Shown: positions 1 through 64,000 of the stretch, piece after piece
Position numbering within the stretch: the first letter of the stretch is position 1
How the letters are laid out: each line of letters starts with the position of its first letter
Assembly: GCF_900104725.1 (NCBI RefSeq)
Contig: NZ_LT629758.1
Span: forward strand, 248,001-312,000
DNA length: 64,000 nucleotides
DNA from: Actinoplanes derwentensis
Lineage (GTDB): Bacteria > Actinomycetota > Actinomycetes > Mycobacteriales > Micromonosporaceae
Reading direction: 5' to 3'
The notes under the pieces: model-generated
The model's input: the letters and a program-made list of their open reading frames with translations, nothing else
The model's database searches: none
What the model was told of the DNA's origin: nothing
Made by a program: the position numbers and the translations under genes

Positions 1-175
1 GCCCGACGGCGACCGCTTGACCATCAACTTCGGTGACGTCGACTGGCTGGCCGCACGGATCGCCGGGTACGGGCCGGACGCTCGCGCCGACGGCCCGCCG
101 GAGCTGCGCGAAGCCGTGATCCAGCATCTCAAGGAGCTGATCGTGCGCCACGACAGTCCGGCGGTGACGGCATGA
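1..175 (+). CDS. pafB: PafB-type WYL transcriptional regulator, C-terminal end (partial)
   Basis: Only the last 57 codons lie in the window, read from base 2 to a TGA at 173-175. The visible tail (VDWLAARIAGYGPDARADGP, then a helix ending in KELIVRHDSPAVTA) resembles the C-terminal extension (WCX) of PafB/PafC WYL regulators. The stop overlaps the ATG of the next gene by 4 nt (ATGA), so the two are translationally coupled. In mycobacteria PafB and PafC form a heterodimer that controls DNA-damage genes, and they lie just downstream of the Pup ligase gene pafA. Identity is inferred from the tail plus the gene order pafB-pafC-tatA-tatC-helY. Confidence 0.75.
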   Translation, partial: PDGDRLTINFGDVDWLAARIAGYGPDARADGPPELREAVIQHLKELIVRHDSPAVTA

Positions 176-1137
176 GTGTTCCGCGTACGCCGTCCGGGGA
201 TCGCCTCGGCCGGCTGCTCAACCTGGTGCCGTACCTGCTGGCCCGTCCGGGGATCTTGATCTCCGAGGCCGCCACCGATCTGGGTGTCACCGGCAAGCAA
301 CTGCGCGAGGACCTGGAACTGCTCTGGGTCTGTGGCCTGCCCGGGTACGGTCCCGGTGACCTGATCGACATGGCCATCGACGGTGACCATGTCACGATCA
401 GTCACGACGCCGGCATGGACAAGCCGCTGCGGCTCAACCCCGACGAGGCGCTCGCCCTGATCGTGGCGTTGCGGATGCTCGCCGAGACCCCCGGCATCGG
501 CACCCGCGACGCGATCGAACGGGCCCTCGCGAAGATCGAGAACGCGGCGGGTGAACTGGCCGGGACGCCGGTCGCGGTGCGGCTGCCGGCCAACCAGAAG
601 CGGCTCACCGCGGTCCGGACCGCTGTCGAATCCGGGCACGCGCTCCAGCTCACCTACTACACGCCGTCGCGGGACGAGTCCACCGACCGGGTGGTCGACC
701 CGATGCGGATGCTGATGGTCGGCGGTTTCAACTACCTGGAGGCGTGGTGCCGCCGGGCCGAGGCGACCCGGCTGTTCCGGATCGACCGGATCGACGCGTT
801 CACCGAACTGGACGAGCCGTCCGCGCCGCCGGCCGCCGCTGTGCCGCACGACATGAGCACCGGAGTCTTCCGGCCCGGACCTGAACTTCCGCTGGTCACA
901 TTGCGGGTCGGCCGGGGTGGCCGGTGGATCACCGAGTACTACCCGGTCGAGCAGGTGGTCCGGGACGGCGCCGAGTGGCAGGTCACCATGCGGGTCACCG
1001 ATCTGGGCTGGGCGCAGCGTTTCCTCGCCGGTCAGGGCCGCGACGTGACGGTGGTCGGCCCGCCGGAACTGCTGGAACGGATCCGGGCCCAGGCCGTCGC
1101 GGCCCTCGACCAGTACGCCTCGCCGGCCGCCGGTTAG
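172..1137 (+). CDS. pafC: PafC-type WYL-domain transcriptional regulator
   Basis: The 321-residue protein has an N-terminal winged-helix region (about 1-70, RLGRLLNLVPYLLARPGI...), a WYL ligand-sensing domain in the middle (about 140-215, with LQLTYYTPSRDE and LEAWCRRAEATRLFRIDRID), and a WCX C-terminal domain. Length and layout match PafC. In actinobacteria PafBC activates LexA-independent DNA-damage genes; single-stranded DNA sensing by the WYL domain is known for the family, not shown here. The start overlaps the pafB stop by 4 nt. The next gene begins 9 nt after the stop, so paf and tat genes probably share a transcript. Confidence 0.9.
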   Translation: MSVPRTPSGDRLGRLLNLVPYLLARPGILISEAATDLGVTGKQLREDLELLWVCGLPGYGPGDLIDMAIDGDHVTISHDAGMDKPLRLNPDEALALIVALRMLAETPGIGTRDAIERALAKIENAAGELAGTPVAVRLPANQKRLTAVRTAVESGHALQLTYYTPSRDESTDRVVDPMRMLMVGGFNYLEAWCRRAEATRLFRIDRIDAFTELDEPSAPPAAAVPHDMSTGVFRPGPELPLVTLRVGRGGRWITEYYPVEQVVRDGAEWQVTMRVTDLGWAQRFLAGQGRDVTVVGPPELLERIRAQAVAALDQYASPAAG

Positions 1138-1146
1138 GGTTACCGG

Positions 1147-1395
1147 GTGCTGATGTGGGTCTGGATCGCTGTCGTGGCGATCGCGCTGATCGTGCTGTCC
1201 GCCGTCGCCATGAAGGTTCTCGGCCGCCTGCACGGCCTGGAACGTGCCGCCCGCAAGCTTCAGCACCGGCAGGAGGAGGCACTCGAACTGCAGGCCGGTG
1301 CCGAGCGCCTGCAGGTGACTCTCGAAGCCCTTCAGGAACGGGCTGAGCTGGCCCACGACCAGGTGGAGCAGATCAAGGCCGGCCGCGGCCGCTGA
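1147..1395 (+). CDS. Small membrane-anchored coiled-coil protein
   Basis: This 82-residue protein begins with GTG 9 nt after pafC. Residues 2-24 (LMWVWIAVVAIALIVLSAVA) form one hydrophobic membrane segment. The rest is charged and helical, rich in Glu, Gln and Arg (RKLQHRQEEALELQAGAERL), and likely a short cytosolic coiled coil. Small proteins of this kind sit between pafC and tatA in many actinobacterial genomes, but I recognise no named family. Position suggests a role at the membrane or simply co-transcription with tat genes; no function can be assigned. Confidence 0.75.
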   Translation: MLMWVWIAVVAIALIVLSAVAMKVLGRLHGLERAARKLQHRQEEALELQAGAERLQVTLEALQERAELAHDQVEQIKAGRGR

Positions 1396-1529
1396 GCCGG
1401 GTGGTTCCCGACCTGTTGTCCCGACCTTCGCGAAGATCATAAGAAACCGGAAGGTTCCGAAGGCCGACTTCGGCGGGATCCGCACGTACGATGGACCCCG
1501 CAACCGATCCGACCGACTGGAGTCTTTCC

Positions 1530-1907
1530 ATGGGCGTCCTCAAGCCATGGCACATCATCGTCCTCGTTGTTGTGCTGATCCTGCTCTTCGGCGCCAAGCG
1601 ACTTCCCGACGCGGCGCGTTCTCTCGGACGCTCGTTGCGCATCATCAAGGCGGAGACCAAGGGCCTCGTCGACGACGACAAGGACAACCTCGCGGACAAG
1701 GCGGACGCCAATCATGGCTACTCGCCGTTGCAGGGTGAGGTTCAGCAGCCTTACCAGCAGCCCGGCTACCAGCAGGCGCCGCCGCCCGGTTACCAGCAGC
1801 CGCAGCCCGGTTTCCAGCAGGCGCCGCCGCCCGGTTACCAGCAGCCGGCCGCCCCGCAGTCCCAGCCGTTCGTGGACCCGGTGCAGCACCGCACCAACGA
1901 CCGCTGA
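1530..1907 (+). CDS. tatA: Sec-independent protein translocase TatA
   Basis: The ATG at 1530 gives 125 residues beginning [20 protein letters not shown], a TatA membrane segment, followed by the [20 protein letters not shown] amphipathic helix with the usual F-G hinge. An upstream in-frame ATG at 1491 would add 13 residues that look non-coding. TatA oligomers form the pore for folded, twin-arginine substrates; TatC lies 9 nt downstream. The tail (about 70-125) is unusually long and made of Gln/Pro/Gly/Tyr repeats ([13 protein letters not shown]), encoded by a 45-bp DNA repeat. Tat substrates within this window include the glycosidase at 35348-36286 and the iron-binding lipoprotein at 46619-47659. 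Confidence 0.93.
1767..1856 (+). repeat. 45-bp in-frame tandem repeat in tatA
   Basis: Two adjacent copies of a 45-bp unit (1767-1811 and 1812-1856) are nearly identical and keep frame. Each encodes 15 residues of the type (Y/F)[11 protein letters not shown] plus four more. The repeat adds a disordered Gln/Pro/Tyr-rich tail to TatA and would be prone to copy-number change. Confidence 0.8.
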
Positions 1908-1916
1908 TCCGGGCCG

Positions 1917-2870
1917 ATGGCACTGAGCCTGCGTAAGAAAAAGGGGCCCACCAAGTTCGAGCAGGCGTCCGACGGCTCGATGACGCTGATCGAGCACGTC
2001 CGGGAGCTGCGTAACCGGCTCTTCATCGCGTCGATTGGCGTGGTCGCCGGTCTGATCGTCGGTTTCATCGTTTCCACCTGGGTCTTCGGGATCCTGAAGG
2101 CTCCGTATTGTGAGCTGCCCAGTTCAGTCGACCAGACCGGCAGTTGTGAGTTCATCACGCTCGCCGTCACTGACCAGCTGATGCTGCGCCTCAAGATCGC
2201 CCTGTGGGTGGGCCTGATTCTCGGTGCGCCGGTCTGGCTCTTCCAGCTGTGGGCGTTTGTCGCGCCGGGCCTGCACCGGCACGAGCGCAAGTGGGCTTAC
2301 GTCTTCGTCGCCCTCGCCACGCCGCTGTTCGTCGGCGGCGCGACTCTCGCCTACTTCGTGATCGGTCACAGCTTGGCCTTCATCATGCAGGCCGGTGTCA
2401 TCGGCGAGGCGACGAAACTGGAGGTCACCTCGTACGTTGGCTTCGTCATGAACATGCTGCTGCTGTTCGGAGCCGCCTTCGAGTTCCCTCTGCTGCTGCT
2501 GATGCTCAACTTCACCGGTGTGGTCAGCGCTCGGCGGCTGCTGAGCTGGTGGCGGGCAGTTGTCTTCCTGTCGTTCGTGTTCGCCGCGATCGCCACTCCC
2601 GACCCTGGTCCGTTCGGCATGAGCCTGCTCGCGGCCTGCATCTCACTGTTGTACTTCATTGCGGTCGGGGTCGCGTTCATCAACGACAAGCGCAAGGGCC
2701 GGGGCAAGGAGATCTACGAGGGCCTTGACGACGATGCCATCTCCGAGCTTCCGGAGGAACGGGTTCCGGTCGGCGCGTCCGATCCGGTCGAGGCGCCGAC
2801 CGCTGTCGAAGCCCCGTCACCGGTCCAGCAGCCGAGACCGATCGAGCGCCGCTTCGATGACATGACCTGA
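1917..2870 (+). CDS. tatC: Sec-independent protein translocase TatC
   Basis: TatC is the twin-arginine signal receptor of the Tat translocase. The 317-residue protein has the conserved cytosolic N-terminus (SMTLIEHVRELRNRLFIASI, the E-L-R-x-R-L motif) and six membrane spans, including LMLRLKIALWVGLILGAPVW, WAYVFVALATPLFVGGATLA, and RAVVFLSFVFAAIATPDPGP with the conserved ATPDP loop. The acidic and Pro-rich C-terminus (about 260-317) is longer than in E. coli TatC, as usual in actinobacteria. It starts 9 nt after tatA and is followed by a strong palindromic terminator. Confidence 0.96.
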   Translation: MALSLRKKKGPTKFEQASDGSMTLIEHVRELRNRLFIASIGVVAGLIVGFIVSTWVFGILKAPYCELPSSVDQTGSCEFITLAVTDQLMLRLKIALWVGLILGAPVWLFQLWAFVAPGLHRHERKWAYVFVALATPLFVGGATLAYFVIGHSLAFIMQAGVIGEATKLEVTSYVGFVMNMLLLFGAAFEFPLLLLMLNFTGVVSARRLLSWWRAVVFLSFVFAAIATPDPGPFGMSLLAACISLLYFIAVGVAFINDKRKGRGKEIYEGLDDDAISELPEERVPVGASDPVEAPTAVEAPSPVQQPRPIERRFDDMT

Positions 2871-2889
2871 GGTCAGCCGATTCCGATTG

Positions 2890-2941
2890 AACGATGAGTG
2901 GGTTGTGCCGCCCATATGGGCGGCACAACCCACTCATCGTT
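2890..2941. terminator. 52-bp perfect palindrome, bidirectional terminator
   Basis: Two 26-base arms (2890-2915 and 2916-2941) are perfectly complementary with no spacer, centred on CCCATATGGG, and end in a short T run on the plus strand. It lies between the convergent tatC and the secreted-protein gene at 3028, so it can serve both. The arms are longer than an ordinary intrinsic terminator needs. Confidence 0.8.
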
Positions 2942-3027
2942 TTGTAGGAGCGCTGAGAAGTACGATATTCCGTCAGGTATTCCGGCGGATCTCGATGGCC
3001 TGGCGGCGGCCGACGGAACGAGCGGGG

Positions 3028-3420
3028 TCAGGCGATCTTGATGCCGCTGCAGACGTTAAGGCTGCCGCCGCCTTGGTTGGAGCAGACCCGGTATGAATAC
3101 ACGGGGTTGGCCGTGGTGCCGACTCGCTTGATGCCGCAACCGGAGGCCGCGCCGTTACCGTCGTTGACGGAGCCTTTCGTGCCGTTCTGCAGCGTGTATT
3201 CGACGAAGTAGCCGCGCCCGTCCTCTCGTGTGTCGCAAGCGTCGACAATTTGGTGGCTGTCGCGGACTTGACCGTAACCGCAGCTCTGTACCTCGGTGAT
3301 GCCGCATGCGTAGGGGCCGTCGTATCGGGTGTCGTGAGCCAGCGCTGGCGACGCCAGCCCGATAGCGGAAATGAGGCCTGCGGTGGTTGCGAGTGCGAGC
3401 CGAGTGGACTTCTTTGCCAT
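3028..3420 (-). CDS. Secreted small cysteine-rich protein, unknown function
   Basis: The 130-residue precursor has a clear Sec signal peptide (MAKKSTRLALATTAGLISAI, then an Ala-rich end with likely cleavage after SPALA, about residue 28). The mature part is about 100 residues with six cysteines (motifs YACGITEVQSCGYG, VDACDTR, SGCGIKR, YRVCSNQ, NVCSGIKIA), so three disulfides are possible. No catalytic motif or known family is recognised. It is monocistronic, ends against the palindromic terminator, and is transcribed out of an AT-rich patch, which may mean tight regulation or acquisition. Possible roles include an extracellular adhesin or inhibitor, but none is supported. Confidence 0.75.
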   Translation of the reverse strand: MAKKSTRLALATTAGLISAIGLASPALAHDTRYDGPYACGITEVQSCGYGQVRDSHQIVDACDTREDGRGYFVEYTLQNGTKGSVNDGNGAASGCGIKRVGTTANPVYSYRVCSNQGGGSLNVCSGIKIA

Positions 3421-3620
3421 GAAATGGGGCCCCGATTCGTGTGAGAGACATTGGGATCGATGAATTACTCTACTTAGTTGTTTTTCGTTTACAAGTTCGA
3501 ATGCGGGTTGGATATAGCTCCGCCTCGCAGTGCAATCTGATTGCCGAAATTGGTCAAATGTGTCAAATATGAATGTGGCCGTGCTCGTTCAGGTCTGTTG
3601 TCGGGGTAACGTCGGCGGCT
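3421..3620. promoter_or_regulatory. AT-rich divergent intergenic region
   Basis: About 200 bp between the secreted-protein gene and the lipid kinase are markedly richer in A/T than the flanks (for example around 3465-3590). The patch must hold the promoter of the minus-strand gene and probably that of the kinase. AT-rich hexamers occur on both strands, but I cannot assign a confident -35/-10 pair. Confidence 0.45.
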
Positions 3621-4520
3621 GTGACGGGTGACTTCATCGCGGTGCTGGCCAATCCCTCGGCCGGGCGGGGCAGACGCAGCGGGCTGCTTTCTGGAGTGGT
3701 GGAGGCGCTCGAGGGTGGGGGGTTCCCGGTGCGGCTGCTCGTCGCCGGCAGTGGCGGCGAGGCGGAGGACGCCTGCCATCGGGCGGTGGCCGACGGGGCG
3801 GTGGCCGTCGTCGCCGTCGGTGGGGACGGGACGGTGCACCGGGCCCTGCAAGCGGTGGCCGGGACCGGGGTCGGGTTCGGGGTGGTGCCGGTCGGGACCG
3901 GGAACGACTTCGCGGCCTCGGTAGGCGTACCCAGGCAGCCGTTGCGGGCCGCGGAAGGGATCGGCCTGGCCCTGCGGGAGGGGCGGGACCACCGGTTCGA
4001 TCTCGCCCGGACCGAGGATGACCACGGTGAGCGACGCTGGTTCTGTGCCGTGCTGGCCGCCGGGTTCGACGCGCTGATCAACGAGCGGGCCAACCGGATG
4101 CGCTGGCCGGCCGGGCCGCTCCGGTACGACCTGGCGATCCTGCTCGAACTGGCGCGGGCTCGGGCGCGGCCCTACACCCTGCACCTGGACGGGGTGGCAC
4201 ACCGGTTCACCGCTGAGGTCGTCGCGGTGGGTAACTGTCCGAGTTACGGCGGTGGGATGCGGATCGTGCCGGGCGCGGATCCGGCTGACGGCCTGCTCGA
4301 CGTGATCTTCACGTCTCCGCTGGGGCGCGGTGGCCTGGCCCGGCTCAAGCCACGGCTGCGTGCGGGCACCCACGTCGAGGATCCGCGGGTGACCGTGCTG
4401 CGGGCGCGGACGGTGCGGATCGAGGCCGAGGGGATCGTCGGGTACACCGACGGCGAACGACTCGGCCCGTTTCCCCTCCAGGTGAGTTGTGTGCCGGGTG
4501 CGATTCGGTTGCTGCTCTGA
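3621..4520 (+). CDS. Diacylglycerol kinase-family lipid kinase (DagK/YegS/BmrU type)
   Basis: The protein belongs to the DAGK catalytic family that phosphorylates diacylglycerol or related lipids with ATP. From the GTG at 3621 it has 299 residues. Near the N-terminus is NPSAGRGR, followed by the nucleotide-binding VGGDGTVHRAL and GTGNDFA motifs, then the C-terminal beta domain with NCPSYGGGM and DGERLGPFPL. An upstream ATG at 3573 would add 16 residues out of AT-rich, non-coding-looking sequence, so GTG is preferred. Substrate cannot be read from sequence. The next gene begins 31 nt downstream. Confidence 0.88.
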   Translation: MTGDFIAVLANPSAGRGRRSGLLSGVVEALEGGGFPVRLLVAGSGGEAEDACHRAVADGAVAVVAVGGDGTVHRALQAVAGTGVGFGVVPVGTGNDFAASVGVPRQPLRAAEGIGLALREGRDHRFDLARTEDDHGERRWFCAVLAAGFDALINERANRMRWPAGPLRYDLAILLELARARARPYTLHLDGVAHRFTAEVVAVGNCPSYGGGMRIVPGADPADGLLDVIFTSPLGRGGLARLKPRLRAGTHVEDPRVTVLRARTVRIEAEGIVGYTDGERLGPFPLQVSCVPGAIRLLL

Positions 4521-4551
4521 AACGGCGGCCGGACTCGCCGAACGGTAAGGC

Positions 4552-4740
4552 ATGACGAACCCGATCGGCCCCCGTGCCACCTCGCTCCTCGGTAACGCGT
4601 CCTCGCTGCTGGGCAGCGCCAAGGAAGCGGTCAAAGCGATGGCCGACGCCGCCACCGCCCCGACAGCCGACAAACCGGACGAGAAGAAGGCAGCCCCTGC
4701 CAAGGGCCGCCTCGGCGTGGAACTGGACCGTTACGCCTGA
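4552..4740 (+). CDS. Small hypothetical protein
   Basis: A 62-residue reading frame with a good start context (GGTAAGGC before ATG) and normal high-GC codon use. The N-terminal half is a helix-like MTNPIGPRATSLLGNASSLL, followed by an Ala/Lys/Pro-rich middle (DEKKAAPAKGRLGVELDRYA). No signal peptide, membrane span or known domain is visible. Its last 10 bases overlap the end of the convergent HAD gene. It may be co-transcribed with the lipid kinase. Reality as a gene is likely but unproven. Confidence 0.55.
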   Translation: MTNPIGPRATSLLGNASSLLGSAKEAVKAMADAATAPTADKPDEKKAAPAKGRLGVELDRYA

Positions 4741-5465
4741 TTCGGCAGGGCCAGCGACAGCACCGAGGTCAGACCGTTCGGCTTGCCGGGGTCGGCGGCC
4801 GGCACGATGAACGCGGCACAGCCCGCCTTGACCGCCCCCGCGTCGGCCGGGGTGTCGCCCACCATCAGCGCGCGCTCCGGGTCCACTCCGAGCAGCCCGC
4901 AGGCACGATAGAAGATCATCGGGTCGGGTTTGATCCGCCCGATCTCATAACTCAGCGCGAATCCGTCGATCAGGCCGTCCAGCCCCCACGAGGCGAACAG
5001 CGGGCGGATGTCGAACGCGACGTTGCTGACCACCGCGACCTTCACCCCGGCCTCGTGCAGTTTGCGCAACGTCGGCTCGGTGTCCGGGTAGGGGATCCAG
5101 CCGGTCGGCTGCAGCAGCCGGTCGTAGAGCGCGTCGGCGAGACCCTCCACGTCGGTGTGCACGGTCGCGGCCAGCCCGGTGTAGGCGGCCCGGTGGCTGT
5201 GTGCGTAGAGATCACGATCGGCCCAGTGCTCGGCCAGATGCGGCGGCACCCGGTGCGGCAGTGGGCCCCCGGCCCGGCCCGCGGTCAGCAGCCGGTCGGC
5301 CAGGATCGTCGCCTTTCCCCGGTCCAGCGTGGCCCCGCACGCGGCAGCCGCGGCGAGCACCCAGGTCAGCGGGTCCTCCACTTGGGCGAGGGTGCCGTGG
5401 AAGTCGAACAGCACGGCCTCCACGGGCCGTGCCGGGTGAGGGGAGAGATTCGAGGCATCCGGCAC
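4731..5465 (-). CDS. HAD-superfamily hydrolase (phosphatase-like)
   Basis: A Mg-dependent HAD hydrolase of about 244 residues. Motif I is VLFDFHGTLAQ (the nucleophile Asp, with His where Phe-D-x-D-G-T is usual, so the second acid position reads DFHGT). Motif II is VAVVSNV, the Lys lies in GRIKPDPMIFY, and motif IV is MVGDTPADAGA. A helical cap lies between motifs I and II. Missing the second Asp of DxDxT argues against a standard phosphatase and resembles dehalogenase or epoxide-hydrolase-like HADs. Start choice is uncertain: GTG at 5465 has an AAGG ribosome site, but GTG 5474 or ATG 5510/5537 are possible. It is divergent from helY. Confidence 0.82.
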   Translation of the reverse strand: MPDASNLSPHPARPVEAVLFDFHGTLAQVEDPLTWVLAAAAACGATLDRGKATILADRLLTAGRAGGPLPHRVPPHLAEHWADRDLYAHSHRAAYTGLAATVHTDVEGLADALYDRLLQPTGWIPYPDTEPTLRKLHEAGVKVAVVSNVAFDIRPLFASWGLDGLIDGFALSYEIGRIKPDPMIFYRACGLLGVDPERALMVGDTPADAGAVKAGCAAFIVPAADPGKPNGLTSVLSLALPNQA

Positions 5466-5517
5466 GTGGTGCACCTTACCGACCCGGATCTCACGCTCGG
5501 ACGGCCCCATAACCGTG

Positions 5518-5547
5518 CTGCAATTTGTCATACCCACGAACTAGCCT
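5518..5547 (+). promoter_or_regulatory. Candidate helY promoter
   Basis: A weak -35 (CTGCAA, 5518-5523) and a TAGCCT -10 (5542-5547, matching the actinobacterial TANNNT) are 18 bp apart. They lie directly before the helY ATG at 5555, which would make the transcript almost leaderless. Supported by spacing only. Confidence 0.35.
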
Positions 5548-5554
5548 GGTGCCC

Positions 5555-8299
5555 ATGACGAGTCCAGCCGAGAAATATGCGGCATCCAAGCGGCGGGCGG
5601 CGTACCCGGCCCTTGAAGATTTCATGCTGGACGTGGGCTTCGACCTGGACGACTTCCAGCGCGCGTCCTGCGAGGTCCTGGAACGCGGCAACGGCGTGCT
5701 GGTCTGTGCCCCGACCGGCGCCGGCAAGACGGTGGTCGGCGAGTTCGCGGTGCACCTGGCGCTGCGCGCGGGCGAGCGCAAATGCTTCTACACCACGCCG
5801 ATCAAGGCGCTGTCCAACCAGAAATACCACGACCTGGTGGCGCGGTACGGGGCGGACAAGGTCGGTCTGCTCACCGGTGACAACGCGATCAACGCCGATG
5901 CCCCGGTGGTGGTGATGACCACCGAGGTGCTGCGCAACATGCTCTACTCGGGCTCCGGTCAGCTGCGCAACCTGGCCTATGTGGTGATGGACGAGGTGCA
6001 CTACCTCGCCGACCGGTTCCGTGGCGCCGTCTGGGAAGAGGTGATCATCCACCTCCCGCAGTCGGTGACGCTCGTCTCACTGTCCGCGACGGTCAGTAAC
6101 TACGAGGAGTTCGCCGACTGGCTGGTCACGGTCCGCGGCGAGACCGAGGTGGTGGTCAGCGAGCACCGGCCGGTCCCGCTCTGGCAGCACATGCTCGTCG
6201 GCAAACGCATGTTCGACCTGTTCCACGACGCCGACGCGGCGCGCAAACACGACGTCCACCCCGAGCTGCTGCGGTACACGCGGGAGATGGACCGGCGGCA
6301 GGAGTTCTCCGACCGGGCCGACGCCGGCTGGCGTGGCGGCCGGACCCGGCGCTGGCAGCCGCCGCCGCGCGCCGAGGTCGTCGAGCGGTTGCAGCGCGCC
6401 GACCTGCTCCCGGCGATCCTGTTCATCTTCAGCCGGGCCGGTTGCGCCGCCGCGGTGAAACAGTGTCTCGACGCCGGGCTGCGGCTCACCCTTCCCGAGG
6501 AACGGGCCGAGATCCGGCGCATCGCCACGGCCAAGGTCGCCAACATCCCCGACGAGGACCTGTCGGTGCTGGGCTACTGGGACTGGCTCGACGGCCTGGA
6601 GCGCGGGGTCGCCTCCCACCACGCCGGCATGCTGCCCGCCTTCAAGGAGGCGGTCGAGGAGTGCTTCGTCAAGGGTCTGGTCAAGGCGGTCTTCGCCACC
6701 GAGACCCTGGCCCTGGGCATCAACATGCCGGCCCGGTGCGTCGTCCTGGAGCGGCTGGTCAAGTTCAACGGCGAAGCGCACGTCGACCTCACCCCGGGGG
6801 AGTACACCCAGCTCACCGGCCGGGCCGGCCGTCGCGGCATCGACGTCGAGGGCCACGCCGTGGTGCTGTGGAGCCCTGACGTCGACCCGCGGCAGGTGGC
6901 CGGTCTCGCCTCCACCCGCACCTATCCGCTGCGCTCCTCGTTCCGGCCGTCCTACAACATGGCCGTCAACCTGGTCGGCAGTGTCGGCGCGGAGAAGTCA
7001 CGCGAGCTGCTGGAATCGTCGTTCGCCCAGTTCCAGGCGGACCGTTCGGTGGTCGGCCTGGCCCGTCAGGTGCAGCGCAACGTCGAGACCATGGAGTCGT
7101 ACGGGTCGGATGCCGCCTGCCACCACGGCGACTTCGACGAGTACTTCGGTCTGCGGGTCGCCATCGCCGACCGGGAGAAGTCGCTGTCCCGTCAGGGTGT
7201 GCAGCAGCGTCGTTCGGCGGCTGTCTCCTCGCTGGAGAAACTGCGGGCCGGTGACGTGGTCCGGGTGCCGAACGGGCGCCGGGCCGGTCTCGCCGTCGTG
7301 CTGGAGCCGGCCGTCGGCGGATTCGGCGAGCCCCGCCCACTCGTGCTCACCCAGGACCGCTGGGCCGGCCGGGTCGGCCCCGGCGACTTCGGTGGCCAGG
7401 CCGAGGTGCTGGCCCGGCTGCGGGTGCCGAAGAACTTCAACCACCGGTCGCCGGGCGCACGCCGTGACCTGGCCGCTCAGGTCTCGGCGACCGGGCTGGA
7501 CCGGCATCCGGACCGTCGGCGCGGTGGCCGCAGCCGGGCCAACCCCGGTGAGGACGCCGAGGTCGCCCTGCTCAAGGTGCAGCTGCGGCAGCATCCGTGC
7601 CACGCCTGCCCGGAGCGGGAGGATCACGCCCGCTCGGCGGAGCGCCGGCACCGGCTGTCACGGGACACCGACGCGCTCCGGGACAAGGTGGCCGGGCGGA
7701 CCGGGTCGCTGGCCCGCACCTTCGACCAGGTGTGCGCGGTGCTCACCACCCGCGGCTACCTGTCGTCCGACGGTGAGGTGACCCAGGCCGGGCGGATGCT
7801 GGGCCGGATCTGGTCCGAAGCCGACCTGCTGGTCGCCGAGTGCCTGCGCCAGGGCGTGTGGGACGGGCTGTCCCCCGACGAACTGGCCGCCGCGGTGTCG
7901 ATGGTGCTCTACGAGTCGCGCCGTGAGGGCGAGGACCGGGCGTCGGTGCCGAACGGCCCGATCAGTGCCGCGGTCGACGCCTGCGCCAAGCTGTGGGGCG
8001 AGATCGCCGCCGACGAGGCCGAACACAGCCTGTCGCTGACCCGCGAACCCGACCCCGGTTTCGTCTGGCCGATGTATCGGTGGGCTCGCGGTGAACCACT
8101 CGCCCGGGTGCTGTCCAGCGGCCATCACGACGCTGACATGCCGGCCGGTGACTTCGTCCGCTGGGCCCGTCAGGTTCTCGACCTGCTCAGCCAGGTCCGG
8201 GAGGCGTCGGCGGCGTCGCCGAGTGTGAAGGACACCGCCCGCAAGGCGATCGCCGCGGTCAACCGGGGGGTGCTGGCCCTGCAGCAGAGCGTCGCCTGA
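5555..8299 (+). CDS. helY: Ski2-like DEAD/DEAH-box RNA helicase HelY
   Basis: An ATP-dependent superfamily 2 helicase of 914 residues, close to the usual HelY length. Visible motifs in order: Walker A CAPTGAGKTVVGEFA (about 57), Ia TTPIKALSNQKY, DEVH box VVMDEVHYLAD, SAT motif SLSATVSN, FIFSRAGC, HHAGMLPAFK, FATETLALGINMPARCV and motif VI YTQLTGRAGRRGID. The C-terminal third has the Ski2/Mtr4-type helical (DSHCT-like) region. The family unwinds structured RNA; the bacterial role is poorly known. In Mycobacterium helY follows pafBC-tatAC, and the same neighbourhood is kept here apart from the lipid kinase and HAD insert. ATG 5555 is chosen over 5525 because homologues begin near here. Confidence 0.93.
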   Translation: MTSPAEKYAASKRRAAYPALEDFMLDVGFDLDDFQRASCEVLERGNGVLVCAPTGAGKTVVGEFAVHLALRAGERKCFYTTPIKALSNQKYHDLVARYGADKVGLLTGDNAINADAPVVVMTTEVLRNMLYSGSGQLRNLAYVVMDEVHYLADRFRGAVWEEVIIHLPQSVTLVSLSATVSNYEEFADWLVTVRGETEVVVSEHRPVPLWQHMLVGKRMFDLFHDADAARKHDVHPELLRYTREMDRRQEFSDRADAGWRGGRTRRWQPPPRAEVVERLQRADLLPAILFIFSRAGCAAAVKQCLDAGLRLTLPEERAEIRRIATAKVANIPDEDLSVLGYWDWLDGLERGVASHHAGMLPAFKEAVEECFVKGLVKAVFATETLALGINMPARCVVLERLVKFNGEAHVDLTPGEYTQLTGRAGRRGIDVEGHAVVLWSPDVDPRQVAGLASTRTYPLRSSFRPSYNMAVNLVGSVGAEKSRELLESSFAQFQADRSVVGLARQVQRNVETMESYGSDAACHHGDFDEYFGLRVAIADREKSLSRQGVQQRRSAAVSSLEKLRAGDVVRVPNGRRAGLAVVLEPAVGGFGEPRPLVLTQDRWAGRVGPGDFGGQAEVLARLRVPKNFNHRSPGARRDLAAQVSATGLDRHPDRRRGGRSRANPGEDAEVALLKVQLRQHPCHACPEREDHARSAERRHRLSRDTDALRDKVAGRTGSLARTFDQVCAVLTTRGYLSSDGEVTQAGRMLGRIWSEADLLVAECLRQGVWDGLSPDELAAAVSMVLYESRREGEDRASVPNGPISAAVDACAKLWGEIAADEAEHSLSLTREPDPGFVWPMYRWARGEPLARVLSSGHHDADMPAGDFVRWARQVLDLLSQVREASAASPSVKDTARKAIAAVNRGVLALQQSVA

Positions 8300-8343
8300 C
8301 GGCCGCCGGGCGGCTTGTCGGCGCTGCCCGGTGCCTTGAGCGA

Positions 8344-8383
8344 CCACTGTCGTCGGGTGCCGGGCGAGGCCCGATGACAGTGG
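8344..8383 (+). terminator. Stem-loop terminator after helY
   Basis: A 14-bp stem (8344-8357 with 8370-8383, one G-U pair) around a 12-nt loop begins 45 nt after the helY stop. No clear T run follows, which is common for actinobacterial terminators. Confidence 0.65.
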
Positions 8384-8706
8384 GGCCAGGTGAGGGTTGC
8401 CGACGGGCGAACGGGCGTTGCCGGTGTGCGAACAGCGGCGGCGATCGTCGCGGATGGTGAATCTTCATTGACGGTGTCATTCGGATAAATCAAGAATTGC
8501 GACGGCGGCAGGTTCTGTCTCGCGGATCGAGGCGGGAGCCGGTCGAGGTCCCCGTGATGCCTGGCGGGGCTTCACGAGAGGGAACCTGGCGGGTTCGTGA
8601 GGTTCGTAAAGCGGGCCTGGTGGGGCCACGAGATGGGAACCAGGGGAATCGTTGTCGCGGCTGGGCGGTGAACCTCGAGTCGCCGGAAAGCCCGGGAGAA
8701 GGGGAT
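8384..8706 (+). other. Intergenic region and long 5' leader
   Basis: This stretch holds no convincing gene. It contains a promoter-like site at 8468-8497 and, after it, about 200 nt of leader before the kinase ATG. The leader has a repeated GGTTCGT (8592 and 8601) and a small stem (CCTGGT at 8616-8621 with ACCAGG at 8639-8644). The open frame running back to 8497 has poor codon bias and is not taken as coding. Confidence 0.5.
8468..8497 (+). promoter_or_regulatory. Candidate promoter for the RsbW-like/STAS pair
   Basis: TTGACG (8468-8473) resembles the -35 consensus, and AAGAAT (8492-8497) matches four of six -10 positions after an 18-bp spacer. The site stands out as AT-rich. Transcription from here would give a leader of about 200 nt. 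Confidence 0.4.
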
Positions 8707-9537
8707 ATGAGCGCGGGCTCACCGCATCTGATCGGGTGGTCCGGTGACGCGGTGGCGGATTCCGTGCTGGCCGTCATCGACGCGGACACCGCGGTCATCG
8801 AGTTGTCGGTGTGGGGTGGCTGGGATCGTACGCTCTCCGCGCAGGCCCGGACGGTGCTGGACAAGTGCCTCGCCGAACATCCCGCCGGGCTGATCATCGA
8901 CCTGCACCGGCTCCGGGATCCGCAAGCGGTCAGTGCTCCACTCTGGCTGACCGCGTGCGCGCAGGGTGCGGCCCTGGAGCCGCCGATCGCGGTGGCGGTC
9001 TGCCTGCCGGCGAGGGAAGCTCTGGCCCGGCGGCTGCGGCGGCTGGGGGCGCGGGACTGGCTGGTGCTCTACGCGACGGTGCCGCAGGCTCGGGCGGCGC
9101 TGACCGGGCCGCATCCGCTGCCGGACCGGCTGCACCTGGCACTGCCGCCGGACCCGGGTGCGGCGGTGCAGGCCCGGTCGCTGGTGACCGAGGCGTGTGC
9201 CGGCTGGGGCCTGGACCATCTGGGGGAGCGCTCCCGGCTGATCATCTCCGAGTTGGTGGTGAACGCGGCCGAGCACGCGGGTACCGACATCGAAGTGGTG
9301 GTGTCCGTCCGCGGAGGCAGCGCCGTGGCCGCTCTTCATCTCGCCGTCTACGACGGTGACCCGGTGCTGCCGAGAATGCGTGACCCGGTGACGGGCCCGC
9401 TCGGTCCGTCCCTGACCGATCGAGGCCTGGGCCTGCGGATCGTCGGGGCGGCGGCGTCGGCGTGGGGCGCCCTTCCGGCCCGTTCCGGGAAGCTGGTGTG
9501 GGCCATCGTCCGGGCCCGCCCGGCGGAACCGCTGTGA
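8707..9537 (+). CDS. Anti-sigma-factor-like protein: STAS-like domain fused to HATPase (RsbW type)
   Basis: From the ATG at 8707 (strong GGGAGAAGGGG ribosome site) the protein has 276 residues. Residues about 20-130 look like a degenerate STAS domain (VIELSVWGGWDRTLSAQART..., GLIIDLHRLRDP). Residues about 150-270 are a GHKL ATPase: N box LIISELVVNAAEHAG, then DRGLGLRIVGAAASAWG as the G box. RsbW/SpoIIAB-like kinases bind sigma factors and phosphorylate STAS antagonists. The following gene encodes a free STAS protein, so a partner-switching pair is likely (inference). No dedicated sigma factor gene is adjacent. Confidence 0.82.
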   Translation: MSAGSPHLIGWSGDAVADSVLAVIDADTAVIELSVWGGWDRTLSAQARTVLDKCLAEHPAGLIIDLHRLRDPQAVSAPLWLTACAQGAALEPPIAVAVCLPAREALARRLRRLGARDWLVLYATVPQARAALTGPHPLPDRLHLALPPDPGAAVQARSLVTEACAGWGLDHLGERSRLIISELVVNAAEHAGTDIEVVVSVRGGSAVAALHLAVYDGDPVLPRMRDPVTGPLGPSLTDRGLGLRIVGAAASAWGALPARSGKLVWAIVRARPAEPL

Positions 9538-9560
9538 CGACGAGCGGAACGTTGTCCCGT

Positions 9561-9640
9561 GCCGAGGGTCATGCGGAGCGGGTGCGGGACGTCGGTCCGT
9601 TCGGAGGGCCATGCGGAGCGGGAACGGGACGTGGGCCCAG
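9561..9640 (+). repeat. 40-bp imperfect tandem duplication
   Basis: Copies at 9561-9600 and 9601-9640 share ATGCGGAGCGGG and CGGGACGT at the same offsets. Because 40 is not a multiple of 3, the second copy changes reading frame: copy one reads HAERVRDVGP in one frame, copy two HAERERDVGP in the next. It lies between the kinase and the most likely STAS start. Confidence 0.7.
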
Positions 9641-9749
9641 ACGAAGGGGCCGACCGGGACGCGGGGACGTGGTTCCGGTCGGGGATGTCGATGTGCGGGT
9701 GAGTGGGACGCCGGCCCGGTTGGTGGTCCGGGCCGGAGCGGAGGAGCCG

Positions 9750-10094
9750 ATGGTGAACGCGAGCGGGACCAGGATCGACGGGGAACGGGCGGGCGACCGC
9801 CTGCTGATCACGCTGCGCGGGAGCCTCGACGCGATGTCGGTGGAGGCGTTGCAGACCCAGCTCTACGACATGACCCGGGTGTATGACCTGATCGGCCTGT
9901 CCGTGCCGGTCCGGCAGATCCACATCGATGTGGCCGGGGTCGACTTCTGCGACGCGGCCGGCCTGCGGATGCTGGTGGCGGCACACCGGGTGGCGGAATC
10001 CCGGCAGGCCACCTGTCATCTGCTGGCGCCACAGCCGCATCTGCGCTGGCTGCTGAGGGCCACCCGGGCAGCCGATCTGTTCGACGGCCTTTGA
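9750..10094 (+). CDS. STAS-domain protein (anti-sigma-factor antagonist-like)
   Basis: A 114-residue STAS protein following the RsbW-like kinase. It has the alternating beta/alpha pattern DRLLITLRGSLDAMSVEALQ ... IHIDVAGVDFCDAAGLRMLV. In SpoIIAA/RsbV the site corresponding to DAAGL carries a phosphorylatable Ser (DSSGL); here it is Ala, so the usual switch residue is missing. ATG 9750 has a strong GGAGGAG ribosome site. An alternative GTG at 9534 overlaps the previous stop (GTGA) and would add 72 low-complexity residues crossing the 40-bp duplication; coupling makes this possible but codon use there is poor. Confidence 0.75.
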   Translation: MVNASGTRIDGERAGDRLLITLRGSLDAMSVEALQTQLYDMTRVYDLIGLSVPVRQIHIDVAGVDFCDAAGLRMLVAAHRVAESRQATCHLLAPQPHLRWLLRATRAADLFDGL

Positions 10095-10222
10095 GGGAAG
10101 CGGCCTCCTGGTGGAAGCGGCCTCTGAAATATGGTGGCGTGGCGTGTGGTGGGTCCGGGTGTGAGTTGCACCCGGACCCGGCGCACAGGAAGGCTGACCG
10201 CGGTGGTGGGCCGGGGCGCCGG

Positions 10223-11017
10223 CTATTTGTCGTAGTAGAAGTCCATCGCCTCGCCGTAGCCGGACGGCTTCTTGATGCCCTGGCTGCGGCCGTGGTTGCT
10301 GAGCTTCGTGGTCATCTTCAGCGTCTTCTTGTCGTCCAGGATGTCGACGTTGATGGCGGTCACCCAGCCGGCGGCGTTCGTGGTCGCGGTGAACTGGGCG
10401 CTGCCGCCGAGCCACACCGAGATGGCCGGGGTGCCGACCGGCAGGAAGCCCTCGTTGAACTTGTCGCCTTCGATGTCGAGGCGACCGGCGAACGAGTTGG
10501 CGCCGGTGCTGCGGACCGTGTCGACGGACTGGGTGAAGCGGGTGAGACCGGTCGGGTCGGTCATGTCGTAGTAGTAGAGCGAAGTCTTCTTGACCCGTTT
10601 CAGATTGAGCCGGACCCAGGTCTCGCCGTTCTTGGTGCGGGAGAACAGGTCGGTGCCGACGACGATGCGCTGGCCCTGCTCGGTCTTCTTGCCGCCGCCG
10701 CTGAGTTTCTGGGTGACGCTGATCTTCTTGGCTTTCGGGTCGTACGAGCCCGAGCCGGTGACCTTCTGGCTGTCGACGGCGTCACCGCTGACCGCGAACC
10801 GGTAGCCGGTGGCCCGCGTCTTCTCCAGCGCGGCCACGAACTGCTGCTTCGCGTCGGGGCCGGACGGCGACGGCGCGGCGGAGGCAACCGCGGCGGGCGA
10901 GGAGCCCGACCCGGACCCGGACCCCGGCGCGGGCAGCGGCGGCAGCAACGGTGTCGTGCAGCCGCCGGCCAGCAGAACGACGGATATGGCGAGCAGAACA
11001 GGACGGTACGGCTTCAT
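10223..11017 (-). CDS. Lipoprotein of the LppX/LprG (LolA-like) type
   Basis: A 264-residue exported lipoprotein: signal peptide MKPYRPVLLAISVVLLAGGC with lipobox LAGGC, lipidated at Cys20. A Pro/Ser/Gly linker (about 25-50) follows, then a beta-rich domain (YRFAVSGDAVDSQKVTGSGS, ETWVRLNLKRVKKTSLYYYD, DILDDKKTLKMTTKLSN). The pattern of a curved sheet with repeated GxGxYD strands fits the LolA-like fold of mycobacterial LppX/LprG, which carry hydrophobic ligands. Ligand unknown. It stands alone; its downstream neighbour is convergent. Confidence 0.75.
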   Translation of the reverse strand: MKPYRPVLLAISVVLLAGGCTTPLLPPLPAPGSGSGSGSSPAAVASAAPSPSGPDAKQQFVAALEKTRATGYRFAVSGDAVDSQKVTGSGSYDPKAKKISVTQKLSGGGKKTEQGQRIVVGTDLFSRTKNGETWVRLNLKRVKKTSLYYYDMTDPTGLTRFTQSVDTVRSTGANSFAGRLDIEGDKFNEGFLPVGTPAISVWLGGSAQFTATTNAAGWVTAINVDILDDKKTLKMTTKLSNHGRSQGIKKPSGYGEAMDFYYDK

Positions 11018-11073
11018 GGCTTCTCCCCGTGGATCGACGCATCGACGATCCTAGAGGGGGACGCAAGCCGGGT

Positions 11074-11457
11074 TCACGCAGGCCAGGGCCGTGCTGAGGT
11101 GTCGAACAGCCGCTGATCGCTCTGGATCGGGACCACACACAGCAGGTGACCGCCGGGTGCACGCAGCGTCTTGTGCCCGCCGTGGTCGGCGACGACCGCC
11201 GCGCCGAGCCCGAGTAGCCGGGCGGTCTCGGCTTCGACGTCGTCGGTCTCGATGTCGAGGTGGTAGCGGGGCGCGTCATCGACCGACTGCACGTCCACGG
11301 CCAGGCCCGGGAAGGCTTCGTGGAGGGCGATGAACTCCTCCTCGCCGGGGACCGGCTGGGCGGTGGTGCCGAACGCTCCGGCCCAGAACGTCGCCGCGGC
11401 GGGCGTGTCGGCGGCCGGAGTGTCGATGAAGAGCCCGAACAGGCGGCTGCGATGCAT
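11074..11457 (-). CDS. VOC (glyoxalase/bleomycin-resistance fold) protein
   Basis: A 127-residue single vicinal-oxygen-chelate protein with two beta-alpha-beta-beta-beta modules: RLFGLFIDTP...AATFWAGAFG and PRYHLDIETDDVEAETARLL, ending GGHKTLRAPGGHLLCVVP. Metal-ligand positions of classical glyoxalases are only partly present, so catalytic activity is uncertain. The acyl-CoA synthetase gene lies 10 nt upstream in the same direction, so the two are probably co-transcribed. Confidence 0.8.
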   Translation of the reverse strand: MHRSRLFGLFIDTPAADTPAAATFWAGAFGTTAQPVPGEEEFIALHEAFPGLAVDVQSVDDAPRYHLDIETDDVEAETARLLGLGAAVVADHGGHKTLRAPGGHLLCVVPIQSDQRLFDTSARPWPA

Positions 11458-11467
11458 GATCGAGACC

Positions 11468-13159
11468 TTACGCGTAGAGAGCGTTCAATTGCGACTGGTA
11501 ACGTTCCTCGGCCGCTCGCCGGCGCAGCTTCATCGAGGGGGTCAGCAGTCCACTCTCGACATCGAAGTGTTCATCGACGATCACGTACTTCTTGATCGTC
11601 TCCCACGGGTTGAGGCCGGTGTTCAGCTCCTTCACGCAGCGGGCGATCTCGGCCTCCACCTCGGGCGTCCGGGTCACCGTTTCGTCCAGGTCGATCAGCG
11701 CGGAGACGAACTTGCGCCGGTCGCCGTGCACCAGGACCTGGCCGACGGCGGGGCAGAGCGCCTTGAGTTTCGCCTCGATCGCCGACGGGGCCACGTACTT
11801 CCCGGTCGAGGTCTTGATCAGGTCCTTCTTGCGATCGGTGATCTTCAGAGAGCCGCGTGCGGTGATCTCGCCGATGTCGCCGGTCGGCAGCCAGCCGTCG
11901 ACCAGGATCGACTCCAGGCCGTGGTAGCCGCTCATCATGCCGGGCCCGCGCAGCAGAACCTCACCGTCGTCGGCGATCCGCACGTCGGTGCCGGGCAACG
12001 GGCGGCCGACCGTGCCGTACTCCGGAGCGTCCGGCCGGTTGAAGACGGTGGTGGCGCAGGACTCGGTCAGCCCGTACCCCTCTGCGATCGGCAGGCCCAG
12101 CGCGCCGAACCAGGCCGCGATGCCCGGATCGAGGGCGCTGGCGCCGGAGATGAAGTAGCGCATCCGGCCACCGAACCGGGCCCGCACCTTCGCCAGCAGC
12201 ACGTCGGCGAGCGGGTTGGTGTGCCCGGCCTTGACCGCGAGCGCGAACAGCCGCCCCTTCAGACCCCCGCCGACCTGGGCGTGCACGCCGGCGTACACCT
12301 TCTCGAAGATCCGCGGCACGGCCGGCATGATGGTCGGGCGCACCTCGGCGAGCCGGTCCACGATCCGCGTGGTGTCACCGTCCACCGCGAACTCGAAACC
12401 GATCGAGATCTGACAGGACAGCAGCGCCTTGCCGAACGCGTGCGACAACGGCAGCCACAGGTAGCCGACGTCGTCCGGCCGCACGATCCCCATCGCCTCG
12501 ATGGCCAGTCCCTGATAGACCCAGGCACTGTGGTTGATCCGGACGCCTTTCGGCAGCCCGGTAGTGCCGGACGTGTAGATCAGCGTGGCCAGGTGGTCCG
12601 GCCCGACCGCCGCGGTGGTCCGGTCCACCAGCTCCGGATCCTCGTCCAGGGCGGCCCGGCCGCGAGCACGCAGCTCGTCCAGTTCGGTGAAGAGGAACAC
12701 CTGCTCCACATAGGGGGCCACCTTGTCGCGCTGAGCGGCGTCCTCGGCGAACGCGAACCGGCTGCCCGAGTCGGTGAGGATGTGCTCGACCTCCGCCGGC
12801 GCCGACGACGGGTAGACCGTGGTGGTCGCCCCGCCGGCGCACATCACGCCGAAGTCCGCCTCGATCCAGGTGACGCTGGTGGCGGCGGCGATCGCCACCC
12901 GCTGTTCGGGGCGCAGGCCGTGCGCGATCAGGCCGGCCGCGATCTCCCGGACCGCTGCCGCGGCCTCACCCCAGGTGTGCGCGATCCACTCGCTGCCGGT
13001 CCCGGGGCTGCGATAGGCGACAGCGGCGGGGGTACGGGTGGCGCGCCCCAGGAACATGGCACCGAACGAGGCGGGGGTGTCCTTGCTCAGTTCGGCCAGC
13101 AGCCGCTGCTCGTGTTCGGGAGCGGCGCAGGAGAGGGCGGGGGCGGTGCTGGATGTCAT
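11468..13159 (-). CDS. Long-chain fatty-acid--CoA ligase (AMP-binding, FAA1-like)
   Basis: A 563-residue acyl-activating enzyme that adenylates a fatty acid and transfers it to CoA. The P-loop-like motif is TLIYTSGTTGLPKGVRINH. Further motifs: YGLTESCATTVFN (A5), DGWLPTGDIGEI (A7), KITDRKKDLIKTSTGKYVAP (A8, hinge) and a C-terminal subdomain ending in KLRRRAAEERY. The layout is closest to COG1022 long-chain synthetases (FadD15-like). ATG 13159 is chosen because the frame upstream of it lies antisense to hisN. It is probably transcribed with the VOC gene 10 nt downstream. Confidence 0.9.
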   Translation of the reverse strand: MTSSTAPALSCAAPEHEQRLLAELSKDTPASFGAMFLGRATRTPAAVAYRSPGTGSEWIAHTWGEAAAAVREIAAGLIAHGLRPEQRVAIAAATSVTWIEADFGVMCAGGATTTVYPSSAPAEVEHILTDSGSRFAFAEDAAQRDKVAPYVEQVFLFTELDELRARGRAALDEDPELVDRTTAAVGPDHLATLIYTSGTTGLPKGVRINHSAWVYQGLAIEAMGIVRPDDVGYLWLPLSHAFGKALLSCQISIGFEFAVDGDTTRIVDRLAEVRPTIMPAVPRIFEKVYAGVHAQVGGGLKGRLFALAVKAGHTNPLADVLLAKVRARFGGRMRYFISGASALDPGIAAWFGALGLPIAEGYGLTESCATTVFNRPDAPEYGTVGRPLPGTDVRIADDGEVLLRGPGMMSGYHGLESILVDGWLPTGDIGEITARGSLKITDRKKDLIKTSTGKYVAPSAIEAKLKALCPAVGQVLVHGDRRKFVSALIDLDETVTRTPEVEAEIARCVKELNTGLNPWETIKKYVIVDEHFDVESGLLTPSMKLRRRAAEERYQSQLNALYA

Positions 13160-13328
13160 ATGGCCTCCTATGGCGGGGCTTCGCTCACCCGTACCGGCAA
13201 ATCGCCGTTGTCGTTGATCTTGCCCGAAGCCCGCACCGGGCGTCAGGGCCGCGTGGCGACGCTCACGAGCCATGTTCCGGTGAATTTCTAGGGTCACCGG
13301 GCAACCTGGAGTGCCCGGCGAGGGCAGG

Positions 13329-14111
13329 ATGGGAAACGTGGCAGACGACCTGAACCTGGCCCTGGAAGCCGCTCTCGCGGGTTCCGCCGTCGCACTGCGG
13401 CACTTCGCGGCCCTCGCGGAGCTGCCCCGGGAGCTCAAGAAGGACGGCTCGGTGGTGACCGCCGCCGACCGCGCCGTCGAGGACCGGATCCGCGAGGTGC
13501 TCACCGAGGCCCGCCCCGGCGACGCCATCCTCGGTGAGGAGCACGGCGAGACCCTCGGCACCGAGGGCCGCCGCTGGATCATCGACCCGATCGACGGCAC
13601 CCACCTGTTCGTCGAGGGTGACGACCGCTGGCTGGTTCTGATCGCACTGGAGGACCACGGCGAGATCACCGTCGGGGTGGCGGCGGTTCCGGCGCAGGGC
13701 CGCATCTGGTGGGCGGTGCGCGGCGGAGGAGCCTTCGAAGCGGTCGTACGGGGTACCGAGATCGTGGACGAGCAGCGCATCCACGTCGCGGACGGCCCCA
13801 CTCCGGCGCTCGCCGACACCCGGCTCGGGGTGGTGCCGCACTGGGGCCGGGAACCCTTCACCGCCCTCTTCGAGGCCGCCGACGAGCGGGAATGGCCGCT
13901 GCAGCCGGCCCTGCTGGTGGCCCGCGGCGACCTGGACCTGTCGTTGCAGACCGGCGGCCAGATCTGGGACTTCGCCGCCACCTCGCTGATCGTCACCGAG
14001 GCCGGCGGCTACTACCGGGGGCTGGACGGCCGGACCGTGCCCGGCCCGGGCGCGGCGCTGTCCGGCCGCGACGCCGACGTGGTCGCCGCGGCCTTCGGAG
14101 CCCTGGCCTAA
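13329..14111 (+). CDS. hisN: Histidinol-phosphatase, inositol-monophosphatase family
   Basis: A Mg-dependent phosphatase of 260 residues. Visible active-site motifs are KKDGSVVTAADRAVED, ILGEEHGE (metal-binding Glu), WIIDPIDGTHLFVEGDDRW (metal-binding DPIDGT) and GGQIWDFAATSLIVTEAGG. The sequence is nearest to actinobacterial HisN, which removes phosphate from L-histidinol phosphate in histidine synthesis; inositol phosphate hydrolysis is the alternative. ATG 13329 follows GCGAGGGCAGG; GTG 13338 is also possible. It is divergent from the acyl-CoA synthetase and overlaps the convergent FHA gene by 4 nt. Confidence 0.88.
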   Translation: MGNVADDLNLALEAALAGSAVALRHFAALAELPRELKKDGSVVTAADRAVEDRIREVLTEARPGDAILGEEHGETLGTEGRRWIIDPIDGTHLFVEGDDRWLVLIALEDHGEITVGVAAVPAQGRIWWAVRGGGAFEAVVRGTEIVDEQRIHVADGPTPALADTRLGVVPHWGREPFTALFEAADEREWPLQPALLVARGDLDLSLQTGGQIWDFAATSLIVTEAGGYYRGLDGRTVPGPGAALSGRDADVVAAAFGALA

Positions 14112-14761
14112 GGGGCGTGCAGGGTGATCGTGGTCCACGCGCCGACGTGGACCTGGTCACCGTCTTTCAAGGTGCGGGACCGGCCTGCGCCCAGCGGCTG
14201 GTCCTCGTCGTTGATCCAGGTGCCGTTCGACGAGCCGACGTCGGAGACCAGCCACGCGCCGTCGATGCTCAGCGTCAGCAGCGCGTGGCTGTGCGACACG
14301 CCCGGGTCGGAGGGTTCGGCGGCCAGGTCGATCTCCGGGTCGGTGCCCTTCGACGTGCTCTTGCGCCCGATCCGCACCTGCGGCGGCACCAGCGTGACGA
14401 TCTGCGGCAGGGTGCCCGCCGGGAAGACGACACCCTCGATGTCGTTGAGCGCGAAGAACTCCTGATCCGGCACCACCGTCGCGGTCCACGGCCCGGCCGG
14501 GGCCGCGACCGGCGTGGGCGCGTCGATCTGCGGGACCCGGCCGGTGTTGTGGTCGAACCCGCAGTCCTCACAGAACCGGAACGGCCCGCTGCGGGGATAA
14601 CCGCAGTTCGGGCACTTCTCCTTCGGCGGGGCGGTGACCAGCGAGGGCGGCGCCTGGATGAGGATGGTGGCCGGGGCCGAACCCTCGATCCGGGTGCCGC
14701 AGGTGTCGCAGAAGTCGGGCTCGCCGGAGGCGTGACCCTTCGGGCAGGGGTACGTGCTCAC
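14108..14761 (-). CDS. FHA-domain protein with two N-terminal zinc ribbons
   Basis: A 217-residue cytosolic protein, last gene of the GlnX-PknG operon. The N-terminus has two zinc-binding motifs: C6, H10, C18, C21 (YPCPKGHASGEPDFCDTCG) and C50, C53, C64, C67 (EKCPNCGY...RFCEDCG). A Pro/Ala linker follows, then a FHA domain from about residue 125: VRIGRKSTSKG, GVSHSHALL, VSDVGSSNGTWIN, which hold the conserved Gly-Arg, Ser-His and Asn phosphothreonine-binding residues. It probably reads Thr phosphorylation made by the operon's kinase, comparable in role to mycobacterial GarA, but it lacks GarA's N-terminal ETTS site. GTG start overlaps the VWA stop (GTGA). Confidence 0.9.
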   Translation of the reverse strand: MSTYPCPKGHASGEPDFCDTCGTRIEGSAPATILIQAPPSLVTAPPKEKCPNCGYPRSGPFRFCEDCGFDHNTGRVPQIDAPTPVAAPAGPWTATVVPDQEFFALNDIEGVVFPAGTLPQIVTLVPPQVRIGRKSTSKGTDPEIDLAAEPSDPGVSHSHALLTLSIDGAWLVSDVGSSNGTWINDEDQPLGAGRSRTLKDGDQVHVGAWTTITLHAP

Positions 14762-16023
14762 TGCCCCCGCCCCACGCGCACGGTCTTGGTCGACCGGGTG
14801 TCCAGGGCCATCTCGTCCTCGACGGCCACCTTGCGGCGCAGCCGGACCGTACCGGTCACCGGGTCCTCGATGTCCACCACCTTGGCCAGCAACTCCTCGG
14901 TGGCCTTGTTGCCGCTGGCGTGCGCGAGCTGCGCGGCCCGGCCGAACTTGATGGTCGCGGTCCGGTCGTCTCCGGCTTCCCGCGCGGCGATGCCCTCCTG
15001 GATCGCGTCGGCCAGCTCGGCCTGCCCGGTGTAGTGGGCGACCTGCCGGTTGATCCGGGTGGACAGCGCGGTGTCGTCGGTCCACACCGCCCGGATCAGG
15101 CCACGGGCGTGCTCGGTGTCGCCCTCCATCACGTGCACCCGGGCGGCGAGCATCTCGTCACCGGCGCCACCGGCCGGCACGTCGACGCAGATGTGGTAGT
15201 CGCGGCTCTCCTGGCCCCACGAGCCGAGCGGGTAACGGCCGGCCCGCGGCCCGTCCTCGGCGCGCTTGCCGGTCAGGTCGGCGACCACCGGTTCCACCTG
15301 CTTGACGAACCGGACCGTGGCGTTCACCGGCGTCCACACCTTGAGCTGCACATCGGCGCTGGTCTTGCCCATCGCCGCGGTGATCATCTGCTGGAACGAG
15401 GCGGTCAGCTCGGCCGGTTTGGCGACGATGTCGACCGTACCCAGCATCTTGTCGGCGATCTTGCGCAGTTCGGCGACCTTCCAGCTGGCGCCGACCCCCC
15501 GGCAGTCGCAGACGAACGACTCCTTGATCTGTTCGAGGACCGTCTCCAGGTAACCCTGCCGCTCGCCGTTGTCGCCGTCGGTCAGCAGGATGGCGTGTTT
15601 GATATCGCCCGGCCGCTGCGCGAACAGCTGACCGGCCAGCAGCAGCCAGGCGCCCATCGCTGTGCCGCCGTTGGCCTGCAGCCGGTCGATCGCGTGTTCG
15701 GCCTGCGCCCGGGTCTGCGGCGAGGAGACCGCCAGTTCACCCGGACCGGGGAAGAGCTGCTGGGCGGTACTGACCCCGGCGATGATCGCGAAGTGGACAC
15801 CGTCGTCGATGCACTCGACGGCGGCTTTCGCGGCCTGCCGGGCAGCGGCGATCCGGCCCTCGGCCTGCATCGATCCGGACGCGTCGACAATGATGATCTC
15901 GGTCGCGCCACCGGTCCGGCGGCCGCCCTCGCCACCGGTCGACGTCACCGTCACGATCGCGTTGACTTCACGGGCGCCCAGGGCGAGGTATTCGTTCTGG
16001 AAGGCCTCGGCGGTGTAACTCAC
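14758..16023 (-). CDS. VWA-domain protein of the PknG operon
   Basis: A 421-residue protein with a von Willebrand A domain at about 40-220: IIIVDASGSMQAEGRI holds the MIDAS DxSxS motif, and HAILLTDGDNGER the later Asp. The C-terminal half is beta-rich then helical (EQVEPVVADLTGKRAEDGPR..., DEMLAARVHVMEGDTEHARG). No signal peptide is visible, so it is cytosolic. VWA proteins bind partners through a metal ion; paired with PP2C and FHA genes, similar proteins occur in Ser/Thr kinase loci. It begins 12 nt after the PP2C gene and overlaps the FHA gene by 4 nt. Confidence 0.88.
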   Translation of the reverse strand: MSYTAEAFQNEYLALGAREVNAIVTVTSTGGEGGRRTGGATEIIIVDASGSMQAEGRIAAARQAAKAAVECIDDGVHFAIIAGVSTAQQLFPGPGELAVSSPQTRAQAEHAIDRLQANGGTAMGAWLLLAGQLFAQRPGDIKHAILLTDGDNGERQGYLETVLEQIKESFVCDCRGVGASWKVAELRKIADKMLGTVDIVAKPAELTASFQQMITAAMGKTSADVQLKVWTPVNATVRFVKQVEPVVADLTGKRAEDGPRAGRYPLGSWGQESRDYHICVDVPAGGAGDEMLAARVHVMEGDTEHARGLIRAVWTDDTALSTRINRQVAHYTGQAELADAIQEGIAAREAGDDRTATIKFGRAAQLAHASGNKATEELLAKVVDIEDPVTGTVRLRRKVAVEDEMALDTRSTKTVRVGRGQ

Positions 16024-16035
16024 GGTCGGGACTCC

Positions 16036-17169
16036 TTACGGCAGTTCGGTGGTCTCGGGATCCGGCGTCTTCGGTTCAACCGGCCGCACCGGGATCAGCG
16101 CGACCGTGATGTTGTCCCCGCCGCCCGCCGCGTTGGCGTAGGCGACCAGCGCCCGGGTCGCCCCGAGCAGGGAGTTCGCGGTGTCCAGGCAGTCCCGGAC
16201 GACCGAGCCGAACTCGGCCGCGTCGGGCAGGTAGTTCCACAGACCGTCGCTGCACAGGACCAGATGACCCGGCTCGGCGGCGGTGAACGACCGCACCCGC
16301 GGCGCCACCGGCCCGGCGTCGGCGCCCAGCCAGGCGGTGATCGCGTGCGCTTTCGGGTCGTTCATCGCGGTCACCGGGTCGACGCCCAGCGAGATCACGT
16401 GGGCGGCCCACGAGTCGTCCTCGGTGAGCTGCTGTGCCGGGCCGTCCGGGCCGAGCCAGTAGATCCGGCTGTCGCCGACCCAGCCGTAGCCCACGTGCGG
16501 GCCACGGACCGCGGCGGCGATGATCGTGCAGGCCGGGTTCGCGGCGGCCCGGCGCGGATCGCCGGTGTGCGCCAGCGACGCCACCGCGGCCGCCGCACCG
16601 GCGATCGCGTGCGACACCGCACCGGCCAGGCCCAGCGCGCCGAGCGGGCGCTCCAGCCCTTCCAACTCGGCGGTCTGGTCCGGGTTGCCGTCGTCACCGG
16701 GCAGCGGCTCGTCCGGGTGGCGGGCACCGGCCAGCAGCTCGCCGGCGGCGCGGACGGCGATGTCCGACGCGGCGTCCGGGTCGAACGAGGCCGAGACCCC
16801 GTCACAGACCACCACGTCGGCGGCCTCCACCCCGACGGCCAGCCACATCGCGTCCTCGTTGCGATGGTGGCGGCGGCCGCGGTCGCTCACCGCGGCGCCC
16901 GAGGGGCCGCCGTCGGCCTCCAGATGATCACGCGATCGGCCGGCCATCATGCCGCATTCCTCGCAATACCCGTCGTCGCCCACGGAACCGGCCGCCCCAC
17001 AGCGCGCACAGTCCTTTTTAGCCGCCGGCGGCTCGGGTTCGGAAGTGGGTTCGGAGGTTTCGGCGAGTTTACGCCCGCACGCCTCGCAGAAGGACGCGCC
17101 GCCGGCACGCTCCTCGTCGCACGAGGTGCATTCGGTCACGATCATCGGTGCGGGTCCCGCCTCTCTCAC
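16036..17169 (-). CDS. PP2C-family Ser/Thr protein phosphatase with two zinc ribbons
   Basis: A metal-dependent phosphatase of 377 residues, likely partner of PknG. Zinc ribbons: C14, C17, C28, C31 and C54, C57, C69, C72. The PP2C domain (about 90-360) shows SDRGRRHHRNEDAMWLA (R-x-x-N-E-D), VVVCDGVSASFDPDA, YGWVGDSRIYWLG, HLVLCSDGLWNYL and AAGGGDNITVALIPV, the acidic metal ligands being present. The C-terminal tail ends PKTPDPETTELP. The GTG start overlaps the pknG stop by 4 nt; an in-frame ATG at 17145 would remove 8 residues and leave the ribbons intact. Confidence 0.92.
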   Translation of the reverse strand: MREAGPAPMIVTECTSCDEERAGGASFCEACGRKLAETSEPTSEPEPPAAKKDCARCGAAGSVGDDGYCEECGMMAGRSRDHLEADGGPSGAAVSDRGRRHHRNEDAMWLAVGVEAADVVVCDGVSASFDPDAASDIAVRAAGELLAGARHPDEPLPGDDGNPDQTAELEGLERPLGALGLAGAVSHAIAGAAAAVASLAHTGDPRRAAANPACTIIAAAVRGPHVGYGWVGDSRIYWLGPDGPAQQLTEDDSWAAHVISLGVDPVTAMNDPKAHAITAWLGADAGPVAPRVRSFTAAEPGHLVLCSDGLWNYLPDAAEFGSVVRDCLDTANSLLGATRALVAYANAAGGGDNITVALIPVRPVEPKTPDPETTELP

Positions 17170-19454
17170 GTCCGCGTCCGCGGGCGTACCGCGTTCGCCA
17201 GGTCTACCAGGCGGATCTTCTCCGCGCCGTGTGTGGCCCGGGCCATCTCTCGGTATGCCGACTCCAGCGCGAACCGCACGTCACGTTCCGGCGCCTTCTC
17301 CGCCGGGGTACCACCGATCACCGTGGCCAGCACCGGTGTGTCGATGGCCGCACCCCCGCCGATGGTCCGCAGGGTCTGTTCCAGCAACTCGGCCCGCAGT
17401 GCCGCGAGCTGAGCCGCCTCCACCTCGAGGCGGGCGATCAGCCCGGCCGCGGTGGCGAGCGAGTCCACGTCCACGACCGCCGACTGATGGGCCCGGACCA
17501 GGGCCCGGATCGCGCCGATCTGCGAACTCGAGTAGGCCGACGAGGTGCCCGGCACCCGGCTGTACGCCTCGACCGCCCCGGCCCGGTCGCCGCCGGCCAG
17601 CCGGCAGCGGGCCAGTCCGGCGGCGGCCGTCGTGTAGGCCGGGTCGGTGCGGCTGACCACGTCGTAGTGGGCGCACGCCGCTGCCGCGTCGCCGGCCAGC
17701 TCGGCGGTCATGCCGAGAGCCAGCTGCGGGGCCAGTTCGCCGGGCAGCGCCGACCACACCGCGTCGAACCTCTGCCGAGCCCGCGGGAAGTCACCGGTGG
17801 ACAGGGCGAGCAGGCCGTCGTACCAGTCGATCCGCCAGTCCGCGGACTCCCGGCCCAGTTCGTCGCGGACCTCGGCCGCCTTCGCCGCGTCACCCTGATC
17901 GACGAACGCCCGCAGCCGCCGCAGCAGCACCTCCACCGAATCCTGCGGGGCGCTGGCCAGCTGCGCCAGGACCGTCTTCGGGTCGGCGGCGGTGATCGAC
18001 GCGAGCAGGCCCGCCGCCGGGTCGCTGAGATCGACGAGCGGTGTCGGCAGGTCCTGCCAGCGGGCCCGGTCGTCGCGCAGGTCGGTGCGCAGCTCCCCGG
18101 TGAACCAGCGGGACACCGCCGGATGCGGGGTGCCACTGGCCGCGAGGACCTGCCGCAGTACTCCGAGCATCTGTTCGGCCATCTCGGCCGCGTCACCGAA
18201 CCGCTCGTCCCGGTCGGTGCGGGTGGCCCGCCGCAGCAGCCGGTAGAAAGACTCGTGCCGGGAGTACGCCTCGAAGTCGCCACGGTCCGGCAGGCTGTCG
18301 GCGAACGTGCTCTGGTACCCGCGGAAGTCGGTGGTGAGCACCGCCAGGGTCCGGCCGATGGTGTAGAGGTCGGACTGCGGCGACGGCCCCTGCGCGGCCA
18401 TCTCCGGCGCCTGGTAGCCGACGGTGCCGTAGATCGCCGCGTCCTCGTCGTCGATGTGCACGACACCGCCGAGGTCGATCAGTTTCATCTGGTCGCCGGA
18501 CTGGATCACGTTGTCCGGCTTGAAGTCGCAGAAGATCAGCCCACGGTCGTGCAGGTAACCGAACGCGGGCATGATCTCCAGCACGTACGCCAGGGCCTGC
18601 TCCACCGGCAGCGGGCTGACCACACCGTTGACCCGGCGCTCCTTGAGCACGTCCTTGAGCGACTTGCCGCCGACGAACTCCATCACGATGTAACCGGCGC
18701 CGTCGTGCTCGACGAAGTTGTAGATCTTGACGATGTTCGGGTGCTCGACCTCGGCCAGGAACCGCTGTTCGGCCACCGCCGCCGCCAGAGCGTCCTCGTC
18801 ACGTGAGTTGAGCAGGCCCTTGAGTACCACCCAGCGGTCCGAGACGTTCTTGTCGGCGGCCAGGTAGATCCAGCCCAGGCCGCCGTGCGCGAGCGCGCCG
18901 ACCACCTCGTACTGCCCGGCGACCAGGTCACCCTTGGTCAGCTTTGGGGTGAAGTTGAACGCCTCGCCGCAGCTCGGGCAGTACCCCGACGGGCGGGCCT
19001 CCCGATCGCCGCGGGCCCGGCCGACCGCGTTGCCGCACTTGGCGCAGTACCGTTTCGACTCCGGCACCTCGGCCACCGCCATCACCGCGGTCGCCGGGTC
19101 CGCCTGCCGGATCGGTGCGATGTCCACCAGGCCGCCGCCGAAGCGGCGGGCCGATCCGGTGCGAGAGGTTCCGGTGCGAGAGGACCCCCTGCTGGTACGA
19201 CTGGACAGAGCACTGCTCCGAGCCGAACCCTTGGTGGCCTTCGTCGCGGTGGCGGCGGGCGCCAGCCCACACGTGTCGCAGTAGCCGTCCTCGATCGCCC
19301 CGTCACAGCCCGGCCGGCGGCACTTACCGTCGTCCGCCTTCACTACCGGCTTTACCGCCGGTGTGCTGGGTTCGGCCACCGGCGCCAGTCCGCAGTAGTC
19401 GCAGTAGCCGTCCTCGATCGTGCCGGAGCAGTCGTCACGCTGGCAGTTGGTCAT
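17166..19454 (-). CDS. pknG: Serine/threonine protein kinase PknG
   Basis: A soluble kinase of 762 residues. Two near-identical zinc motifs lead (C4-x4-C9-x8-C18-x2-C21, and C45/C50/C59/C62, both IEDGYCD-C-GLAP). A Ser/Thr/Arg-rich stretch (74-104) follows, then a rubredoxin-like site C137/C140/C159/C162 as in mycobacterial PknG, kinase domain about 178-440 (GALAHGGLGWIYLA, VVLKGL, GLIFCDFKPDNV catalytic loop, KLIDLGGV, YGTVGYQAPE) and a TPR-like C-terminus. In mycobacteria PknG acts downstream of GlnH/GlnX to control 2-oxoglutarate and glutamate metabolism through GarA; gene order supports the same here. The doubled N-terminal ribbon is an addition relative to mycobacterial PknG. ATGA overlap with the upstream gene. 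Confidence 0.95.
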   Translation of the reverse strand: MTNCQRDDCSGTIEDGYCDYCGLAPVAEPSTPAVKPVVKADDGKCRRPGCDGAIEDGYCDTCGLAPAATATKATKGSARSSALSSRTSRGSSRTGTSRTGSARRFGGGLVDIAPIRQADPATAVMAVAEVPESKRYCAKCGNAVGRARGDREARPSGYCPSCGEAFNFTPKLTKGDLVAGQYEVVGALAHGGLGWIYLAADKNVSDRWVVLKGLLNSRDEDALAAAVAEQRFLAEVEHPNIVKIYNFVEHDGAGYIVMEFVGGKSLKDVLKERRVNGVVSPLPVEQALAYVLEIMPAFGYLHDRGLIFCDFKPDNVIQSGDQMKLIDLGGVVHIDDEDAAIYGTVGYQAPEMAAQGPSPQSDLYTIGRTLAVLTTDFRGYQSTFADSLPDRGDFEAYSRHESFYRLLRRATRTDRDERFGDAAEMAEQMLGVLRQVLAASGTPHPAVSRWFTGELRTDLRDDRARWQDLPTPLVDLSDPAAGLLASITAADPKTVLAQLASAPQDSVEVLLRRLRAFVDQGDAAKAAEVRDELGRESADWRIDWYDGLLALSTGDFPRARQRFDAVWSALPGELAPQLALGMTAELAGDAAAACAHYDVVSRTDPAYTTAAAGLARCRLAGGDRAGAVEAYSRVPGTSSAYSSSQIGAIRALVRAHQSAVVDVDSLATAAGLIARLEVEAAQLAALRAELLEQTLRTIGGGAAIDTPVLATVIGGTPAEKAPERDVRFALESAYREMARATHGAEKIRLVDLANAVRPRTRT

Positions 19455-20641
19455 CGGGCCTCCCGGGCGGCGATCGTGGCGGAGAGCGCGTCCTGGTACG
19501 CGTCGACGGCGGACCGTGCCGCCGGCAGATCACACGGAGCCTGGTGCAGACGGTCACGGGCGGCCTCGGCGAGCGGGCCGAGAACCGGATCCTCACCGAG
19601 ACCACGGCGCAGAGCCTTGGCCCGGTACGCGTCGAGCCGCCCGCGCAGCTCGTTACGCTCGGTCAACAGGGCGGCGTTGCGCGCCGACGCGTCCCGCAGT
19701 GCGGCCAGCCGGTCGGTGGCCTGCCGGCGCCACGCCGACAACCGGGGGCTGATCAGCGCCCAGTGCCCGGCGGCGGCCAGCGCGTCGATCGCGGCCAGCT
19801 CCGGACGCGGATCCGTCATGCGTACCGCGATGATCTGGTCGTCGGGGAACCGCCCGGCCGCGGCGTCGCTCGTTTCGCCGGCCGCCCGCTGCGCCGCGTC
19901 CAAGTCGGCCAGCAGCACCCGCGCGTCCCGCAGCCGCTGGGCCAGCGACGCCTGCAACTCGGCCGCCGACGTCCGCTCCGCGTCCGCCCGGTCCACCAGG
20001 CTCCTGACGTCGGCCAGCCCGGTCAGGTCGGCGCCCAGCGGATCGGACAACAGGACCCGGGTGATGCCGCCGAGCAGCCGGTCGGCCTCGTCGAGCAGGC
20101 GGTCCGCCGCACCCGCCCCGGCCTGCCGGGTCAGGTCCCGGACCCGCTGCAGCGTGTCGGCGGCCTCGGCGGCGGCCGGCACCCCCCGGCGCCACGCCTC
20201 CCCGGCACCGGACACCACGGCGACCGCGGTCCGGAACGACGACTCCATCGCCGACAACAGCTCGGCCGGTGTGCAGGTGGCGACGACCTGTCCCGCGCCG
20301 AGCAGCCCGCGCTGCGCCAGCGGCACCGTCGCGGTGGACAGCGTGATCGACGGGCCGAGCACCTGATGCCGGTAGGCGTCCCGGTCGGCGTCGTTCATCC
20401 GCCGCTGCCCGCGCAGCGCCTCGGCCCGGGTGATCACCTCGGTCAGCTGCCGGTGCCCCTGCCAGAGGCGTTCCAGAGCGTCCGAGGCGTCGGCCCAGGC
20501 GGTCGCGGTGCGCCCGGTCAGCGTGATCCGGCCCAGCTCCTGACGGTCCGGGTTCTGGTCCAGCTCCACCAGGTTGGTGGCGATGGCGGCGACGGCACTG
20601 GTCAGCCGGGCCAGTTCGGTGTCGGCGGTCGTCGTACTCAT
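19451..20641 (-). CDS. Unknown helical protein between GlnH and PknG
   Basis: The 396-residue protein is almost wholly Ala/Leu/Arg/Asp/Glu-rich and predicted helical, with several long helices (RTAVAVVSGAGEAWRRGVPA, ADRLLDEADRLLGGI, ERTSAAELQASLAQRLRDAR, ATDRLAALRDASARNAALL). No signal peptide, membrane span, cysteine cluster or known motif is visible. ATG 20641 overlaps the glnH stop (ATGA) and its stop overlaps the pknG start, so it is made together with the receptor and kinase. A scaffold or adaptor linking membrane GlnX to soluble PknG would fit, but this is inference only. Classical mycobacterial pknG-glnH-glnX loci lack it. Confidence 0.85.
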   Translation of the reverse strand: MSTTTADTELARLTSAVAAIATNLVELDQNPDRQELGRITLTGRTATAWADASDALERLWQGHRQLTEVITRAEALRGQRRMNDADRDAYRHQVLGPSITLSTATVPLAQRGLLGAGQVVATCTPAELLSAMESSFRTAVAVVSGAGEAWRRGVPAAAEAADTLQRVRDLTRQAGAGAADRLLDEADRLLGGITRVLLSDPLGADLTGLADVRSLVDRADAERTSAAELQASLAQRLRDARVLLADLDAAQRAAGETSDAAAGRFPDDQIIAVRMTDPRPELAAIDALAAAGHWALISPRLSAWRRQATDRLAALRDASARNAALLTERNELRGRLDAYRAKALRRGLGEDPVLGPLAEAARDRLHQAPCDLPAARSAVDAYQDALSATIAAREAR

Positions 20642-21564
20642 CGGTACTTCGCCGCCGGTGGCTGCGGGGCCGGCGTGGTCAGCCACTTGTCGTAGATCTT
20701 CTGCCAGGTGCCGTCGCTGCGCAGCCGCTCGAACACGGCGTTGACGAACTCGGTGAACTCGGGATGCCCCTTGGCGACCGCCGCCGCGTACGGCTCGGAG
20801 GTGAACTTCGGGCCGACCACCTTGGCGTACGGGTCCTGGGTCGCCAGCCCGGCCAGGATCGTGTCGTCGGTGGAGATCGCGTCCACCTCACCCAGCTGGA
20901 AGGCGACCAGGCACTCACCGAAGTCGGCGCGCGCCACCGGGACCGGCCCGGTGCTGACCTTCGCGATGTTCTCCAGCGAGGTGGAGCCGGTGGCCGCGCA
21001 GACCGGGCGTTTCCCCAGGTCCTCGATCTTCGTCACGGCCGAGTCCTTGCCGACCAGCACCCGCTGGCCCGCCTCGAAGTAGACCGTGGAGAAGTCGACC
21101 AGCTCCCAGCGGGCGCAGTTGGTGGTCATCGTGCTGATGGCCAGGTCGACATCGCCGTCGACGACCGCGTTCACCCGGTTCGACCGGGGAACGACCCGGA
21201 TCTCCAGCTTGTCCGGATCACCGAAGATCGCCTCGGCGATCTCGCGGCCCATGTCGACGTCGAAGCCCTCGATCCGGCCGGTGAACGGGTCCCGCGAGCT
21301 GAACAGCAGGGTGTCCTGGGTGGTGCCGAGAACCAGCCGGCCCCGCTTGCGGATCTCCTGCATGTAGCTGCCGGCCGGCATCCGCACCCCCTGGGTGGGC
21401 CGGAAGCTGGCGCGGGCGTCACAGGTCTCCGGTGCCTTCGGGGCCGCACTGGTGGCTGCCGCTGACGGATCGGTTCGCGCCGTCGTCTCCTTGATGGGGG
21501 AGTCCGTGCACGCGGTCAATCCGGCGAGCAGGAGGGCGGAGCAGACCAGAGCAAGTCGTCTCAC
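20638..21564 (-). CDS. glnH: Amino-acid-binding lipoprotein GlnH
   Basis: A 308-residue lipoprotein with signal peptide and lipobox MRRLALVCSALLLAGLTAC (Cys19). The rest is a family 3 solute-binding protein: RKRGRLVLGTTQDTLLFSSR, GRIEGFDVDMGREIAEAIFG, DLAISTMTTNCARWELVDFS, PVCAATGSTSLENIAK and AKGHPEFTEFVNAVFERLRS. In mycobacteria GlnH binds aspartate, asparagine and glutamate-type ligands and signals through GlnX to PknG instead of feeding an ABC transporter. No transporter genes are adjacent here, which agrees. 4-nt overlaps on both sides. Confidence 0.93.
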   Translation of the reverse strand: MRRLALVCSALLLAGLTACTDSPIKETTARTDPSAAATSAAPKAPETCDARASFRPTQGVRMPAGSYMQEIRKRGRLVLGTTQDTLLFSSRDPFTGRIEGFDVDMGREIAEAIFGDPDKLEIRVVPRSNRVNAVVDGDVDLAISTMTTNCARWELVDFSTVYFEAGQRVLVGKDSAVTKIEDLGKRPVCAATGSTSLENIAKVSTGPVPVARADFGECLVAFQLGEVDAISTDDTILAGLATQDPYAKVVGPKFTSEPYAAAVAKGHPEFTEFVNAVFERLRSDGTWQKIYDKWLTTPAPQPPAAKYR

Positions 21565-22838
21565 CGGTACTCCTCCAGCCGGGCCCGCAGGCCGATCACC
21601 GCGAACAGACAGATCACCAGGGCCAGCAACGGCCCCAGCACGGTCAGCGAGCCCAGTCCCCGCCCGGCCGACTCGATCCGGCCGTCGAAGGCCGCGCGCC
21701 GGTCCGCCGAGGCTTCGTCCAGGGTCTTCGTGAGCTGGTCGAACGCGTTCGTCGTCTCGTCGCCGACGGCCAGCCGCACCGCACCCTCGTAGTCGCCGCC
21801 GTCGTCCAGCGAGCGGATCTTCTCATGCAGGCTCACGTACGTGTCGTGCTGCCCCGTCGCGGTGCCCATCAGGTCACGCACACCGTCGAGTTCCGGGCCG
21901 CCGAACGTCACCCGGCCGCGGATCGACGTGAACTCCGCCTCCAGCGCGCCACTGCCGGCCCGGGCGGCCAGGGTGAGTGCCTCGTCGGCCCGCTCGCGCA
22001 GCACCAGGATCCGTATCTCGGCCAGCGTGTCGACCGGCGCCGACCCCTCCCGGCCGGCGGCGGTGAGCTGGGACCGCTGGTGCGCGAAGACCACGGCGGC
22101 CCCCGCCAGCAGCAGCAGCGTGAGCGCGGACGCGGTCACCAGCGGCAGGTTGAACGTGCGGTGCGTGCTGCGGCTCAGGTGGGTCTGCGTCACGATCAGC
22201 GTCACCGCCAGGGCCGCGATCAGCACCCCCAGCAGGGTCAGCCACCAGCTGCTGCGGGAGCTGGTGTAACCCGCCTCGGCCTCGTGCCGGGCCTGCCGGA
22301 ACAGGACCTCGGCCTGCGGCTGGAGCGTCTCCCGGTTGAGCTTGGAGGCGGTCGACAGGTAGGCGGCACCGACCGGTTTGCCCTGCCGGTTGAGGGCCCG
22401 GGCGGTCGCGACCAGCGCGGCGTAGTCGGTGAGGCCGGTCGACACGGCCCGGATCGCCGCGGCGGCCGGCCCGTCGCCGGGCACCCGGCCGGCGGCCGAG
22501 GTCAGAGCGGTGGCGGCGTCGGCCAGATCCTTGTCGTACCGGGCGGTGAGCGCCGGGGGCTCCAGGCCGCCGGTGAGGAACGCCAGCGCGGCGGTGGTGT
22601 CCGCGTCGGCCAGCGACGAGTGGATCGTCTCGGCCTCGGCCAGCAGCGGCTGGGCCCGGTCCCGCAGATCGGCGGTGCCGGTGCCGGCCGACCATGCGGT
22701 GAGACCGGTCACCAGCCCGGCCAAGCAGGCCAGGGCCAGCAGGACGGCCAGCATCAGTTGCAGCCGGCCGGGCGAGGTGTGCCGCAGGCCGGCGAGCCGT
22801 CGTAACGCCACCTGAGGTGGCGCCTGTACCGCAGTCAC
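21561..22838 (-). CDS. glnX: Membrane sensor GlnX
   Basis: A 425-residue membrane protein, first gene of the operon. Four spans are visible: LMLAVLLALACLAGLVTGLT (about 28-50), WWLTLLGVLIAALAVTLIV, LPLVTASALTLLLLAGAAVV and a C-terminal LTVLGPLLALVICLFAVIGL. Two extracellular helical domains lie between spans 1-2 and 3-4 (helical bundle, rich in Ala/Thr/Asp), the probable GlnH docking surface. The short Arg-rich C-terminus is cytosolic. The GTG at 22838 has GAGAGGGC 8 nt before it and is preferred to 22883. It relays GlnH occupancy to PknG in mycobacteria. Confidence 0.88.
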   Translation of the reverse strand: MTAVQAPPQVALRRLAGLRHTSPGRLQLMLAVLLALACLAGLVTGLTAWSAGTGTADLRDRAQPLLAEAETIHSSLADADTTAALAFLTGGLEPPALTARYDKDLADAATALTSAAGRVPGDGPAAAAIRAVSTGLTDYAALVATARALNRQGKPVGAAYLSTASKLNRETLQPQAEVLFRQARHEAEAGYTSSRSSWWLTLLGVLIAALAVTLIVTQTHLSRSTHRTFNLPLVTASALTLLLLAGAAVVFAHQRSQLTAAGREGSAPVDTLAEIRILVLRERADEALTLAARAGSGALEAEFTSIRGRVTFGGPELDGVRDLMGTATGQHDTYVSLHEKIRSLDDGGDYEGAVRLAVGDETTNAFDQLTKTLDEASADRRAAFDGRIESAGRGLGSLTVLGPLLALVICLFAVIGLRARLEEYR

Positions 22839-22936
22839 TAGGGTGCCCTCTCGCTCTGGGATCGCACGTCCACTGTGCGTCACTGGCGCAAGCGATCGAG
22901 CAGGAGTGTACGACTGCCGTCCGACAGTTCCGCGGG

Positions 22937-24490
22937 TCAGCTGAGTTCGCGCTTGAGCAGCTTCCCGGTAGCCGTCATCGGCAGCGATGCGACGATCGTG
23001 ACGATACGCGGGTACTTGTAGGAGGCCATCTGATCCTTACCCCAGGCGATCAGTTCGTCCTCGGTGGCCGAGGCACCCGGCGCGAGGATCACGAACGCCT
23101 TGACCTCCTCACCGTGGCTCTGGTGCGGCACGCCGATCACCGCCGCGAGCGAGACCGCCGGGTGGGTGATCAGGACCTCCTCGATCTCCCGCGGGTAGAC
23201 GTTGAAACCACCCCGGATGATCATGTCCTTGGCCCGGTCGACGATGTAGTAGAAGCCGTCGGAGTCGCGGCGGGCCAGGTCGCCGGTCTTGAACCAGCCG
23301 TCCCGCATCACTTCGGCGGTCGCCTCGGGCCGGCCGATGTAGCCGCGGAAGATGTTGTGCCCGCGGATCGCGATCTCGCCGATCTCGTCCGGATCGTCGA
23401 TGCTGTTCCACTCCGGGTCGATCAGCTTGACCTCGACACCCCAGACCGGCACACCGATCGAACCCGGCCGGGGCTCACTGTGCGGGTCACTGAAGGTCGC
23501 CACCGGCGAGGTCTCGGAGAGGCCGTACCCCTCCAGGATGGTGACGCCGAACCGTTCCCGGACCGCCCGGATGATCTCCACCGGCAGGCTGGAGCCACCG
23601 GAGACGGCGACCCGCATGTTGGCCGCGATCCGTTCGACGTCCACGCCCTCGGTCTCGGTCAGCGCGTTGAGCAGCCCCCAGTACATGGTCGGGACGCCGG
23701 CGAAGAACGTCACGTCCTCACTCTGCAGCAGCTGGACCGCTGCCTTCGCCTCGAACCGGGGGAGCAGCACCAGGGTCGCGGCGGTGGCGAAACCAGCGTT
23801 CATGTTGACCGTGCTGCCGAACGAGTGGAACAGCGGCAGCACCAGCAGATGGGTGTCGGTGGCCGGTTGGCTGCCGAAGAGCCGGTTGCAGGTCAGCGCG
23901 TTGAGGATCAGGTTCGAGTGGGACAGCTCGGCGCCCTTGGCCTGGCCGGTCGTGCCACTGGTGTAGAGGATCACCGCCGCGTCGGACTCGTCCCGCAGCA
24001 CCGTCGAGAAGGCCGCAGGCTGTCCGGCCAGCGCCGCGCCCAGAGTCTCCACACCCTCGATCGGCGACGGGGCCGCCGGGTCCGCGGTGATCATCAGGAA
24101 GTGCTCGGTGCCCGGAGTCTCACTGAACCCGGCGAAGCCCTCGGCGCCCATCGGCAGCTCCGGGGTGCCCTGGAAACAGAGGTAGGCGATCGCGCCGGAG
24201 TCCTTCAGGTGGTAGGCGATCTCCCGGCCCTTGAGCAGGACGTTCAGTGGTACGACCACCGCGCCCGCCTTCAGGATGCCGTAGTAGACGATCGGGAAGT
24301 ACGGCAGGTTCGGGCAGGTCAGCGCCACCTTGTCGCCGGGCCGGATGCCACGCGACACGAGCAGGGCGGCCACCTGGTTCGCCGCGGCGTCCACCTGGGC
24401 GTAGGTCAGCCGCTGCGGGCCGAGCACCACGGCCGCGCGCTCCGGGTGCCGGCGGGCGCTGTCCTCCAGCAGAACGGAGAGGTTGAGCAT
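22937..24490 (-). CDS. Long-chain fatty-acid--CoA ligase (acyl-CoA synthetase)
   Basis: A 517-residue AMP-forming acyl-CoA synthetase. Motifs: VILYTSGTTGQAKGAELSHS (phosphate loop), ILEGYGLSETSPVATFS (A5), MRDGWFKTGDLARRDSDGFY (A7), YIVDRAKDMIIRGGFNVYPR (A8) and MTATGKLLKRELS with the catalytic Lys near the end. It resembles FadD/DltA-like medium- or long-chain ligases; substrate length cannot be fixed. It is monocistronic: GlnX starts about 100 nt downstream and an EAL gene is divergent upstream. It is not close in sequence to the synthetase at 11468, so the two are not a recent duplication. Confidence 0.9.
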   Translation of the reverse strand: MLNLSVLLEDSARRHPERAAVVLGPQRLTYAQVDAAANQVAALLVSRGIRPGDKVALTCPNLPYFPIVYYGILKAGAVVVPLNVLLKGREIAYHLKDSGAIAYLCFQGTPELPMGAEGFAGFSETPGTEHFLMITADPAAPSPIEGVETLGAALAGQPAAFSTVLRDESDAAVILYTSGTTGQAKGAELSHSNLILNALTCNRLFGSQPATDTHLLVLPLFHSFGSTVNMNAGFATAATLVLLPRFEAKAAVQLLQSEDVTFFAGVPTMYWGLLNALTETEGVDVERIAANMRVAVSGGSSLPVEIIRAVRERFGVTILEGYGLSETSPVATFSDPHSEPRPGSIGVPVWGVEVKLIDPEWNSIDDPDEIGEIAIRGHNIFRGYIGRPEATAEVMRDGWFKTGDLARRDSDGFYYIVDRAKDMIIRGGFNVYPREIEEVLITHPAVSLAAVIGVPHQSHGEEVKAFVILAPGASATEDELIAWGKDQMASYKYPRIVTIVASLPMTATGKLLKRELS

Positions 24491-24632
24491 GCGGTGGAAC
24501 CCTTCTTACCGATGATCTGTGACGGTAGTCTCATCCCAACACGGGGACCCGCCCCGGGGAAGCCTCCGTTTCGGTCGTGTTTCGCGGGCCCGATTAGTTA
24601 AGTCGGGCATTTCTCATGCCGATGGCACCAGC

Positions 24633-25880
24633 GTGGGAATCCCGGTGCTGGACGCGGTGCACGTCGGCCGTCAGCCGATCTTCGATGCGAACGGCGACGT
24701 GGTGGCGTACGAGCTGCTCTTCCGCGGCCGGATGGACGCCGTCGAGTCGGGCCGGCAGGACACCTATGCCACCAGCACCGTCATGGTGAACGCGTTCACC
24801 GAGTTCGGCATCGCTGAAGTGGCCGGCAACCGGCCGTGTTTCATCAACCTCACCCGCGAGTTCGTGACCGGGCAGCTCCCGCTGCCGTTCGGTCCCGAAC
24901 AGGTGGTCCTCGAAGTCCTGGAGACCGTCGACGTCGACGACGAGGTGATCGCCGGGATCACCGCCCTGGCCGAGGCCGGTTACAAGATCGCGCTCGACGA
25001 CTTCGTCTGGGGATCCGGCCACGAACGGCTGCTCGGCCTCGCCTCCTACGTGAAACTGGACCTCCTCGACGGCGACCTGAGCCGCCTCGGTGAGATCGTC
25101 GCCGCCTGCCGCGAGCACCCCGGCATCCAGTTGGTCGCCGAACGGCTGGAGACGGCCGCCGAGGTCGCCATCGCCGACCGCTACGGCATGGAACTGCGCC
25201 AGGGGTACGCGCTGAGCCGCCCCCAGGTCCTCAGTGCCCCCAGCCTGTCCCCGTCCCGGATGCGCCGGCTGGAACTCGTCGCCGCACTGATGTCGCCCGA
25301 CGTGCCGATGGACAAGGTCACCTCGATCATCGTCAGCGACCCCGCTCTGGCGCTGCGGGTGCTGCGGGTCAGCAACTCGGTCGCCGCCGGGGTGGTCAGC
25401 CGGATCTCCTCGGTCCGGCAGGCGGTCATGCTCGTCGGCCTGAACCGGATCCGCCGCTGGGCCACCCTGATGGTCGTCGACGACGCCGCCGAGGCCTCCG
25501 AGCAACAACTGCTCACCGCCCTGACCCAGGCCCGGCTGTGCGAGAACCTGGCCCCGCGGTTCCGGGCCGACCCGGGCGCGGCCTTCGTGGCCGGCCTGGT
25601 CACCGGGATGGCCGGGCTGATGAGCATGACCCCCGCCGCGATGGCCGAACAGCTGCCGCTCACCACCGAGGTGTCGGACGCGCTCACCCGCGGCACCGGC
25701 CGGCTGGGGGAGATCCTGACAGCGGTCCGGGCCTACGAGGACGGCGAATGGGGCAGCGGTGACCTGGCCGGCCTGTCCCTGGATGCGATGCGCTGGTCCA
25801 CCCGCACCCTGTCCGCGGCGTCCCAGCTCACGCCCGCCTCGGCGGCGGGACGGCGCCGCAACCGCGACGCGGCCGGCTGA
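24633..25880 (+). CDS. EAL-HDOD protein (YuxH type)
   Basis: A 415-residue signalling protein from the GTG at 24633. An EAL-like domain at about 10-200 begins VHVGRQPIFDANGDVVAYEL with LLFRG where catalytic EALxR stands; ALDDFVWGSGHERL replaces DDFGTG, so cyclic-di-GMP hydrolysis is unlikely. HDOD domain at about 210-400 (MSPDVPMDKVTSIIVSDPAL, ALRVLRVSNSVAAG, VRQAVMLVGLNRIRRW). Such fusions are regulatory. A frame-compatible GTG at 24519 would add 38 residues through an AT-rich, promoter-like sequence (GATTAGTTAAG at 24591), so the later start is preferred though its ribosome site is weak. Confidence 0.8.
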   Translation: MGIPVLDAVHVGRQPIFDANGDVVAYELLFRGRMDAVESGRQDTYATSTVMVNAFTEFGIAEVAGNRPCFINLTREFVTGQLPLPFGPEQVVLEVLETVDVDDEVIAGITALAEAGYKIALDDFVWGSGHERLLGLASYVKLDLLDGDLSRLGEIVAACREHPGIQLVAERLETAAEVAIADRYGMELRQGYALSRPQVLSAPSLSPSRMRRLELVAALMSPDVPMDKVTSIIVSDPALALRVLRVSNSVAAGVVSRISSVRQAVMLVGLNRIRRWATLMVVDDAAEASEQQLLTALTQARLCENLAPRFRADPGAAFVAGLVTGMAGLMSMTPAAMAEQLPLTTEVSDALTRGTGRLGEILTAVRAYEDGEWGSGDLAGLSLDAMRWSTRTLSAASQLTPASAAGRRRNRDAAG

Positions 25881-25890
25881 TCCGGCGGGG

Positions 25891-26340
25891 TCAGGGCTTC
25901 GTCTCGGACTCGGCCGGGTCCTCGATCTCGACCTCGTCCGCGTCGAGGACCCGCCATTCGGTCTCCTCGACCGGATGGCGCCCGGTCCACCAGACGCCGA
26001 ACGACGTGAGCGCCATGTTGAGCACCGCCGGGCCGATGACGAAGAGGTCGCGGGCACCGCTGTCGAAGAGCCCGTACCGGTTGTCCAGCAGACAGACGAA
26101 CACCGACCACGGCAGCCCGAGCACCATCAGGGCCATGCCGACGAGCCCTGCACCGAGGTTCGGCCTCGGGTCGGTCGCTGCGGCGGCACTGGCCGGCCCG
26201 ATCCACAGATAGATCAGCGGAAGCAGGACCACGGCCTGCGCCGCGACCAGCGCCCAGAGCTTCCGGCGCCGGGCGCGTCCCGCGTCGTCCTGCCACCGGC
26301 CGTCATCGGCGATGGCGTCCTGCCGCGAGTCGTGCTGCAT
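25891..26340 (-). CDS. Hypothetical membrane protein, three spans
   Basis: A 149-residue protein with a charged N-terminus (about 1-27), three hydrophobic stretches (LWALVAAQAVVLLPLIYLWI; LGAGLVGMALMVLGLPWSVF; DLFVIGPAVLNMALTSFGVW) and an acidic C-terminal tail (DADEVEIEDPAESETKP). The middle segment continues VCLLDNRYGLFDSGARD, resembling SCO4225-type small membrane proteins of actinomycetes, but the match is from memory and weak. Convergent with the EAL-HDOD gene, 10 nt apart. Function unknown. Confidence 0.72.
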   Translation of the reverse strand: MQHDSRQDAIADDGRWQDDAGRARRRKLWALVAAQAVVLLPLIYLWIGPASAAAATDPRPNLGAGLVGMALMVLGLPWSVFVCLLDNRYGLFDSGARDLFVIGPAVLNMALTSFGVWWTGRHPVEETEWRVLDADEVEIEDPAESETKP

Positions 26341-26480
26341 GTCTGGCGACCCCCTGAGAGTGATCGCGTCAGCCTAGATCGTTCCAGGTCGGCGCAGGAG
26401 TACCCCCTGGTGAACAGTGTTCGAGGCGGTGACCGGCGAGATCATGAAAAATCATGCCGCCCGGCGAGCAACCGGACGGC

Positions 26481-27068
26481 TCAATCTCCGACCGTGACCG
26501 TGACGGTGGCCAGCAGGCCGGCCGTCAGGTCGAAACGGTCCCGGGGGACGACGGTCAGCGGGCCACCGGCGGCCGGGCACGGATCGGGGGTGCCGGCCGG
26601 CCCGGGGACGATCTCGGCGGCGATCTGTTCCGGGACGAACAGCGGGCCGGCGTAGGTGACCGCCCGGCCACCCGCCAGGATGCCTCCGACGTGGACGGAG
26701 GCGTCGATCCGGACCGCCGCGCCGTCGATCCGGCCGGGGTGGACCGTGCGGAACTCGGCGTACCCCTCGGCATCGGTGACCTGGGCGCCGCGCAGTTCCG
26801 TCGGAGGCCCGGTGGGGGCCGGATGGCGGAGGTCGACGACGGCGGCGGTGACCGGGAGGTAGGAGGCGGCGTTCAGGACCCGGATCCGGAGCATCAGCGG
26901 TACGCCGGGACGGTCCCCGGCGATGTCGCGGCGGACCAGTTCGAGGGGCAGGTCCGCGGCTGATCCGGACGGCGCGGGCGGCAGATGGGCCGGCTGTGGG
27001 CCCCGATGCGCGGGCCGGGGAACCGGCCTGCTGATGACCGGCGTTCCGCCGCTGTCCTCGATCCGCAC
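26481..27068 (-). CDS. Intradiol-dioxygenase-fold protein lacking iron ligands
   Basis: 195 residues from GTG (good GGGGGTGGG site). Residues 45-165 follow the intradiol ring-cleavage dioxygenase pattern: RRDIAGDRPGVPLMLRIRVL, then VTAAVVDLRHPAPTG, LRGAQVTDAEGYAEFRTVHP, GPLFVPEQI. The iron ligands (two Tyr, two His in YS, W-Y-x-G-R and H-I-H segments) are not kept: the last site reads GRIDGAAVRIDASV. It therefore looks like a non-enzymatic relative of protocatechuate 3,4-dioxygenase or a carboxypeptidase-regulatory-like sandwich. It lacks a Tat or Sec signal. It is divergent from the Rieske oxygenase, 134 nt away. Confidence 0.7.
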   Translation of the reverse strand: MRIEDSGGTPVISRPVPRPAHRGPQPAHLPPAPSGSAADLPLELVRRDIAGDRPGVPLMLRIRVLNAASYLPVTAAVVDLRHPAPTGPPTELRGAQVTDAEGYAEFRTVHPGRIDGAAVRIDASVHVGGILAGGRAVTYAGPLFVPEQIAAEIVPGPAGTPDPCPAAGGPLTVVPRDRFDLTAGLLATVTVTVGD

Positions 27069-27202
27069 TGCCCACCCCCGCTGTAGTTCACTTCAACGGA
27101 GTTGATCTTCGCAAGGAAAACGCCCTGAAGTGCGGTTTTGGGTGATTTGTCTGCTGTGCAAAAGACAGCTCGCCGTAACACTGCGGGCGCACACTGCCCC
27201 CC

Positions 27203-28360
27203 ATGACATGGCTGCCGATCGCGGCGGAACACGAGGTCGGTACCCGTCCGACGGCGGTCACCGCGAACGGCGTACCGCTGGTGATCCTCCGGCCCGAACC
27301 CGGCGCCGACCCGGTCGTCTTCGCCGACCGCTGCCCGCACCGCCTGGTTCCGCTCTCCGCCGCGACCCTCGACGGCGGCCGGTTGCGCTGCGCCTACCAC
27401 GGCTGGGAGTTCGACAGCTCCGGCGCCTGCGTCGCCCTGCCGTCCCAGGAGGGCGCCGCGCCGCCGCGGGCCCGGCTCAGTGGACCGGCGGTCCGGATCG
27501 ACGGCGGGACGATCTACGTCGACACCGCCGGGCTCCCCGGCCCCGACCCCGGCGACCTGCTCACCAACGAGGACCCCGGGCTGCGGAAAGCCTGGCATCC
27601 GGTCGGTCTCGCCGCCGATCCGCCGGACCAGGTCCTGCTGCTGGGCCGGACCCACCGGCTGCGCGACGAACGGGTCCAAGAGCGCTGGGGCATGCTGTGG
27701 CTGGCCCCCGACGAGCCGCTGACCAGCCTGTTCGAGGACCCCGACAGTGACGACCAGGACTACGTCGGCGCCTGGCTGGAACCGGCCCGCACCCCGGTCG
27801 CCGCGGGCGTCGTCGCCGACAACTTCCTGGATGTCGCCCACTTCCCGTTCGTGCACGCCAAGACCTTCGGCGTCGCCGAGGAGAAGACCGTCGCCCGGTA
27901 CGAGGTGACCACCGAGCCGTTCGGCTGCCGCAGCGTGCAGGACCAGTGGTTCGACAACCCGGAGGACCCCGGGGTGATCGCCGGGATCCGGCCGGTCCGC
28001 CAGCGCCGCCGGGCCACCTACGTCTACCGGGCACCGTTCCAGCTCATGCTCCGCCTCGAGGAACTGGACGCCGGCGCGGTCAAGACGATCCTGTTCTTCG
28101 CCCAGCCCGAATCGAACGACAGCACCCGCGTCTACACCAAGATGCTGTTCCACGGTATCGGCGGCGTCCCCGACCCGGCACCCGACGTGGTGGCCCGGGA
28201 AGTCGCGTTCGAGGAGGCCGTCCTCGCCGAGGACCTGGTGCTGCAGCACCAGATGCGGATCACCGGCCTGCCGATGCGGATGCGCGACGAACTGCACGTG
28301 CGGGCCGACCTGCTCGGCGTACACCTGCGCCGGATCCTCGCGGAGTTCCGGTCCGCGTGA
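27203..28360 (+). CDS. Rieske non-heme iron oxygenase
   Basis: A 385-residue oxygenase alpha subunit. The Rieske [2Fe-2S] site is CPHRLVPLS and, after the standard spacing, CAYHGWEFDS (Cys-x-His and Cys-x2-His). The mononuclear iron site is VVADNFLDVAHFPFVHAKTF (Asp/Asn, His, His). Layout and length match vanillate O-demethylase or PAH-type single-component oxygenases; substrate unknown. No reductase or ferredoxin gene is adjacent, so it must borrow electron carriers. No clear ribosome site precedes the ATG. The divergent promoter region (27069-27202) is less GC-rich and holds an inverted repeat TCAAC-GGA-GTTGA at 27093-27105. Confidence 0.9.
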   Translation: MTWLPIAAEHEVGTRPTAVTANGVPLVILRPEPGADPVVFADRCPHRLVPLSAATLDGGRLRCAYHGWEFDSSGACVALPSQEGAAPPRARLSGPAVRIDGGTIYVDTAGLPGPDPGDLLTNEDPGLRKAWHPVGLAADPPDQVLLLGRTHRLRDERVQERWGMLWLAPDEPLTSLFEDPDSDDQDYVGAWLEPARTPVAAGVVADNFLDVAHFPFVHAKTFGVAEEKTVARYEVTTEPFGCRSVQDQWFDNPEDPGVIAGIRPVRQRRRATYVYRAPFQLMLRLEELDAGAVKTILFFAQPESNDSTRVYTKMLFHGIGGVPDPAPDVVAREVAFEEAVLAEDLVLQHQMRITGLPMRMRDELHVRADLLGVHLRRILAEFRSA

Positions 28361-28431
28361 CCCTGAACCGGCCGTGCTCACCGCCCTGAGTGCGGCCAGC
28401 TGGACCGCCCGGCCGGAGCGCGGTCCCCGGA

Positions 28432-28474
28432 GTCGCGGGCGGGCGGGCGTTGCCGCGACACGCCCGCCCGCGAC
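28432..28474. terminator. Bidirectional stem-loop terminator
   Basis: Perfect 14-bp arms (28432-28445 and 28461-28474, GTCGCGGGCGGGCG with its complement) surround a 15-nt loop. It lies between the convergent Rieske gene and ABC permease, 5 nt from the permease stop, so it probably stops both transcripts. Confidence 0.8.
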
Positions 28475-28478
28475 ACCG

Positions 28479-29264
28479 TCAACTACCGAGGTTCCGGTAC
28501 TGACGTACGGCTAGCGGTCCGAAAATCATGATCAGCGCGAGTGGCCACCCCACCGCCAGCAGCAGCGCGTGCTCGGCCGGCCACGAGTCCGAACCGATGC
28601 CCGGGTTGCCGAACAGCTCCCGGATCGCCGTCGTGGTCGCCGACACCGGATTCCACTCGGAGACCACACCCAGCCAGCCCGGCATCAGTTCCGGTGCCAC
28701 GAACACATTGGAGACCGCACTCAACGGGAAAGCCAGCGGGAACACGATCGTCGCCACCGTGTCCGGGTTCTTCGCGACCATCCCGAGCGCCATCCCGACG
28801 CAGCTCAGAGCCAGCCGCAGCAGCAGGAGCAGCCCGATCCCGGCGAGCAGCCTCGGAACCCCGAGATGCCAGCGCCAGCCGACCAGCAGACCGCAGACGA
28901 TCAGCACCGTCGTCTCCAGCAGTGCCCGCGCCTGATCGGTCGCCATCCGTCCGGTGATCAGCGCGGACCGGGCGATCGGCATCGACCGGAACCGGTCCAC
29001 CACACCCCGGTTCAGATCGACCGCGATACTCGTCCCGGTGGCCCCGATCCCGTAGAACATGGTCATCACGAACACGCCCGGGATCAGGAACTCCCGGTAG
29101 TGCCCACCACCCGGAACCGACATCCCGCTGCCGAACACGTACCCGAAGACCAGCACGAACATGATCGGCAGCGCGAAGTAGATGACGATCTCCTCGGGCG
29201 CCCGCACCACATGCCGCAGATACCGCCCCGCCATCACCCGGCCGTCAGCGAACGCCGCCGTCAT
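28479..29264 (-). CDS. ABC-2 type export permease (DrrB-like)
   Basis: A 261-residue membrane protein with six spans, e.g. EIVIYFALPIMFVLVFGYVF, FLIPGVFVMTMFYGIGATGT, LLAGIGLLLLLRLALSCVGM and LLLAVGWPLALIMIFGPLAV. It has the ABC-2 signature region GMVAKNPDTVATIVFPLAFP ending in FVAPELMPGWLG. It partners the ATPase whose stop it overlaps by 4 nt, making a DrrAB-type drug or metabolite exporter. Downstream of the SARP regulator, the pair may export a secondary metabolite, but no biosynthetic cluster is visible. Confidence 0.9.
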   Translation of the reverse strand: MTAAFADGRVMAGRYLRHVVRAPEEIVIYFALPIMFVLVFGYVFGSGMSVPGGGHYREFLIPGVFVMTMFYGIGATGTSIAVDLNRGVVDRFRSMPIARSALITGRMATDQARALLETTVLIVCGLLVGWRWHLGVPRLLAGIGLLLLLRLALSCVGMALGMVAKNPDTVATIVFPLAFPLSAVSNVFVAPELMPGWLGVVSEWNPVSATTTAIRELFGNPGIGSDSWPAEHALLLAVGWPLALIMIFGPLAVRQYRNLGS

Positions 29265-30211
29265 GCCGCCACCCCCACGTTGCTGGTCAGGTGCAGGAAC
29301 GCCTCGTCCAAGGTGGGCCGGTGCACACCGATGTCGGCGATGGTGATCCCGGCCTCCGACAGCCCGTGCAGCACCGCGGTCAGCGCGCCCATCCGGTCGG
29401 CGACCGGCACCCGCAGCAACCGCCGATCGACGTCGACGTCCGGCGCCGCACCGGCCACCCCGGCGATCAGAGCCGCCGCGTCACCGAGCCGATCCGCCTC
29501 CCGGACCACGACTTCGAGGCGATCCGCGCCCATCGCCGACTTCAGCTCGTCCGGGGTGCCCTCGGCCACCACCCGGCCGGCGTCCACCACCGAGATCCGC
29601 CCGGCAAGCTGATCGGCCTCCTCCAGATACTGCGTGGTCAACAGCACCGTCGTCCCCTCGGCGACCAGCCCCCGCACCGCCTGCCACACCTGGTTACGGC
29701 TCCGCGGATCCAGTCCGGTGGTCGGCTCGTCCAGAAACAGCACCCGCGGGCGCCGGATCAGGCTGGCCGCCAGGTCGAGCCGCCGCCGCATGCCGCCCGA
29801 ATACTCCTTCGCCGACCGGCCGGCCGCCTCGGTCAACCCGAAACGGTCCAGCAACTCGTCGGCCCGCAGCCGGGCCTCCCGCGGGCGCAGCCGGTGCAGC
29901 CGCCCGAACAGCACCAGGTTCTGCCGGCCACTGAGCAGGTCGTCGACGGCGGCGTACTGACCGGTCAGAGCGATCCGCTCGCGTACCGTCCGCGGCTCGC
30001 GCCGCACATCGGCCCCGGCCACCTCCGCCCGGCCGGCGTCGAACCCTAGCAGCGTGGACAACACCCGCACGGCAGTGGTCTTCCCGGCACCGTTCGGCCC
30101 GAGCAGGCCGTGCACGATGCCCTCCGGAACGGTCAGCTCGAACCCGTCGAGCGCGACCGCACCCCCGCGATATCTCTTGCGCAGCCCTTCGGCCACGATC
30201 GTCGATGTCAT
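29261..30211 (-). CDS. ABC exporter ATPase (DrrA-like)
   Basis: A 316-residue ATP-binding subunit: Walker A LLGPNGAGKTTAVRVL, Q-loop GQYAAVDDLL, signature EYSGGMRRRLDLAASLIRRP, Walker B RVLFLDEPTTGLDPRS, and the long C-terminal DrrA extension (about 220-316, with DRLEVVVREADRLGDAAALI and RPTLDEAFLHLTSN). Typical of daunorubicin-resistance-type exporters. It is coupled to the permease (ATGA). Possible shared transcript with the large SARP gene 132 nt upstream. Confidence 0.93.
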   Translation of the reverse strand: MTSTIVAEGLRKRYRGGAVALDGFELTVPEGIVHGLLGPNGAGKTTAVRVLSTLLGFDAGRAEVAGADVRREPRTVRERIALTGQYAAVDDLLSGRQNLVLFGRLHRLRPREARLRADELLDRFGLTEAAGRSAKEYSGGMRRRLDLAASLIRRPRVLFLDEPTTGLDPRSRNQVWQAVRGLVAEGTTVLLTTQYLEEADQLAGRISVVDAGRVVAEGTPDELKSAMGADRLEVVVREADRLGDAAALIAGVAGAAPDVDVDRRLLRVPVADRMGALTAVLHGLSEAGITIADIGVHRPTLDEAFLHLTSNVGVAA

Positions 30212-30343
30212 GCGGCCAGGCTGGTCACCGGCCCTGACCGGCCGCTGACCGTACGCTGACCGTGCTAGCCCTCTCGCCCTCTGTGCCCTTTGTCAGGCCA
30301 GTAGCGCCCGATTGCTGTCATGACCCGGCTCGCTGTCGCGGCC

Positions 30344-33300
30344 TCAGGTCGTGGCCAGGACCAGGGTCGTCGTCTCCTCCAGGGAGAGCCGTTCGCCCTC
30401 GGCCAGGGCTGCCGCGAAGCGCTCTCCGCCCAGCAGCGCCCGCGCCGCCCCGGCCACCGGCGATTCCACTCCGGCGCGCAAGCCCAGAGCGCGGACCGCG
30501 CCGAGCAGCCGGCCCGCTCGTTCCGGATCGCCGCCGGCCACCGCCAGCCCGGCCAGCCGTTCCAGAGCCTCGGCCATCACCTGGAAGCCGATCATGCCGC
30601 TGCGGACCGTGAACACCTCCCGATACCGGCCCGCCGCCGTCACCGGATCACCGGACAACTCGGCGATCCGGCCCAGCACCATCAGGATCGTCATCCGGGT
30701 GCCGTCCGCGCTGTACCAGCCGGCCGGGCAGGCGGCCAGGGCCTCCGAGCAGTACCGGAACGCCTCCGCCAGCGCGTCCCCAGCCTGTTCCCGCGCTGCT
30801 CCGGTGCTGTCGGCCGGTTCCTTCACCGGACCGCCTGGCTCGCCCGGACCGCCTGGCTCGCCCGGACCGCCTGGCTCGCCCGGACCGCCTGGCTCGCCCG
30901 GACCGCCTGGCTCGCCCGGACCGTCTGGCTCGCCCGGACCGCCTGACTCGCCCGGGTCGTCGCATGGAGAGGTCTGCTGGGCCCGGGACAGAGCTAGTGA
31001 TCCCAGTCCTAGGAGCGCGGACGCGACCAGTTCCGGGGCGCCGGCCTCGCGGGCCAGTACGGCTGCCCGGGAGAAGTCGTCCGCCGCTCCGGTCAGGTCA
31101 CCGGTGTCCATTCTGGCCTGGCCCCGGCCGCGCGTCAGGTCGGCCACGTCGATCGTGGAACCCAGTTCGCCCGCCAGCCGCAGCGCCTGGACCGTCGGCG
31201 GGATCGCGGCGGCCGGATCGTCGCGCCACACGGCGAGTTCGGCCAGCCCGGCCAGGGCCAGCATGGTGCCCCACCGGTCGCCGATCGCCCGGAATCCGGC
31301 CAGCGACGACCGGAACTCGGGTTCGGCCAACGCCGGGTCGGCGCCGGAGAACAGCAACACCCAGCCGCCACCGATCCCGCCCAGCGCCCGGCACCACGGA
31401 TCACCCGCGATCTGTTCGCCGAGCTTCCGGTTCAGTTCGGCGACAGCGGCCGGATCACTGTCCGGCGGCCCCACCGCCATCGCCGACAGGAACAGCAGGA
31501 ACGGCTGGGCAGGCGCCGCCGTCAGCGTCCGCATGTATCCGGCCCAGCGCGCCGCCGTCCCCGGCGCACTGGTGGTGCCGAGGGCCGCGGTGAAGGCGCT
31601 CACCACGTACTCCTCGGTCAGGCCCGGCGGTGGCTCCGGCCCCACGGCCCGCAACGCGAGCTCACTGAGCGCTGTCGCCTCCAGCCGCAGACCACGCAGC
31701 CACCAGTAGAAACAGAGCGCCGACACCAGCCGCAACGCGGTCCCGCCCGCGCCTTGAGCCGCGCTGCGCCGCACCGCCGCGTGAAGGTTGCCCCGGTCCG
31801 CGTCCAGACGATCCAACCAGAGGATCTGATCAACCGACCGGAGGTACGGGTCAGCCCGCACCGCCAGCGCCAGGAAGTATCCGGCGTGCGCCCGGTGCAG
31901 CCGCTCCCGCTCACCGGACTCACTCAGCCGATCCGCACAGAACGCCCGAATCGTCGCCAACATCCGGTAACGATCCCCGTCCCGTTCGATCAGCGACTTC
32001 CCGACCAGCCCACCCAGCACCTCGACGACATCCGGCCCGTCCCCACCGAACGCTGCGGCGGCATCCGGCCCGGTTCGGCCCGGTGCTGCTGTGGCGTCCT
32101 GCCAGGCACTGCTGTGTGTCTCGGCGACCTCCGGTTCGGTCTCGTCCAGTGCTGTGGGGGTGCCCCGATCGGTTTCGCCGGGGGCTCCGCAGACGTGTTC
32201 GATCGCTTCGAGACCGGCACTTCCGGCGAAGACGGTGAAACGGCGGGCCAGTACCTGTTCCGGTTCGGTCAGCAGATCCCAGCTCCAGGCCACGACCGCC
32301 TGCAACGTCCGATGACGGGCGACGGTGCGCCGCCCACCGGCCAGCAACCGGAACCGGTCCCCGACCCGCGACGCGATCTCCTCGACCGGAAGAGAGTGCA
32401 ACCGCGCCGCCGCGAGTTCCACGGCCAGCGGAAGACCGTCGAGGGTGCGGCAGAGCTGCCGGATCGCCGCCGCGTTCGCCCCGGTGAGCGTGAACCCGGG
32501 AACGACATCCGCGGCACGATCCAGAAAGAGCCGCACCGCCGCAAAGTCGCCCAGCCCTCGGGCGTCGAGTCCGGCCTCGCCGGACACCGTCGCCCGGCCG
32601 ATGATCGCCGAGCTGCCGATGATCGCTGGGCTGTCGGGGAACGCCGGGCTGTCGGGGAACGCCGGGCTGCCGGTGTCGTTCGGCGGGATCGGCAGGCCGC
32701 CGACCGGGAACAGCATCTCGCCCGCGATTCCGAGCGGCTCCCGGCTGGTGGTGAGGATCCGCAGGCCGGGAGCTCCCGACAACAGGTGGCCGGTCAGATC
32801 GGCGGCGGCCTCGATGACGTGTTCGCAGTTGTCCAGCACCAGTAGGAGGGAACGTTCGCGGAGAGCCGCGACCAGGCGTGCCAGGACACCGGGAGTGACC
32901 TGGGGCAGCTGTTGGGCGGCGGCGCCCGGATGCGACGGCTGGGCGGCGGCGTGTGGCAGCGGGGTGCTGGGGACGTTCCGGATGACGTCTCGAAGGCCGA
33001 GGGCGGTCAGCACCGTCCGGGGAACGTCGTCGGCTCCGGCGGCTGCCAGTTCGGCGAAGCAGACGTCGCCGCCGTAGCGGGCGGCCACCTCGGCGGCCAG
33101 CCGCGTCTTCCCGGCGCCTCCCGGCCCGTGCAGGGTGATCAGCCGCCGGGCGTGCAGGGCACCGGTCAGTACAGACAGTTCGTCGTCGCGCCCGACGAAG
33201 CTGCTGAGCTGACTCGGCACCCCCAGCCGAACCGGCTCGGCCCCTCGTCGGCCCGCTTCGATGTCCCGCCGGACCGAATCGGTCTCCTGGCGAGGGACCG

Positions 33301-34084
33301 GTTTGGCGCCATGACGGGCTGGAACGGTGTCCGGACGGGCTGGACCCTGAGCCGGGACGGACTGGCGGAGCAAGGAGGTGTGGAGGGTGGTGAGTTCGGG
33401 GGACGGGTCGGTGCCCAGTTCCTCGGCTAGGGCGTGGCGGATCGTCGCGTAGGTGGACAGGGCCTCGGCCCGGCGGCCCGCCGCGGTCAGGGCGCGCATC
33501 AGCAGGGCGTGTGGGCGCTCCCGGAGCGGGTGGGCGGCGGTCAGGTCGCGGAGGGCGGGGACCGTACCGGCGGCCGGTGGGGTTGATCGTCGCAGTTGGG
33601 CCTCGTGGAGGTCCTCCAAGACGGTCAGACGGGCCTCGGCCAGGCGGGTGACGTGCGGGGCGGCGAAGGGCGCGTGGCGGACGTCGATGAGGGGTTCGCC
33701 GGTCCACAGGTCCGTGGCTTCGGTCAGCAGGGTCACCGCCCGGTCCGGGTCGCCGGCCGTGAGTGCCCGCTGCCCGGCCCCGGCCAGGTGCGCGAACCGG
33801 TGGGCGTCGACCTCGTCGGGTGGGATCGCCAGGCGGTAACCGGCGGGGCCGAGTTCGACCGGCAGGGCTCGGCGCAGCCGGGACACCTGGGCCTGCAGGG
33901 CGTTCGCGGCGCCGGGGGGCGGGTCGTCGCCGTAGAGGCCGTCGATCAGCCGGTCGATCGGGACCGGGCGGCCGGCGTCCAGGAGCAGCATCGCCAGTAG
34001 CGCTCGCAGCCGGGGACCGCCGAGCGGGATGGGGATCCCGTCCGGTCGCCGCGCCCGCAAGGGCCCCAGGATGCCGAACCGCAT
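30344..34084 (-). CDS. AfsR/SARP-family transcriptional regulator with NB-ARC and TPR
   Basis: A 1246-residue regulator. N-terminal OmpR-like DNA-binding plus BTAD domain (about 1-250: MRFGILGPLRARRPDGIPIP, RLRALLAMLLLDAGRPVPID, AAGRRAEALSTYATIRHALA). STAND/NB-ARC ATPase (about 290-600) has Walker A LHGPGGAGKTRLAAEVA and Walker B LLLVLDNCEHVIEAA. The TPR-like region follows (about 690-1246: HRAHAGYFLALAVRADPYLR, AGYMRTLTAAPAQPFLLFLS). It is the AfsR type that activates secondary-metabolite genes. Two repeat-rich tracts interrupt it: a collagen-like (GEPGGP)n run near 1045-1085, and PAFPDSPAFPDSPAIIGSSA near 480. Target cluster unknown; DrrAB genes follow. Confidence 0.92.
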   Translation of the reverse strand: MRFGILGPLRARRPDGIPIPLGGPRLRALLAMLLLDAGRPVPIDRLIDGLYGDDPPPGAANALQAQVSRLRRALPVELGPAGYRLAIPPDEVDAHRFAHLAGAGQRALTAGDPDRAVTLLTEATDLWTGEPLIDVRHAPFAAPHVTRLAEARLTVLEDLHEAQLRRSTPPAAGTVPALRDLTAAHPLRERPHALLMRALTAAGRRAEALSTYATIRHALAEELGTDPSPELTTLHTSLLRQSVPAQGPARPDTVPARHGAKPVPRQETDSVRRDIEAGRRGAEPVRLGVPSQLSSFVGRDDELSVLTGALHARRLITLHGPGGAGKTRLAAEVAARYGGDVCFAELAAAGADDVPRTVLTALGLRDVIRNVPSTPLPHAAAQPSHPGAAAQQLPQVTPGVLARLVAALRERSLLLVLDNCEHVIEAAADLTGHLLSGAPGLRILTTSREPLGIAGEMLFPVGGLPIPPNDTGSPAFPDSPAFPDSPAIIGSSAIIGRATVSGEAGLDARGLGDFAAVRLFLDRAADVVPGFTLTGANAAAIRQLCRTLDGLPLAVELAAARLHSLPVEEIASRVGDRFRLLAGGRRTVARHRTLQAVVAWSWDLLTEPEQVLARRFTVFAGSAGLEAIEHVCGAPGETDRGTPTALDETEPEVAETHSSAWQDATAAPGRTGPDAAAAFGGDGPDVVEVLGGLVGKSLIERDGDRYRMLATIRAFCADRLSESGERERLHRAHAGYFLALAVRADPYLRSVDQILWLDRLDADRGNLHAAVRRSAAQGAGGTALRLVSALCFYWWLRGLRLEATALSELALRAVGPEPPPGLTEEYVVSAFTAALGTTSAPGTAARWAGYMRTLTAAPAQPFLLFLSAMAVGPPDSDPAAVAELNRKLGEQIAGDPWCRALGGIGGGWVLLFSGADPALAEPEFRSSLAGFRAIGDRWGTMLALAGLAELAVWRDDPAAAIPPTVQALRLAGELGSTIDVADLTRGRGQARMDTGDLTGAADDFSRAAVLAREAGAPELVASALLGLGSLALSRAQQTSPCDDPGESGGPGEPDGPGEPGGPGEPGGPGEPGGPGEPGGPGEPGGPVKEPADSTGAAREQAGDALAEAFRYCSEALAACPAGWYSADGTRMTILMVLGRIAELSGDPVTAAGRYREVFTVRSGMIGFQVMAEALERLAGLAVAGGDPERAGRLLGAVRALGLRAGVESPVAGAARALLGGERFAAALAEGERLSLEETTTLVLATT
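30827..30952 (-). repeat. Seven 18-bp tandem repeats coding (GEPGGP)n
   Basis: The unit CGGACCGCCTGGCTCGCC recurs every 18 bp: the core CCGCCTGGCT begins at 30831, 30849, 30867, 30885 and 30903, with one-base variants at 30921 and 30939. It lies inside the SARP gene in frame and encodes Gly-Glu-Pro-Gly-Gly-Pro hexapeptides. A variable-number minisatellite by appearance. Confidence 0.92.
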
Positions 34085-34274
34085 GCCGACGATTGTGCCG
34101 TGTGCCGGGGACGGATCCGGAGCGGGCGACGCCGTGGTATCACGACGAGCCGTGTATCAGCGCGTCGAAGTAGTACAGCACGTCGCCGGTGGCTCCGGCC
34201 GTCGCCGAGGCAGATCCGCCAGGCGGCCGGCCGGTGAGTGGGGCACCACGGGTTCTTCGGTACGTCGAGCATGC

Positions 34275-35351
34275 TCACCCGCGGGTGCCGGCGGGCTGTG
34301 GCTCCGTGGCGATCCGGGTGCCGGGCGGTCCGGGGCGCCGGCCACCGAAGACGAACGCCCGTTGCACCGCGAAACCGGTCAGGAACAACGTCACCTCGGT
34401 GAGGATCTTGCTGACCACCAGGGAGCCGGTGGCGGCACTGAGCACATGCAGCAGAGCGATGTTGGCGGTGAGCATGACCAGGGCGAGAGCGATGTAGCGG
34501 GGCGCCGACTGGCGGTGCGGCACCCGGTCGCAGCCGCCGAAGACCGCGGACCGGTTGACCGTGTAGTTGAGGCTGGCGCTGACCAGGCGGGCGCCGATCG
34601 CCGAGGCGGTCAGGTTCCCGGTCGCGGTGACCAGCACGGCCAGCAGCAGGGCGTCGACGGCGAAGGCGAGCAGCGACGATCCGGCGAACGCGAGCAGCGG
34701 CCCGTAGATCCTCGCCGAGTCGATGACCGGCCGGAAGTGCGACGAGCTGTTGCCGTCCAGATAGACGGTGGCGATGTCGACCTCCTCGATCGGCAGGTGT
34801 TCACGGGCCGCGCGCAGCAGTAGACGCAGCTCGTACTCGAAGCGGTCGCCGGGGACCCGGTTCAGCCAGGGCAGGGTGCGGGCCGGATAGCCGCGCAGCC
34901 CGGTCTGGGTGTCGGTCACCGCCATCCCGGTGATCATCCGGAAGGCGATCCGGGTGGCGGCGTTGCCGAACCGGCTGCGGGCCGGCACCCGGCCGGTGAA
35001 CCGGCGCACGCCGAGCACCATGGCGGCCGGCGAGGTGCGGACCCGTTCGGCGACGGCTTCGATGTCCTCGACCCGGTGCTGGCCGTCGCTGTCGGCGCAG
35101 ACCACGTCGGCACCCGGATAGCGGGCCTGCAGGTGGGCGAAACCGGTCTTCAGGGCGAAACCCTTACCCCGGTTGTGGCTGAGATGGATCACTTCGGCGC
35201 CGGCTCGGCGGGCGGCTTCAAACGCGGCTGCGTACGTGGGACCGCTGCCGTCGTCGACCACCAGCACCCGGTACCGGTCGAGTTTCTCGACGAGTGTGGC
35301 GAGCCGGGAGTCGGGCTGATAGGCGGGAATCAGGACGATCACGGCGCTCAC
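34275..35351 (-). CDS. Glycosyltransferase family 2 fused to GtrA-like flippase
   Basis: A 358-residue fusion. The N-terminal GT2 domain (about 1-225) has VIVLIPAYQPDSRLATLVEK, RVLVVDDGSGPT (DDG), DVVCADSDGQHRVEDIE (metal-binding DxDGQH) and VTDTQTGLRGYP. The C-terminal GtrA domain (about 225-345) has four spans, such as YGPLLAFAGSSLLAFAVDAL and RYIALALVMLTANIALLHVL. This layout resembles bactoprenol glucosyl transfer and flipping, so it likely makes and moves an undecaprenyl-phosphate sugar. The GTG start overlaps the stop of the glycosidase gene (GTGA). Confidence 0.88.
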   Translation of the reverse strand: MSAVIVLIPAYQPDSRLATLVEKLDRYRVLVVDDGSGPTYAAAFEAARRAGAEVIHLSHNRGKGFALKTGFAHLQARYPGADVVCADSDGQHRVEDIEAVAERVRTSPAAMVLGVRRFTGRVPARSRFGNAATRIAFRMITGMAVTDTQTGLRGYPARTLPWLNRVPGDRFEYELRLLLRAAREHLPIEEVDIATVYLDGNSSSHFRPVIDSARIYGPLLAFAGSSLLAFAVDALLLAVLVTATGNLTASAIGARLVSASLNYTVNRSAVFGGCDRVPHRQSAPRYIALALVMLTANIALLHVLSAATGSLVVSKILTEVTLFLTGFAVQRAFVFGGRRPGPPGTRIATEPQPAGTRG

Positions 35352-36286
35352 CCGGCCACGTACAGGATGTCGCTGGTGCCCCGCTCCTGGCCCTTGCCGA
35401 GCGGATTGTTCACCAGAGCGTCCTGGAAGATCATCGCCGAGGATCCGCCGCCGTCCAGGTTGTAGGCCGTCCGCGCTCCGAGCCCGACGAAGATCTCCGC
35501 GAACTCCGGCATCGTGACGCCCCGGCTGTAACCCTTGCTGCGCCCGTCCACCACCACGAACAGCAGGTGGTTGGGGTCGATCAGGCCGACGCCGGTGCGT
35601 GGCTGCTGCCCCTGGATGGAGTGGTTGCCGAAGTTGGTGTCGACCTCGATCTGGTCGATGCCGTCGATGGCCTTGCCGTCGTCGACCAGGCCCGGCCCGA
35701 ACGACAGCGTGTTCCACACTCCGGCGTCGAGCAGCTTGTCGGCGGTGGTGGTGGTCTCGTCGTACAGCTTCATCGTCCCGTCGGCGTAGAAGGCGAGACC
35801 CTGCCGGGCGCCGGAGTCGCGGAACTTCACCCCGTTGCGGATCACGATGCCGGTGTCGCGGAACCCGTAGTAGTCGCCGTTGATCGCCAGGACCGCGCCG
35901 GCCGAGGAGGCGATCGCCGACGGGTTGGCGATGATGTTCTCGCCGAACTGGTCGTTGGCGAACGCCGACTTCACGATGGTCGCGTCGGTGACCTGCACGT
36001 CCGCCACGAAGTAGGTGATCTTGTCGTCGCCCGAGCCGGTGGAGACCGTCTCGATGGAGATCTTCGCGGTGCTGCTGGAGTAGCTGTTCGCGGTGGCGGT
36101 GCCGTCGCCGCTCGCCTCGGCCGCGACCACGTTCTGCGCGGTCAGGGCGGAGGCGCCGCTGACCTCGACATGATCGAGGACGTACCGGTCGAGGGCCCAG
36201 GCGCCACCACCGCCGGCGGCAGCGAGCAGGCCGAGACCCCCGGCGAGGAGACCACGGCGGCTGATCTTGCGGGGATTCTCTGTCAC
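35348..36286 (-). CDS. Tat-exported phosphodiester glycosidase (NAGPA domain)
   Basis: A 312-residue exported protein. The Tat signal is KISRRGLLAGGLGLLAAAGG (SRRG-L-L). The mature part has an NAGPA-family domain: GAVLAINGDYYGFRDTGIVI, LSFGPGLVDDGK, VGLIDPNHLLFVVVDGRSKG and AYNLDGGGSSAMIFQDALVN, which hold the conserved NGDYY and NLDGGGSS motifs. NAGPA enzymes split N-acetylglucosamine-alpha-1-phosphodiesters; in bacteria they act on wall polymers or spore coats. Its coupling to a GT2-GtrA fusion points to cell-envelope glycan metabolism. Confidence 0.88.
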   Translation of the reverse strand: MTENPRKISRRGLLAGGLGLLAAAGGGGAWALDRYVLDHVEVSGASALTAQNVVAAEASGDGTATANSYSSSTAKISIETVSTGSGDDKITYFVADVQVTDATIVKSAFANDQFGENIIANPSAIASSAGAVLAINGDYYGFRDTGIVIRNGVKFRDSGARQGLAFYADGTMKLYDETTTTADKLLDAGVWNTLSFGPGLVDDGKAIDGIDQIEVDTNFGNHSIQGQQPRTGVGLIDPNHLLFVVVDGRSKGYSRGVTMPEFAEIFVGLGARTAYNLDGGGSSAMIFQDALVNNPLGKGQERGTSDILYVAG

Positions 36287-36349
36287 GCCTCGAAGTGAAG
36301 CCGCGGACCTTGTGGGTCTGCTGTGTCCCGGTTGTCGATGAACCCAGCG

Positions 36350-37288
36350 TTACGGGCGGGCGTCCATCTCGGCCAGGATGCCCCGCAGGATCTCCGGAGT
36401 CCGGTTCGGCCGTTCGGCCTCGATGAACAGCCGGCCGATCGCCGCCGCGTACTGATCGACCTCCTCGCGCCGCTCCAGGTAGAGGCCGTTGGTGAGGTGT
36501 TCGATGTAGACCACGTCGGGCAGTTTCTCGTGCGGGAACCGCAGGATGCTGAACGCGCCACCGGCCGCCGCGTGCCCGCCGGAGTCGAACGGCATCACCT
36601 GCAACCGCACCCGCGGCGAGTCGCAGATGCCGAGCAGGTACTCGATCTGGCCGCGCAGCACGTCGCGCCCGCCGATCGGGCGGCGCAGCACCGCCTCGTC
36701 CAGGACCGCCCACAGCCGGGGCGCCTCAGGCCGTTCCAGGACCTGTTTACGGGCCATCCGTAGCTTGGCCCGGCGGTCGACCTCCTCCGGCCCGTCGTCC
36801 TCGTGACCGAGTTTGATCACGGCGCGGGCGTAGGCGTCGGTCTGCAGCAGGCCGGGGACGAACTGGATCTCGTACGTCCGGATCAGCTCGGCCGCCTGCT
36901 CCAGGTCCAGATAGTTCTGGAACCAGGTGTCGAGCACGTCCCCGTACGCCTGCCACCAGCTCGGGGCGTTGGCCTCGCGGACCATGGTGAGGACCCGGCG
37001 GTGCTCGGCCTGGTCGTCCACGCCGTAGAGTTTGAGCAGGTCGACGACGTCGCGTTCCTTGAACGAGACGCGGCCCAGCTCCATCCGGCTGATCTTGGAC
37101 TCGGAGCCGCGGATGACGTAACCGGCCTGCTCCCGGGAGATGCCCTTGGACTGCCGCAGGGCACGCAGATGAGCGCCGAGCTGAAGCCGGCGCACGGTCG
37201 CCCCGCTGCTGTGACTGCCGATATCGTTGCCGGTGTTGTCGTGCTCATCGCCCGAATCGGACACAGCAGACCTCTTCGACTGTCCCAT
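36350..37288 (-). CDS. XRE-family regulator with DUF5753
   Basis: A 312-residue actinomycete regulator. The N-terminus is Ser/Asp-rich; an XRE helix-turn-helix follows at about 37-90 (LGAHLRALRQSKGISREQAG, ESKISRMELGRVSFKERDVV). The rest is DUF5753 (WFQNYLDLEQAAELIRTYEI, QFVPGLLQTDAYARAVIKLG, LWAVLDEAVLRRPIGG, YIEHLTNGLYLERREEVDQY). Such proteins often pair with DUF397 partners, none of which is adjacent. ATG 37288 has GAGAGA at good spacing and is preferred over 37372. It lies 63 nt upstream of the glycosidase and may control that pair. Confidence 0.88.
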   Translation of the reverse strand: MGQSKRSAVSDSGDEHDNTGNDIGSHSSGATVRRLQLGAHLRALRQSKGISREQAGYVIRGSESKISRMELGRVSFKERDVVDLLKLYGVDDQAEHRRVLTMVREANAPSWWQAYGDVLDTWFQNYLDLEQAAELIRTYEIQFVPGLLQTDAYARAVIKLGHEDDGPEEVDRRAKLRMARKQVLERPEAPRLWAVLDEAVLRRPIGGRDVLRGQIEYLLGICDSPRVRLQVMPFDSGGHAAAGGAFSILRFPHEKLPDVVYIEHLTNGLYLERREEVDQYAAAIGRLFIEAERPNRTPEILRGILAEMDARP

Positions 37289-37378
37289 GTGGATCTCTCG
37301 ATGAACGGTCGGCAACAGCATACTCGGCAGTTGACTAGTCCCGTGTTCGGTCCGGTTAATGAATGACCACAATAGGTA

Positions 37379-37413
37379 GCGCCCCCGGACCGGTAGACCG
37401 GTTCCAGGGGCGC
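37379..37413 (-). terminator. Stem-loop terminator after the Cthe_2159-family gene
   Basis: A 35-nt hairpin: GCGCCCC (37379-37385) pairs with GGGGCGC (37407-37413), and an inner GGA/TCC plus CCGG/CCGG stem closes a TAGA loop, with one mismatch and one bulge. It lies 22 nt beyond the stop of the leftward lipoprotein gene. Confidence 0.65.
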
Positions 37414-37434
37414 CACCTCGGGGGAGGGGTCAGG

Positions 37435-39240
37435 TCATCGCCCGCCGCGGCCCCGCCCGCCACCGGCCGGAGCCGTTCCCGCGGTCACCGTGGCGACCTT
37501 GGTGGCCGAACCGAGCGTGCCGGACTCGGCCAGTCCGCCGGTGCTGCTGCCGGTGGCGGTGCCGCCGGTGCTGATCGTGTACTCCTCGCCGGACTTGATC
37601 GCCGCGGAGGAATAGGTGATGTTCTGCACGGACTTGCTGGTCACGAAGGTCCCGACGACCGTACCGGAACTGTCGGTGATCTGAACCGTGGTGCCGGCCG
37701 CGATCGCGCTGTCCATGGTGGACGAGATCCAGGCCTGCTCCGACTCGGTGGCCGGGGTGACGACCATGCCGGAACTGCCCGCCGCCAGCAGTGTGCCGCC
37801 GCTGATCGTGAAGGTGCCGTTGACGTCCAGAGCGCCGTTGCCGTTGCCCTCCGGGCCGTTGACGACCACGGTGCCGCCGGTGATCGACGCGGTGCCGTTG
37901 GAGTCCAGACCGTCGCCGTCCGAGTTGATCACCAGGGAACCGCCGTTGACGGTGACCGAGAAGTCGCCGACCTCCTCGCCGCCGCCGGGGCCGCCCCCGA
38001 AGCCGCCACCCTGGTCGGTGGTCTCCGCCGAGGTGGTGCCGCCGGCCGCGTTCAGGCCGTCGTCACTGGAGGTCACCTCGACCGTGCCGTCGTTGATCAC
38101 GATGGCTGCCGCCTCGACACCCTCGACGGCCGAGGTCACGGTGACCGAACCGGCGTCGACGATCAGCTGGCCCTCGGCGTGCACACCGTCGTCGCCGCTG
38201 GCCGAGGTCACCTTCGCACCGTTGAAGTGCACCGCGCCGTCACTGTGCACCGCGTCGTCGGCGGAGTCGACCGAGACCGTGCCACCCTCCAGGACGGTGA
38301 TCACCCCGGACTTCAGGCCCTTCGCGGAGACGTCGTCGGAAGGCTGCACCGAGTGCCCGCCGCCGGAGGCGACAGTGATCGTGCCGCCGGTGACCACGAT
38401 GTCGGTGGTCGCATCGACCCCGTCACCGGTGCTGGTCACCGCGATCGTGCCGCCGGACACCGACACGTACCCGCGCTCGGCGTCCTCGTCGTTGTCGGCC
38501 TTGATGCCGTCGCCGCCGGCGGTCACGGTGATCGTGCCACCGGTGACCACGACGTAGTCCTTGCCGCGGATGCCGTCGTCCTTCGCGGTCACGGTGACCG
38601 TGCCGGCCTCGACGAGCAGGCCGTCCTTGGCGGCGATCGCGTCGTTGCCGTTACCGGTGACGGTCAGCTTCCCGTCGCCGTCGACCGTCAGGTCACCGGC
38701 ACTGAACAGGGCCGCGTTGACGTCCGCGTCCGCGGCGTACGAGGAGGTGTCGGCAAGGGTGTTGGTGCTGCCCGCGGCGAGCTGGACGACCAGCTCCTTG
38801 ACCTCGGTGGCGGCGATCGCGGCACTGTCCGAGCTGGTGATCGAGGCGCCGTCGAGGATCAGGGTGACGGTGGCGTCCGGGGCGTTCACCACGATCTGCC
38901 CGGCCAGCTCACCACTGACCGTGTAGGTGCCGGCCGCGGTGATGGTGACCGTGTTCCCGTCGACCGTCACACCGTCGGCGCTGGAGGTGGCCGAACTGCC
39001 GGTCAGGGTGATCGTGCCGGTGGTGCCGGCCTCGTCACTGCCGGCGCTGTGCACCTCTTTGTCGGCAGCCAGAACGGTAGCGGCGTTCTGGGTGCCGTCG
39101 ACGGTGGAGGCGTCCACGGTCGTGGTGACCGCGACCTCGGTCGCCGAGGTGGAACTCTCCGACGAGGAGCAGCCGGCCAGCATGGCGGCGGCCAGGACCA
39201 GGGAGCTGACGGCGGCGATGACCTTATTGCGGAGTCTCAT
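37435..39240 (-). CDS. Carbohydrate-binding beta-helix lipoprotein (Cthe_2159 family)
   Basis: A 601-residue lipoprotein (MRLRNKVIAAVSSLVLAAAM, lipobox LAGC). The body is a series of short Thr/Val/Gly/Asp-rich strands, for example GDLTVDGDGKLTVTGNGNDA, ITVTAGGDGIKADNDEDAER and TIAVTSTGDGVDATTDIVVT, typical of a right-handed beta-helix with Asp-Gly turns that bind calcium. Cthe_2159 proteins bind acidic polysaccharide or cellulose. A Gly-rich bulge (GGGFGGGPGGGEE) and an Arg/Gly C-terminus (GGGRGRGGR) are notable. Stop of the VTC gene and this ATG share one base (TGATG). Confidence 0.85.
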   Translation of the reverse strand: MRLRNKVIAAVSSLVLAAAMLAGCSSSESSTSATEVAVTTTVDASTVDGTQNAATVLAADKEVHSAGSDEAGTTGTITLTGSSATSSADGVTVDGNTVTITAAGTYTVSGELAGQIVVNAPDATVTLILDGASITSSDSAAIAATEVKELVVQLAAGSTNTLADTSSYAADADVNAALFSAGDLTVDGDGKLTVTGNGNDAIAAKDGLLVEAGTVTVTAKDDGIRGKDYVVVTGGTITVTAGGDGIKADNDEDAERGYVSVSGGTIAVTSTGDGVDATTDIVVTGGTITVASGGGHSVQPSDDVSAKGLKSGVITVLEGGTVSVDSADDAVHSDGAVHFNGAKVTSASGDDGVHAEGQLIVDAGSVTVTSAVEGVEAAAIVINDGTVEVTSSDDGLNAAGGTTSAETTDQGGGFGGGPGGGEEVGDFSVTVNGGSLVINSDGDGLDSNGTASITGGTVVVNGPEGNGNGALDVNGTFTISGGTLLAAGSSGMVVTPATESEQAWISSTMDSAIAAGTTVQITDSSGTVVGTFVTSKSVQNITYSSAAIKSGEEYTISTGGTATGSSTGGLAESGTLGSATKVATVTAGTAPAGGGRGRGGR

Positions 39241-40007
39241 CAGAACCCTTTCATGAAGTTGCGGAGGACGGGACGCCAGCGGTTGGCGGGGAGTTCGGGA
39301 CGCAGCGCGGCGAGCCCGGTCGCGTACTTCGAGATCGAGCAGGGCCGGTGCCCGAGCGACCAGAGCAGCCGGTCGACGTCCGAGGCGGCTCGCGCCGACT
39401 TGGTCTCGATGATCACCGAGTGCGGCATGTGGGTGGTCGAACCGTCCGGGAGTTGCCAGGTCAGGCCGGTGTCGATGGTGACCCGGCTGCCGGTGGACGG
39501 GACGAAGAGCGTGTTGCGGCGGTAGTAGGTCGCCATCACCGGCTGGAAATCGAGTCCCTCCGGGCTGATCCCGGCGCCGGCCAGTGTCTCGGCGGTGTAG
39601 GCCCGGCCCTCATGGCCCAGGTCGGCACCGTTCCCGGCGTACGGGATCCGCTCCTTCACGGTCTGGCCCCGCCCGCCGCGGGTCTTCACCTCGACGAAAT
39701 TCAGCCCGCTGTCCAGATAGGTGCGGACCCGGACCTTGAACCGGCGCCGCCGCTGGTAGGCCGCGGCGTGGAAGGCGTCGAGCCCGGCCGTGTCGAAGTA
39801 GATCGAGCGGTACCCGAAGGTGCGCTGCTGGTCGATCTGCAGGGCCCGCACGTCGTACGGCATCCGGTCGAGCACAGCCGGCAGCGCGTCGGCGGGCAGC
39901 AGGTACTTGCGGTCCAGTCGGGTCAGCAGGGCGGCCTCACCGACCAGTTCCGCCAGCGAGACCGGGGCGAACCGGTGGAAGTGCGGGACCTCGACGGTGA
40001 CGCTCAT
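39240..40007 (-). CDS. VTC-domain polyphosphate polymerase-like protein
   Basis: A 255-residue soluble protein of the VTC family. Motifs: TRLDRKYLLPADALPAVLD, FGYRSIYFDTAGLDAFH, QRRRRFKVRVRTYLDSGLNF, VEVKTRGGRGQTVKERIPY, ATYYRRNTLFVPSTGSRVTI and SVIIETKSARAASDVDRLL. These basic and acidic strands form the tunnel (TTM fold) that in eukaryotic VTC makes polyphosphate from ATP. Bacterial members usually lie with DUF4956 membrane proteins and CotH or beta-helix proteins, as here; their reaction is not settled. Overlaps: 4 nt with DUF4956. Confidence 0.88.
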   Translation of the reverse strand: MSVTVEVPHFHRFAPVSLAELVGEAALLTRLDRKYLLPADALPAVLDRMPYDVRALQIDQQRTFGYRSIYFDTAGLDAFHAAAYQRRRRFKVRVRTYLDSGLNFVEVKTRGGRGQTVKERIPYAGNGADLGHEGRAYTAETLAGAGISPEGLDFQPVMATYYRRNTLFVPSTGSRVTIDTGLTWQLPDGSTTHMPHSVIIETKSARAASDVDRLLWSLGHRPCSISKYATGLAALRPELPANRWRPVLRNFMKGF

Positions 40008-40600
40008 CGGGCGTTCACCCGCTCCATCTGCGGGCCCAGCTCGGTGCGGATCCGCGACGCCGCGGCGATCCAGCGGACCTCGACCAGGGTGCTGTCGTTC
40101 ACCATGTCGACCTGCTTGATCACCATGGTCGTCACCTGGCCGCCGAGCATCGTCTCCAGGTGCGTCTTGAGCGCGGCCTCGTCGGTGTAGGCGACGTCCA
40201 GCCGGACCAGCTGGTTGCGGTGCCGGCGGAACAGCGCCGGGTGGTCACCGAGCCAGAGGGCCGCGATCACCAGAGCCATCAGGCCGAGGTGCAGCACGTC
40301 CATCACGTCACCGAGACCGGCGATCAGGCCCAGGGCGAGGGCGGCGAAGTAGTACGCGATCTCGTGCTGGCTGATCTCGTCGGACCGGAGCCGGATGATC
40401 GACAGGACGCCGAAGAGGCCCAGTCCGAGCCCGGCGCCGACGGCGGTGTTGCCGAGGACGATGGAGACCGCGAGAACGCCGATGTTCACGCCCAGGAAGG
40501 CGGTGACCAGGTCCCGCCGGCGGTGCCGCGGAAAATAGACACCGAAGGTCAGAACGAGGATCGCGACGAGATCCGCGGCTACGGCGAGCAACATGGTCAC
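40004..40600 (-). CDS. DUF4956 membrane protein
   Basis: 198 residues. Three or four spans at the N-terminus (MTMLLAVAADLVAILVLTFG, LVTAFLGVNIGVLAVSIVLG, GAGLGLGLFGVLSIIRLRSD, EIAYYFAALALGLIAGLGDV, LMALVIAALWLGDH) and a cytosolic C-terminal domain of about 80 residues (FRRHRNQLVRLDVAYTDEAA ... RWIAAASRIRTELGPQMERV). DUF4956 proteins are consistently beside VTC-domain genes and may channel or anchor their product at the membrane. First gene of the leftward operon, good AGGAAG site. Confidence 0.88.
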   Translation of the reverse strand: MTMLLAVAADLVAILVLTFGVYFPRHRRRDLVTAFLGVNIGVLAVSIVLGNTAVGAGLGLGLFGVLSIIRLRSDEISQHEIAYYFAALALGLIAGLGDVMDVLHLGLMALVIAALWLGDHPALFRRHRNQLVRLDVAYTDEAALKTHLETMLGGQVTTMVIKQVDMVNDSTLVEVRWIAAASRIRTELGPQMERVNAR

Positions 40601-40709
40601 TTGGGGGCTTCCTTCAGGTGGTGTTCATCAGGTGTTTCCATTTCGCCGGATCTGCCTGTCGGCATCCTGTGAGCCTTCTATGGAGCGGATCAGAGGTTCG
40701 GAAAGTGTT

Positions 40710-40747
40710 CTTAGGTAACCCTTAGAAACTGCCGTCGGAGGTCTTAG
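40710..40747. promoter_or_regulatory. Three CTTAG direct repeats, OmpR-type operator
   Basis: CTTAG occurs at 40710-40714, 40721-40725 and 40743-40747. The spacings are 11 and 22 bp, so all lie on the same DNA face. The longer forms TTCTTAGG, CCTTAGAAA and TCTTAGAAG agree further. Direct repeats at 11-bp pitch are usual for OmpR/PhoB-family regulators, one of which is encoded three genes downstream. The site lies in the divergent region between DUF4956 and the flavocytochrome, close to the latter's start. Confidence 0.6.
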
Positions 40748-40771
40748 AAGAGGTCGTCAGGGTTGGCCACC

Positions 40772-42151
40772 ATGACCGCTACCGCCGTGCCCGACGTCCA
40801 TCGACGGCTCCGCGCCACGCCCTCGTGGTGGCCCGGAGCCGGCGTGACCGCCGCCGGACTGAGCCTGCTGATCGTCACCGCCCTGTGGGTGAGCAACGGC
40901 GGGATCACCGATCTGACCAGCGGCGACGCGATCACCGCGGTTGGCCGGCTGACCGGTCTCTACGCCTCCGACCTGCTGCTGATCCAGGTGCTGCTGATGG
41001 CCCGGATCCCGCTCGTCGAGCGCGCCTTCGGGCAGGACCGGCTGGCCCGCTGGCACCGGTGGACCGGCTTCTCGTCGTTCTGGCTGATGATGGCCCACAT
41101 CGTGACGATCACCGTCGGTTACGCGTCCGGCGGCAACGTGCTCACCGAACTGTGGAACCTGATCCTGAACTACCCCGGCATGCTGCTCGCGGCGGCCGGC
41201 ACCGTGGCGCTGCTGACGGTTGTGGTCACCTCGATCCGGGCGGCCCGGCGCCGGCTGCGGTACGAGTCGTGGCACCTGCTGCACCTCTACGCCTACCTGG
41301 GCGTCGGGCTGGCGCTCCCGCACCAGATCTGGGCCGGTGAGGACTTCACCGGCACCGCGTGGGCCCGCGCCTACTGGTGGACCCTGTACCTGGCCGCGGC
41401 CGGCGCCGTCCTCGCGTACCGCATCGGGTTGCCGCTTGCCCGCAACCGCAAGCACCGCCTGACCGTGAGTCACGTCGTCGCCGAGGCGCCGGGACTGACC
41501 TCGGTCCACCTGTCCGGGGAACGGCTCGCCGAACTGCCGGTCCGGGCCGGTCAGTTCTTCCACTGGCGGTTCCTGGACGGCAAGGGCTGGAGCCGGTCGA
41601 ACCCGTTCTCGCTCTCCTCCACCCCCGGCGGCGACATGCTGCGGATCACCGTGAAGAACCAGGGCGACGGCAGCTCCCGGATGGCCACGCTGAAGCCGGG
41701 CACCCGGGTGCTGATCGAGGGGCCGTACGGAAAACTGACCGGCGAGGACTACGCCGGTGAACCGGTCGTGCTGATGGCCTGCGGCGTCGGCATCACCCCG
41801 CTGATGTCACTGCTCGGCGAACTGCCCTTCCCTGACGGCGAGGCCACCCTGGTCTACCGGGCCCGCAACGAGGGTGAACTGGCGTTCCACCGCGAACTGG
41901 AGTGGTACGCGTCCCGGCGCGGCGTGCGGGTGGTGCCGCTGACCGGGCCGCGCGCCCGGCGTACCAGCTGGTTGCCCTCCGCGCTGTCCGCCAACAGCGA
42001 CGCGGACGCCCTGCGGCAGGTGGCGCCTCAGATCGCCGCCTCCCAGGTCTTCATCTGCGGGCCGGAGGAGTGGGCCGGCGCGGCCCGCGCCGCGGCGATC
42101 GAGGCCGGCGCCCGCCCGGACCGTGTCCACACCGAACTGTTCGCCTGGTAA
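40772..42151 (+). CDS. Ferric-reductase-like flavocytochrome with NAD(P)H-binding module
   Basis: 459 residues. The membrane half (about 20-215) has six spans with paired His for heme: LARWHRWTGFSSFWLMMAHI, YESWHLLHLYAYLGVGLALP. The cytosolic half has an FAD-binding barrel (SGERLAELPVRAGQFFHWRF, SRSNPFSLSSTPGG with the RxNPFS motif) and a nucleotide domain (VLMACGVGITPLMSLLGELP, FICGPEEWAGAAR). It passes electrons from NAD(P)H across the membrane. With the FMN-binding protein next to it, the acceptor may be an exported flavoprotein and not iron itself. ATG 40772 is preferred over TTG 40763. Confidence 0.9.
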   Translation: MTATAVPDVHRRLRATPSWWPGAGVTAAGLSLLIVTALWVSNGGITDLTSGDAITAVGRLTGLYASDLLLIQVLLMARIPLVERAFGQDRLARWHRWTGFSSFWLMMAHIVTITVGYASGGNVLTELWNLILNYPGMLLAAAGTVALLTVVVTSIRAARRRLRYESWHLLHLYAYLGVGLALPHQIWAGEDFTGTAWARAYWWTLYLAAAGAVLAYRIGLPLARNRKHRLTVSHVVAEAPGLTSVHLSGERLAELPVRAGQFFHWRFLDGKGWSRSNPFSLSSTPGGDMLRITVKNQGDGSSRMATLKPGTRVLIEGPYGKLTGEDYAGEPVVLMACGVGITPLMSLLGELPFPDGEATLVYRARNEGELAFHRELEWYASRRGVRVVPLTGPRARRTSWLPSALSANSDADALRQVAPQIAASQVFICGPEEWAGAARAAAIEAGARPDRVHTELFAW

Positions 42152-42165
42152 GGGAGATCTCCGAC

Positions 42166-42576
42166 ATGCCCCGCATCATCCTGTGGATGCTCTCCACCGT
42201 CGTCGGGCTGGTGCTGCTCTTCAGCTACCGCACCAGCACCGGACAGAGCACCACGACCGAGACCGTGGCGGTCGCGCCCGCCGAGAGCACGACGGCGGAC
42301 GGCGAGACCTACACCGGTGACACCGTGCAGACCCAGGAGGGCGACGTCCAGGTGGTGATCACCGTCGCGGACGGCAAGATCACCGCGGTCAGTGTGCCGG
42401 TCTACCCCAGTGGCAGCCAGAAACACGACGAGATCAGCGGCAGCGCCATCCCGGTCCTGGTCGAAGAGACCCTCGCGGCCCAGAGTGCGGAGATCGACTC
42501 GGTGTCCGGCGCCACCTACACCAGCGGTGGTTACCGGCAGTCACTCCAGTCGGCGATCGATGCAGCCCAGCTTTAA
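42166..42576 (+). CDS. Exported FMN-binding domain protein
   Basis: A 136-residue protein with an uncleaved or signal-anchor N-terminus ([20 protein letters not shown]), a Thr-rich linker (about 25-50) and an FMN-binding domain ([40 protein letters not shown]). The final SGATYTS is the D/S-G-A-T-x-T/S flavinylation motif where FMN is joined to Thr by ApbE. No apbE gene is in the window. It sits 14 nt after the flavocytochrome and probably takes its electrons outside the membrane. Confidence 0.88.
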
Positions 42577-42583
42577 TGGGTCC

Positions 42584-43282
42584 ATGCGGATCCTGGTGGT
42601 GGAGGACGACGCGGCCGTGCGTGACTCGCTGGCGCGCACCCTGCGGTTCGAGGGGTATCAGGTGGACACGGCCGGTGACGGCCGGGACGCCCTCGACGTG
42701 GTGCGGGCCGGCGAACCGGACGCGGTCATCCTCGACGTGAGCATGCCCCGGATGGACGGCCTGGAGACGTGCCGGCGGTTGCGCTCCGACGGTGTGGTGC
42801 TGCCGGTGCTGATGCTCACCGCCCGCGACAGCGTGGGGGACCGGGTGGCCGGGCTCGACGCCGGCGCCGACGACTACCTGGTGAAACCGTTCGCGCTGCA
42901 GGAGCTGCTGGCCCGGATCCGTGCGCTGCTGCGCCGCTCCCAGCTCGCCACGCCGCCCGCGGTCCTCGAGGATCAAGAGCTTTTGACCTTCGCTGACGTA
43001 CGGATGAACCCCGGCACCCGTGAGGTGTGGCGAGGCTCGCGGACGCTCAAACTGACCCGTACCGAGTTCGGCATCCTGGAGGCGTTCCTGCGTCATCCCC
43101 GGCAGGTGCTGTCCCGGACCGCCCTGTTCGAACAGGTCTGGGGTTACGACTTCGGCGAGCAGTCGAACAGCCTGCACGTCTACCTCGGCTACCTGCGGCG
43201 CAAGCTGGAGGCCGAAGGGGAGACCCGGTTGCTGCACACTGTGCGGGGTGTCGGGTTCGTGCTGCGCGAGGAGCCCTTGTGA
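42584..43282 (+). CDS. OmpR-family response regulator
   Basis: 232 residues. Receiver domain about 1-115: [20 protein letters not shown], phospho-acceptor Asp in [19 protein letters not shown], Thr in [15 protein letters not shown] and Lys in [15 protein letters not shown]. Winged-helix effector domain about 130-230 ([32 protein letters not shown] recognition helix [17 protein letters not shown]). It overlaps the histidine kinase start by 4 nt and likely binds the CTTAG repeats at 40710. Close to TcrX/MprA-type regulators. Confidence 0.94.
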
Positions 43283-44658
43283 AAGCTGTGAAAGCCTGGT
43301 GGAACAGCCGGACGCTGCATGATCGGCTGTCGCTGCTGGTGACCGGTGCGGTGGCGGCGGCCGTGCTGCTGGTGTCGGCCGGGGCCTGGTTCCTGGTGGC
43401 ACAGATCCAGCAGCGCAAGATCGACGCCGGGTTGCTGGCCGACGCCCGCACCATCGCCGAGAACCCGTGGCAGTGGCTGCAGTCGCAGGGCACCCGGCCC
43501 AGCCCCGGCGACCGCGAGATCGGCCCCTGCTGGCAGATCCTCGACCCGAGCGGCACCGTGGTCGGCGGGTCCGCCACCCGGCTGCCGGTCTCCGCCGCGG
43601 CGGTTTCGATCGCCACCACCGGGCACACCGAAGTGCAGGAGAAGGTGGCCCTCGGCCCCGGCGAATACCTGATGCTCACGGTGCCGATCGACGGCGGCGG
43701 CGCGGTCCAGGTGGGTGTCGACCCCAACCCCGACAAGCGGGTCCTCGCCCTGTTCGCGGCACTGCTCGCAGCCGGATGCGCGGCCGGGATCGCCGGGGCC
43801 GCCCTGCTCGGCCGGACCGTCGCCCGCGCCGGCCTGGCCCCGGTCGACCACCTGACCGAGGCCGTCGAGGACGTGGCCGTGACCATGGACCTGACCCGGC
43901 CGATCGAGGTCAGCGGCGAGGACGAGATCGCCCGGCTGGGCCGTTCGGTCAACGCCATGCTGACCGCGATCGACGCCTCCCGGCGGGCCCAGCGGGCCCT
44001 CGTCGAGGACGCCGGGCACGAACTGCGCACCCCGCTGACCAGCATCCGCACCAACGTCGAGCTGCTGCTGAAGGTCGAGAGCCGGCCCGAACTGGCGCAC
44101 CGGCTGCCCCCGGAGGAGAAGGTCAAACTGCTGCACGACCTGGACGCCCAGGTCCGCGAACTGGCCACCCTAACCACCGAACTGGTCGAGCTGTCCCGCG
44201 AGGAGACCAGCCGGGAGACGATCGAGCAGGTCGACCTCGCCGAAGTGGTGACGGCCGCGATCGGCCGGGTGCGGATCCGCGTGCCGGGGATCGTCTTCGA
44301 CACCGACCTGGAACCGGTGACCGTGCTGGGCCGCCCCGGCGAACTGGAACGGATGGCGGTGAACGTCCTGGACAACGCCGCCAAGTGGAGCCCACCCGGC
44401 GGCACCGTGGTCACCAGGCTGCGCGACGGGGTGCTGACCGTCGCCGACAACGGCCCGGGGATCGCCGAGGAGGACCTGCCGCACGTCTTCAACCGCTTCT
44501 ACCGGGCACCCGACGCCCGGGCCATGCCCGGTTCCGGCCTGGGCCTGGCGATCGTCGCGCAGACCGCGGCCCAGCACGGCGGCGCGGTCAAAGCCGGCCC
44601 CAACGAACCACACGGCACGATCATGACGGTCACCCTGAGCCGGGTCTTCGCCACTTGA
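43279..44658 (+). CDS. Two-component sensor histidine kinase
   Basis: 459 residues from GTG 43279 (GTGA overlap). Two spans: [20 protein letters not shown] (about 24-46) and [20 protein letters not shown] (about 155-178). About 105 residues outside the membrane lie between them, with [20 protein letters not shown]. Then HAMP ([20 protein letters not shown]), HisKA with [20 protein letters not shown] (phospho-His) and HATPase ([58 protein letters not shown]). The output is the adjacent regulator; a redox or envelope signal is plausible from the operon. Confidence 0.93.
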
Positions 44659-44718
44659 TGTGAACGTCCCGAAGTGCTGAGGTGTCAGCGGAATCCGGAA
44701 TGGACACTGGGGGCACAC

Positions 44719-45915
44719 GTGGCGGACGAGACCGTCGGGATCATCGGGGCCGGCATCGTCGGCCTGGCCATCGGGCGGGAGATCACCCGGCGACGGCCGG
44801 GCACCCGGGTGGTGGTCGTGGAGAAGGAATCCGGCCCGGCCATGCACCAGACCGGCCACAACTCCGGGGTGGTGCACGCCGGCATCTACTACCCGCCGGG
44901 CAGCCTGAAAGCGGAACTGTGCACCCGCGGCCGGCTGCTGCTGCGGGACTACTGCGCCGAGCGGGGCATCGCCTACGACGAGTGCGGCAAGCTGGTCGTC
45001 GCGGTCCGCGCGGACGAACTCGGGCGCCTCGACTACCTGGAGAAACGGGCGCGGGAGAACGGCGTACCAGGGCTGTCCCGGGTTGATCCGGCCGGCATCC
45101 GCGAGATCGAACCGCACGCGGCGGGCCTCGCCGCGCTGCATTCGCCGGAGACCGCGATCACCGACTTCCCGGCGGTCGCGGCGGCGTTCGCCGCCGACAT
45201 CCGCGCGGCCGGCGGCGAGGTCCACTACGACTTCCCGGTCCGCGCGATCCGCCGGGAGACCGGCCGGATCCGGATCGTCGCGGGCGAGCAGGACGTCACC
45301 GCCGACCGGCTGATCATCTGCGCCGGCATCCACAGCGACCGGGTAGCCACCCTGGCCGGGGACACCGCCGAACCGCGGATCATCCCGTTCCGGGGCGAGT
45401 ACATGCGGGTCCGCCCGGACAAAGCGGACCTGGTCCGAGGCATGATCTACCCGGTGCCGGACCCGCGGTACCCGTTCCTCGGCGTGCACTTCACCCGCCG
45501 CGTGACCGGCGTCGTCGAGGTCGGCCCGAACGCGGTCCTGGCCACCGCGCGCGAGGGCTACACCCGCGCCGACCTGTCGATCCGCGACCTGGCCGGCATC
45601 GCCGCCTGGCCCGGCACGTGGCGGATGGCCCGGCGGCACTGGCGGACCGGTGTCAAGGAGGTCCGCGGTTCGCTGTCGAAGAGCCGCTACATGGCCGAGG
45701 CGATGTGCTATGTCCCGGCCATCGGCGCCGCCGACGTGGACCGCGCCGGAGCCGGCGTCCGCGCCCAGGCCCTGGACCGCGACGGCGCCCTGGTCGACGA
45801 CTTCCGCATCCACCGCCTGGGCCCGATCACCGCGGTCCGCAACGCCCCGTCCCCGGCGGCCACCTCGTCCCTGGCCATCGCTGAACACTTGGTGGACCGC
45901 ATCGACCTCCCGTGA
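44719..45915 (+). CDS. lhgO: L-2-hydroxyglutarate oxidase (LhgO), FAD-dependent
   Basis: 398 residues, DAO family. The dinucleotide motif is VGIIGAGIVGLAIGREITRR. Then HQTGHNSGVVHAGIYYPPGS, KAELCTRGRLLLRDYCAERG, YDECGKLVVAVRADELGRLD, DFPAVAAAFAADIRAAGGEV, RLIICAGIHSDRVATLAGD and FRGEYMRVRPDKADLVRGMI are typical of LhgO, which oxidises L-2-hydroxyglutarate to 2-oxoglutarate. The last part, VRNAPSPAATSSLAIAEHLV, matches the family end. GTG 44719 is chosen over TTG/ATG upstream at 44674. Sixty bases separate it from the kinase; co-transcription is uncertain. Confidence 0.9.
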   Translation: MADETVGIIGAGIVGLAIGREITRRRPGTRVVVVEKESGPAMHQTGHNSGVVHAGIYYPPGSLKAELCTRGRLLLRDYCAERGIAYDECGKLVVAVRADELGRLDYLEKRARENGVPGLSRVDPAGIREIEPHAAGLAALHSPETAITDFPAVAAAFAADIRAAGGEVHYDFPVRAIRRETGRIRIVAGEQDVTADRLIICAGIHSDRVATLAGDTAEPRIIPFRGEYMRVRPDKADLVRGMIYPVPDPRYPFLGVHFTRRVTGVVEVGPNAVLATAREGYTRADLSIRDLAGIAAWPGTWRMARRHWRTGVKEVRGSLSKSRYMAEAMCYVPAIGAADVDRAGAGVRAQALDRDGALVDDFRIHRLGPITAVRNAPSPAATSSLAIAEHLVDRIDLP

Positions 45916-46050
45916 CGCGGCTGTCCTGATGCTCGACGGATGCGGCGACGGCAGCCGTCCGGGGAACCGCGCCGAGAGCCTCCTGAACGACGAGATCCCG
46001 CCCACGGCGTACCACGAACATTTCGGCATCGACCGCCGTGCCACCGGATC

Positions 46051-46506
46051 TCACCGGCGGCTGCCGAGCCGGGCGGTGAGATCCGCGTCTACCTCGGCCA
46101 GGACCCGCGGCGGTCGCGGGAAGACGAGACCACCAGGCCGGAAGACCACCATGCACGGGATGATCTCGTAGGTCTCCTCGCCCCGGAACACCCGCAGGAA
46201 CCAGCGGTGCCCGCCGTCGGAGAGTTCCGCGCCGGTGATCTCGCCGAGCGGGACCCGGAAGCTCCGGGTGATCCAGTATTGGGTGACCGCCTCGTCGTCG
46301 ATCACCGTACGCATCCGGAAACACCCGACCGGGAACAGCGCGCACACGGCGATCAGGAACAGGCCGAAGACCGCCTTCGACACCGTGTCGGCAGCCGGTT
46401 CCCGGACCGCCGGGAGCACGACCGCGACCGCACCCCCGGCGAGCATCGACAGGACGACGAAGCACCAGCCCAGCCACGGCAGGTGTCGATAGGTACGCGA
46501 CGACAT
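46051..46506 (-). CDS. Membrane protein with PH-like domain
   Basis: A 151-residue protein. Two membrane spans near the N-terminus: PWLGWCFVVLSMLAGGAVAV and KAVFGLFLIAVCALFPVGCF. A beta-rich PH-like domain follows (MRTVIDDEAVTQYWITRSFR, VPLGEITGAELSDGGHRWFL, RVFRGEETYEIIPCMVVFRP), the usual layout of small actinobacterial bPH proteins. Role unknown. It lies downstream of the iron-binding lipoprotein gene but beyond a strong terminator. Confidence 0.72.
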   Translation of the reverse strand: MSSRTYRHLPWLGWCFVVLSMLAGGAVAVVLPAVREPAADTVSKAVFGLFLIAVCALFPVGCFRMRTVIDDEAVTQYWITRSFRVPLGEITGAELSDGGHRWFLRVFRGEETYEIIPCMVVFRPGGLVFPRPPRVLAEVDADLTARLGSRR

Positions 46507-46557
46507 GCGCTCATCGTGCCGGACCGTGTCACGCCCGCCGACGGCACGCGGGTGCCG

Positions 46558-46608
46558 CCGGTCCTGGATCCCGGCACCGAGTAGCTCGGTGCCGGGATCC
46601 AGGACCGG
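46558..46608 (-). terminator. 51-bp near-perfect palindrome, terminator of the siderophore-binding gene
   Basis: Arms of 24 bp (46558-46581 and 46585-46608) are perfectly complementary around a 3-nt TAG. It ends 10 nt from the stop of the leftward lipoprotein gene, so it likely stops that transcript. No T run follows on the minus strand. Confidence 0.8.
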
Positions 46609-46618
46609 ATTCGGTAGA

Positions 46619-47659
46619 TCAGGCGAGTTTCTTGGACTTCTTGATGGCGGCGGTCAGGGCCTCGATCAGCGGGGCGGAGCCGGCCCACGAGTAGATCGGG
46701 ACGGCCTGCCACGGGAAGACCTGGTTGGCCTTGACGGCGGGCAGGGCACTCCAGCCGGGCTTGGACGCCAGGTCGTTGGGCTGCAGGGTGCCGGTGCGGG
46801 CGTCCAGGAAGATGATGTCGGCGTGGTACTTGTCGGCGTTCTCCCAGCTCAGCGACTCGTAGTAGTCGCCGCCGTCGGTCTTCTCCGGGACGATGATGTC
46901 GACGCCGAGTTCCTTGAAGTACATGATGTCGGACGACACCTTGGGGTTCGACACGTAGAAGATGTCGGCGGCGCCGGAACCGGCCAGGACCTTGATGCCG
47001 CCGGACGCCTTGGCGGCCTCGGACAGGTCGGCGGCGGCCTTCTCGAAGCGGGCCTTGTCAGCGACCACCTTGGCGGAGTTGAGGTCGGCGCCCAGGGAGG
47101 CGGCCAGCTCGGCGTACCGCTCGATCGGCTTGTTCAGCGGGACCCGGCCGACGGTGATGGTGGCGGTCGGGGCGAGCTTGAGGATCTGGTCCTTGCTCTC
47201 GTCCGGGAGGTACCAGTAGGCGCCCGCGTCGAACATGTGGGTGACCAGCAGTTCGGGGGCGAGAGCGGCGTACTTCTCGACCGAGAACTCGCCCCACGCG
47301 TTGCCGATGATCTCGACCTTGCTGATGTCCAGCGAACCGGCCTGGGTCTCGGCGGTGCCGTCGGCCTTCTTGGTCTCGCCGAAGACGCCGACGATCGAGT
47401 CCTGCAGGCCCAGGTCGACCAGGGCGGCGGCGGTGCCGGTGAAGGCGACGATCTTCTTCGGGGTGCTGTCGGCGGTGAGGTCCTTGGGCTGGTCGTCGGT
47501 GAACTTCCACGGGCCGGCCGCGGCGGTGGAGGCGGCCGGGGACCCACTCTCCGCCGACTCGCCACCACAGGCGGCGAGAAGGGCGCCGGCACCGACGGCG
47601 CCACCCGCGGCCAGCAGGCCACGACGGGACAAAGAAACCTGCGAGAACTTCATCATCAA
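46619..47659 (-). CDS. Iron-siderophore ABC transporter, substrate-binding lipoprotein
   Basis: 346 residues, periplasmic-binding type III fold (FepB/FecB). The signal combines a twin-arginine motif and lipobox: SLSRRGLLAAGGAVGAGALL then AAC (Cys about 31). Mature regions: KKIVAFTGTAAALVDLGLQD, VGVFGETKKADGTAETQAGS, IIGNAWGEFSVEKYAALAPE, DIFYVSNPKVSSDIMYFKEL, ADIIFLDARTGTLQPNDLAS. It delivers a ferric siderophore to the divergent FecCD-type permeases. An iron box 38 nt before the start indicates iron repression. Confidence 0.92.
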   Translation of the reverse strand: MMMKFSQVSLSRRGLLAAGGAVGAGALLAACGGESAESGSPAASTAAAGPWKFTDDQPKDLTADSTPKKIVAFTGTAAALVDLGLQDSIVGVFGETKKADGTAETQAGSLDISKVEIIGNAWGEFSVEKYAALAPELLVTHMFDAGAYWYLPDESKDQILKLAPTATITVGRVPLNKPIERYAELAASLGADLNSAKVVADKARFEKAAADLSEAAKASGGIKVLAGSGAADIFYVSNPKVSSDIMYFKELGVDIIVPEKTDGGDYYESLSWENADKYHADIIFLDARTGTLQPNDLASKPGWSALPAVKANQVFPWQAVPIYSWAGSAPLIEALTAAIKKSKKLA

Positions 47660-47696
47660 GTCTTTCTGGGGTACGACCGGTCCGGTGACCGCGTGC

Positions 47697-47715
47697 GATG
47701 GTTAGGCTAACCTAA
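47697..47715. promoter_or_regulatory. IdeR/DmdR iron box
   Basis: GGTTAGGCTAACCTAA (47700-47715) within the 19-bp window matches the actinobacterial DtxR-family consensus TWAGGTWAGSCTWACCTWA apart from the first bases, with TTAGGCTAACCTAA near-palindromic. It lies between the divergent siderophore-binding gene and the permease operon, so Fe-bound IdeR/DmdR would repress both. Confidence 0.88.
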
Positions 47716-47767
47716 CGAGCCGATCGCGCGTCAACACCATCTAGCACACCGGGACGGGAGAACCACG

Positions 47768-48790
47768 CTGTCCACCATCGACGCCCCTGCCCAACAGGGG
47801 TCACACCAACGCCGGCGTTCTTCCACGCGCCTGTTCGGACTTGTCGTGGCACTCGCCGCACTCGCCGCGGTGGCCGGCCTGAGCATCGGCTTCGGCGCCC
47901 GCTTCCTGTCCCCGGGCGACGTGTGGGCCGGGCTGTGGGATCCGGCGTCACCGTCCTACCGGATCGTCCACGAGATGCGGCTCCCCCGTACCCTCCTCGG
48001 TCTGATGGTCGGCATGGCGCTCGGCCTGGCCGGCGCCATCATGCAGGCCCTGACCCGCAACCCGCTCGCCGATCCCGGCCTGCTCGGCATCAACGCCGGA
48101 GCCGCGGCCGGGGTGGCCAGCGCCGCCGTCTTCTTCGGAGTCGGCACCTTCTACGGCTACGTGTGGTTCGCCCTGGCCGGCGCCGCGGTCGTCACCGCTC
48201 TGGTCTACGCCGTCGGCGGTGGCCGCTCGGCCACTCCGGCCCGGCTCGCCCTGGCCGGCGCCGCACTGAACGCGACCCTGTACTCCTATGTGTCCGCCAT
48301 CCTGCTGTCCGACAGCCAGGCCATCGAGAAGGTCAAGTTCTGGACGGCCGGTTCGCTGGCCAGCGCCGACTTCGCCACCGTGCAGCGGCTGCTGCCGTTC
48401 TTCGCCGGTGGCCTGCTCGCCGGTCTGCTGGTGGCCCGGCCGCTGAACGCGCTGTCGCTCGGTGACGACGCGGCCCGCGCTCTGGGCGCCCGCCCGTCGG
48501 TGATCCGCGGCGCGGTGATCGTGGCGGTCACCCTGCTCTGTGGCGGCGCCACCGCGGCCTGCGGCCCGATCGTCTTCATCGGCCTGCTGATCCCGCACAT
48601 GGTGCGCCCGTTCACCGGCCCGGATCTGCGCTGGCTGCTGCCGTACACCGCGATCCTGGCGCCGGTGCTGCTGCTCGCCGCGGACGTGCTCGGCCGGGTC
48701 CTGGGCAGTCCGGGCGAGTTGCAGGTCGGCACGGTCACCGCGGTCCTCGGTGGTCCCCTGTTCCTCTACCTGGTGCGAGCCGCGAAATGA
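47768..48790 (+). CDS. Iron-siderophore ABC permease (FecCD family), probable CTG start
   Basis: A 340-residue permease with about ten spans, including RLFGLVVALAALAAVAGLSI, RTLLGLMVGMALGLAGAIMQ, ALTRNPLADPGLLGINAGAA (family signature) and GPIVFIGLLIPHMVRPFTGP. The first canonical start is GTG 47846, but this lies inside the first span and drops the Arg-rich leader (QQGSHQRRRSSTRLFG). A CTG at 47768 has a GGGAG ribosome site 7 nt before it, and the frame from there adds a normal cytosolic N-terminus. CTG is therefore the likely start (inference). Last codon overlaps the next ATG (ATGA). Confidence 0.87.
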   Translation: MSTIDAPAQQGSHQRRRSSTRLFGLVVALAALAAVAGLSIGFGARFLSPGDVWAGLWDPASPSYRIVHEMRLPRTLLGLMVGMALGLAGAIMQALTRNPLADPGLLGINAGAAAGVASAAVFFGVGTFYGYVWFALAGAAVVTALVYAVGGGRSATPARLALAGAALNATLYSYVSAILLSDSQAIEKVKFWTAGSLASADFATVQRLLPFFAGGLLAGLLVARPLNALSLGDDAARALGARPSVIRGAVIVAVTLLCGGATAACGPIVFIGLLIPHMVRPFTGPDLRWLLPYTAILAPVLLLAADVLGRVLGSPGELQVGTVTAVLGGPLFLYLVRAAK

Positions 48791-49806
48791 CCACCATGAC
48801 GATCAAGAAGAAGGTCGGCGTACGACCCCGGGCCGTGGTCGTCGGGGCCGGCGCCGTGATCGCCACCTTCGTGGTGAGCGTGTTCACCCTCGGCACCGGC
48901 GATTTCGAGATCGCCCCGGCCGACGTGGTGACCACCCTGTTCGGCGAGGGTGAACCGGCGCACGAGTTCATCATCAACGAACTGCGGCTGCCCCGGCTGA
49001 TCACCGCGATCCTGGTCGGTGCCGCCCTGGCCGCGTCCGGCGCGGTCTTCCAGTCGCTGGTGCGCAACCCGCTCGGCAGCCCGGACATGCTGGGCGTGAC
49101 GAACGGCGCGAGCACCGCGGCGCTGACCGTGGTCATCCTCGGCGGCACCAGCACCCAGCTGTCGGTCGCCGCCGTGCTCGGTGGTCTGGCCGCCACCCTG
49201 CTGATCCAGTTGATCGCCGGGCGGGCGCTGCACGGTTTCCGGTTCATCCTGGTCGGCATCGGGATGGCCGCGATCCTCACCGGCGTCAGCGGCTATCTGC
49301 TGACCCGTGGGGTGCAGATGGAGAACGCGCGGGCGCTGCTCTGGCTCACCGGCAGCCTCGACGGGCGGGACTGGGATCAGGCCGTACCGATGGCGATCGT
49401 CCTGGTCCTGGTGTTGCCGGTGCTGTTGCTGGCGTGCGGGCCGGGACTGCGGATCCTGGAGATGGGTGACGACTCGGCGGCCGCGCTGGGTGTCCCGGTG
49501 CCGCTGCTGCGCAACGGGGCGTTGCTGTCCGCGGCGCTGCTGGTGTCGTTCGCCGCGGCCAGCGCCGGTCCGGTTAACTTCGTCGCATTGATCGCCCCGC
49601 ACCTGGCGAAACGGCTCACCAAGGCGCCCGGCCCGAACCTGGTGCCGTCGATCGTGGTCGGTGCCCTGCTGCTGACCGGCGCCGACTTCATCGCCCAGCA
49701 CCTCCTCGAGGACCGGGCCCTGCCGGTGGGTGTGGTCACCGGCCTGGTCGGCGGTGGCTACCTGGTCTGGCTGCTGACCACCGAACGCAAGGCCGGACGG
49801 ATCTGA
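48787..49806 (+). CDS. Iron-siderophore ABC permease (FecCD family), second subunit
   Basis: A 339-residue permease with the same topology as the preceding subunit. Lys/Arg-rich N-terminus, then spans such as AVVVGAGAVIATFVVSVFTL, RLITAILVGAALAASGAVFQ, SLVRNPLGSPDMLGVTNGAS (family signature), FILVGIGMAAILTGVSGYLL and SAGPVNFVALIAPHLAKRLT. The two FecCD proteins form the heterodimeric channel. It is coupled to its partner (ATGA) and followed 20 nt later by the ATPase. Confidence 0.92.
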   Translation: MTTMTIKKKVGVRPRAVVVGAGAVIATFVVSVFTLGTGDFEIAPADVVTTLFGEGEPAHEFIINELRLPRLITAILVGAALAASGAVFQSLVRNPLGSPDMLGVTNGASTAALTVVILGGTSTQLSVAAVLGGLAATLLIQLIAGRALHGFRFILVGIGMAAILTGVSGYLLTRGVQMENARALLWLTGSLDGRDWDQAVPMAIVLVLVLPVLLLACGPGLRILEMGDDSAAALGVPVPLLRNGALLSAALLVSFAAASAGPVNFVALIAPHLAKRLTKAPGPNLVPSIVVGALLLTGADFIAQHLLEDRALPVGVVTGLVGGGYLVWLLTTERKAGRI

Positions 49807-49826
49807 ACGACGTGACAGGAGAAATG

Positions 49827-50621
49827 ATGAGGCTCAGCGGCAGCGGGATGACACTCGCCTACGACAAGCGGGTCATCGCCGAGGACCTGAGTGTCGAGAT
49901 CCCGGACGGCTCGTTCACGGTGATCATCGGGCCGAACGCGTGCGGCAAGTCCACCCTGCTGCGGGCCCTGTCCCGGCTGCTGAAGCCGACAGCCGGCACC
50001 GTGTTCCTGGACGGGAAGGACGTTCATTCCCAGCCGACTCGTACGGTCGCCAAGACGCTCGGCCTCCTCCCGCAGTCGTCGACCGCCCCGGACGGCATCA
50101 CCGTGGCCGAACTGGTGGCCCGCGGCCGCTACCCGCACCAGAGCCTGCTGCGGCGCTGGTCGACCGAGGACGAACAGGTCGTCACCGAGTCGATGGAGGC
50201 CACCGGAGTCGCCGACCTGGCCGACCGGATCGTCGACGAACTGTCCGGCGGCCAGCGGCAGCGGGTGTGGCTGGCGATGGCCCTGGCCCAGCAGACGCCG
50301 TTGCTGCTGCTCGACGAGCCGACCACCTACCTGGACATCGCGCACCAGATCGAAGTCCTCGACCTCTGCGCCGAGCTGCACGAACGCCAGGGCCGCACGC
50401 TCGTCGCGGTGCTGCACGACCTGAACCACGCCGCCCGGTACGCCACCCACCTGATCGCCATGCGCTCCGGCCGGGTCGTCGGCTCGGGGCAACCGGCCGA
50501 GGTCCTCACCGCGAGCCTGGTCGAGGAGGTCTTCGGCCTGCCGTGCCGGGTGATCGACGACCCGGAGACCGGCACCCCACTGGTGGTCCCGGCCGCCCGC
50601 CGCCGCACTCCGGCGGTCTAG
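49827..50621 (+). CDS. Iron-siderophore ABC transporter ATPase (FepC-like)
   Basis: A 264-residue ATP-binding subunit. Walker A: FTVIIGPNACGKSTLLRALS. Q-loop LGLLPQSSTAPDGITV, signature IVDELSGGQRQRVWLAMALA, Walker B PLLLLDEPTTYLDIAHQIEV and switch His in LVAVLHDLNHAARYATHLI. These are characteristic of FepC/FhuC. ATG 49827 has AGGAG five bases upstream; ATG 49824 and GTG 49812 are alternatives. It energises uptake with the two FecCD subunits; the binding protein gene is divergent on the other side of the iron box. Confidence 0.93.
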   Translation: MRLSGSGMTLAYDKRVIAEDLSVEIPDGSFTVIIGPNACGKSTLLRALSRLLKPTAGTVFLDGKDVHSQPTRTVAKTLGLLPQSSTAPDGITVAELVARGRYPHQSLLRRWSTEDEQVVTESMEATGVADLADRIVDELSGGQRQRVWLAMALAQQTPLLLLDEPTTYLDIAHQIEVLDLCAELHERQGRTLVAVLHDLNHAARYATHLIAMRSGRVVGSGQPAEVLTASLVEEVFGLPCRVIDDPETGTPLVVPAARRRTPAV

Positions 50622-50628
50622 CCGTGGG

Positions 50629-50967
50629 TCAGGGGCGGTCCTTCTTGGGCAGGGTGGCGACAACAGTGTCGTAGGAGGCGTCGACCGCCTCCAGGATCTC
50701 GTCGTCGGGGATGGCTCCGGCCAGGCGTAGCTTGTTCCAGCCGTGCCGGCCGATGTAGGGGCTCACCGATGCGTCGTCGGGGTAGCGGGCCAGCCACTCG
50801 TCGGCGTCGTCGCGGCCGGTGCCGCATTTGACGCCCACAGTGGTGCCGTCGCCGAGGAACGCGAAGATCTTCGGGCCGACCTTGGCGACGATGTCGCCGT
50901 CCCATGGTTCGTCCTGCCAGGCGCCGGGTTTGGCGAGGCAGTAACGGAGCAGCTTTTCGCCGGTCAC
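50629..50967 (-). CDS. MmcQ/YjbR-family protein
   Basis: A 112-residue protein with the YjbR (CyaY-like/DNA-binding) fold: EKLLRYCLAKPGAWQDEPWD, KVGPKIFAFLGDGTTVGVKC, DEWLARYPDDASVSPYIGRH, WNKLRLAGAIPDDEILEAVD, YDTVVATLPKK. Members are called DNA-binding from structure, without clear function. Convergent with the ATPase gene, 7 nt apart, so unrelated by operon. Confidence 0.87.
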   Translation of the reverse strand: MTGEKLLRYCLAKPGAWQDEPWDGDIVAKVGPKIFAFLGDGTTVGVKCGTGRDDADEWLARYPDDASVSPYIGRHGWNKLRLAGAIPDDEILEAVDASYDTVVATLPKKDRP

Positions 50968-51017
50968 CTGCCGTGTCTACGCGATGAGGACCGAACGTGC
51001 AAGTACCGCCACGTTCT

Positions 51018-51047
51018 TTGCAAAATGGACAATTATTCCTTTACCGT
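51018..51047 (+). promoter_or_regulatory. Candidate promoter of the sulfotransferase gene
   Basis: TTGCAA (51018-51023) and TACCGT (51042-51047, TANNNT type) lie 18 bp apart in an AT-rich patch. The -10 ends 7 nt before the ATG at 51055, so the transcript would be leaderless or nearly so, and indeed no ribosome site is visible. Confidence 0.45.
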
Positions 51048-51054
51048 CTAGGGC

Positions 51055-52035
51055 ATGTCTGACCGCCCGATCTTCGTCGTCGGCTGCCCGCGCTCGGGCA
51101 CCACGATGCTTCAGCTGATGCTGCACGCGCACCCGCGGATCGCGCTGCCGCCGGAGAGCCGGTTCCTGCTGCCGGCGTTCTACCGCCGTCACGAGTTCGG
51201 TGACCTGGACGATCCGGACCAGCGCCGGGCCCTCGGTGAGTGGATCACCAGCACTCAACATTTCGGGGATCTCGGCCTGGACAAGAGCGCTGTGGTGGAC
51301 GCGGTCGCGGCGGCACCGGGCACGCTCGGATCGGCGCTCGGCACGGTCTTCAAGCTCTACGCCGGACGGTTCGGCAAGCCGCGCTGGGGCGACAAGCGGC
51401 CCGCCTACCTGCGTAATCTGCCGGCCATCCTGCGGCTCTTCCCGGACGCGCAGATCATCAACATCATGCGCGACGGGCGGGACTGCGTGGCGTCACTGAA
51501 GGAGACGCCGTGGCGGCCGGCCGACTTCGGGGAGCTGATCGATTACTGGGCGCGGTCAGCGGACGCCTCGCTGCGGGCCGCCCGCACCTATCCGGCGGAC
51601 GTCTTCCACCAGGTGCGCTACGAGGATCTGACCGCCGACCCGGAGACCCGGCTGCGGGCGATCTGCGAATTTCTGGGGGAGCAGTACGCCCCGGCGATGG
51701 CCCGGCCGTCCGAACTGGCCCCGGTGGCGGTGCCGGCCTACAAGACGTGGCATTCGCTGACCCGGTCCGCGGTGACCACCGAACGGGTCAGCAGCTGGCA
51801 GCAGCGCCTGACCGAAGAGGAGGTCGCCCACTGCGAGGCGGTCTTCGGTGATCGGCTGACCCGGTTCGGCTACCAGCTGTCCACTCCGGGCCGGCGGACC
51901 ACCCGGGTCCGGGCGGCCCGCACCTGGCTGGTCGTGCGGGACCGGCTCGGCCCGGCCCGGGACCGCGCGGAGGACGTGAAAGGGCGGTTGCTGGCCCGGC
52001 GACGCGGGCCGGCCCTGCCGGCCCGCCTCACCTGA
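51055..52035 (+). CDS. Sulfotransferase family protein
   Basis: A 326-residue PAPS-dependent sulfotransferase. The 5'-phosphosulfate loop is FVVGCPRSGTTMLQLMLHAH near the N-terminus (PRSGTT). The 3'-phosphate site is IINIMRDGRDCVASLKETPW (RDGRDxxxS). Further regions, VFHQVRYEDLTADPETRLRA and ICEFLGEQYAP, are standard. The basic C-terminal tail (about 280-326, RTTRVRAARTWLVVRDRLGP) may touch a membrane or acidic substrate. Acceptor unknown; glycolipids or wall glycans are typical in actinomycetes. Single gene. Confidence 0.88.
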   Translation: MSDRPIFVVGCPRSGTTMLQLMLHAHPRIALPPESRFLLPAFYRRHEFGDLDDPDQRRALGEWITSTQHFGDLGLDKSAVVDAVAAAPGTLGSALGTVFKLYAGRFGKPRWGDKRPAYLRNLPAILRLFPDAQIINIMRDGRDCVASLKETPWRPADFGELIDYWARSADASLRAARTYPADVFHQVRYEDLTADPETRLRAICEFLGEQYAPAMARPSELAPVAVPAYKTWHSLTRSAVTTERVSSWQQRLTEEEVAHCEAVFGDRLTRFGYQLSTPGRRTTRVRAARTWLVVRDRLGPARDRAEDVKGRLLARRRGPALPARLT

Positions 52036-52047
52036 TGATGAAAGCGG

Positions 52048-52680
52048 TCACTCCTGGCCGGTGTACGCCTTGAGCGTGTTCGCCGCCTGCCGGCGTGCCG
52101 TCTCCGGATCGGTGCCGAACGCGATGTCCGCCTCGGTCCACGCGTCGGCGCTGAGCCGCATGAAGGTGATGCCGTCCTCGGACATCGACCACGCCATCGC
52201 CTGTTCCGGGGTGATCGACGACTCGGGGTGATGCAGGTGGTTGGCCAGGCCCCAGAACGCGCCCTCCCAGCCGAGGCCGACGGCGCCCGGTCCGTACTGC
52301 GCCCAGTGCTCGTCGTCGACGTGTGACACGTGCTCCAGCTCGAACCGGGTCCGGTCGCCCTCCGGGACGATCCGCACCTCGACCCAGCTCACCTGGTCGC
52401 CGAACTCCCAGGTCGCGGCGATCGAGCGCGGCTTGTCACAGGCGGTGATCGTGCCGCCGGCGTTGCCCTCGAACTGGTACCGCCCACCGAGCCGCAGGTC
52501 ACCGGAGACCGGCAGGAACCAGCGGCTGATCCGTTCCGGGTCGGTGACCACGTCCCACAGGTCGGCGGGGTCGGTGTCGTGGACTTGGCTGATCGTCATC
52601 ACCCTCGCCTCACCCGCTTCCAGGCCACGGGTGCCGATGGTCCGGCGTACCCCACTGATCTGCTCTTTGACGTCGATCAT
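52048..52680 (-). CDS. SRPBCC (AHSA1-like) domain protein
   Basis: A 210-residue helix-grip protein: GEARVMTISQVHDTDPADLW, VVTDPERISRWFLPVSGDLR, LGGRYQFEGNAGGTITACDK, RSIAATWEFGDQVSWVEVRI, TRFELEHVSHVDDEHWAQYG. It resembles AHSA1/START proteins that bind hydrophobic molecules and are often encoded with an ArsR regulator. ATG 52680 overlaps the ArsR stop by 4 nt (ATGA), confirming the pair. Ligand unknown. Residues before this start in the longer frame belong to arsR read out of frame. Confidence 0.9.
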   Translation of the reverse strand: MIDVKEQISGVRRTIGTRGLEAGEARVMTISQVHDTDPADLWDVVTDPERISRWFLPVSGDLRLGGRYQFEGNAGGTITACDKPRSIAATWEFGDQVSWVEVRIVPEGDRTRFELEHVSHVDDEHWAQYGPGAVGLGWEGAFWGLANHLHHPESSITPEQAMAWSMSEDGITFMRLSADAWTEADIAFGTDPETARRQAANTLKAYTGQE

Positions 52681-53045
52681 CCCGCGTTCCTCGTTTCGGC
52701 TGGTCCGGCGCCCTCGGCGAGTCGCCGGAGGCGCTTGCCGCGAGCCACCTCGGTGGACATCGCGGCGAGGTGCGGCGCCCAGAACCTCCGGAAGGGGGCC
52801 AGCCACTCGTCGGCCTGCCGCAGCGCGGTGTGATCAACCGCGTAGAGGCGCCGGGCGCCGTCGGGGCGCACGGTGGCGAAGCCGTTGTCGCGCAGCACCC
52901 GCAGGTGCTGGGACACGGCCGGCTGGGTGATGCCGAACTCCGCCCGGATGACAGCGGTGACGGCGCCGGAGGTCTGCTCGCCCTCGGCGAGCAGCTCGAG
53001 GATGCGGCGGCGAACCGGATCTCCGAGAACATCGAACGCATGCAC
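52677..53045 (-). CDS. ArsR-family transcriptional regulator
   Basis: A 122-residue winged-helix repressor: MHAFDVLGDPVRRRILELLA, EGEQTSGAVTAVIRAEFGIT, QPAVSQHLRVLRDNGFATVR (recognition helix) and PDGARRLYAVDHTALRQADE. There are no metal-binding cysteines, so it is of the SRPBCC-partner subgroup, not a metal sensor. Its start lies 29 nt from an inverted repeat in an unusual AT-rich promoter (53056-53096), suggesting autorepression of this two-gene unit. Confidence 0.9.
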   Translation of the reverse strand: MHAFDVLGDPVRRRILELLAEGEQTSGAVTAVIRAEFGITQPAVSQHLRVLRDNGFATVRPDGARRLYAVDHTALRQADEWLAPFRRFWAPHLAAMSTEVARGKRLRRLAEGAGPAETRNAG

Positions 53046-53073
53046 TCCAGCACCCTATCAGAATAGTCTTATA

Positions 53074-53087
53074 TAAGTATTCACTTA
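53074..53087 (-). promoter_or_regulatory. Probable ArsR operator and promoter
   Basis: TAAGT-ATTC-ACTTA forms a 14-bp inverted repeat inside an AT-rich island (53056-53096) that also contains CTTATATAAG, giving a TATAAG-type -10 on the minus strand. It lies directly upstream of arsR. Confidence 0.6.
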
Positions 53088-53104
53088 AAATAAAATGAGA
53101 GAGA

Positions 53105-53140
53105 GCCGGGCCCGCCCGGTGGAAGGGAGGCGGGCCCGGC
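53105..53140 (-). terminator. Stem-loop terminator after the cellulase gene
   Basis: Perfect 12-bp arms GCCGGGCCCGCC (53105-53116) and its complement (53129-53140) with a 12-nt loop. On the minus strand a T/C-rich run follows (CTCTCTCATTTTATTTT). It separates the cellulase from arsR. Confidence 0.8.
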
Positions 53141-53219
53141 GGCTTCTCGGTGCTCCTCCGTCAACCGGCACGCGGCCGGGCGGCGAAGAAGCACGCCGGG
53201 TTGGCGGAGCAGCGCCCCG

Positions 53220-54596
53220 TTACCCGGCTCGGAGCCGGTTGCGGAGCAGCGCGCCCGATTCGGTGAGCACGCTGGTGCCACTGAACGCCCCGGCGGCGCA
53301 GGTGCCCGGCTTGAGTGCCGCGCTGCCCTCGCTCGCGTCGGAGAACGTCCAGTTGGCGTAACCGATCTTCAACCGGTCCAGCAGGTCCAGCCAGGCGTTG
53401 GTGCTGGCCGTGTCGACCGCGCCGTCACCGGTGTAGGTGACCGTCCCGAACTCGGTCACGAACAGTGGCAGCGAGGCCGCCGCCCGCTCCACCTCGGCGC
53501 GGTAGTTGTCCTTGTGGGACGCCGCGTAGAAGTGGAAGGCGTACATCACGTTGGCCGCGCTGACCGGGTTGCTGACGATCTCCGCGGAGTTGCCGCCCTC
53601 GGAGACGCCGAGCGACGACCAGCCGCGGGTGCCGACGATCACGACACCGTCCGGGTCGTTCGCGCGGATCACCGGGATGACCTGGTCGGCGTAGTTCTTG
53701 ATCTGCGCCCAGCTCACCCCGTTCGGCTCGTTGGCGATCTCGTAGATCACGTTCTTCTTGTTCGCGTGCCGGGCCGACACCTGGGCGAAGAACGTCTTGG
53801 CCCGCTCCAGGTTGAACGCCGGGTCGCCCGGAGTGAGGATGTGGAAGTCGATCAGCGCGTACATGCCGCGCTCGCTGGCCTCGTCGACCAGGGCGTTCAC
53901 CCGGGCGGTGAACCCGGCCGGGTCGGTCTCGTAACCCTGCTCCTGCACGTACATCGAGATCCGGAGCAGGTCGGCGTTCCAGTCGCCGGCCAGCCAGTCC
54001 AGGGATGCGTCGGTGTAGCAGGCGGGGAACCACTGGAGGCCGTGTGTGCTCATGCCCTTGAGCTGGACCGGCTGGCCGCTCTCGTTGCACAGCTTGGTGC
54101 CGCAGACCTTCAGCTGCCCGTTGATCCCGACCGGGGTGCCGTCGTTGGAGGCGGACGGGCTCGGAGCCGGCGACGACGAGGAGGGTGACGGCGACGGGTT
54201 GGTGGTCCCGGTGCAGGAGACGCCGTTGACCAGGCACGCGGTCGGCCGCCCGGTGCCGCTGACGATGAAGCCGAAGCTGGTGGAGCCGCCCGCGGGGATG
54301 CCGGCGTTCCAGCCGGCCGGGGTGAACGTGTAGGTGCTGCCGCTGGTCGCGAGCGTGGCGTTCCAGGCCTGGGTGACCGTGGTGCCGGCCGGCAGGGTCA
54401 GGTCGACCTTCCAGGTGCTGATCGCCGTGGACCGGTCGTTGTTGACCGTGATCTGGCCCTGATAACCGTTGGTCCATGAGCTCTGCACGGTGAACGCCGC
54501 CGTCTCCGCACTCGCCGGGAGTGCGAAGAGAGCGGCGGAGGACGCGGCGACCACCGCTATCACTGTGGCTAGGATGGTGCCGGTTCGGCGTTTCAC
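53220..54596 (-). CDS. Secreted cellulase: CBM2 plus GH5 endoglucanase
   Basis: 458 residues. Signal peptide MKRRTGTILATVIAVVAASS to about residue 30 (PASAE). CBM2 (about 33-130): FTVQSSWTNGYQGQITVNND, AWNATLATSGSTYTFTPAGW, ending with a Cys pair (TACLVNGVSC). A Pro/Ser linker (about 133-150) leads to the GH5 domain (about 155-445): IYEIANEPNGVSWAQIK holds the acid/base Glu, and PLFVTEFGTVTYTG the nucleophile Glu; LKGMSTHGLQWFP and YAFHFYAASHK are typical. It hydrolyses beta-1,4-glucan outside the cell. A perfect CebR box lies 48 nt upstream. A tyrosine- and Trp-rich cleft is seen. Confidence 0.94.
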   Translation of the reverse strand: MKRRTGTILATVIAVVAASSAALFALPASAETAAFTVQSSWTNGYQGQITVNNDRSTAISTWKVDLTLPAGTTVTQAWNATLATSGSTYTFTPAGWNAGIPAGGSTSFGFIVSGTGRPTACLVNGVSCTGTTNPSPSPSSSSPAPSPSASNDGTPVGINGQLKVCGTKLCNESGQPVQLKGMSTHGLQWFPACYTDASLDWLAGDWNADLLRISMYVQEQGYETDPAGFTARVNALVDEASERGMYALIDFHILTPGDPAFNLERAKTFFAQVSARHANKKNVIYEIANEPNGVSWAQIKNYADQVIPVIRANDPDGVVIVGTRGWSSLGVSEGGNSAEIVSNPVSAANVMYAFHFYAASHKDNYRAEVERAAASLPLFVTEFGTVTYTGDGAVDTASTNAWLDLLDRLKIGYANWTFSDASEGSAALKPGTCAAGAFSGTSVLTESGALLRNRLRAG

Positions 54597-54644
54597 GGGG
54601 ACATCACCTCGGGGGGATGATCGCGGGCCGGGGAAAACCCGCCC

Positions 54645-54658
54645 TGGGAGCGCTCCCA
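54645..54658 (-). promoter_or_regulatory. CebR operator
   Basis: TGGGAGCGCTCCCA is a perfect 14-bp palindrome identical to the CebR/CelR binding site of streptomycetes, where cello-oligosaccharides release repression of cellulase genes. It lies 49-62 nt upstream of the cellulase ATG. No cebR gene is in the window. Confidence 0.93.
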
Positions 54659-54693
54659 GGGCCTCCGACTGTAACGCCCGAGTAAATCGCTGT

Positions 54694-55703
<1,010 letters not shown>

Positions 55704-55707
<4 letters not shown>

Positions 55708-56468
55708 GACTTCTTTCCCTTCAGAGAACCTGCGATGGACAGCACGATCAGCAGGACGAACGCGAACAGCAGAGCCGCCAGGGACACCGCCACCGACACG
55801 GTGGCGCTGCTCTTGCCCAGGTAGTCGATGGCGACCTGCAGATTGGTGCGATGCAGCAGCGAGGCGATGGTGAACTCGCCGAGCACCAGGGCCACGGTCA
55901 GGAACGCGGCGGACAGCACGGCCGACCGGATGTTCGGCAGCACCACCCGCACGATCACGGTGAACCAGCCGGCGCCCAGGCCGCGGGCCGCCTCGGCCAA
56001 AGTCTGCACGTCGATCGCGGACAGGCCGGTGTCGATGGCGCGGTAGGCGTACGGCAGGACCAGCACGGTGTACGCGAACACCAGCGTGATCGACGAGCCG
56101 CCGACGAAGTAGTTGACCCACGCGTACACCGGTGCCAGCCCGACCACCAGCACGATCGCCGGGATCGTCAGCGGCAGCAGGCACAGGAACTCCACCAGCG
56201 GCCGCAGCCGGGGCAGCCGCAGCCGCACCCAGATCGCCGTCGGCACCAGCAGCACCAGCATCAGCATCGTGGTCAGTGCCGCCTGCGCCACCGAGGCGAG
56301 GATGCCCTCGGCCAGCGCCGGATAGTCGGCGCTGAGTCTCGGCCAGTTCAGCAGCAGCGGCCAGGTCTCCGGGTCGCGGGCGCTGAACTCGGCCATCGCC
56401 ACCAGCGGCAGCAGGAAGAACACGCCCATCACGGTCAGGACGGTCCACCGGAAGGCTATCCGAGCCAC
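55704..56468 (-). CDS. ABC importer permease, second subunit
   Basis: 254 residues, six spans: WTVLTVMGVFFLLPLVAMAE, AALTTMLMLVLLVPTAIWVR, RPLVEFLCLLPLTIPAIVLV, SITLVFAYTVLVLPYAYRAI, AVLSAAFLTVALVLGEFTIA and LAALLFAFVLLIVLSIAGSL. The EAA loop is LAEAARGLGAGWFTVIVRVV. GTG 56468 overlaps the preceding permease by 13 nt and is the first plausible start, since the frame before it is antisense-free but out of frame with the partner gene. Forms the channel with the 56456 subunit. Confidence 0.88.
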
Positions 56469-57352
56469 TTCGCCGTCCTTCTCTGCAGCAGGGCGTACAG
56501 GGCCATCACCACGGCCACGACCACCACCATGCCGAGCGCCATCGCCTTGCCCAGGTTCGCCTGACCGAGGACGACCTCGCTGGTCAGCGCACCGCGAATC
56601 TGCAACGGGACGATCGGGCTGCCCTGGCTGACCAGGGCGGCGGCGGTGGCGTACGCGGAGAAGGCGTTGGCGAACAGCAGCAGCGCCGAACCGAGGAACG
56701 CCGGCGCCAGCAGCGGCCCGGCCACCCGGGTCCAGTAGTGCCAGGTGCTGCCGCCGAGGCTGGTCGCGGCCTCGCGCCACTGCGGGCGGATGCCGTCCAG
56801 CGCGGGCAGGAAGACGATCACCATGAGCGGGATCTGAAAGTAGGTGTAGACCAGGGTCAGACCCGGAAGTTCGAAGAGCCACACCCCGTTGGCGTACGGA
56901 TCCAGCCCGTGTTCCTGCAGCCAGACGGTCACGAAACCGGACAGCCCGATCGTCGCCAGGAACGCGAACGCGAGCGTGACCCCGCCGAACTGGGCCAGCA
57001 CCCCGGCCGCCGCGGTGACCACCCGCCGGAGCAGGCCGTTCGGTTTACCGGTGACCAGTGCGTACGCCAGCAGCGCCCCGAACACCGCCCCCATCACCGC
57101 ACTGGACGCCGACAGGGCGATGCTGCGCCCGAACGCCGCGACGATGTACTCGTCCCCGAGACCCCGGACGTTGTCCAGAGTGAACCCGCGCCCGCCGTCC
57201 CCGGTGAACGCGCCGATCACCACGACCAGCGTCGGAATGATCAGGAAGATCGCCACGTAGGCGAAGAACGGCACCGTCCCCAGCAGGGCACCGCCCCGCA
57301 GGCGCGGCCGGCGGGCCACACGCTGCGGAACGGCGGGTGCGCTCTCAGCCAA
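56456..57352 (-). CDS. ABC importer permease, first subunit
   Basis: 298 residues with a basic N-terminus (QRVARRPRLRGG) and six spans, among them GTVPFFAYVAIFLIIPTLVV, GRSIALSASSAVMGAVFGAL, LAQFGGVTLAFAFLATIGLS, LTLVYTYFQIPLMVIVFLPA and AMALGMVVVVAVVMALYALL. The EAA-type loop is WREAATSLGGSTWHYWTRVA. This is the PotB/ThiP-like permease of the operon. It overlaps the binding protein gene by 8 nt and the next permease by 13 nt. Confidence 0.9.
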   Translation of the reverse strand: MAESAPAVPQRVARRPRLRGGALLGTVPFFAYVAIFLIIPTLVVVIGAFTGDGGRGFTLDNVRGLGDEYIVAAFGRSIALSASSAVMGAVFGALLAYALVTGKPNGLLRRVVTAAAGVLAQFGGVTLAFAFLATIGLSGFVTVWLQEHGLDPYANGVWLFELPGLTLVYTYFQIPLMVIVFLPALDGIRPQWREAATSLGGSTWHYWTRVAGPLLAPAFLGSALLLFANAFSAYATAAALVSQGSPIVPLQIRGALTSEVVLGQANLGKAMALGMVVVVAVVMALYALLQRRTAKWLG

Positions 57353-58469
57353 TTGCCTTGGCCCAGTTCGCGCTCAGGTATTCCTTGGCCTTGGTGTTCT
57401 GCGCCTCGGTCGGGACCACCAGCGTGCCCTCCACCTTGGTCAGCGCGGCGTACGCGGTCGCGTCGATGGTGCCGGCCTTCGCCATCGCGTCGGCGCGGAC
57501 CGGGCGGGCGCCACCTTTGAGCCACAGGTTCTGGCCCTCGTCGGAGTAGAGGTACTCCTGCCACAGCCGGGCCGCGGCCGGGTGCGGGGCGTCGGCGTTG
57601 ATCGCCTGCACGTAGTAGGAACCGAGCACGGTGCCGGCCGGGACGAGCACCTTCCAGGTCGGCAGCTTCGCCGTCTCGGCGGCGTTCACGTAGTCCCAGT
57701 CGAAGACGACCGGGGTCTGCCCGGACTGGATGGTGGCCGAGCTCGGGTCGACGGGCAGGAAGTTACCGGCCTTCTTCAGGTCGCCGAAGAACTCGACACC
57801 CTTGGCGATGTCGTCGACGGTGCCGCCGTTCGCCAGCGACGCCAGCTGCACCCCACCGAACGCGGCACCGGCCTGGGTCGGGTCGCCGTTGAGCGCGACC
57901 TTGCCCTTGTACTCGGCCTTCAGCAGGTCGGCGACACCGGTCGGGGCCGGGACCTTGGCGCTGTCGTAGCCGATCGACATGTAGCCGCCGTAGTCGTTGA
58001 CCCAGGTGCCGTTCGCGTCCTTGAGCTCGGCCGGGATCTCACCGAACTTCTCCACCTTGTACGGCGCGAACTTCGCCGTGTTGGCGCTCGCGACCGCGGC
58101 GGACAGGTCGAACACGTCGGGCGCGGTGTCCTGTCCCTTGTGCTGGTCGGCGGCGTTGATCTCGGCCTGGCTGGACCCGTCCGGCTGGTCCGAGACGACC
58201 TTGATGCCGTACTTGGTGCCGAACGCCTTGATGATCTCGCCGTAGTTCGCCCAGGTCGGCGGCAGGGCGATGACGTTGAGCTGACCCTCCGCCTTGGCGG
58301 CGGTGATCAGGGCCTCCAGACCGCCCAGGTCGGCGGCGCTGGTCGCGGTGGCCGCGCCACTGGTGGCGGCCTCCGACTCCTTCTCCGGCGGAGAGCAGGC
58401 ACTGCTCAGGGCGACCATGGCGACGGCCGTGAGGGTCGCGGCCGCGGACCGGGCGAGGGTGGTGCGCAC
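57345..58469 (-). CDS. ABC importer substrate-binding lipoprotein (SBP family 6-like)
   Basis: 374 residues from GTG 58469, which has a strong GAAGGAGG site. Lipoprotein signal with lipobox LSSAC (Cys about 25). The binding domain follows: LGGLEALITAAKAEGQLNVI, LPPTWANYGEIIKAFGTKYG, PDVFDLSAAVASANTAKFAP, GYMSIGYDSAKVPAPTGVAD, PVVFDWDYVNAAETAKLPTW. The pattern resembles binding proteins for iron(III), thiamine, phosphonate or polyamines. Ligand-binding residues cannot be fixed. First gene of the four-gene importer; a possible structured leader precedes it. Confidence 0.9.
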   Translation of the reverse strand: MRTTLARSAAATLTAVAMVALSSACSPPEKESEAATSGAATATSAADLGGLEALITAAKAEGQLNVIALPPTWANYGEIIKAFGTKYGIKVVSDQPDGSSQAEINAADQHKGQDTAPDVFDLSAAVASANTAKFAPYKVEKFGEIPAELKDANGTWVNDYGGYMSIGYDSAKVPAPTGVADLLKAEYKGKVALNGDPTQAGAAFGGVQLASLANGGTVDDIAKGVEFFGDLKKAGNFLPVDPSSATIQSGQTPVVFDWDYVNAAETAKLPTWKVLVPAGTVLGSYYVQAINADAPHPAAARLWQEYLYSDEGQNLWLKGGARPVRADAMAKAGTIDATAYAALTKVEGTLVVPTEAQNTKAKEYLSANWAKAIG

Positions 58470-58520
58470 TGTTGTTCCTCCTTCTGCGGCACCGCAACCG
58501 GTGCGCGCTGGGTGGATCAT

Positions 58521-58594
58521 GAAAGTGCTGAATTGAGGGCAGGCGTACGCAGAGAGACCGCACGGCGAATTCAGTGGGTCCCCAGCACCTTTTC
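58521..58594 (-). promoter_or_regulatory. Potential alternative-pairing leader of the ABC importer
   Basis: GTGCTGAATT (58525-58534) can pair in two ways: its CTGAATT with AATTCAG at 58568-58574, or its GTGCTG with CAGCAC at 58583-58588, extended by GAAA with TTTTC. The CTG bases belong to both, so the pairings exclude one another. It lies 52-125 nt upstream of the binding protein start. No known riboswitch consensus is recognised. Confidence 0.4.
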
Positions 58595-58664
58595 ACGTGC
58601 GCTGTTGATCGAAAAGGGTCGTTGAAGGACTGTTACACGCCCGCTGTCCGCCAGACACCACAAG

Positions 58665-58706
58665 AGGCCCCGTCGTCCCCTCTGGCGGGAGGGGACGACG
58701 GGGCCT
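58665..58706 (-). terminator. Stem-loop terminator after the chemoreceptor gene
   Basis: Perfect 16-bp arms (58665-58680, AGGCCCCGTCGTCCCC, with 58691-58706) and a 10-nt loop, 14 nt beyond the stop of the leftward chemoreceptor gene. Confidence 0.82.
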
Positions 58707-58720
58707 CGGGACCGGAAAGC

Positions 58721-60295
58721 TCAGCTGTGGTCGCTGATGATGTCGCGGGTGTGCGTCGCCTGTTCAGCGAGAACCTGGCTGATCATCGCCTGGGTCTGGT
58801 TGATCTGGTCGACGATCGAACCGATCGCGGTGAGCGACCGCACCACGTTCTCCGCGTCGGTCTGGATCGTGTTGATCAGCTCGGTCACGTCCTGGGTGGC
58901 CCGGGCGGTGCTCTGCGCCAGATCCTTGACCTCGGTGGCGACCACCGCGAACCCGAGACCGGCCTCCCCGGCGCGAGCGGCCTCGATCGTCGCGTTCAGC
59001 GCGAGCAGGTTCGTCTGCGCGGCGATCGTGGTGATCACCTGGACCACGTCACCGATCTTCGTGCTGGACGCGGAGAGCCGCCCGACCACCGAGTTCGCCT
59101 CACTGGTGACGCTCGTGGCCTGCCCGGCCACCTGCGTCGCCTCCACCACGTTGCGCTCCACCTCGCGGATCGAGGCCACCAACTCGGCGCCGACGGTGCT
59201 GAGCCGGGCGCTCTCCCGGATCCGCTGCAACGCCTGCGAGACCAGGAACGCGGTGTTGCGCAGCGCGGCGGCCCGGCTGTTCGACAGGGTCAGCCGCTCG
59301 GTCGCGAAGAAATCAAGCGTGCCGATCACCTGATCCTGCACGATCAGCGGCAGGCAGACCCCCGACTTCACCCCGACCCGCTGAGCCGCCGGGGCGCGAA
59401 CACAATCGGTCACCTCGGCCAGATCCGGGACGAAAACCATGTCCCGGGCCCGCCAGGTGCGGCCGGCCAGCCCGACCCCCGGCGCGAAACTCGCCGACTG
59501 AGTCACCTGCCGGAACTCCTCACCGGCGTCCCCGGACTCCTGGTTGAAGACGAGCGCGCCACGCTCGTCGTCGACCGACCAGAACGAGCCGTACGCCCAC
59601 CCGAACTCCCGCCGGATGGTGTCCAGCGCCTCCCGGATCGTGTCCGCCTCCCGGTTCGACACCGACACGTGCCGCAGAACCGCGTTGACCGCGGCCAGGT
59701 CGGCGGCCGCCTCCGCCTGCCGCTCGGACTCGTTCACCCGTTCCATCGCCTGCGACACCAGCAGGCCCACACTGCGCAACGTGTCCATCCGCTGCTCGGA
59801 CGGCTGCTCGTCGCCGGAGCCCTCGGTCGCGAAGAAGTCCATCGTGCCGACCACCCGGTCACCCTCGAAGAGCGGGAAGCAGACGCCGCTCTTCACCCCG
59901 ACCCGCTGGGCCACCGGAGCGCGGACACAGTCGTGCACCTGCCCGATGTCCGGGACGAAGACCAGGTCCCGGCTGCGCCAGGCCCGGCCGGACAGGCCTA
60001 CCCCCTCGGCGAACGACGCTTTCAGGGTGACCTCGCGGAACTCCGGCCCGGCGTCCCCGGACTCGACGGAGAACCGCAGCACCTTCGCGTCCGGGTCGAT
60101 CCGCCAGTACGAGCCGTACGCCCAGCCGAACGACCCGCGGACCGCGTCCAGGGCGGCCCGCGCGGCGGCGGCGGAGGAGACGGCCCCGCGCAGCGCCTTC
60201 ACCACGGTGATCACCGCGGACGTGTTCTGCCGTGCCTCGGCAGCCTCGTCCGCGAGCGCCTGCGTGGTGGTGGTGTTCCGGCTGTTCCAGCCCAT
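58721..60295 (-). CDS. Cytosolic methyl-accepting chemoreceptor with two GAF domains
   Basis: A 524-residue soluble receptor. Two tandem GAF domains (about 45-185 and 210-355) are close copies of each other: both contain DCVRAP, AQRVGVKSGVC and DFFATE. A methyl-accepting signalling domain follows (about 370-524): VTSEANSVVGRLSASSTKIG, VITTIAAQTNLLALNATIEA, ARAGEAGLGFAVVATEVKDL, AQSTARATQDVTELINTIQT. No membrane span, so it senses cytosolic signals. The hairpin tip motif AQTNLLALNATIEAARAGE is complete but the signalling domain is short. ATG 60295 has GGGGGCGG and is preferred over 60388. No che genes are in the window. Confidence 0.92.
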   Translation of the reverse strand: MGWNSRNTTTTQALADEAAEARQNTSAVITVVKALRGAVSSAAAARAALDAVRGSFGWAYGSYWRIDPDAKVLRFSVESGDAGPEFREVTLKASFAEGVGLSGRAWRSRDLVFVPDIGQVHDCVRAPVAQRVGVKSGVCFPLFEGDRVVGTMDFFATEGSGDEQPSEQRMDTLRSVGLLVSQAMERVNESERQAEAAADLAAVNAVLRHVSVSNREADTIREALDTIRREFGWAYGSFWSVDDERGALVFNQESGDAGEEFRQVTQSASFAPGVGLAGRTWRARDMVFVPDLAEVTDCVRAPAAQRVGVKSGVCLPLIVQDQVIGTLDFFATERLTLSNSRAAALRNTAFLVSQALQRIRESARLSTVGAELVASIREVERNVVEATQVAGQATSVTSEANSVVGRLSASSTKIGDVVQVITTIAAQTNLLALNATIEAARAGEAGLGFAVVATEVKDLAQSTARATQDVTELINTIQTDAENVVRSLTAIGSIVDQINQTQAMISQVLAEQATHTRDIISDHS

Positions 60296-60459
60296 GGTCC
60301 GCCCCCTGCCCGCGGGCGACGGCCTCGCCGCTCCAACCGTCGATTCGGCCGGAAACCGGAGAAATGAACACCGGAGACCGTCTTGCACCCGGTCCGCTCC
60401 GGATCAACCTGTGGCAGACTCTCGGGACCGACATCGGCCCTGATCAGCGAGGACGGTTC

Positions 60460-60828
60460 GTGACAGCACTGGAGCACGCCGTACCCGGCCGGGCCCGGGT
60501 CCTTCCGGCCCGGCTCGCCGCGCTCACCGCCGTGGCCGGGATCGTCGTGCACCTGATCCTGGCCGCCGGTCATGCCGGGCACGCGCCGGTGATCCTGGTC
60601 GCGCTCGGCGCGCTCGCCCTGGTCTGCGTGCCGTGCGGCGTCTCGCTCTGGCGCCGCCCCGGCGACCGGGCGTCCTGGGTGACGATGCTGACGCTCACCG
60701 GGATCATGACGCTGCTGCACCTGGGGATGAACCCGGCGGGCCCGATGCTGGCGGTGGTCCTGGCGGTCCCGGCGGTGCAGGCGGTCCTCGGCGCGGTCGC
60801 CTTCCTGCAGCGGTACGGATACCGCTAG
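60460..60828 (+). CDS. Small hypothetical membrane protein
   Basis: A 122-residue protein with four hydrophobic stretches (LAALTAVAGIVVHLILAAGH, APVILVALGALALVCVPCGV, VTMLTLTGIMTLLHLGMNPA, AVVLAVPAVQAVLGAVAFLQ) and a basic N-terminus. GTG 60460 has AGGAC eight bases upstream and is preferred; ATG 60364 would add 32 residues. No domain known. Similar small proteins sit beside copper or cytochrome genes in some actinomycetes, but there is no such evidence here. Followed 11 nt later by the secreted hydrolase gene, so probably co-transcribed. Confidence 0.68.
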   Translation: MTALEHAVPGRARVLPARLAALTAVAGIVVHLILAAGHAGHAPVILVALGALALVCVPCGVSLWRRPGDRASWVTMLTLTGIMTLLHLGMNPAGPMLAVVLAVPAVQAVLGAVAFLQRYGYR

Positions 60829-60839
60829 CATTCGTCACC

Positions 60840-61757
60840 ATGAATGTGACAGTGTTCCGTTCCTGGAAACGGGTGGCGGCGACCCTCACGTCCGCACTCC
60901 TCGCCACCGCCCTGATCGCGGCCCCGGCCCAGGCCGCCCCGCACCCGGCCGGCACCTTCACGACCACGATCAACGGCGACAGCACCGACGTCTACCACCC
61001 GCGGACCGGTACCCGGTTGCCGGTGGTGCTCCTGCTCCAGGGCGCCAACGTCGACAAGGCGAACTACTCGTCGTACGCGGCGGCCCTCGCGTCGTACGGC
61101 TTCGTCGTCGCCGTCCCCAACCACAGCCGCAGCATCTTCGGCACCAGCGGCCTGTTCCCCGAGGGAGCCCAAGCCGGCTGGACGGTGTCCTGGGCCACCG
61201 CCCAGGACACCGACCCGGCGTCCCCGCTGTACCGGCGGATCGACGAGACCACCCTGCTGCTGGCCGGCCACTCGTTCGGCGCCGCCGCGGCCCTCGGGCT
61301 CAGCACCGGCGCCTGCGGCTTCCCGTTCTGCCCGGCCCCCGTCACCACCCCCGCCGAACTGAAGGCGGTGGTCACCTACGGCGGCAACAACGTCAACGGC
61401 GACACCCCTGTCCCGGTCGCCAACACGGTGCCGGTCGCCTACGTCCAGGGCCTGGCCGACGGCGTCGCCACCCCGGCCGAGGGCCGCGCCACCTACGACG
61501 TGACCACCGGAACCCCGAAGGCGTTCATCACCCTGACCGGCGCCAACCACTACGGCATCACCGACACCCAGAACCCGGCCGGCGCGGCCCCCGACCCGTC
61601 CGCCCAGACCCTGCCCCAGCGCACCGGTGTGCAGACCATCGCCCGCTGGTCGGCCCGGTGGTTCCAGGCCCAGACCGGAGACCCCCTCGCCAGCGCTTAC
61701 GTCTACACCGTCGGCGACCTCCTCGACCCCAACGTCACGGTCACCGCTACCCGGTAG
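60840..61757 (+). CDS. Secreted alpha/beta hydrolase (lipase/PAF-acetylhydrolase-like)
   Basis: 305 residues. Signal peptide MNVTVFRSWKRVAATLTSAL to about residue 35 (APAQA). Alpha/beta-hydrolase core: LPVVLLLQGANVDKANYSSY (oxyanion region), ASYGFVVAVPNHSRSIFGTS, TLLLAGHSFGAAAALGLSTG (nucleophile GHSFG), AYVQGLADGVATPAE (likely acid) and TLTGANHYGITDTQNP (catalytic His). It resembles chlorophyllase or PET-hydrolase-like actinobacterial lipases. Cys residues near GACGFPFCPAP may form a disulfide. Substrate unknown. Confidence 0.87.
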   Translation: MNVTVFRSWKRVAATLTSALLATALIAAPAQAAPHPAGTFTTTINGDSTDVYHPRTGTRLPVVLLLQGANVDKANYSSYAAALASYGFVVAVPNHSRSIFGTSGLFPEGAQAGWTVSWATAQDTDPASPLYRRIDETTLLLAGHSFGAAAALGLSTGACGFPFCPAPVTTPAELKAVVTYGGNNVNGDTPVPVANTVPVAYVQGLADGVATPAEGRATYDVTTGTPKAFITLTGANHYGITDTQNPAGAAPDPSAQTLPQRTGVQTIARWSARWFQAQTGDPLASAYVYTVGDLLDPNVTVTATR

Positions 61758-61839
61758 CCATCCGGGCCGGCGACGTGTGTGGACAGCGGTTCAGCGGGAA
61801 CGTGTCACGCTGGACTCATCCCACCCTTGCGGAGGAACA

Positions 61840-63264
61840 ATGACCGACGCGAGTTTCGCCCGGCCGCGCGCTGAGACCTTCGAGCATGCCGGCGCCACCA
61901 TCGAGCTGGTCGACGCGTCCACCCTGATCGCCGCGGCCCGGGTCAACCCGGTCGAACCGTTGCGCCGGGCCGAGTGGCCGTCGCCGGTGCATCGGGTCGA
62001 TCTGATCGTCGACGGCACCGGCGGGCCCGAGCACGTCTTCACCGCGCGGATCACCACCGTGCCCAGCGCCACCGCCACCCGGAGGATGATGCGCGGCTTC
62101 GTGCTCAACATCGATCCGCTGGGGCCGCTGCTGGCCAAACGGATCGCCGACGGGGACCAGGTCGTGACCAAGCTGGTCGACGGGGTGGGCATCGCGGCTG
62201 CCGCGGCGTACCGGAAACTGGGTCTGGAGAAGCCCGTCGAACCGTCCCTGCTCGCCGACGCCTCCGCCGGAATCGAAGCGTCCGTCACCTATGACGGCTC
62301 CGTCGTCCGCCTCGAGTCCCGGGTGCCGCGCGACGACGTCGGGCCCGCCCACCTGCGCGCCTTCGTCACGCTGCTGCTGCAGGCCGTCACCGAGATCGCC
62401 GGGCCCGCCTCACTGACCGGGCGCCATTTCGTGGTCAGCCGCGACAACCTGCCCCGCGACACGCCCACCACCCAGGACGTCACCCTCGACATGGTCGGTG
62501 GTCTCGCCGAGGTGGTCGCCGAGCTGCGCCAGGTCGCGGTCTCGTTCCGGCATCCGGAGGCGATGGCCCGGTGGGGTGCGCGCCGGCCGCAGGGCATCCT
62601 GATGTTCGGCCCGCCCGGCACCGGGAAGACCATGCTGTCGCGCGCTCTGGCCAACGAGATCGGCGCCGACTTCCGGGAGATCCGGACCCCGGAGATCCTC
62701 GACAAATGGCTCGGCGGGTCGGAGAAGAACATCAAGGAGATCTTCCGCGCGGCCCGTAGATACCGGACGCCGACTCTGATCCTTTTCGACGAGTTCGACT
62801 CGATCGTCAGTTACGCCGGAATGGGCGGCGACGCGGCCAGCCAGGCACTGAACGCGGTCGCCGGCATCTTCAAGCAGGAGATGAACGACCTGATCGAGGA
62901 GAACCCGAACGTCATCATCGTGGCCACCACCAACTTCCCGCAGCGGGTCGACGAGTCACTGATCAGATCCGGTCGTTTCGACGTGAAGATCAGCGTCCCG
63001 AAACCGGATGACAACGCCCGCGCGGAGATCTTCCGGAAGATGATCCGCGGCCTGATCGGGGTCCATGAACGGTCCGGTTTCCGGATGTTCGCCGAAGACC
63101 TCGACGTGGCGGTCCTCGGCTCCGCGAGCGCCGGGATGACCGGCGCGGACATCAAGGAGGTGCTGCGCCGGGTGCAGCTGGCCAAGGCGATGCAGGACGC
63201 GCGCGGGGCCACGGTCACCCCGATCTCCCAGGAGGACCTTTTAACGGCGATCAGGACCCTTTGA
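61840..63264 (+). CDS. AAA ATPase with uncharacterised N-terminal domain
   Basis: 474 residues, GGAGG before the ATG. Residues about 1-200 are an unknown alpha/beta domain (RVDLIVDGTGGPEHVFTARI, MMRGFVLNIDPLGPLLAKRI, SVRLESRVPRDDVG-type strands). The AAA domain follows at about 225-474: LDMVGGLAEVVAELRQVAVS, Walker A GILMFGPPGTGKTMLSRALA, pore loop LDKWLGGSEKNIKEIF, Walker B TLILFDEFDSIVSYAG, sensor 1 VIIVATTNFPQRVDESLI, Arg finger in RSGRFDVKISVPKPDD and sensor 2 ASAGMTGADIKEVLRRVQLA. One ATPase ring, no protease domain. Possible unfoldase, target unknown. Overlaps the convergent EAL gene by 14 nt. Confidence 0.9.
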   Translation: MTDASFARPRAETFEHAGATIELVDASTLIAAARVNPVEPLRRAEWPSPVHRVDLIVDGTGGPEHVFTARITTVPSATATRRMMRGFVLNIDPLGPLLAKRIADGDQVVTKLVDGVGIAAAAAYRKLGLEKPVEPSLLADASAGIEASVTYDGSVVRLESRVPRDDVGPAHLRAFVTLLLQAVTEIAGPASLTGRHFVVSRDNLPRDTPTTQDVTLDMVGGLAEVVAELRQVAVSFRHPEAMARWGARRPQGILMFGPPGTGKTMLSRALANEIGADFREIRTPEILDKWLGGSEKNIKEIFRAARRYRTPTLILFDEFDSIVSYAGMGGDAASQALNAVAGIFKQEMNDLIEENPNVIIVATTNFPQRVDESLIRSGRFDVKISVPKPDDNARAEIFRKMIRGLIGVHERSGFRMFAEDLDVAVLGSASAGMTGADIKEVLRRVQLAKAMQDARGATVTPISQEDLLTAIRTL

Positions 63265-64000
63265 TCGTACGGTCGGCCAAAGCCCTGTCCGCACCGCGCG
63301 AGGTGGCGCCGCCCTCACGGTCGCCCCGCGACCGCCGGGCGGAAGCGTTGCCGTCCATCGCGGCCGCTGGGGCGGGGCGACCGAAGTGGTACCCCTGAGC
63401 GCGGCGGTAACCGAGCCGGTACAGCTCGGCTGCCTGTTCGGCCGTCTCGACACCTTCGGCCACCGCGACCAGGCCCAGACCGTTGGCGACCTGGATCAGC
63501 GAGGTCGCGATGACGGCGTGCCGGCCGGCCATCGTCACGTTCTCGACGAACGACTTGTCGACCTTGAGGATCCGGACCGGGAGGGTCTGCAGCAGGCCCA
63601 GCGACGAGTGGCCGGTGCCGAAGTCGTCGAGGGCGATGGAGATACCCAGATCGCTGAGTTCCCGCACGGCCCGGACCGCCGCGCCGCCACCGAAGACGGC
63701 GGTCTCGGTGACCTCGATGACCAGGCGGGTGGGGTGCACCCCGGTCTCGGCGAGGATGGCGGCGACGATGTCGGTGAAGGCGGGTTCGGCGAGTTGGCGG
63801 GCGGAGACGTTGACGCCGATGCGTTCCGGAGCGACACCGGCGTGCCACCAGTCGGCGTACTGCAGGCAGGCGGTCCGCAGAATCCATTCGCCGAGTTCGA
63901 CGATGAGGCCGTTGCGTTCGGCCACCGGGATGAAATCGTTCGGCGCGACGTTGCCGCGTTCCGGGTGTGTCCAGCGGATCAGGCTCTCGACGGCGTTCAC
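63251..64000 (-). CDS. EAL-domain cyclic-di-GMP phosphodiesterase, C-terminal part (partial)
   Basis: The 5' part lies beyond the window. The visible 249 residues hold a nearly whole EAL domain: AVESLIRWTHPERGNVAPND (EAL-type opening), GVNVSARQLAEPAF (Asn ligand), LVIEVTETAVFGGG, IALDDFGTGHSSLGLLQTLP (Asp-Asp), ILKVDKSFVENV (Lys) and AEGVETAEQAAEL (Glu), then a low-complexity basic tail. All metal and catalytic positions are kept except the first motif reads ESLIR, so it is probably active against cyclic-di-GMP. Upstream GGDEF or sensory domains are likely in the unseen part. Confidence 0.9.
   Translation of the reverse strand: MNAVESLIRWTHPERGNVAPNDFIPVAERNGLIVELGEWILRTACLQYADWWHAGVAPERIGVNVSARQLAEPAFTDIVAAILAETGVHPTRLVIEVTETAVFGGGAAVRAVRELSDLGISIALDDFGTGHSSLGLLQTLPVRILKVDKSFVENVTMAGRHAVIATSLIQVANGLGLVAVAEGVETAEQAAELYRLGYRRAQGYHFGRPAPAAAMDGNASARRSRGDREGGATSRGADRALADRTIKGS

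Follow-up and report, generated by a model that had tools for sequence, protein, structure and literature searches.

Paired zinc ribbons on the PknG kinase, PP2C phosphatase and FHA protein of an Actinoplanes operon as probable docking tags for a VWA scaffold

An extended PknG operon

We analyzed a stretch of 64,000 nt (the window) from the soil bacterium Actinoplanes derwentensis (GCF_900104725.1, NZ_LT629758.1, 248,001-312,000); all positions below are window coordinates. A translationally coupled operon on the (-) strand includes the PknG, PP2C, VWA and FHA genes. The glnX, glnH and pknG genes lie together on one strand, with HEL between glnH and pknG, which is the arrangement of a GlnX-GlnH-PknG operon.

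21561..22883 (-), GlnX-family membrane transducer (NF058618, 361.1 bits, cut-off 250)
20638..21564 (-), GlnH-type solute-binding protein (PF00497, E 6.7e-28)
19451..20641 (-), HEL, family unassigned, a member of the extended operon that precedes pknG in relatives too
17166..19454 (-), PknG kinase (Pfam PknG_rubred, Pkinase and PknG_TPR)
16036..17169 (-), PP2C phosphatase with an N-terminal double zinc ribbon (PF13672, E 4.4e-15; PF12773, E 4.1e-5)
14758..16023 (-), VWA protein without a ribbon (PF18571, PF13768)
14108..14761 (-), FHA protein with an N-terminal double zinc ribbon and ArnA-like architecture (PF00498, E 9.9e-13; PF12773)

The start of HEL was chosen to give a 4-base overlap with glnH, and HEL gave no Pfam or NCBIfam match over the cut-off. 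The FHA gene starts at GTG 14759-14761, giving a 4-base overlap with the VWA stop. An earlier sequence-only reading of this DNA had recognized PknG, PP2C and FHA as tagged proteins and had overlooked the untagged VWA gene between the latter two.

PknG contains all three domains of its family (PF16919, PF00069 and PF16918), arranged as two N-terminal ribbons, a Ser/Thr-rich linker, rubredoxin, kinase and TPR, and its residues 103-759 align with PDB 2PZI. The mean pLDDT of its AF2 model is 82.1, with about 70 at ribbon 1 and 60 at ribbon 2. The GlnX-GlnH-PknG-OdhI/GarA pathway of Corynebacterium and Mycobacterium has a three-gene operon (PMC8546545, PMC6069109, PMC9769921). Our locus shares with it GlnX, GlnH and a PknG with kinase and TPR domains, and the genome encodes an OdhI/GarA orthologue outside this operon (205.2 bits, above the cut-off, compared with only 29.4 bits for the operon FHA protein). 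The published work on PknG cited here deals with this three-gene form. In contrast to that pathway, HEL, PP2C, VWA and FHA are added here, and PknG ribbons precede the rubredoxin domain.

Zinc ribbons at three N-termini

The metal-binding motifs are as follows.

19389..19445 (-), PknG ribbon 1, residues 4-22, C-x4-C...C-x2-CG (C4/C9/C18/C21)
19266..19322 (-), PknG ribbon 2, residues 45-63, a near-copy of ribbon 1 (C45/C50/C59/C62)
18966..19046 (-), PknG rubredoxin site C137/C140/C159/C162 (PF16919, E 6.9e-30)
17074..17130 (-), PP2C ribbon 1, residues 14-32 (C14/C17/C28/C31)
16951..17010 (-), PP2C ribbon 2, residues 54-73, ending in DGYCEECG (C54/C57/C69/C72)
14696..14746 (-), FHA ribbon 1, residues 6-22, C3H ligands (C6/H10/C18/C21)
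14558..14614 (-), FHA ribbon 2, residues 50-68 (C50/C53/C64/C67)

The sequence-only reading had placed two zinc-ribbon motifs at each of these N-termini and had named all of the ligands, including those of the rubredoxin site, correctly. When each N-terminus was shuffled 20000 times with its composition kept, two motifs never arose, and one motif arose by chance in 131, 156 and 64 of 20000 shuffles for the three N-termini. Of 222 window ORFs of at least 100 aa, four have a motif within residues 1-130, namely, PknG, PP2C, FHA and one 101-aa ORF.

Zinc ribbons might simply be common actinobacterial N-terminal add-ons with no shared role, and a genome search (10.65 Mb) with PF12773 (double zinc ribbon; curated cut-off 27.3 bits) did return matches spread across the genome, 20 of the 22 listed falling below the cut-off. 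However, the two best and the sole above-cutoff matches were FHA and PP2C from our operon (PP2C, 28.2 bits in this search; scanned as single proteins, FHA scored 29.9 bits and PP2C 24.1 bits). PknG was fourth among the 22 listed matches through its rubredoxin site (14.2 bits in the single-protein scan, under the cut-off), and its N-terminal ribbons, whose first knuckle is C-x4-C, were undetected by PF12773. Given also the conservation of the ribbons in orthologues and their co-loss with VWA, described below, coincidence is scarcely credible.

Conservation in orthologous operons

The tags recur on PknG, PP2C and FHA in actinobacterial orthologues. At least one N-terminal ribbon was found in 123 of 128 PP2C and 119 of 122 FHA proteins; two PP2C misses (L080 and L094) were wrong picks, the true PP2C there being tagged, and the remaining three FHA N-termini have a C-x-C variant. 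Among the other operon proteins, ribbons were found in 0/132 VWA, 0/131 HEL, 2/170 GlnX and 0/160 GlnH. Because the ribbons persist in orthologous operons, the absent or random distribution that had been named as evidence against a shared tag was not observed. The N-terminus comparison that the same reading had proposed upheld the tags on the three proteins but not their doubling on PknG, which usually has one. Strict PknG ribbons in 170 VWA-bearing operons numbered one in 119, two in 31, three in 6 and none in 14, and they do not support doubling as the essential PknG feature. Two ribbons are present on PP2C in 129/141 operons with VWA vs 3/14 without it, and on FHA in 131/142 vs 1/10, in both cases mostly in one clade.

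In PknG, C4, C9, C18, C21 and G22 are invariant (28 sequences aligned), and ribbon 2 is unconserved in most orthologues. Alignment of 27 PP2C sequences showed that the ribbon 1 cysteines are invariant, as are D106, D123, G124, D308 and D352, and that those of ribbon 2 are nearly so. All four ligands of FHA ribbon 1 are invariant (32 aligned), and the FHA AF2 model has a mean pLDDT of 90.8, with 92-95 for the first 20 residues.

The ligand cysteines are thus among the most conserved residues, and the PknG rubredoxin domain has been reported as oxidation-responsive (PMC6069109). Both points would suit ribbons that act as redox/zinc sensors, in which oxidation frees zinc and alters kinase, phosphatase and reader in parallel. 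We consider this unlikely. The PknGs of minimal GlnX-GlnH-PknG operons keep the rubredoxin domain, by which they were found, yet 31/34 have no Cys in the tag region (L215, L294 and L298 have a ribbon), which bears out the earlier remark that mycobacterial PknG lacks the doubled tag; PknG of the minimal, mycobacterial-type operon is untagged. Moreover, FHA ribbon 1 has a His ligand in 32/32 aligned sequences, and Cys is replaced by Asp in two FHA ribbons and by Thr in four PknGs, unlike a thiol switch. For the redox/zinc input through the tags that had been suggested initially, we found no support other than the rubredoxin domain, which was already known.

The VWA protein and its archaeal relatives

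The VWA protein is homologous to PDB 4FX5 along its full length, STKTVR tail included (4fx5_A, E 5.6e-116). To our knowledge, 4FX5 has no assigned function or partner. It is the Catenulispora acidiphila VWA protein Caci_2163, and its three-part fold was reported to match vWA2/ArnE, an archaeal ArnB paralogue (PMC6509490). The homology to 4FX5, together with this published comparison, implies a probable split beta-sandwich and C-terminal helical bundle in our VWA protein. Our protein also matches ArnB itself (8s05_A, E 9.4e-7, profile A4), with the similarity confined to the vWA domain (40-216).

The FHA profile matches ArnA (8s05_C, E 1.1e-10), and in this alignment FHA ribbon 2 lies over the zinc finger through which ArnA binds ArnB. 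In the 8S05 crystal, the zinc ribbon of the FHA protein ArnA docks on the vWA protein ArnB (PMC12852372), and this archaeal module has a kinase, ArnC, and a phosphatase, PP2A (PDB 8S05, 5A8I; PMC12852372, PMC6509490, PMC7472852). A zinc-ribbon FHA protein (with the ribbon at its N-terminus, as in ArnA), a vWA protein, a kinase, a phosphatase and a nutrient signal are common to both systems. In contrast to ArnA-ArnB, ribbons are found here on the kinase and phosphatase too, FHA has two, the genes form a single operon, the kinase is PknG with GlnX/GlnH as upstream sensors, and the docking is predicted only. The PknG ribbon spacing also differs from that of the ArnA finger.

We therefore hypothesize that the zinc ribbons probably serve as docking tags for the untagged ArnB-like VWA scaffold from the same operon. 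The shared docking tag of the sequence-only reading is supported by the comparison, with the amendment that the likely receptor is VWA and not the tagged proteins themselves. Ribbons might instead bind nucleic acid and take the signaling set to DNA or RNA, as proposed for the kinase-fused zinc ribbon of TerY-P triads (PMC11090510). However, these are small ribbons on a kinase, a phosphatase and a reader, Pfam revealed no other nucleic-acid domain, and the ArnAB finger is engaged by ArnB, in a structure that according to its authors gives no hint of DNA binding (PMC12852372). Such a role is very improbable.

Three further features could take part in phosphorylation-dependent binding.

19149..19265 (-), PknG Ser/Thr/Arg-rich linker, candidate phospho-anchor (AF2 pLDDT <50 for 63-101)
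14776..14793 (-), VWA C-terminal tail S411-T412-K413-T414-V-R416, candidate phosphosite
14141..14377 (-), FHA domain with conserved GR, S..H and NGT residues

The conserved GR, S..H and NGT residues of FHA domains bind pThr. In the VWA tail, S411, T414 and R416 are invariant (24 aligned), and the strict tail motif is present in 120/140 VWA proteins with an FHA gene vs 9/26 without one. FHA-anchoring autophosphosites have been reported in the flexible N-terminal region of Mtb/Cg PknG (PMC8546545). We infer that the STKTxR tail is a candidate phosphosite for the FHA reader and that the PknG linker is a candidate phospho-anchor.

In paralogous operons that lack both the PP2C and the FHA gene, the VWA C-terminus usually carries a fused ribbon. 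This fusion occurs in 15/21 such operons and in 0/150 others when 3 duplicate loci are included, and in 16/26 FHA-less and 0/140 FHA-bearing operons when duplicates are removed; on the tree, it represents one gain.

Co-loss of ribbon and VWA

Among 235 PknG cores, ribbon and VWA were both present in 168 cases and both absent in 45; nine had a ribbon only and none had VWA only. None of the 168 PknGs beside a VWA gene was scored as lacking a ribbon or remnant, a count that treats 12 variant or degenerate motifs, most of them hand-labelled, as ribbons. On the tree of these cores, 6/6 inferred ribbon losses fell in VWA-less lineages (rough chance 6e-5 by branch length), and the same six fell in PP2C-less lineages 4 times and in FHA-less lineages 5 times. 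Four of the six occurred where PP2C, VWA and FHA are all missing and so do not single out VWA. Ten ribbonless operons still hold PP2C and nine still hold FHA. The L134 clade alone sets VWA ahead of FHA, and this clade plus L209 sets it ahead of PP2C; much of the case for VWA over FHA thus comes from one clade. Sign tests on independent pairs did not reach 0.05.

Alternatively, the tags could pair among themselves, or their partner could be the membrane protein GlnX or HEL instead of VWA. The six losses fit HEL as well as VWA, HEL being absent in 47/47 scorable ribbonless operons, and GlnX occurs in nearly all operons. However, six loci (L272, L273, L281, L283, L289 and L291) lack HEL between the upstream gene and pknG and keep VWA and the ribbon, and ribbonless operons retain GlnX. 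Additionally, in the L134-type clade, a ribbonless PknG stands alongside ribboned PP2C and FHA, so pairing with the PknG ribbon is not required there. A partner other than VWA therefore appears rather unlikely.

Of nine genomes examined that have at least two copies, seven combine a ribboned copy, accompanied by PP2C and VWA, with a minimal Cys-free copy. Nine PknGs retain the ribbon without VWA in cis, and for five of these (L150, L215, L220, L294 and L298), another copy in the genome has VWA. Ribbonless PknG copies with VWA in trans are found in L135, L137 and L266 and as the minimal copies of multi-copy genomes.

A putative mechanism and its wider meaning

The analysis showed the tags, the operon, conservation, VWA co-loss, the ribbon-VWA fusion in paralogues and ArnA/ArnB sequence homology. 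Physical docking in this operon, zinc content, phosphosites and a GlnH/GlnX signal feeding the complex are inferred. In the putative mechanism, the ribbons would bring the kinase PknG, the eraser PP2C and the reader FHA onto a shared cytoplasmic VWA scaffold, each binding loosely, by analogy with ArnA-ArnB, to its beta-sandwich and helical C-terminal part. GlnH-GlnX would switch PknG, which may then phosphorylate threonines, with the VWA STKTxR tail and the Thr-rich PknG linker as candidates. The FHA domain would lock onto the phosphorylated threonines, and tagged PP2C on the same scaffold would reset the state.

More tentatively, and with some doubt, we speculate that archaea and bacteria have a common zinc-ribbon/VWA docking code, in which the ribbon is an interchangeable plug for kinase, phosphatase and FHA reader. 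The extended PknG operons, ArnAB and TerY-P triads might then be versions of one design, from which mycobacterial PknG would have been derived by losing the scaffold and the plug at once. Should the docking reading hold, the three-gene PknG form would be a reduced version of a larger module that includes an eraser, a reader and a scaffold, and what the missing parts do could be tested in relatives from Streptomyces or Actinoplanes. The structure 4FX5 would thereby gain a possible function, and docking of a ribbon on a VWA protein, as in the ArnA-ArnB crystal from archaea, would extend to kinases and phosphatases of bacteria.

Two further families resemble parts of the operon. TerY-P triads combine VWA, PP2C and a Ser/Thr kinase to which a zinc ribbon is fused (PMC11090510, citing Anantharaman et al. 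2012), and our operon likewise groups genes for VWA, PP2C and a ribbon-bearing kinase. However, the TerY-P kinase ribbon is C-terminal, whereas PknG has its ribbon at the N-terminus, and PP2C and the added FHA protein are tagged as well; a motif scan found no ribbon C-terminal of the PknG kinase domain, and we do not class the locus as a TerY-P triad. The PP2C domain is also similar to the PRK14559 / NF011149 Ser/Thr phosphatase family (79.6 bits, below the curated cut-off of 374), whose protein is longer than PP2C here. Members of that family have N-terminal zinc ribbons.

Results

Organization of the operon and its tagged proteins

The kinase PknG is encoded in the window within a run of seven minus-strand genes, in the order glnX, glnH, HEL, pknG, PP2C, VWA and FHA. 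Adjacent genes overlap by 4 bases at five of the six junctions, and PP2C and VWA are separated by a 12-base gap.

22883-21561, minus strand: glnX, GlnX family, above the cut-off
21564-20638, minus strand: glnH, solute-binding protein
20641-19451, minus strand: HEL, no family above the cut-off in the family search
19454-17166, minus strand: pknG, with PknG rubredoxin, kinase and TPR domains
17169-16036, minus strand: PP2C, phosphatase with a PP2C domain
16023-14758, minus strand: VWA, with VWA and VWA_3_C domains
14761-14108, minus strand: FHA, reader with an FHA domain

The Cys/His ligand positions that the sequence-only reading had named were all confirmed, with two N-terminal zinc-ribbon motifs apiece on PknG, PP2C and FHA; no N-terminal ribbon motif was found on VWA, HEL, GlnH or GlnX of the window. 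For each of the three tagged N-termini, none of 20000 shuffles yielded two motifs. When the 10.65-Mb genome was searched with PF12773, the only two matches above the cut-off were FHA and PP2C of this operon, and PknG ranked 4th among the 22 matches listed owing to its rubredoxin site and not to its ribbons. The third-best DZR-like match (G000:C1:8053007-8053063), below the cut-off, lies inside a 1313-aa open frame outside the operon. In the AF2 models, FHA has a mean pLDDT of 90.8, with ribbon 1 at 92-95; the corresponding values for PknG are about 70 for ribbon 1, about 60 for ribbon 2 and below 50 at residues 26-40 and 63-101.

Conservation of the tags in related operons

The closest named relatives, as judged by PknG, are Actinoplanes. 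Among the best 80 of 373 relatives found, a set biased to tagged copies because one of the six search patterns lies inside the PknG ribbon, pknG-PP2C-VWA-FHA occur together in Actinoplanes, Cellulomonas, Actinomadura, Nocardia, an Acidimicrobiaceae and a Solirubrobacteraceae MAG. In Actinomadura, glnX and glnH are placed after, not before, these four genes, and in Cellulomonas HEL was missed on first inspection. HEL (19451-20641) is conserved between glnH and pknG; in an alignment of 19 sequences, 14 positions are invariant, eight of them beyond residue 340. Further PknG regions were hand-picked from census tables and form a non-random sample; start codons were rule-based, with a small number of evidently misread N-termini (e.g., L208 and L221, L numbers denoting PknG loci in other genomes).

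Comparing N-termini across orthologous operons, as had been proposed, placed the tags on the same three proteins again. With duplicate loci included, at least one ribbon was present on 123 of 128 PP2C and 119 of 122 FHA N-termini, and on 0/132 VWA, 0/131 HEL, 2/170 GlnX and 0/160 GlnH proteins. In the aligned subsets (32 FHA, 28 PknG, 27 PP2C, 24 VWA and 19 HEL), seven of the eight FHA ligands never vary and the remaining one hardly does, at a mean column identity of 36%; in PknG, the first ribbon alone is invariant. Of 170 VWA-bearing operons, 119 encode a PknG with one strict ribbon, 31 with two and 6 with three; the other 14, without a strict ribbon, comprise 12 variant or degenerate motifs and two unreadable cases. 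The doubled ribbon was therefore abandoned as a defining feature of PknG, a single ribbon being the norm in VWA-bearing operons. Five loci of family f99 (L207, L212, L214, L219 and L220) carry a PknG ribbon with three Cys and with Thr or Ala as the fourth ligand.

Loss of the PknG ribbon and the presence of VWA

The census of PknG-like ORFs was reduced from 239 to 235 by dropping four duplicate loci. The ribbon state of 17 loci with degenerate, truncated, masked or misread starts was set by hand, three of them as unknown, and rows near contig ends were scored unknown, leaving 222 of the 235 usable. Ribbon and VWA in cis (in the same operon) were both present in 168 of these loci and both absent in 45; nine had the ribbon only, and none had VWA only. 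Among minimal operons (GlnX-GlnH-PknG only) with enough flank, 31 of 34 lack Cys in the PknG N-terminus, and L215, L294 and L298 are ribboned. The same pattern appears within genomes: in seven of the nine retrieved with at least two PknG copies, a ribboned copy accompanies PP2C and VWA and the other copy lacks Cys (L281/L282, L283/L284, L285/L286, L287/L288, L289/L290, L291/L292 and L296/L297). In the remaining two, the minimal copy (L294, L298) is ribboned too.

Nine PknGs keep a ribbon although their operon has no VWA (L150, L196, L205, L215, L220, L256, L294, L298 and L300), and for five of them VWA is encoded in trans, elsewhere in the genome. The near-minimal operons L294, L298, L300 and L205, ribboned without partners in cis, are possibly intermediates or in-trans users.

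On a tree of PknG cores built with FastTree only, parsimony placed six ribbon losses, all in lineages without VWA in cis; four of the six also lack PP2C and FHA. The chance figure of 6e-5 for six losses is a simple branch-length power and not a full test, and independent-pair sign tests of the ribbon association did not reach significance. Two losses are informative. One is a clade related to the window (L134, L135, L137, L245, L246, L264-L266 and L268), which keeps PP2C and FHA and lacks VWA, and also HEL where visible; the other is L209, which keeps PP2C alone of the partners. The clade retains one ribbon on PP2C in 9/9 loci and on FHA in 8/9, the ninth FHA probably having a misread start. 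In L134, L135 and L137 the first knuckle of the FHA protein is C-x-C, and a long repeat linker rich in Gln, Tyr and Pro connects the ribbon to the FHA domain.

HEL as the receptor of the tags would fit the six losses equally well, and was set aside since HEL can be missing with VWA and the ribbon kept. A dependence of PknG ribbons on FHA was likewise set aside; FHA is retained in nine ribbonless operons.

A ribbon and a conserved tail at the VWA C-terminus

With duplicate loci included, VWA-bearing operons without PP2C and FHA genes encode a C-terminal ribbon on VWA itself in 15 of 21 cases by pattern (L140, L149, L151, L153, L157, L175, L178, L183, L184, L233, L243, L253, L257, L274 and L275), plus a degenerate one in L255, compared with 0/150 in other operons. 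This ribbon is a single gain on the tree. By eye, that of L243 and L257 (GRFCERCxYD) is like FHA ribbon 2. In a protein-database search with the VWA alignment, the best 120 of 8000 scored were all close VWA proteins without extra domains, rarer fusions lying beyond this reach.

The window VWA ends in a conserved S-T-K-T-x-R. With duplicates removed and the search made around the domain end, this tail was found in 120 of 140 VWA proteins with an FHA gene versus 9 of 26 without, a clade-confounded difference. A strict tie of tail to FHA gene (101/143 versus 0/28) proved an artefact of a narrower pattern over the last 45 residues only.

Similarity to ArnA-ArnB

The FHA protein matches Sulfolobus ArnA in profile searches (8s05_C, E 1.1e-10; 5a8i, E 1.9e-10), and the ArnA zinc finger falls on its ribbon 2 in the alignment. 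When its model was used as a Foldseek query, FHA domains were returned, with ArnA at rank 25 among the 50 matches listed. VWA matches ArnB in a profile search (8s05_A, E 9.4e-7) and, across residues 4-419 of 421, PDB 4FX5 (E 5.6e-116), with which it has the tail STKTVR in common. The window FHA protein contains the usual conserved residues, which we take to be pThr-binding.

Discussion

The simplest account of these data is that the tags are plugs into a VWA scaffold, a predicted docking in which the ribbons would bring kinase, phosphatase and reader together and FHA-pThr contact would then be conditional on the kinase. This account explains why PknG, PP2C and FHA are tagged but VWA is not, why loss of the PknG ribbon is observed solely in operons that lack VWA, and why VWA usually bears its own ribbon when no tagged PP2C and FHA are encoded beside it, although this last ribbon can also be read as intramolecular or self-assembling. 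Docking of the tags on VWA would give them a specific, testable role in the extended PknG operon.

Given the VWA S-T-K-T-x-R tail and the pThr-binding residues of FHA, the two-step logic of ArnA-ArnB, by analogy, may possibly apply here: loose binding of ribbon to vWA protein, then locking by the FHA domain after phosphorylation. PDB 4FX5, from the actinobacterium Catenulispora acidiphila, is described as sharing its three-part structure with the ArnB paralogue vWA2 (Hoffmann et al. 2019, PMC6509490). In PknG of Mtb and C. glutamicum, the FHA substrate is recruited by autophosphorylated Thr residues of the flexible N-terminal region (PMC8546545); the counterpart of that region here is the linker of low model confidence that joins the ribbons to the rubredoxin domain. 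TerY-P triads combine VWA and PP2C with a kinase bearing a C-terminal zinc ribbon (PMC11090510). The three-gene PknG operon, TerY-P triads and ArnAB are already known; in the open-licence literature searched, we found nothing joining pknG with a zinc ribbon and, by title, nothing on pknG and von Willebrand that concerns this operon.

A separate OdhI/GarA orthologue (205.2 bits) is encoded elsewhere in the genome. Therefore, FHA of this operon probably serves as an extra reader and not as the classical PknG substrate.
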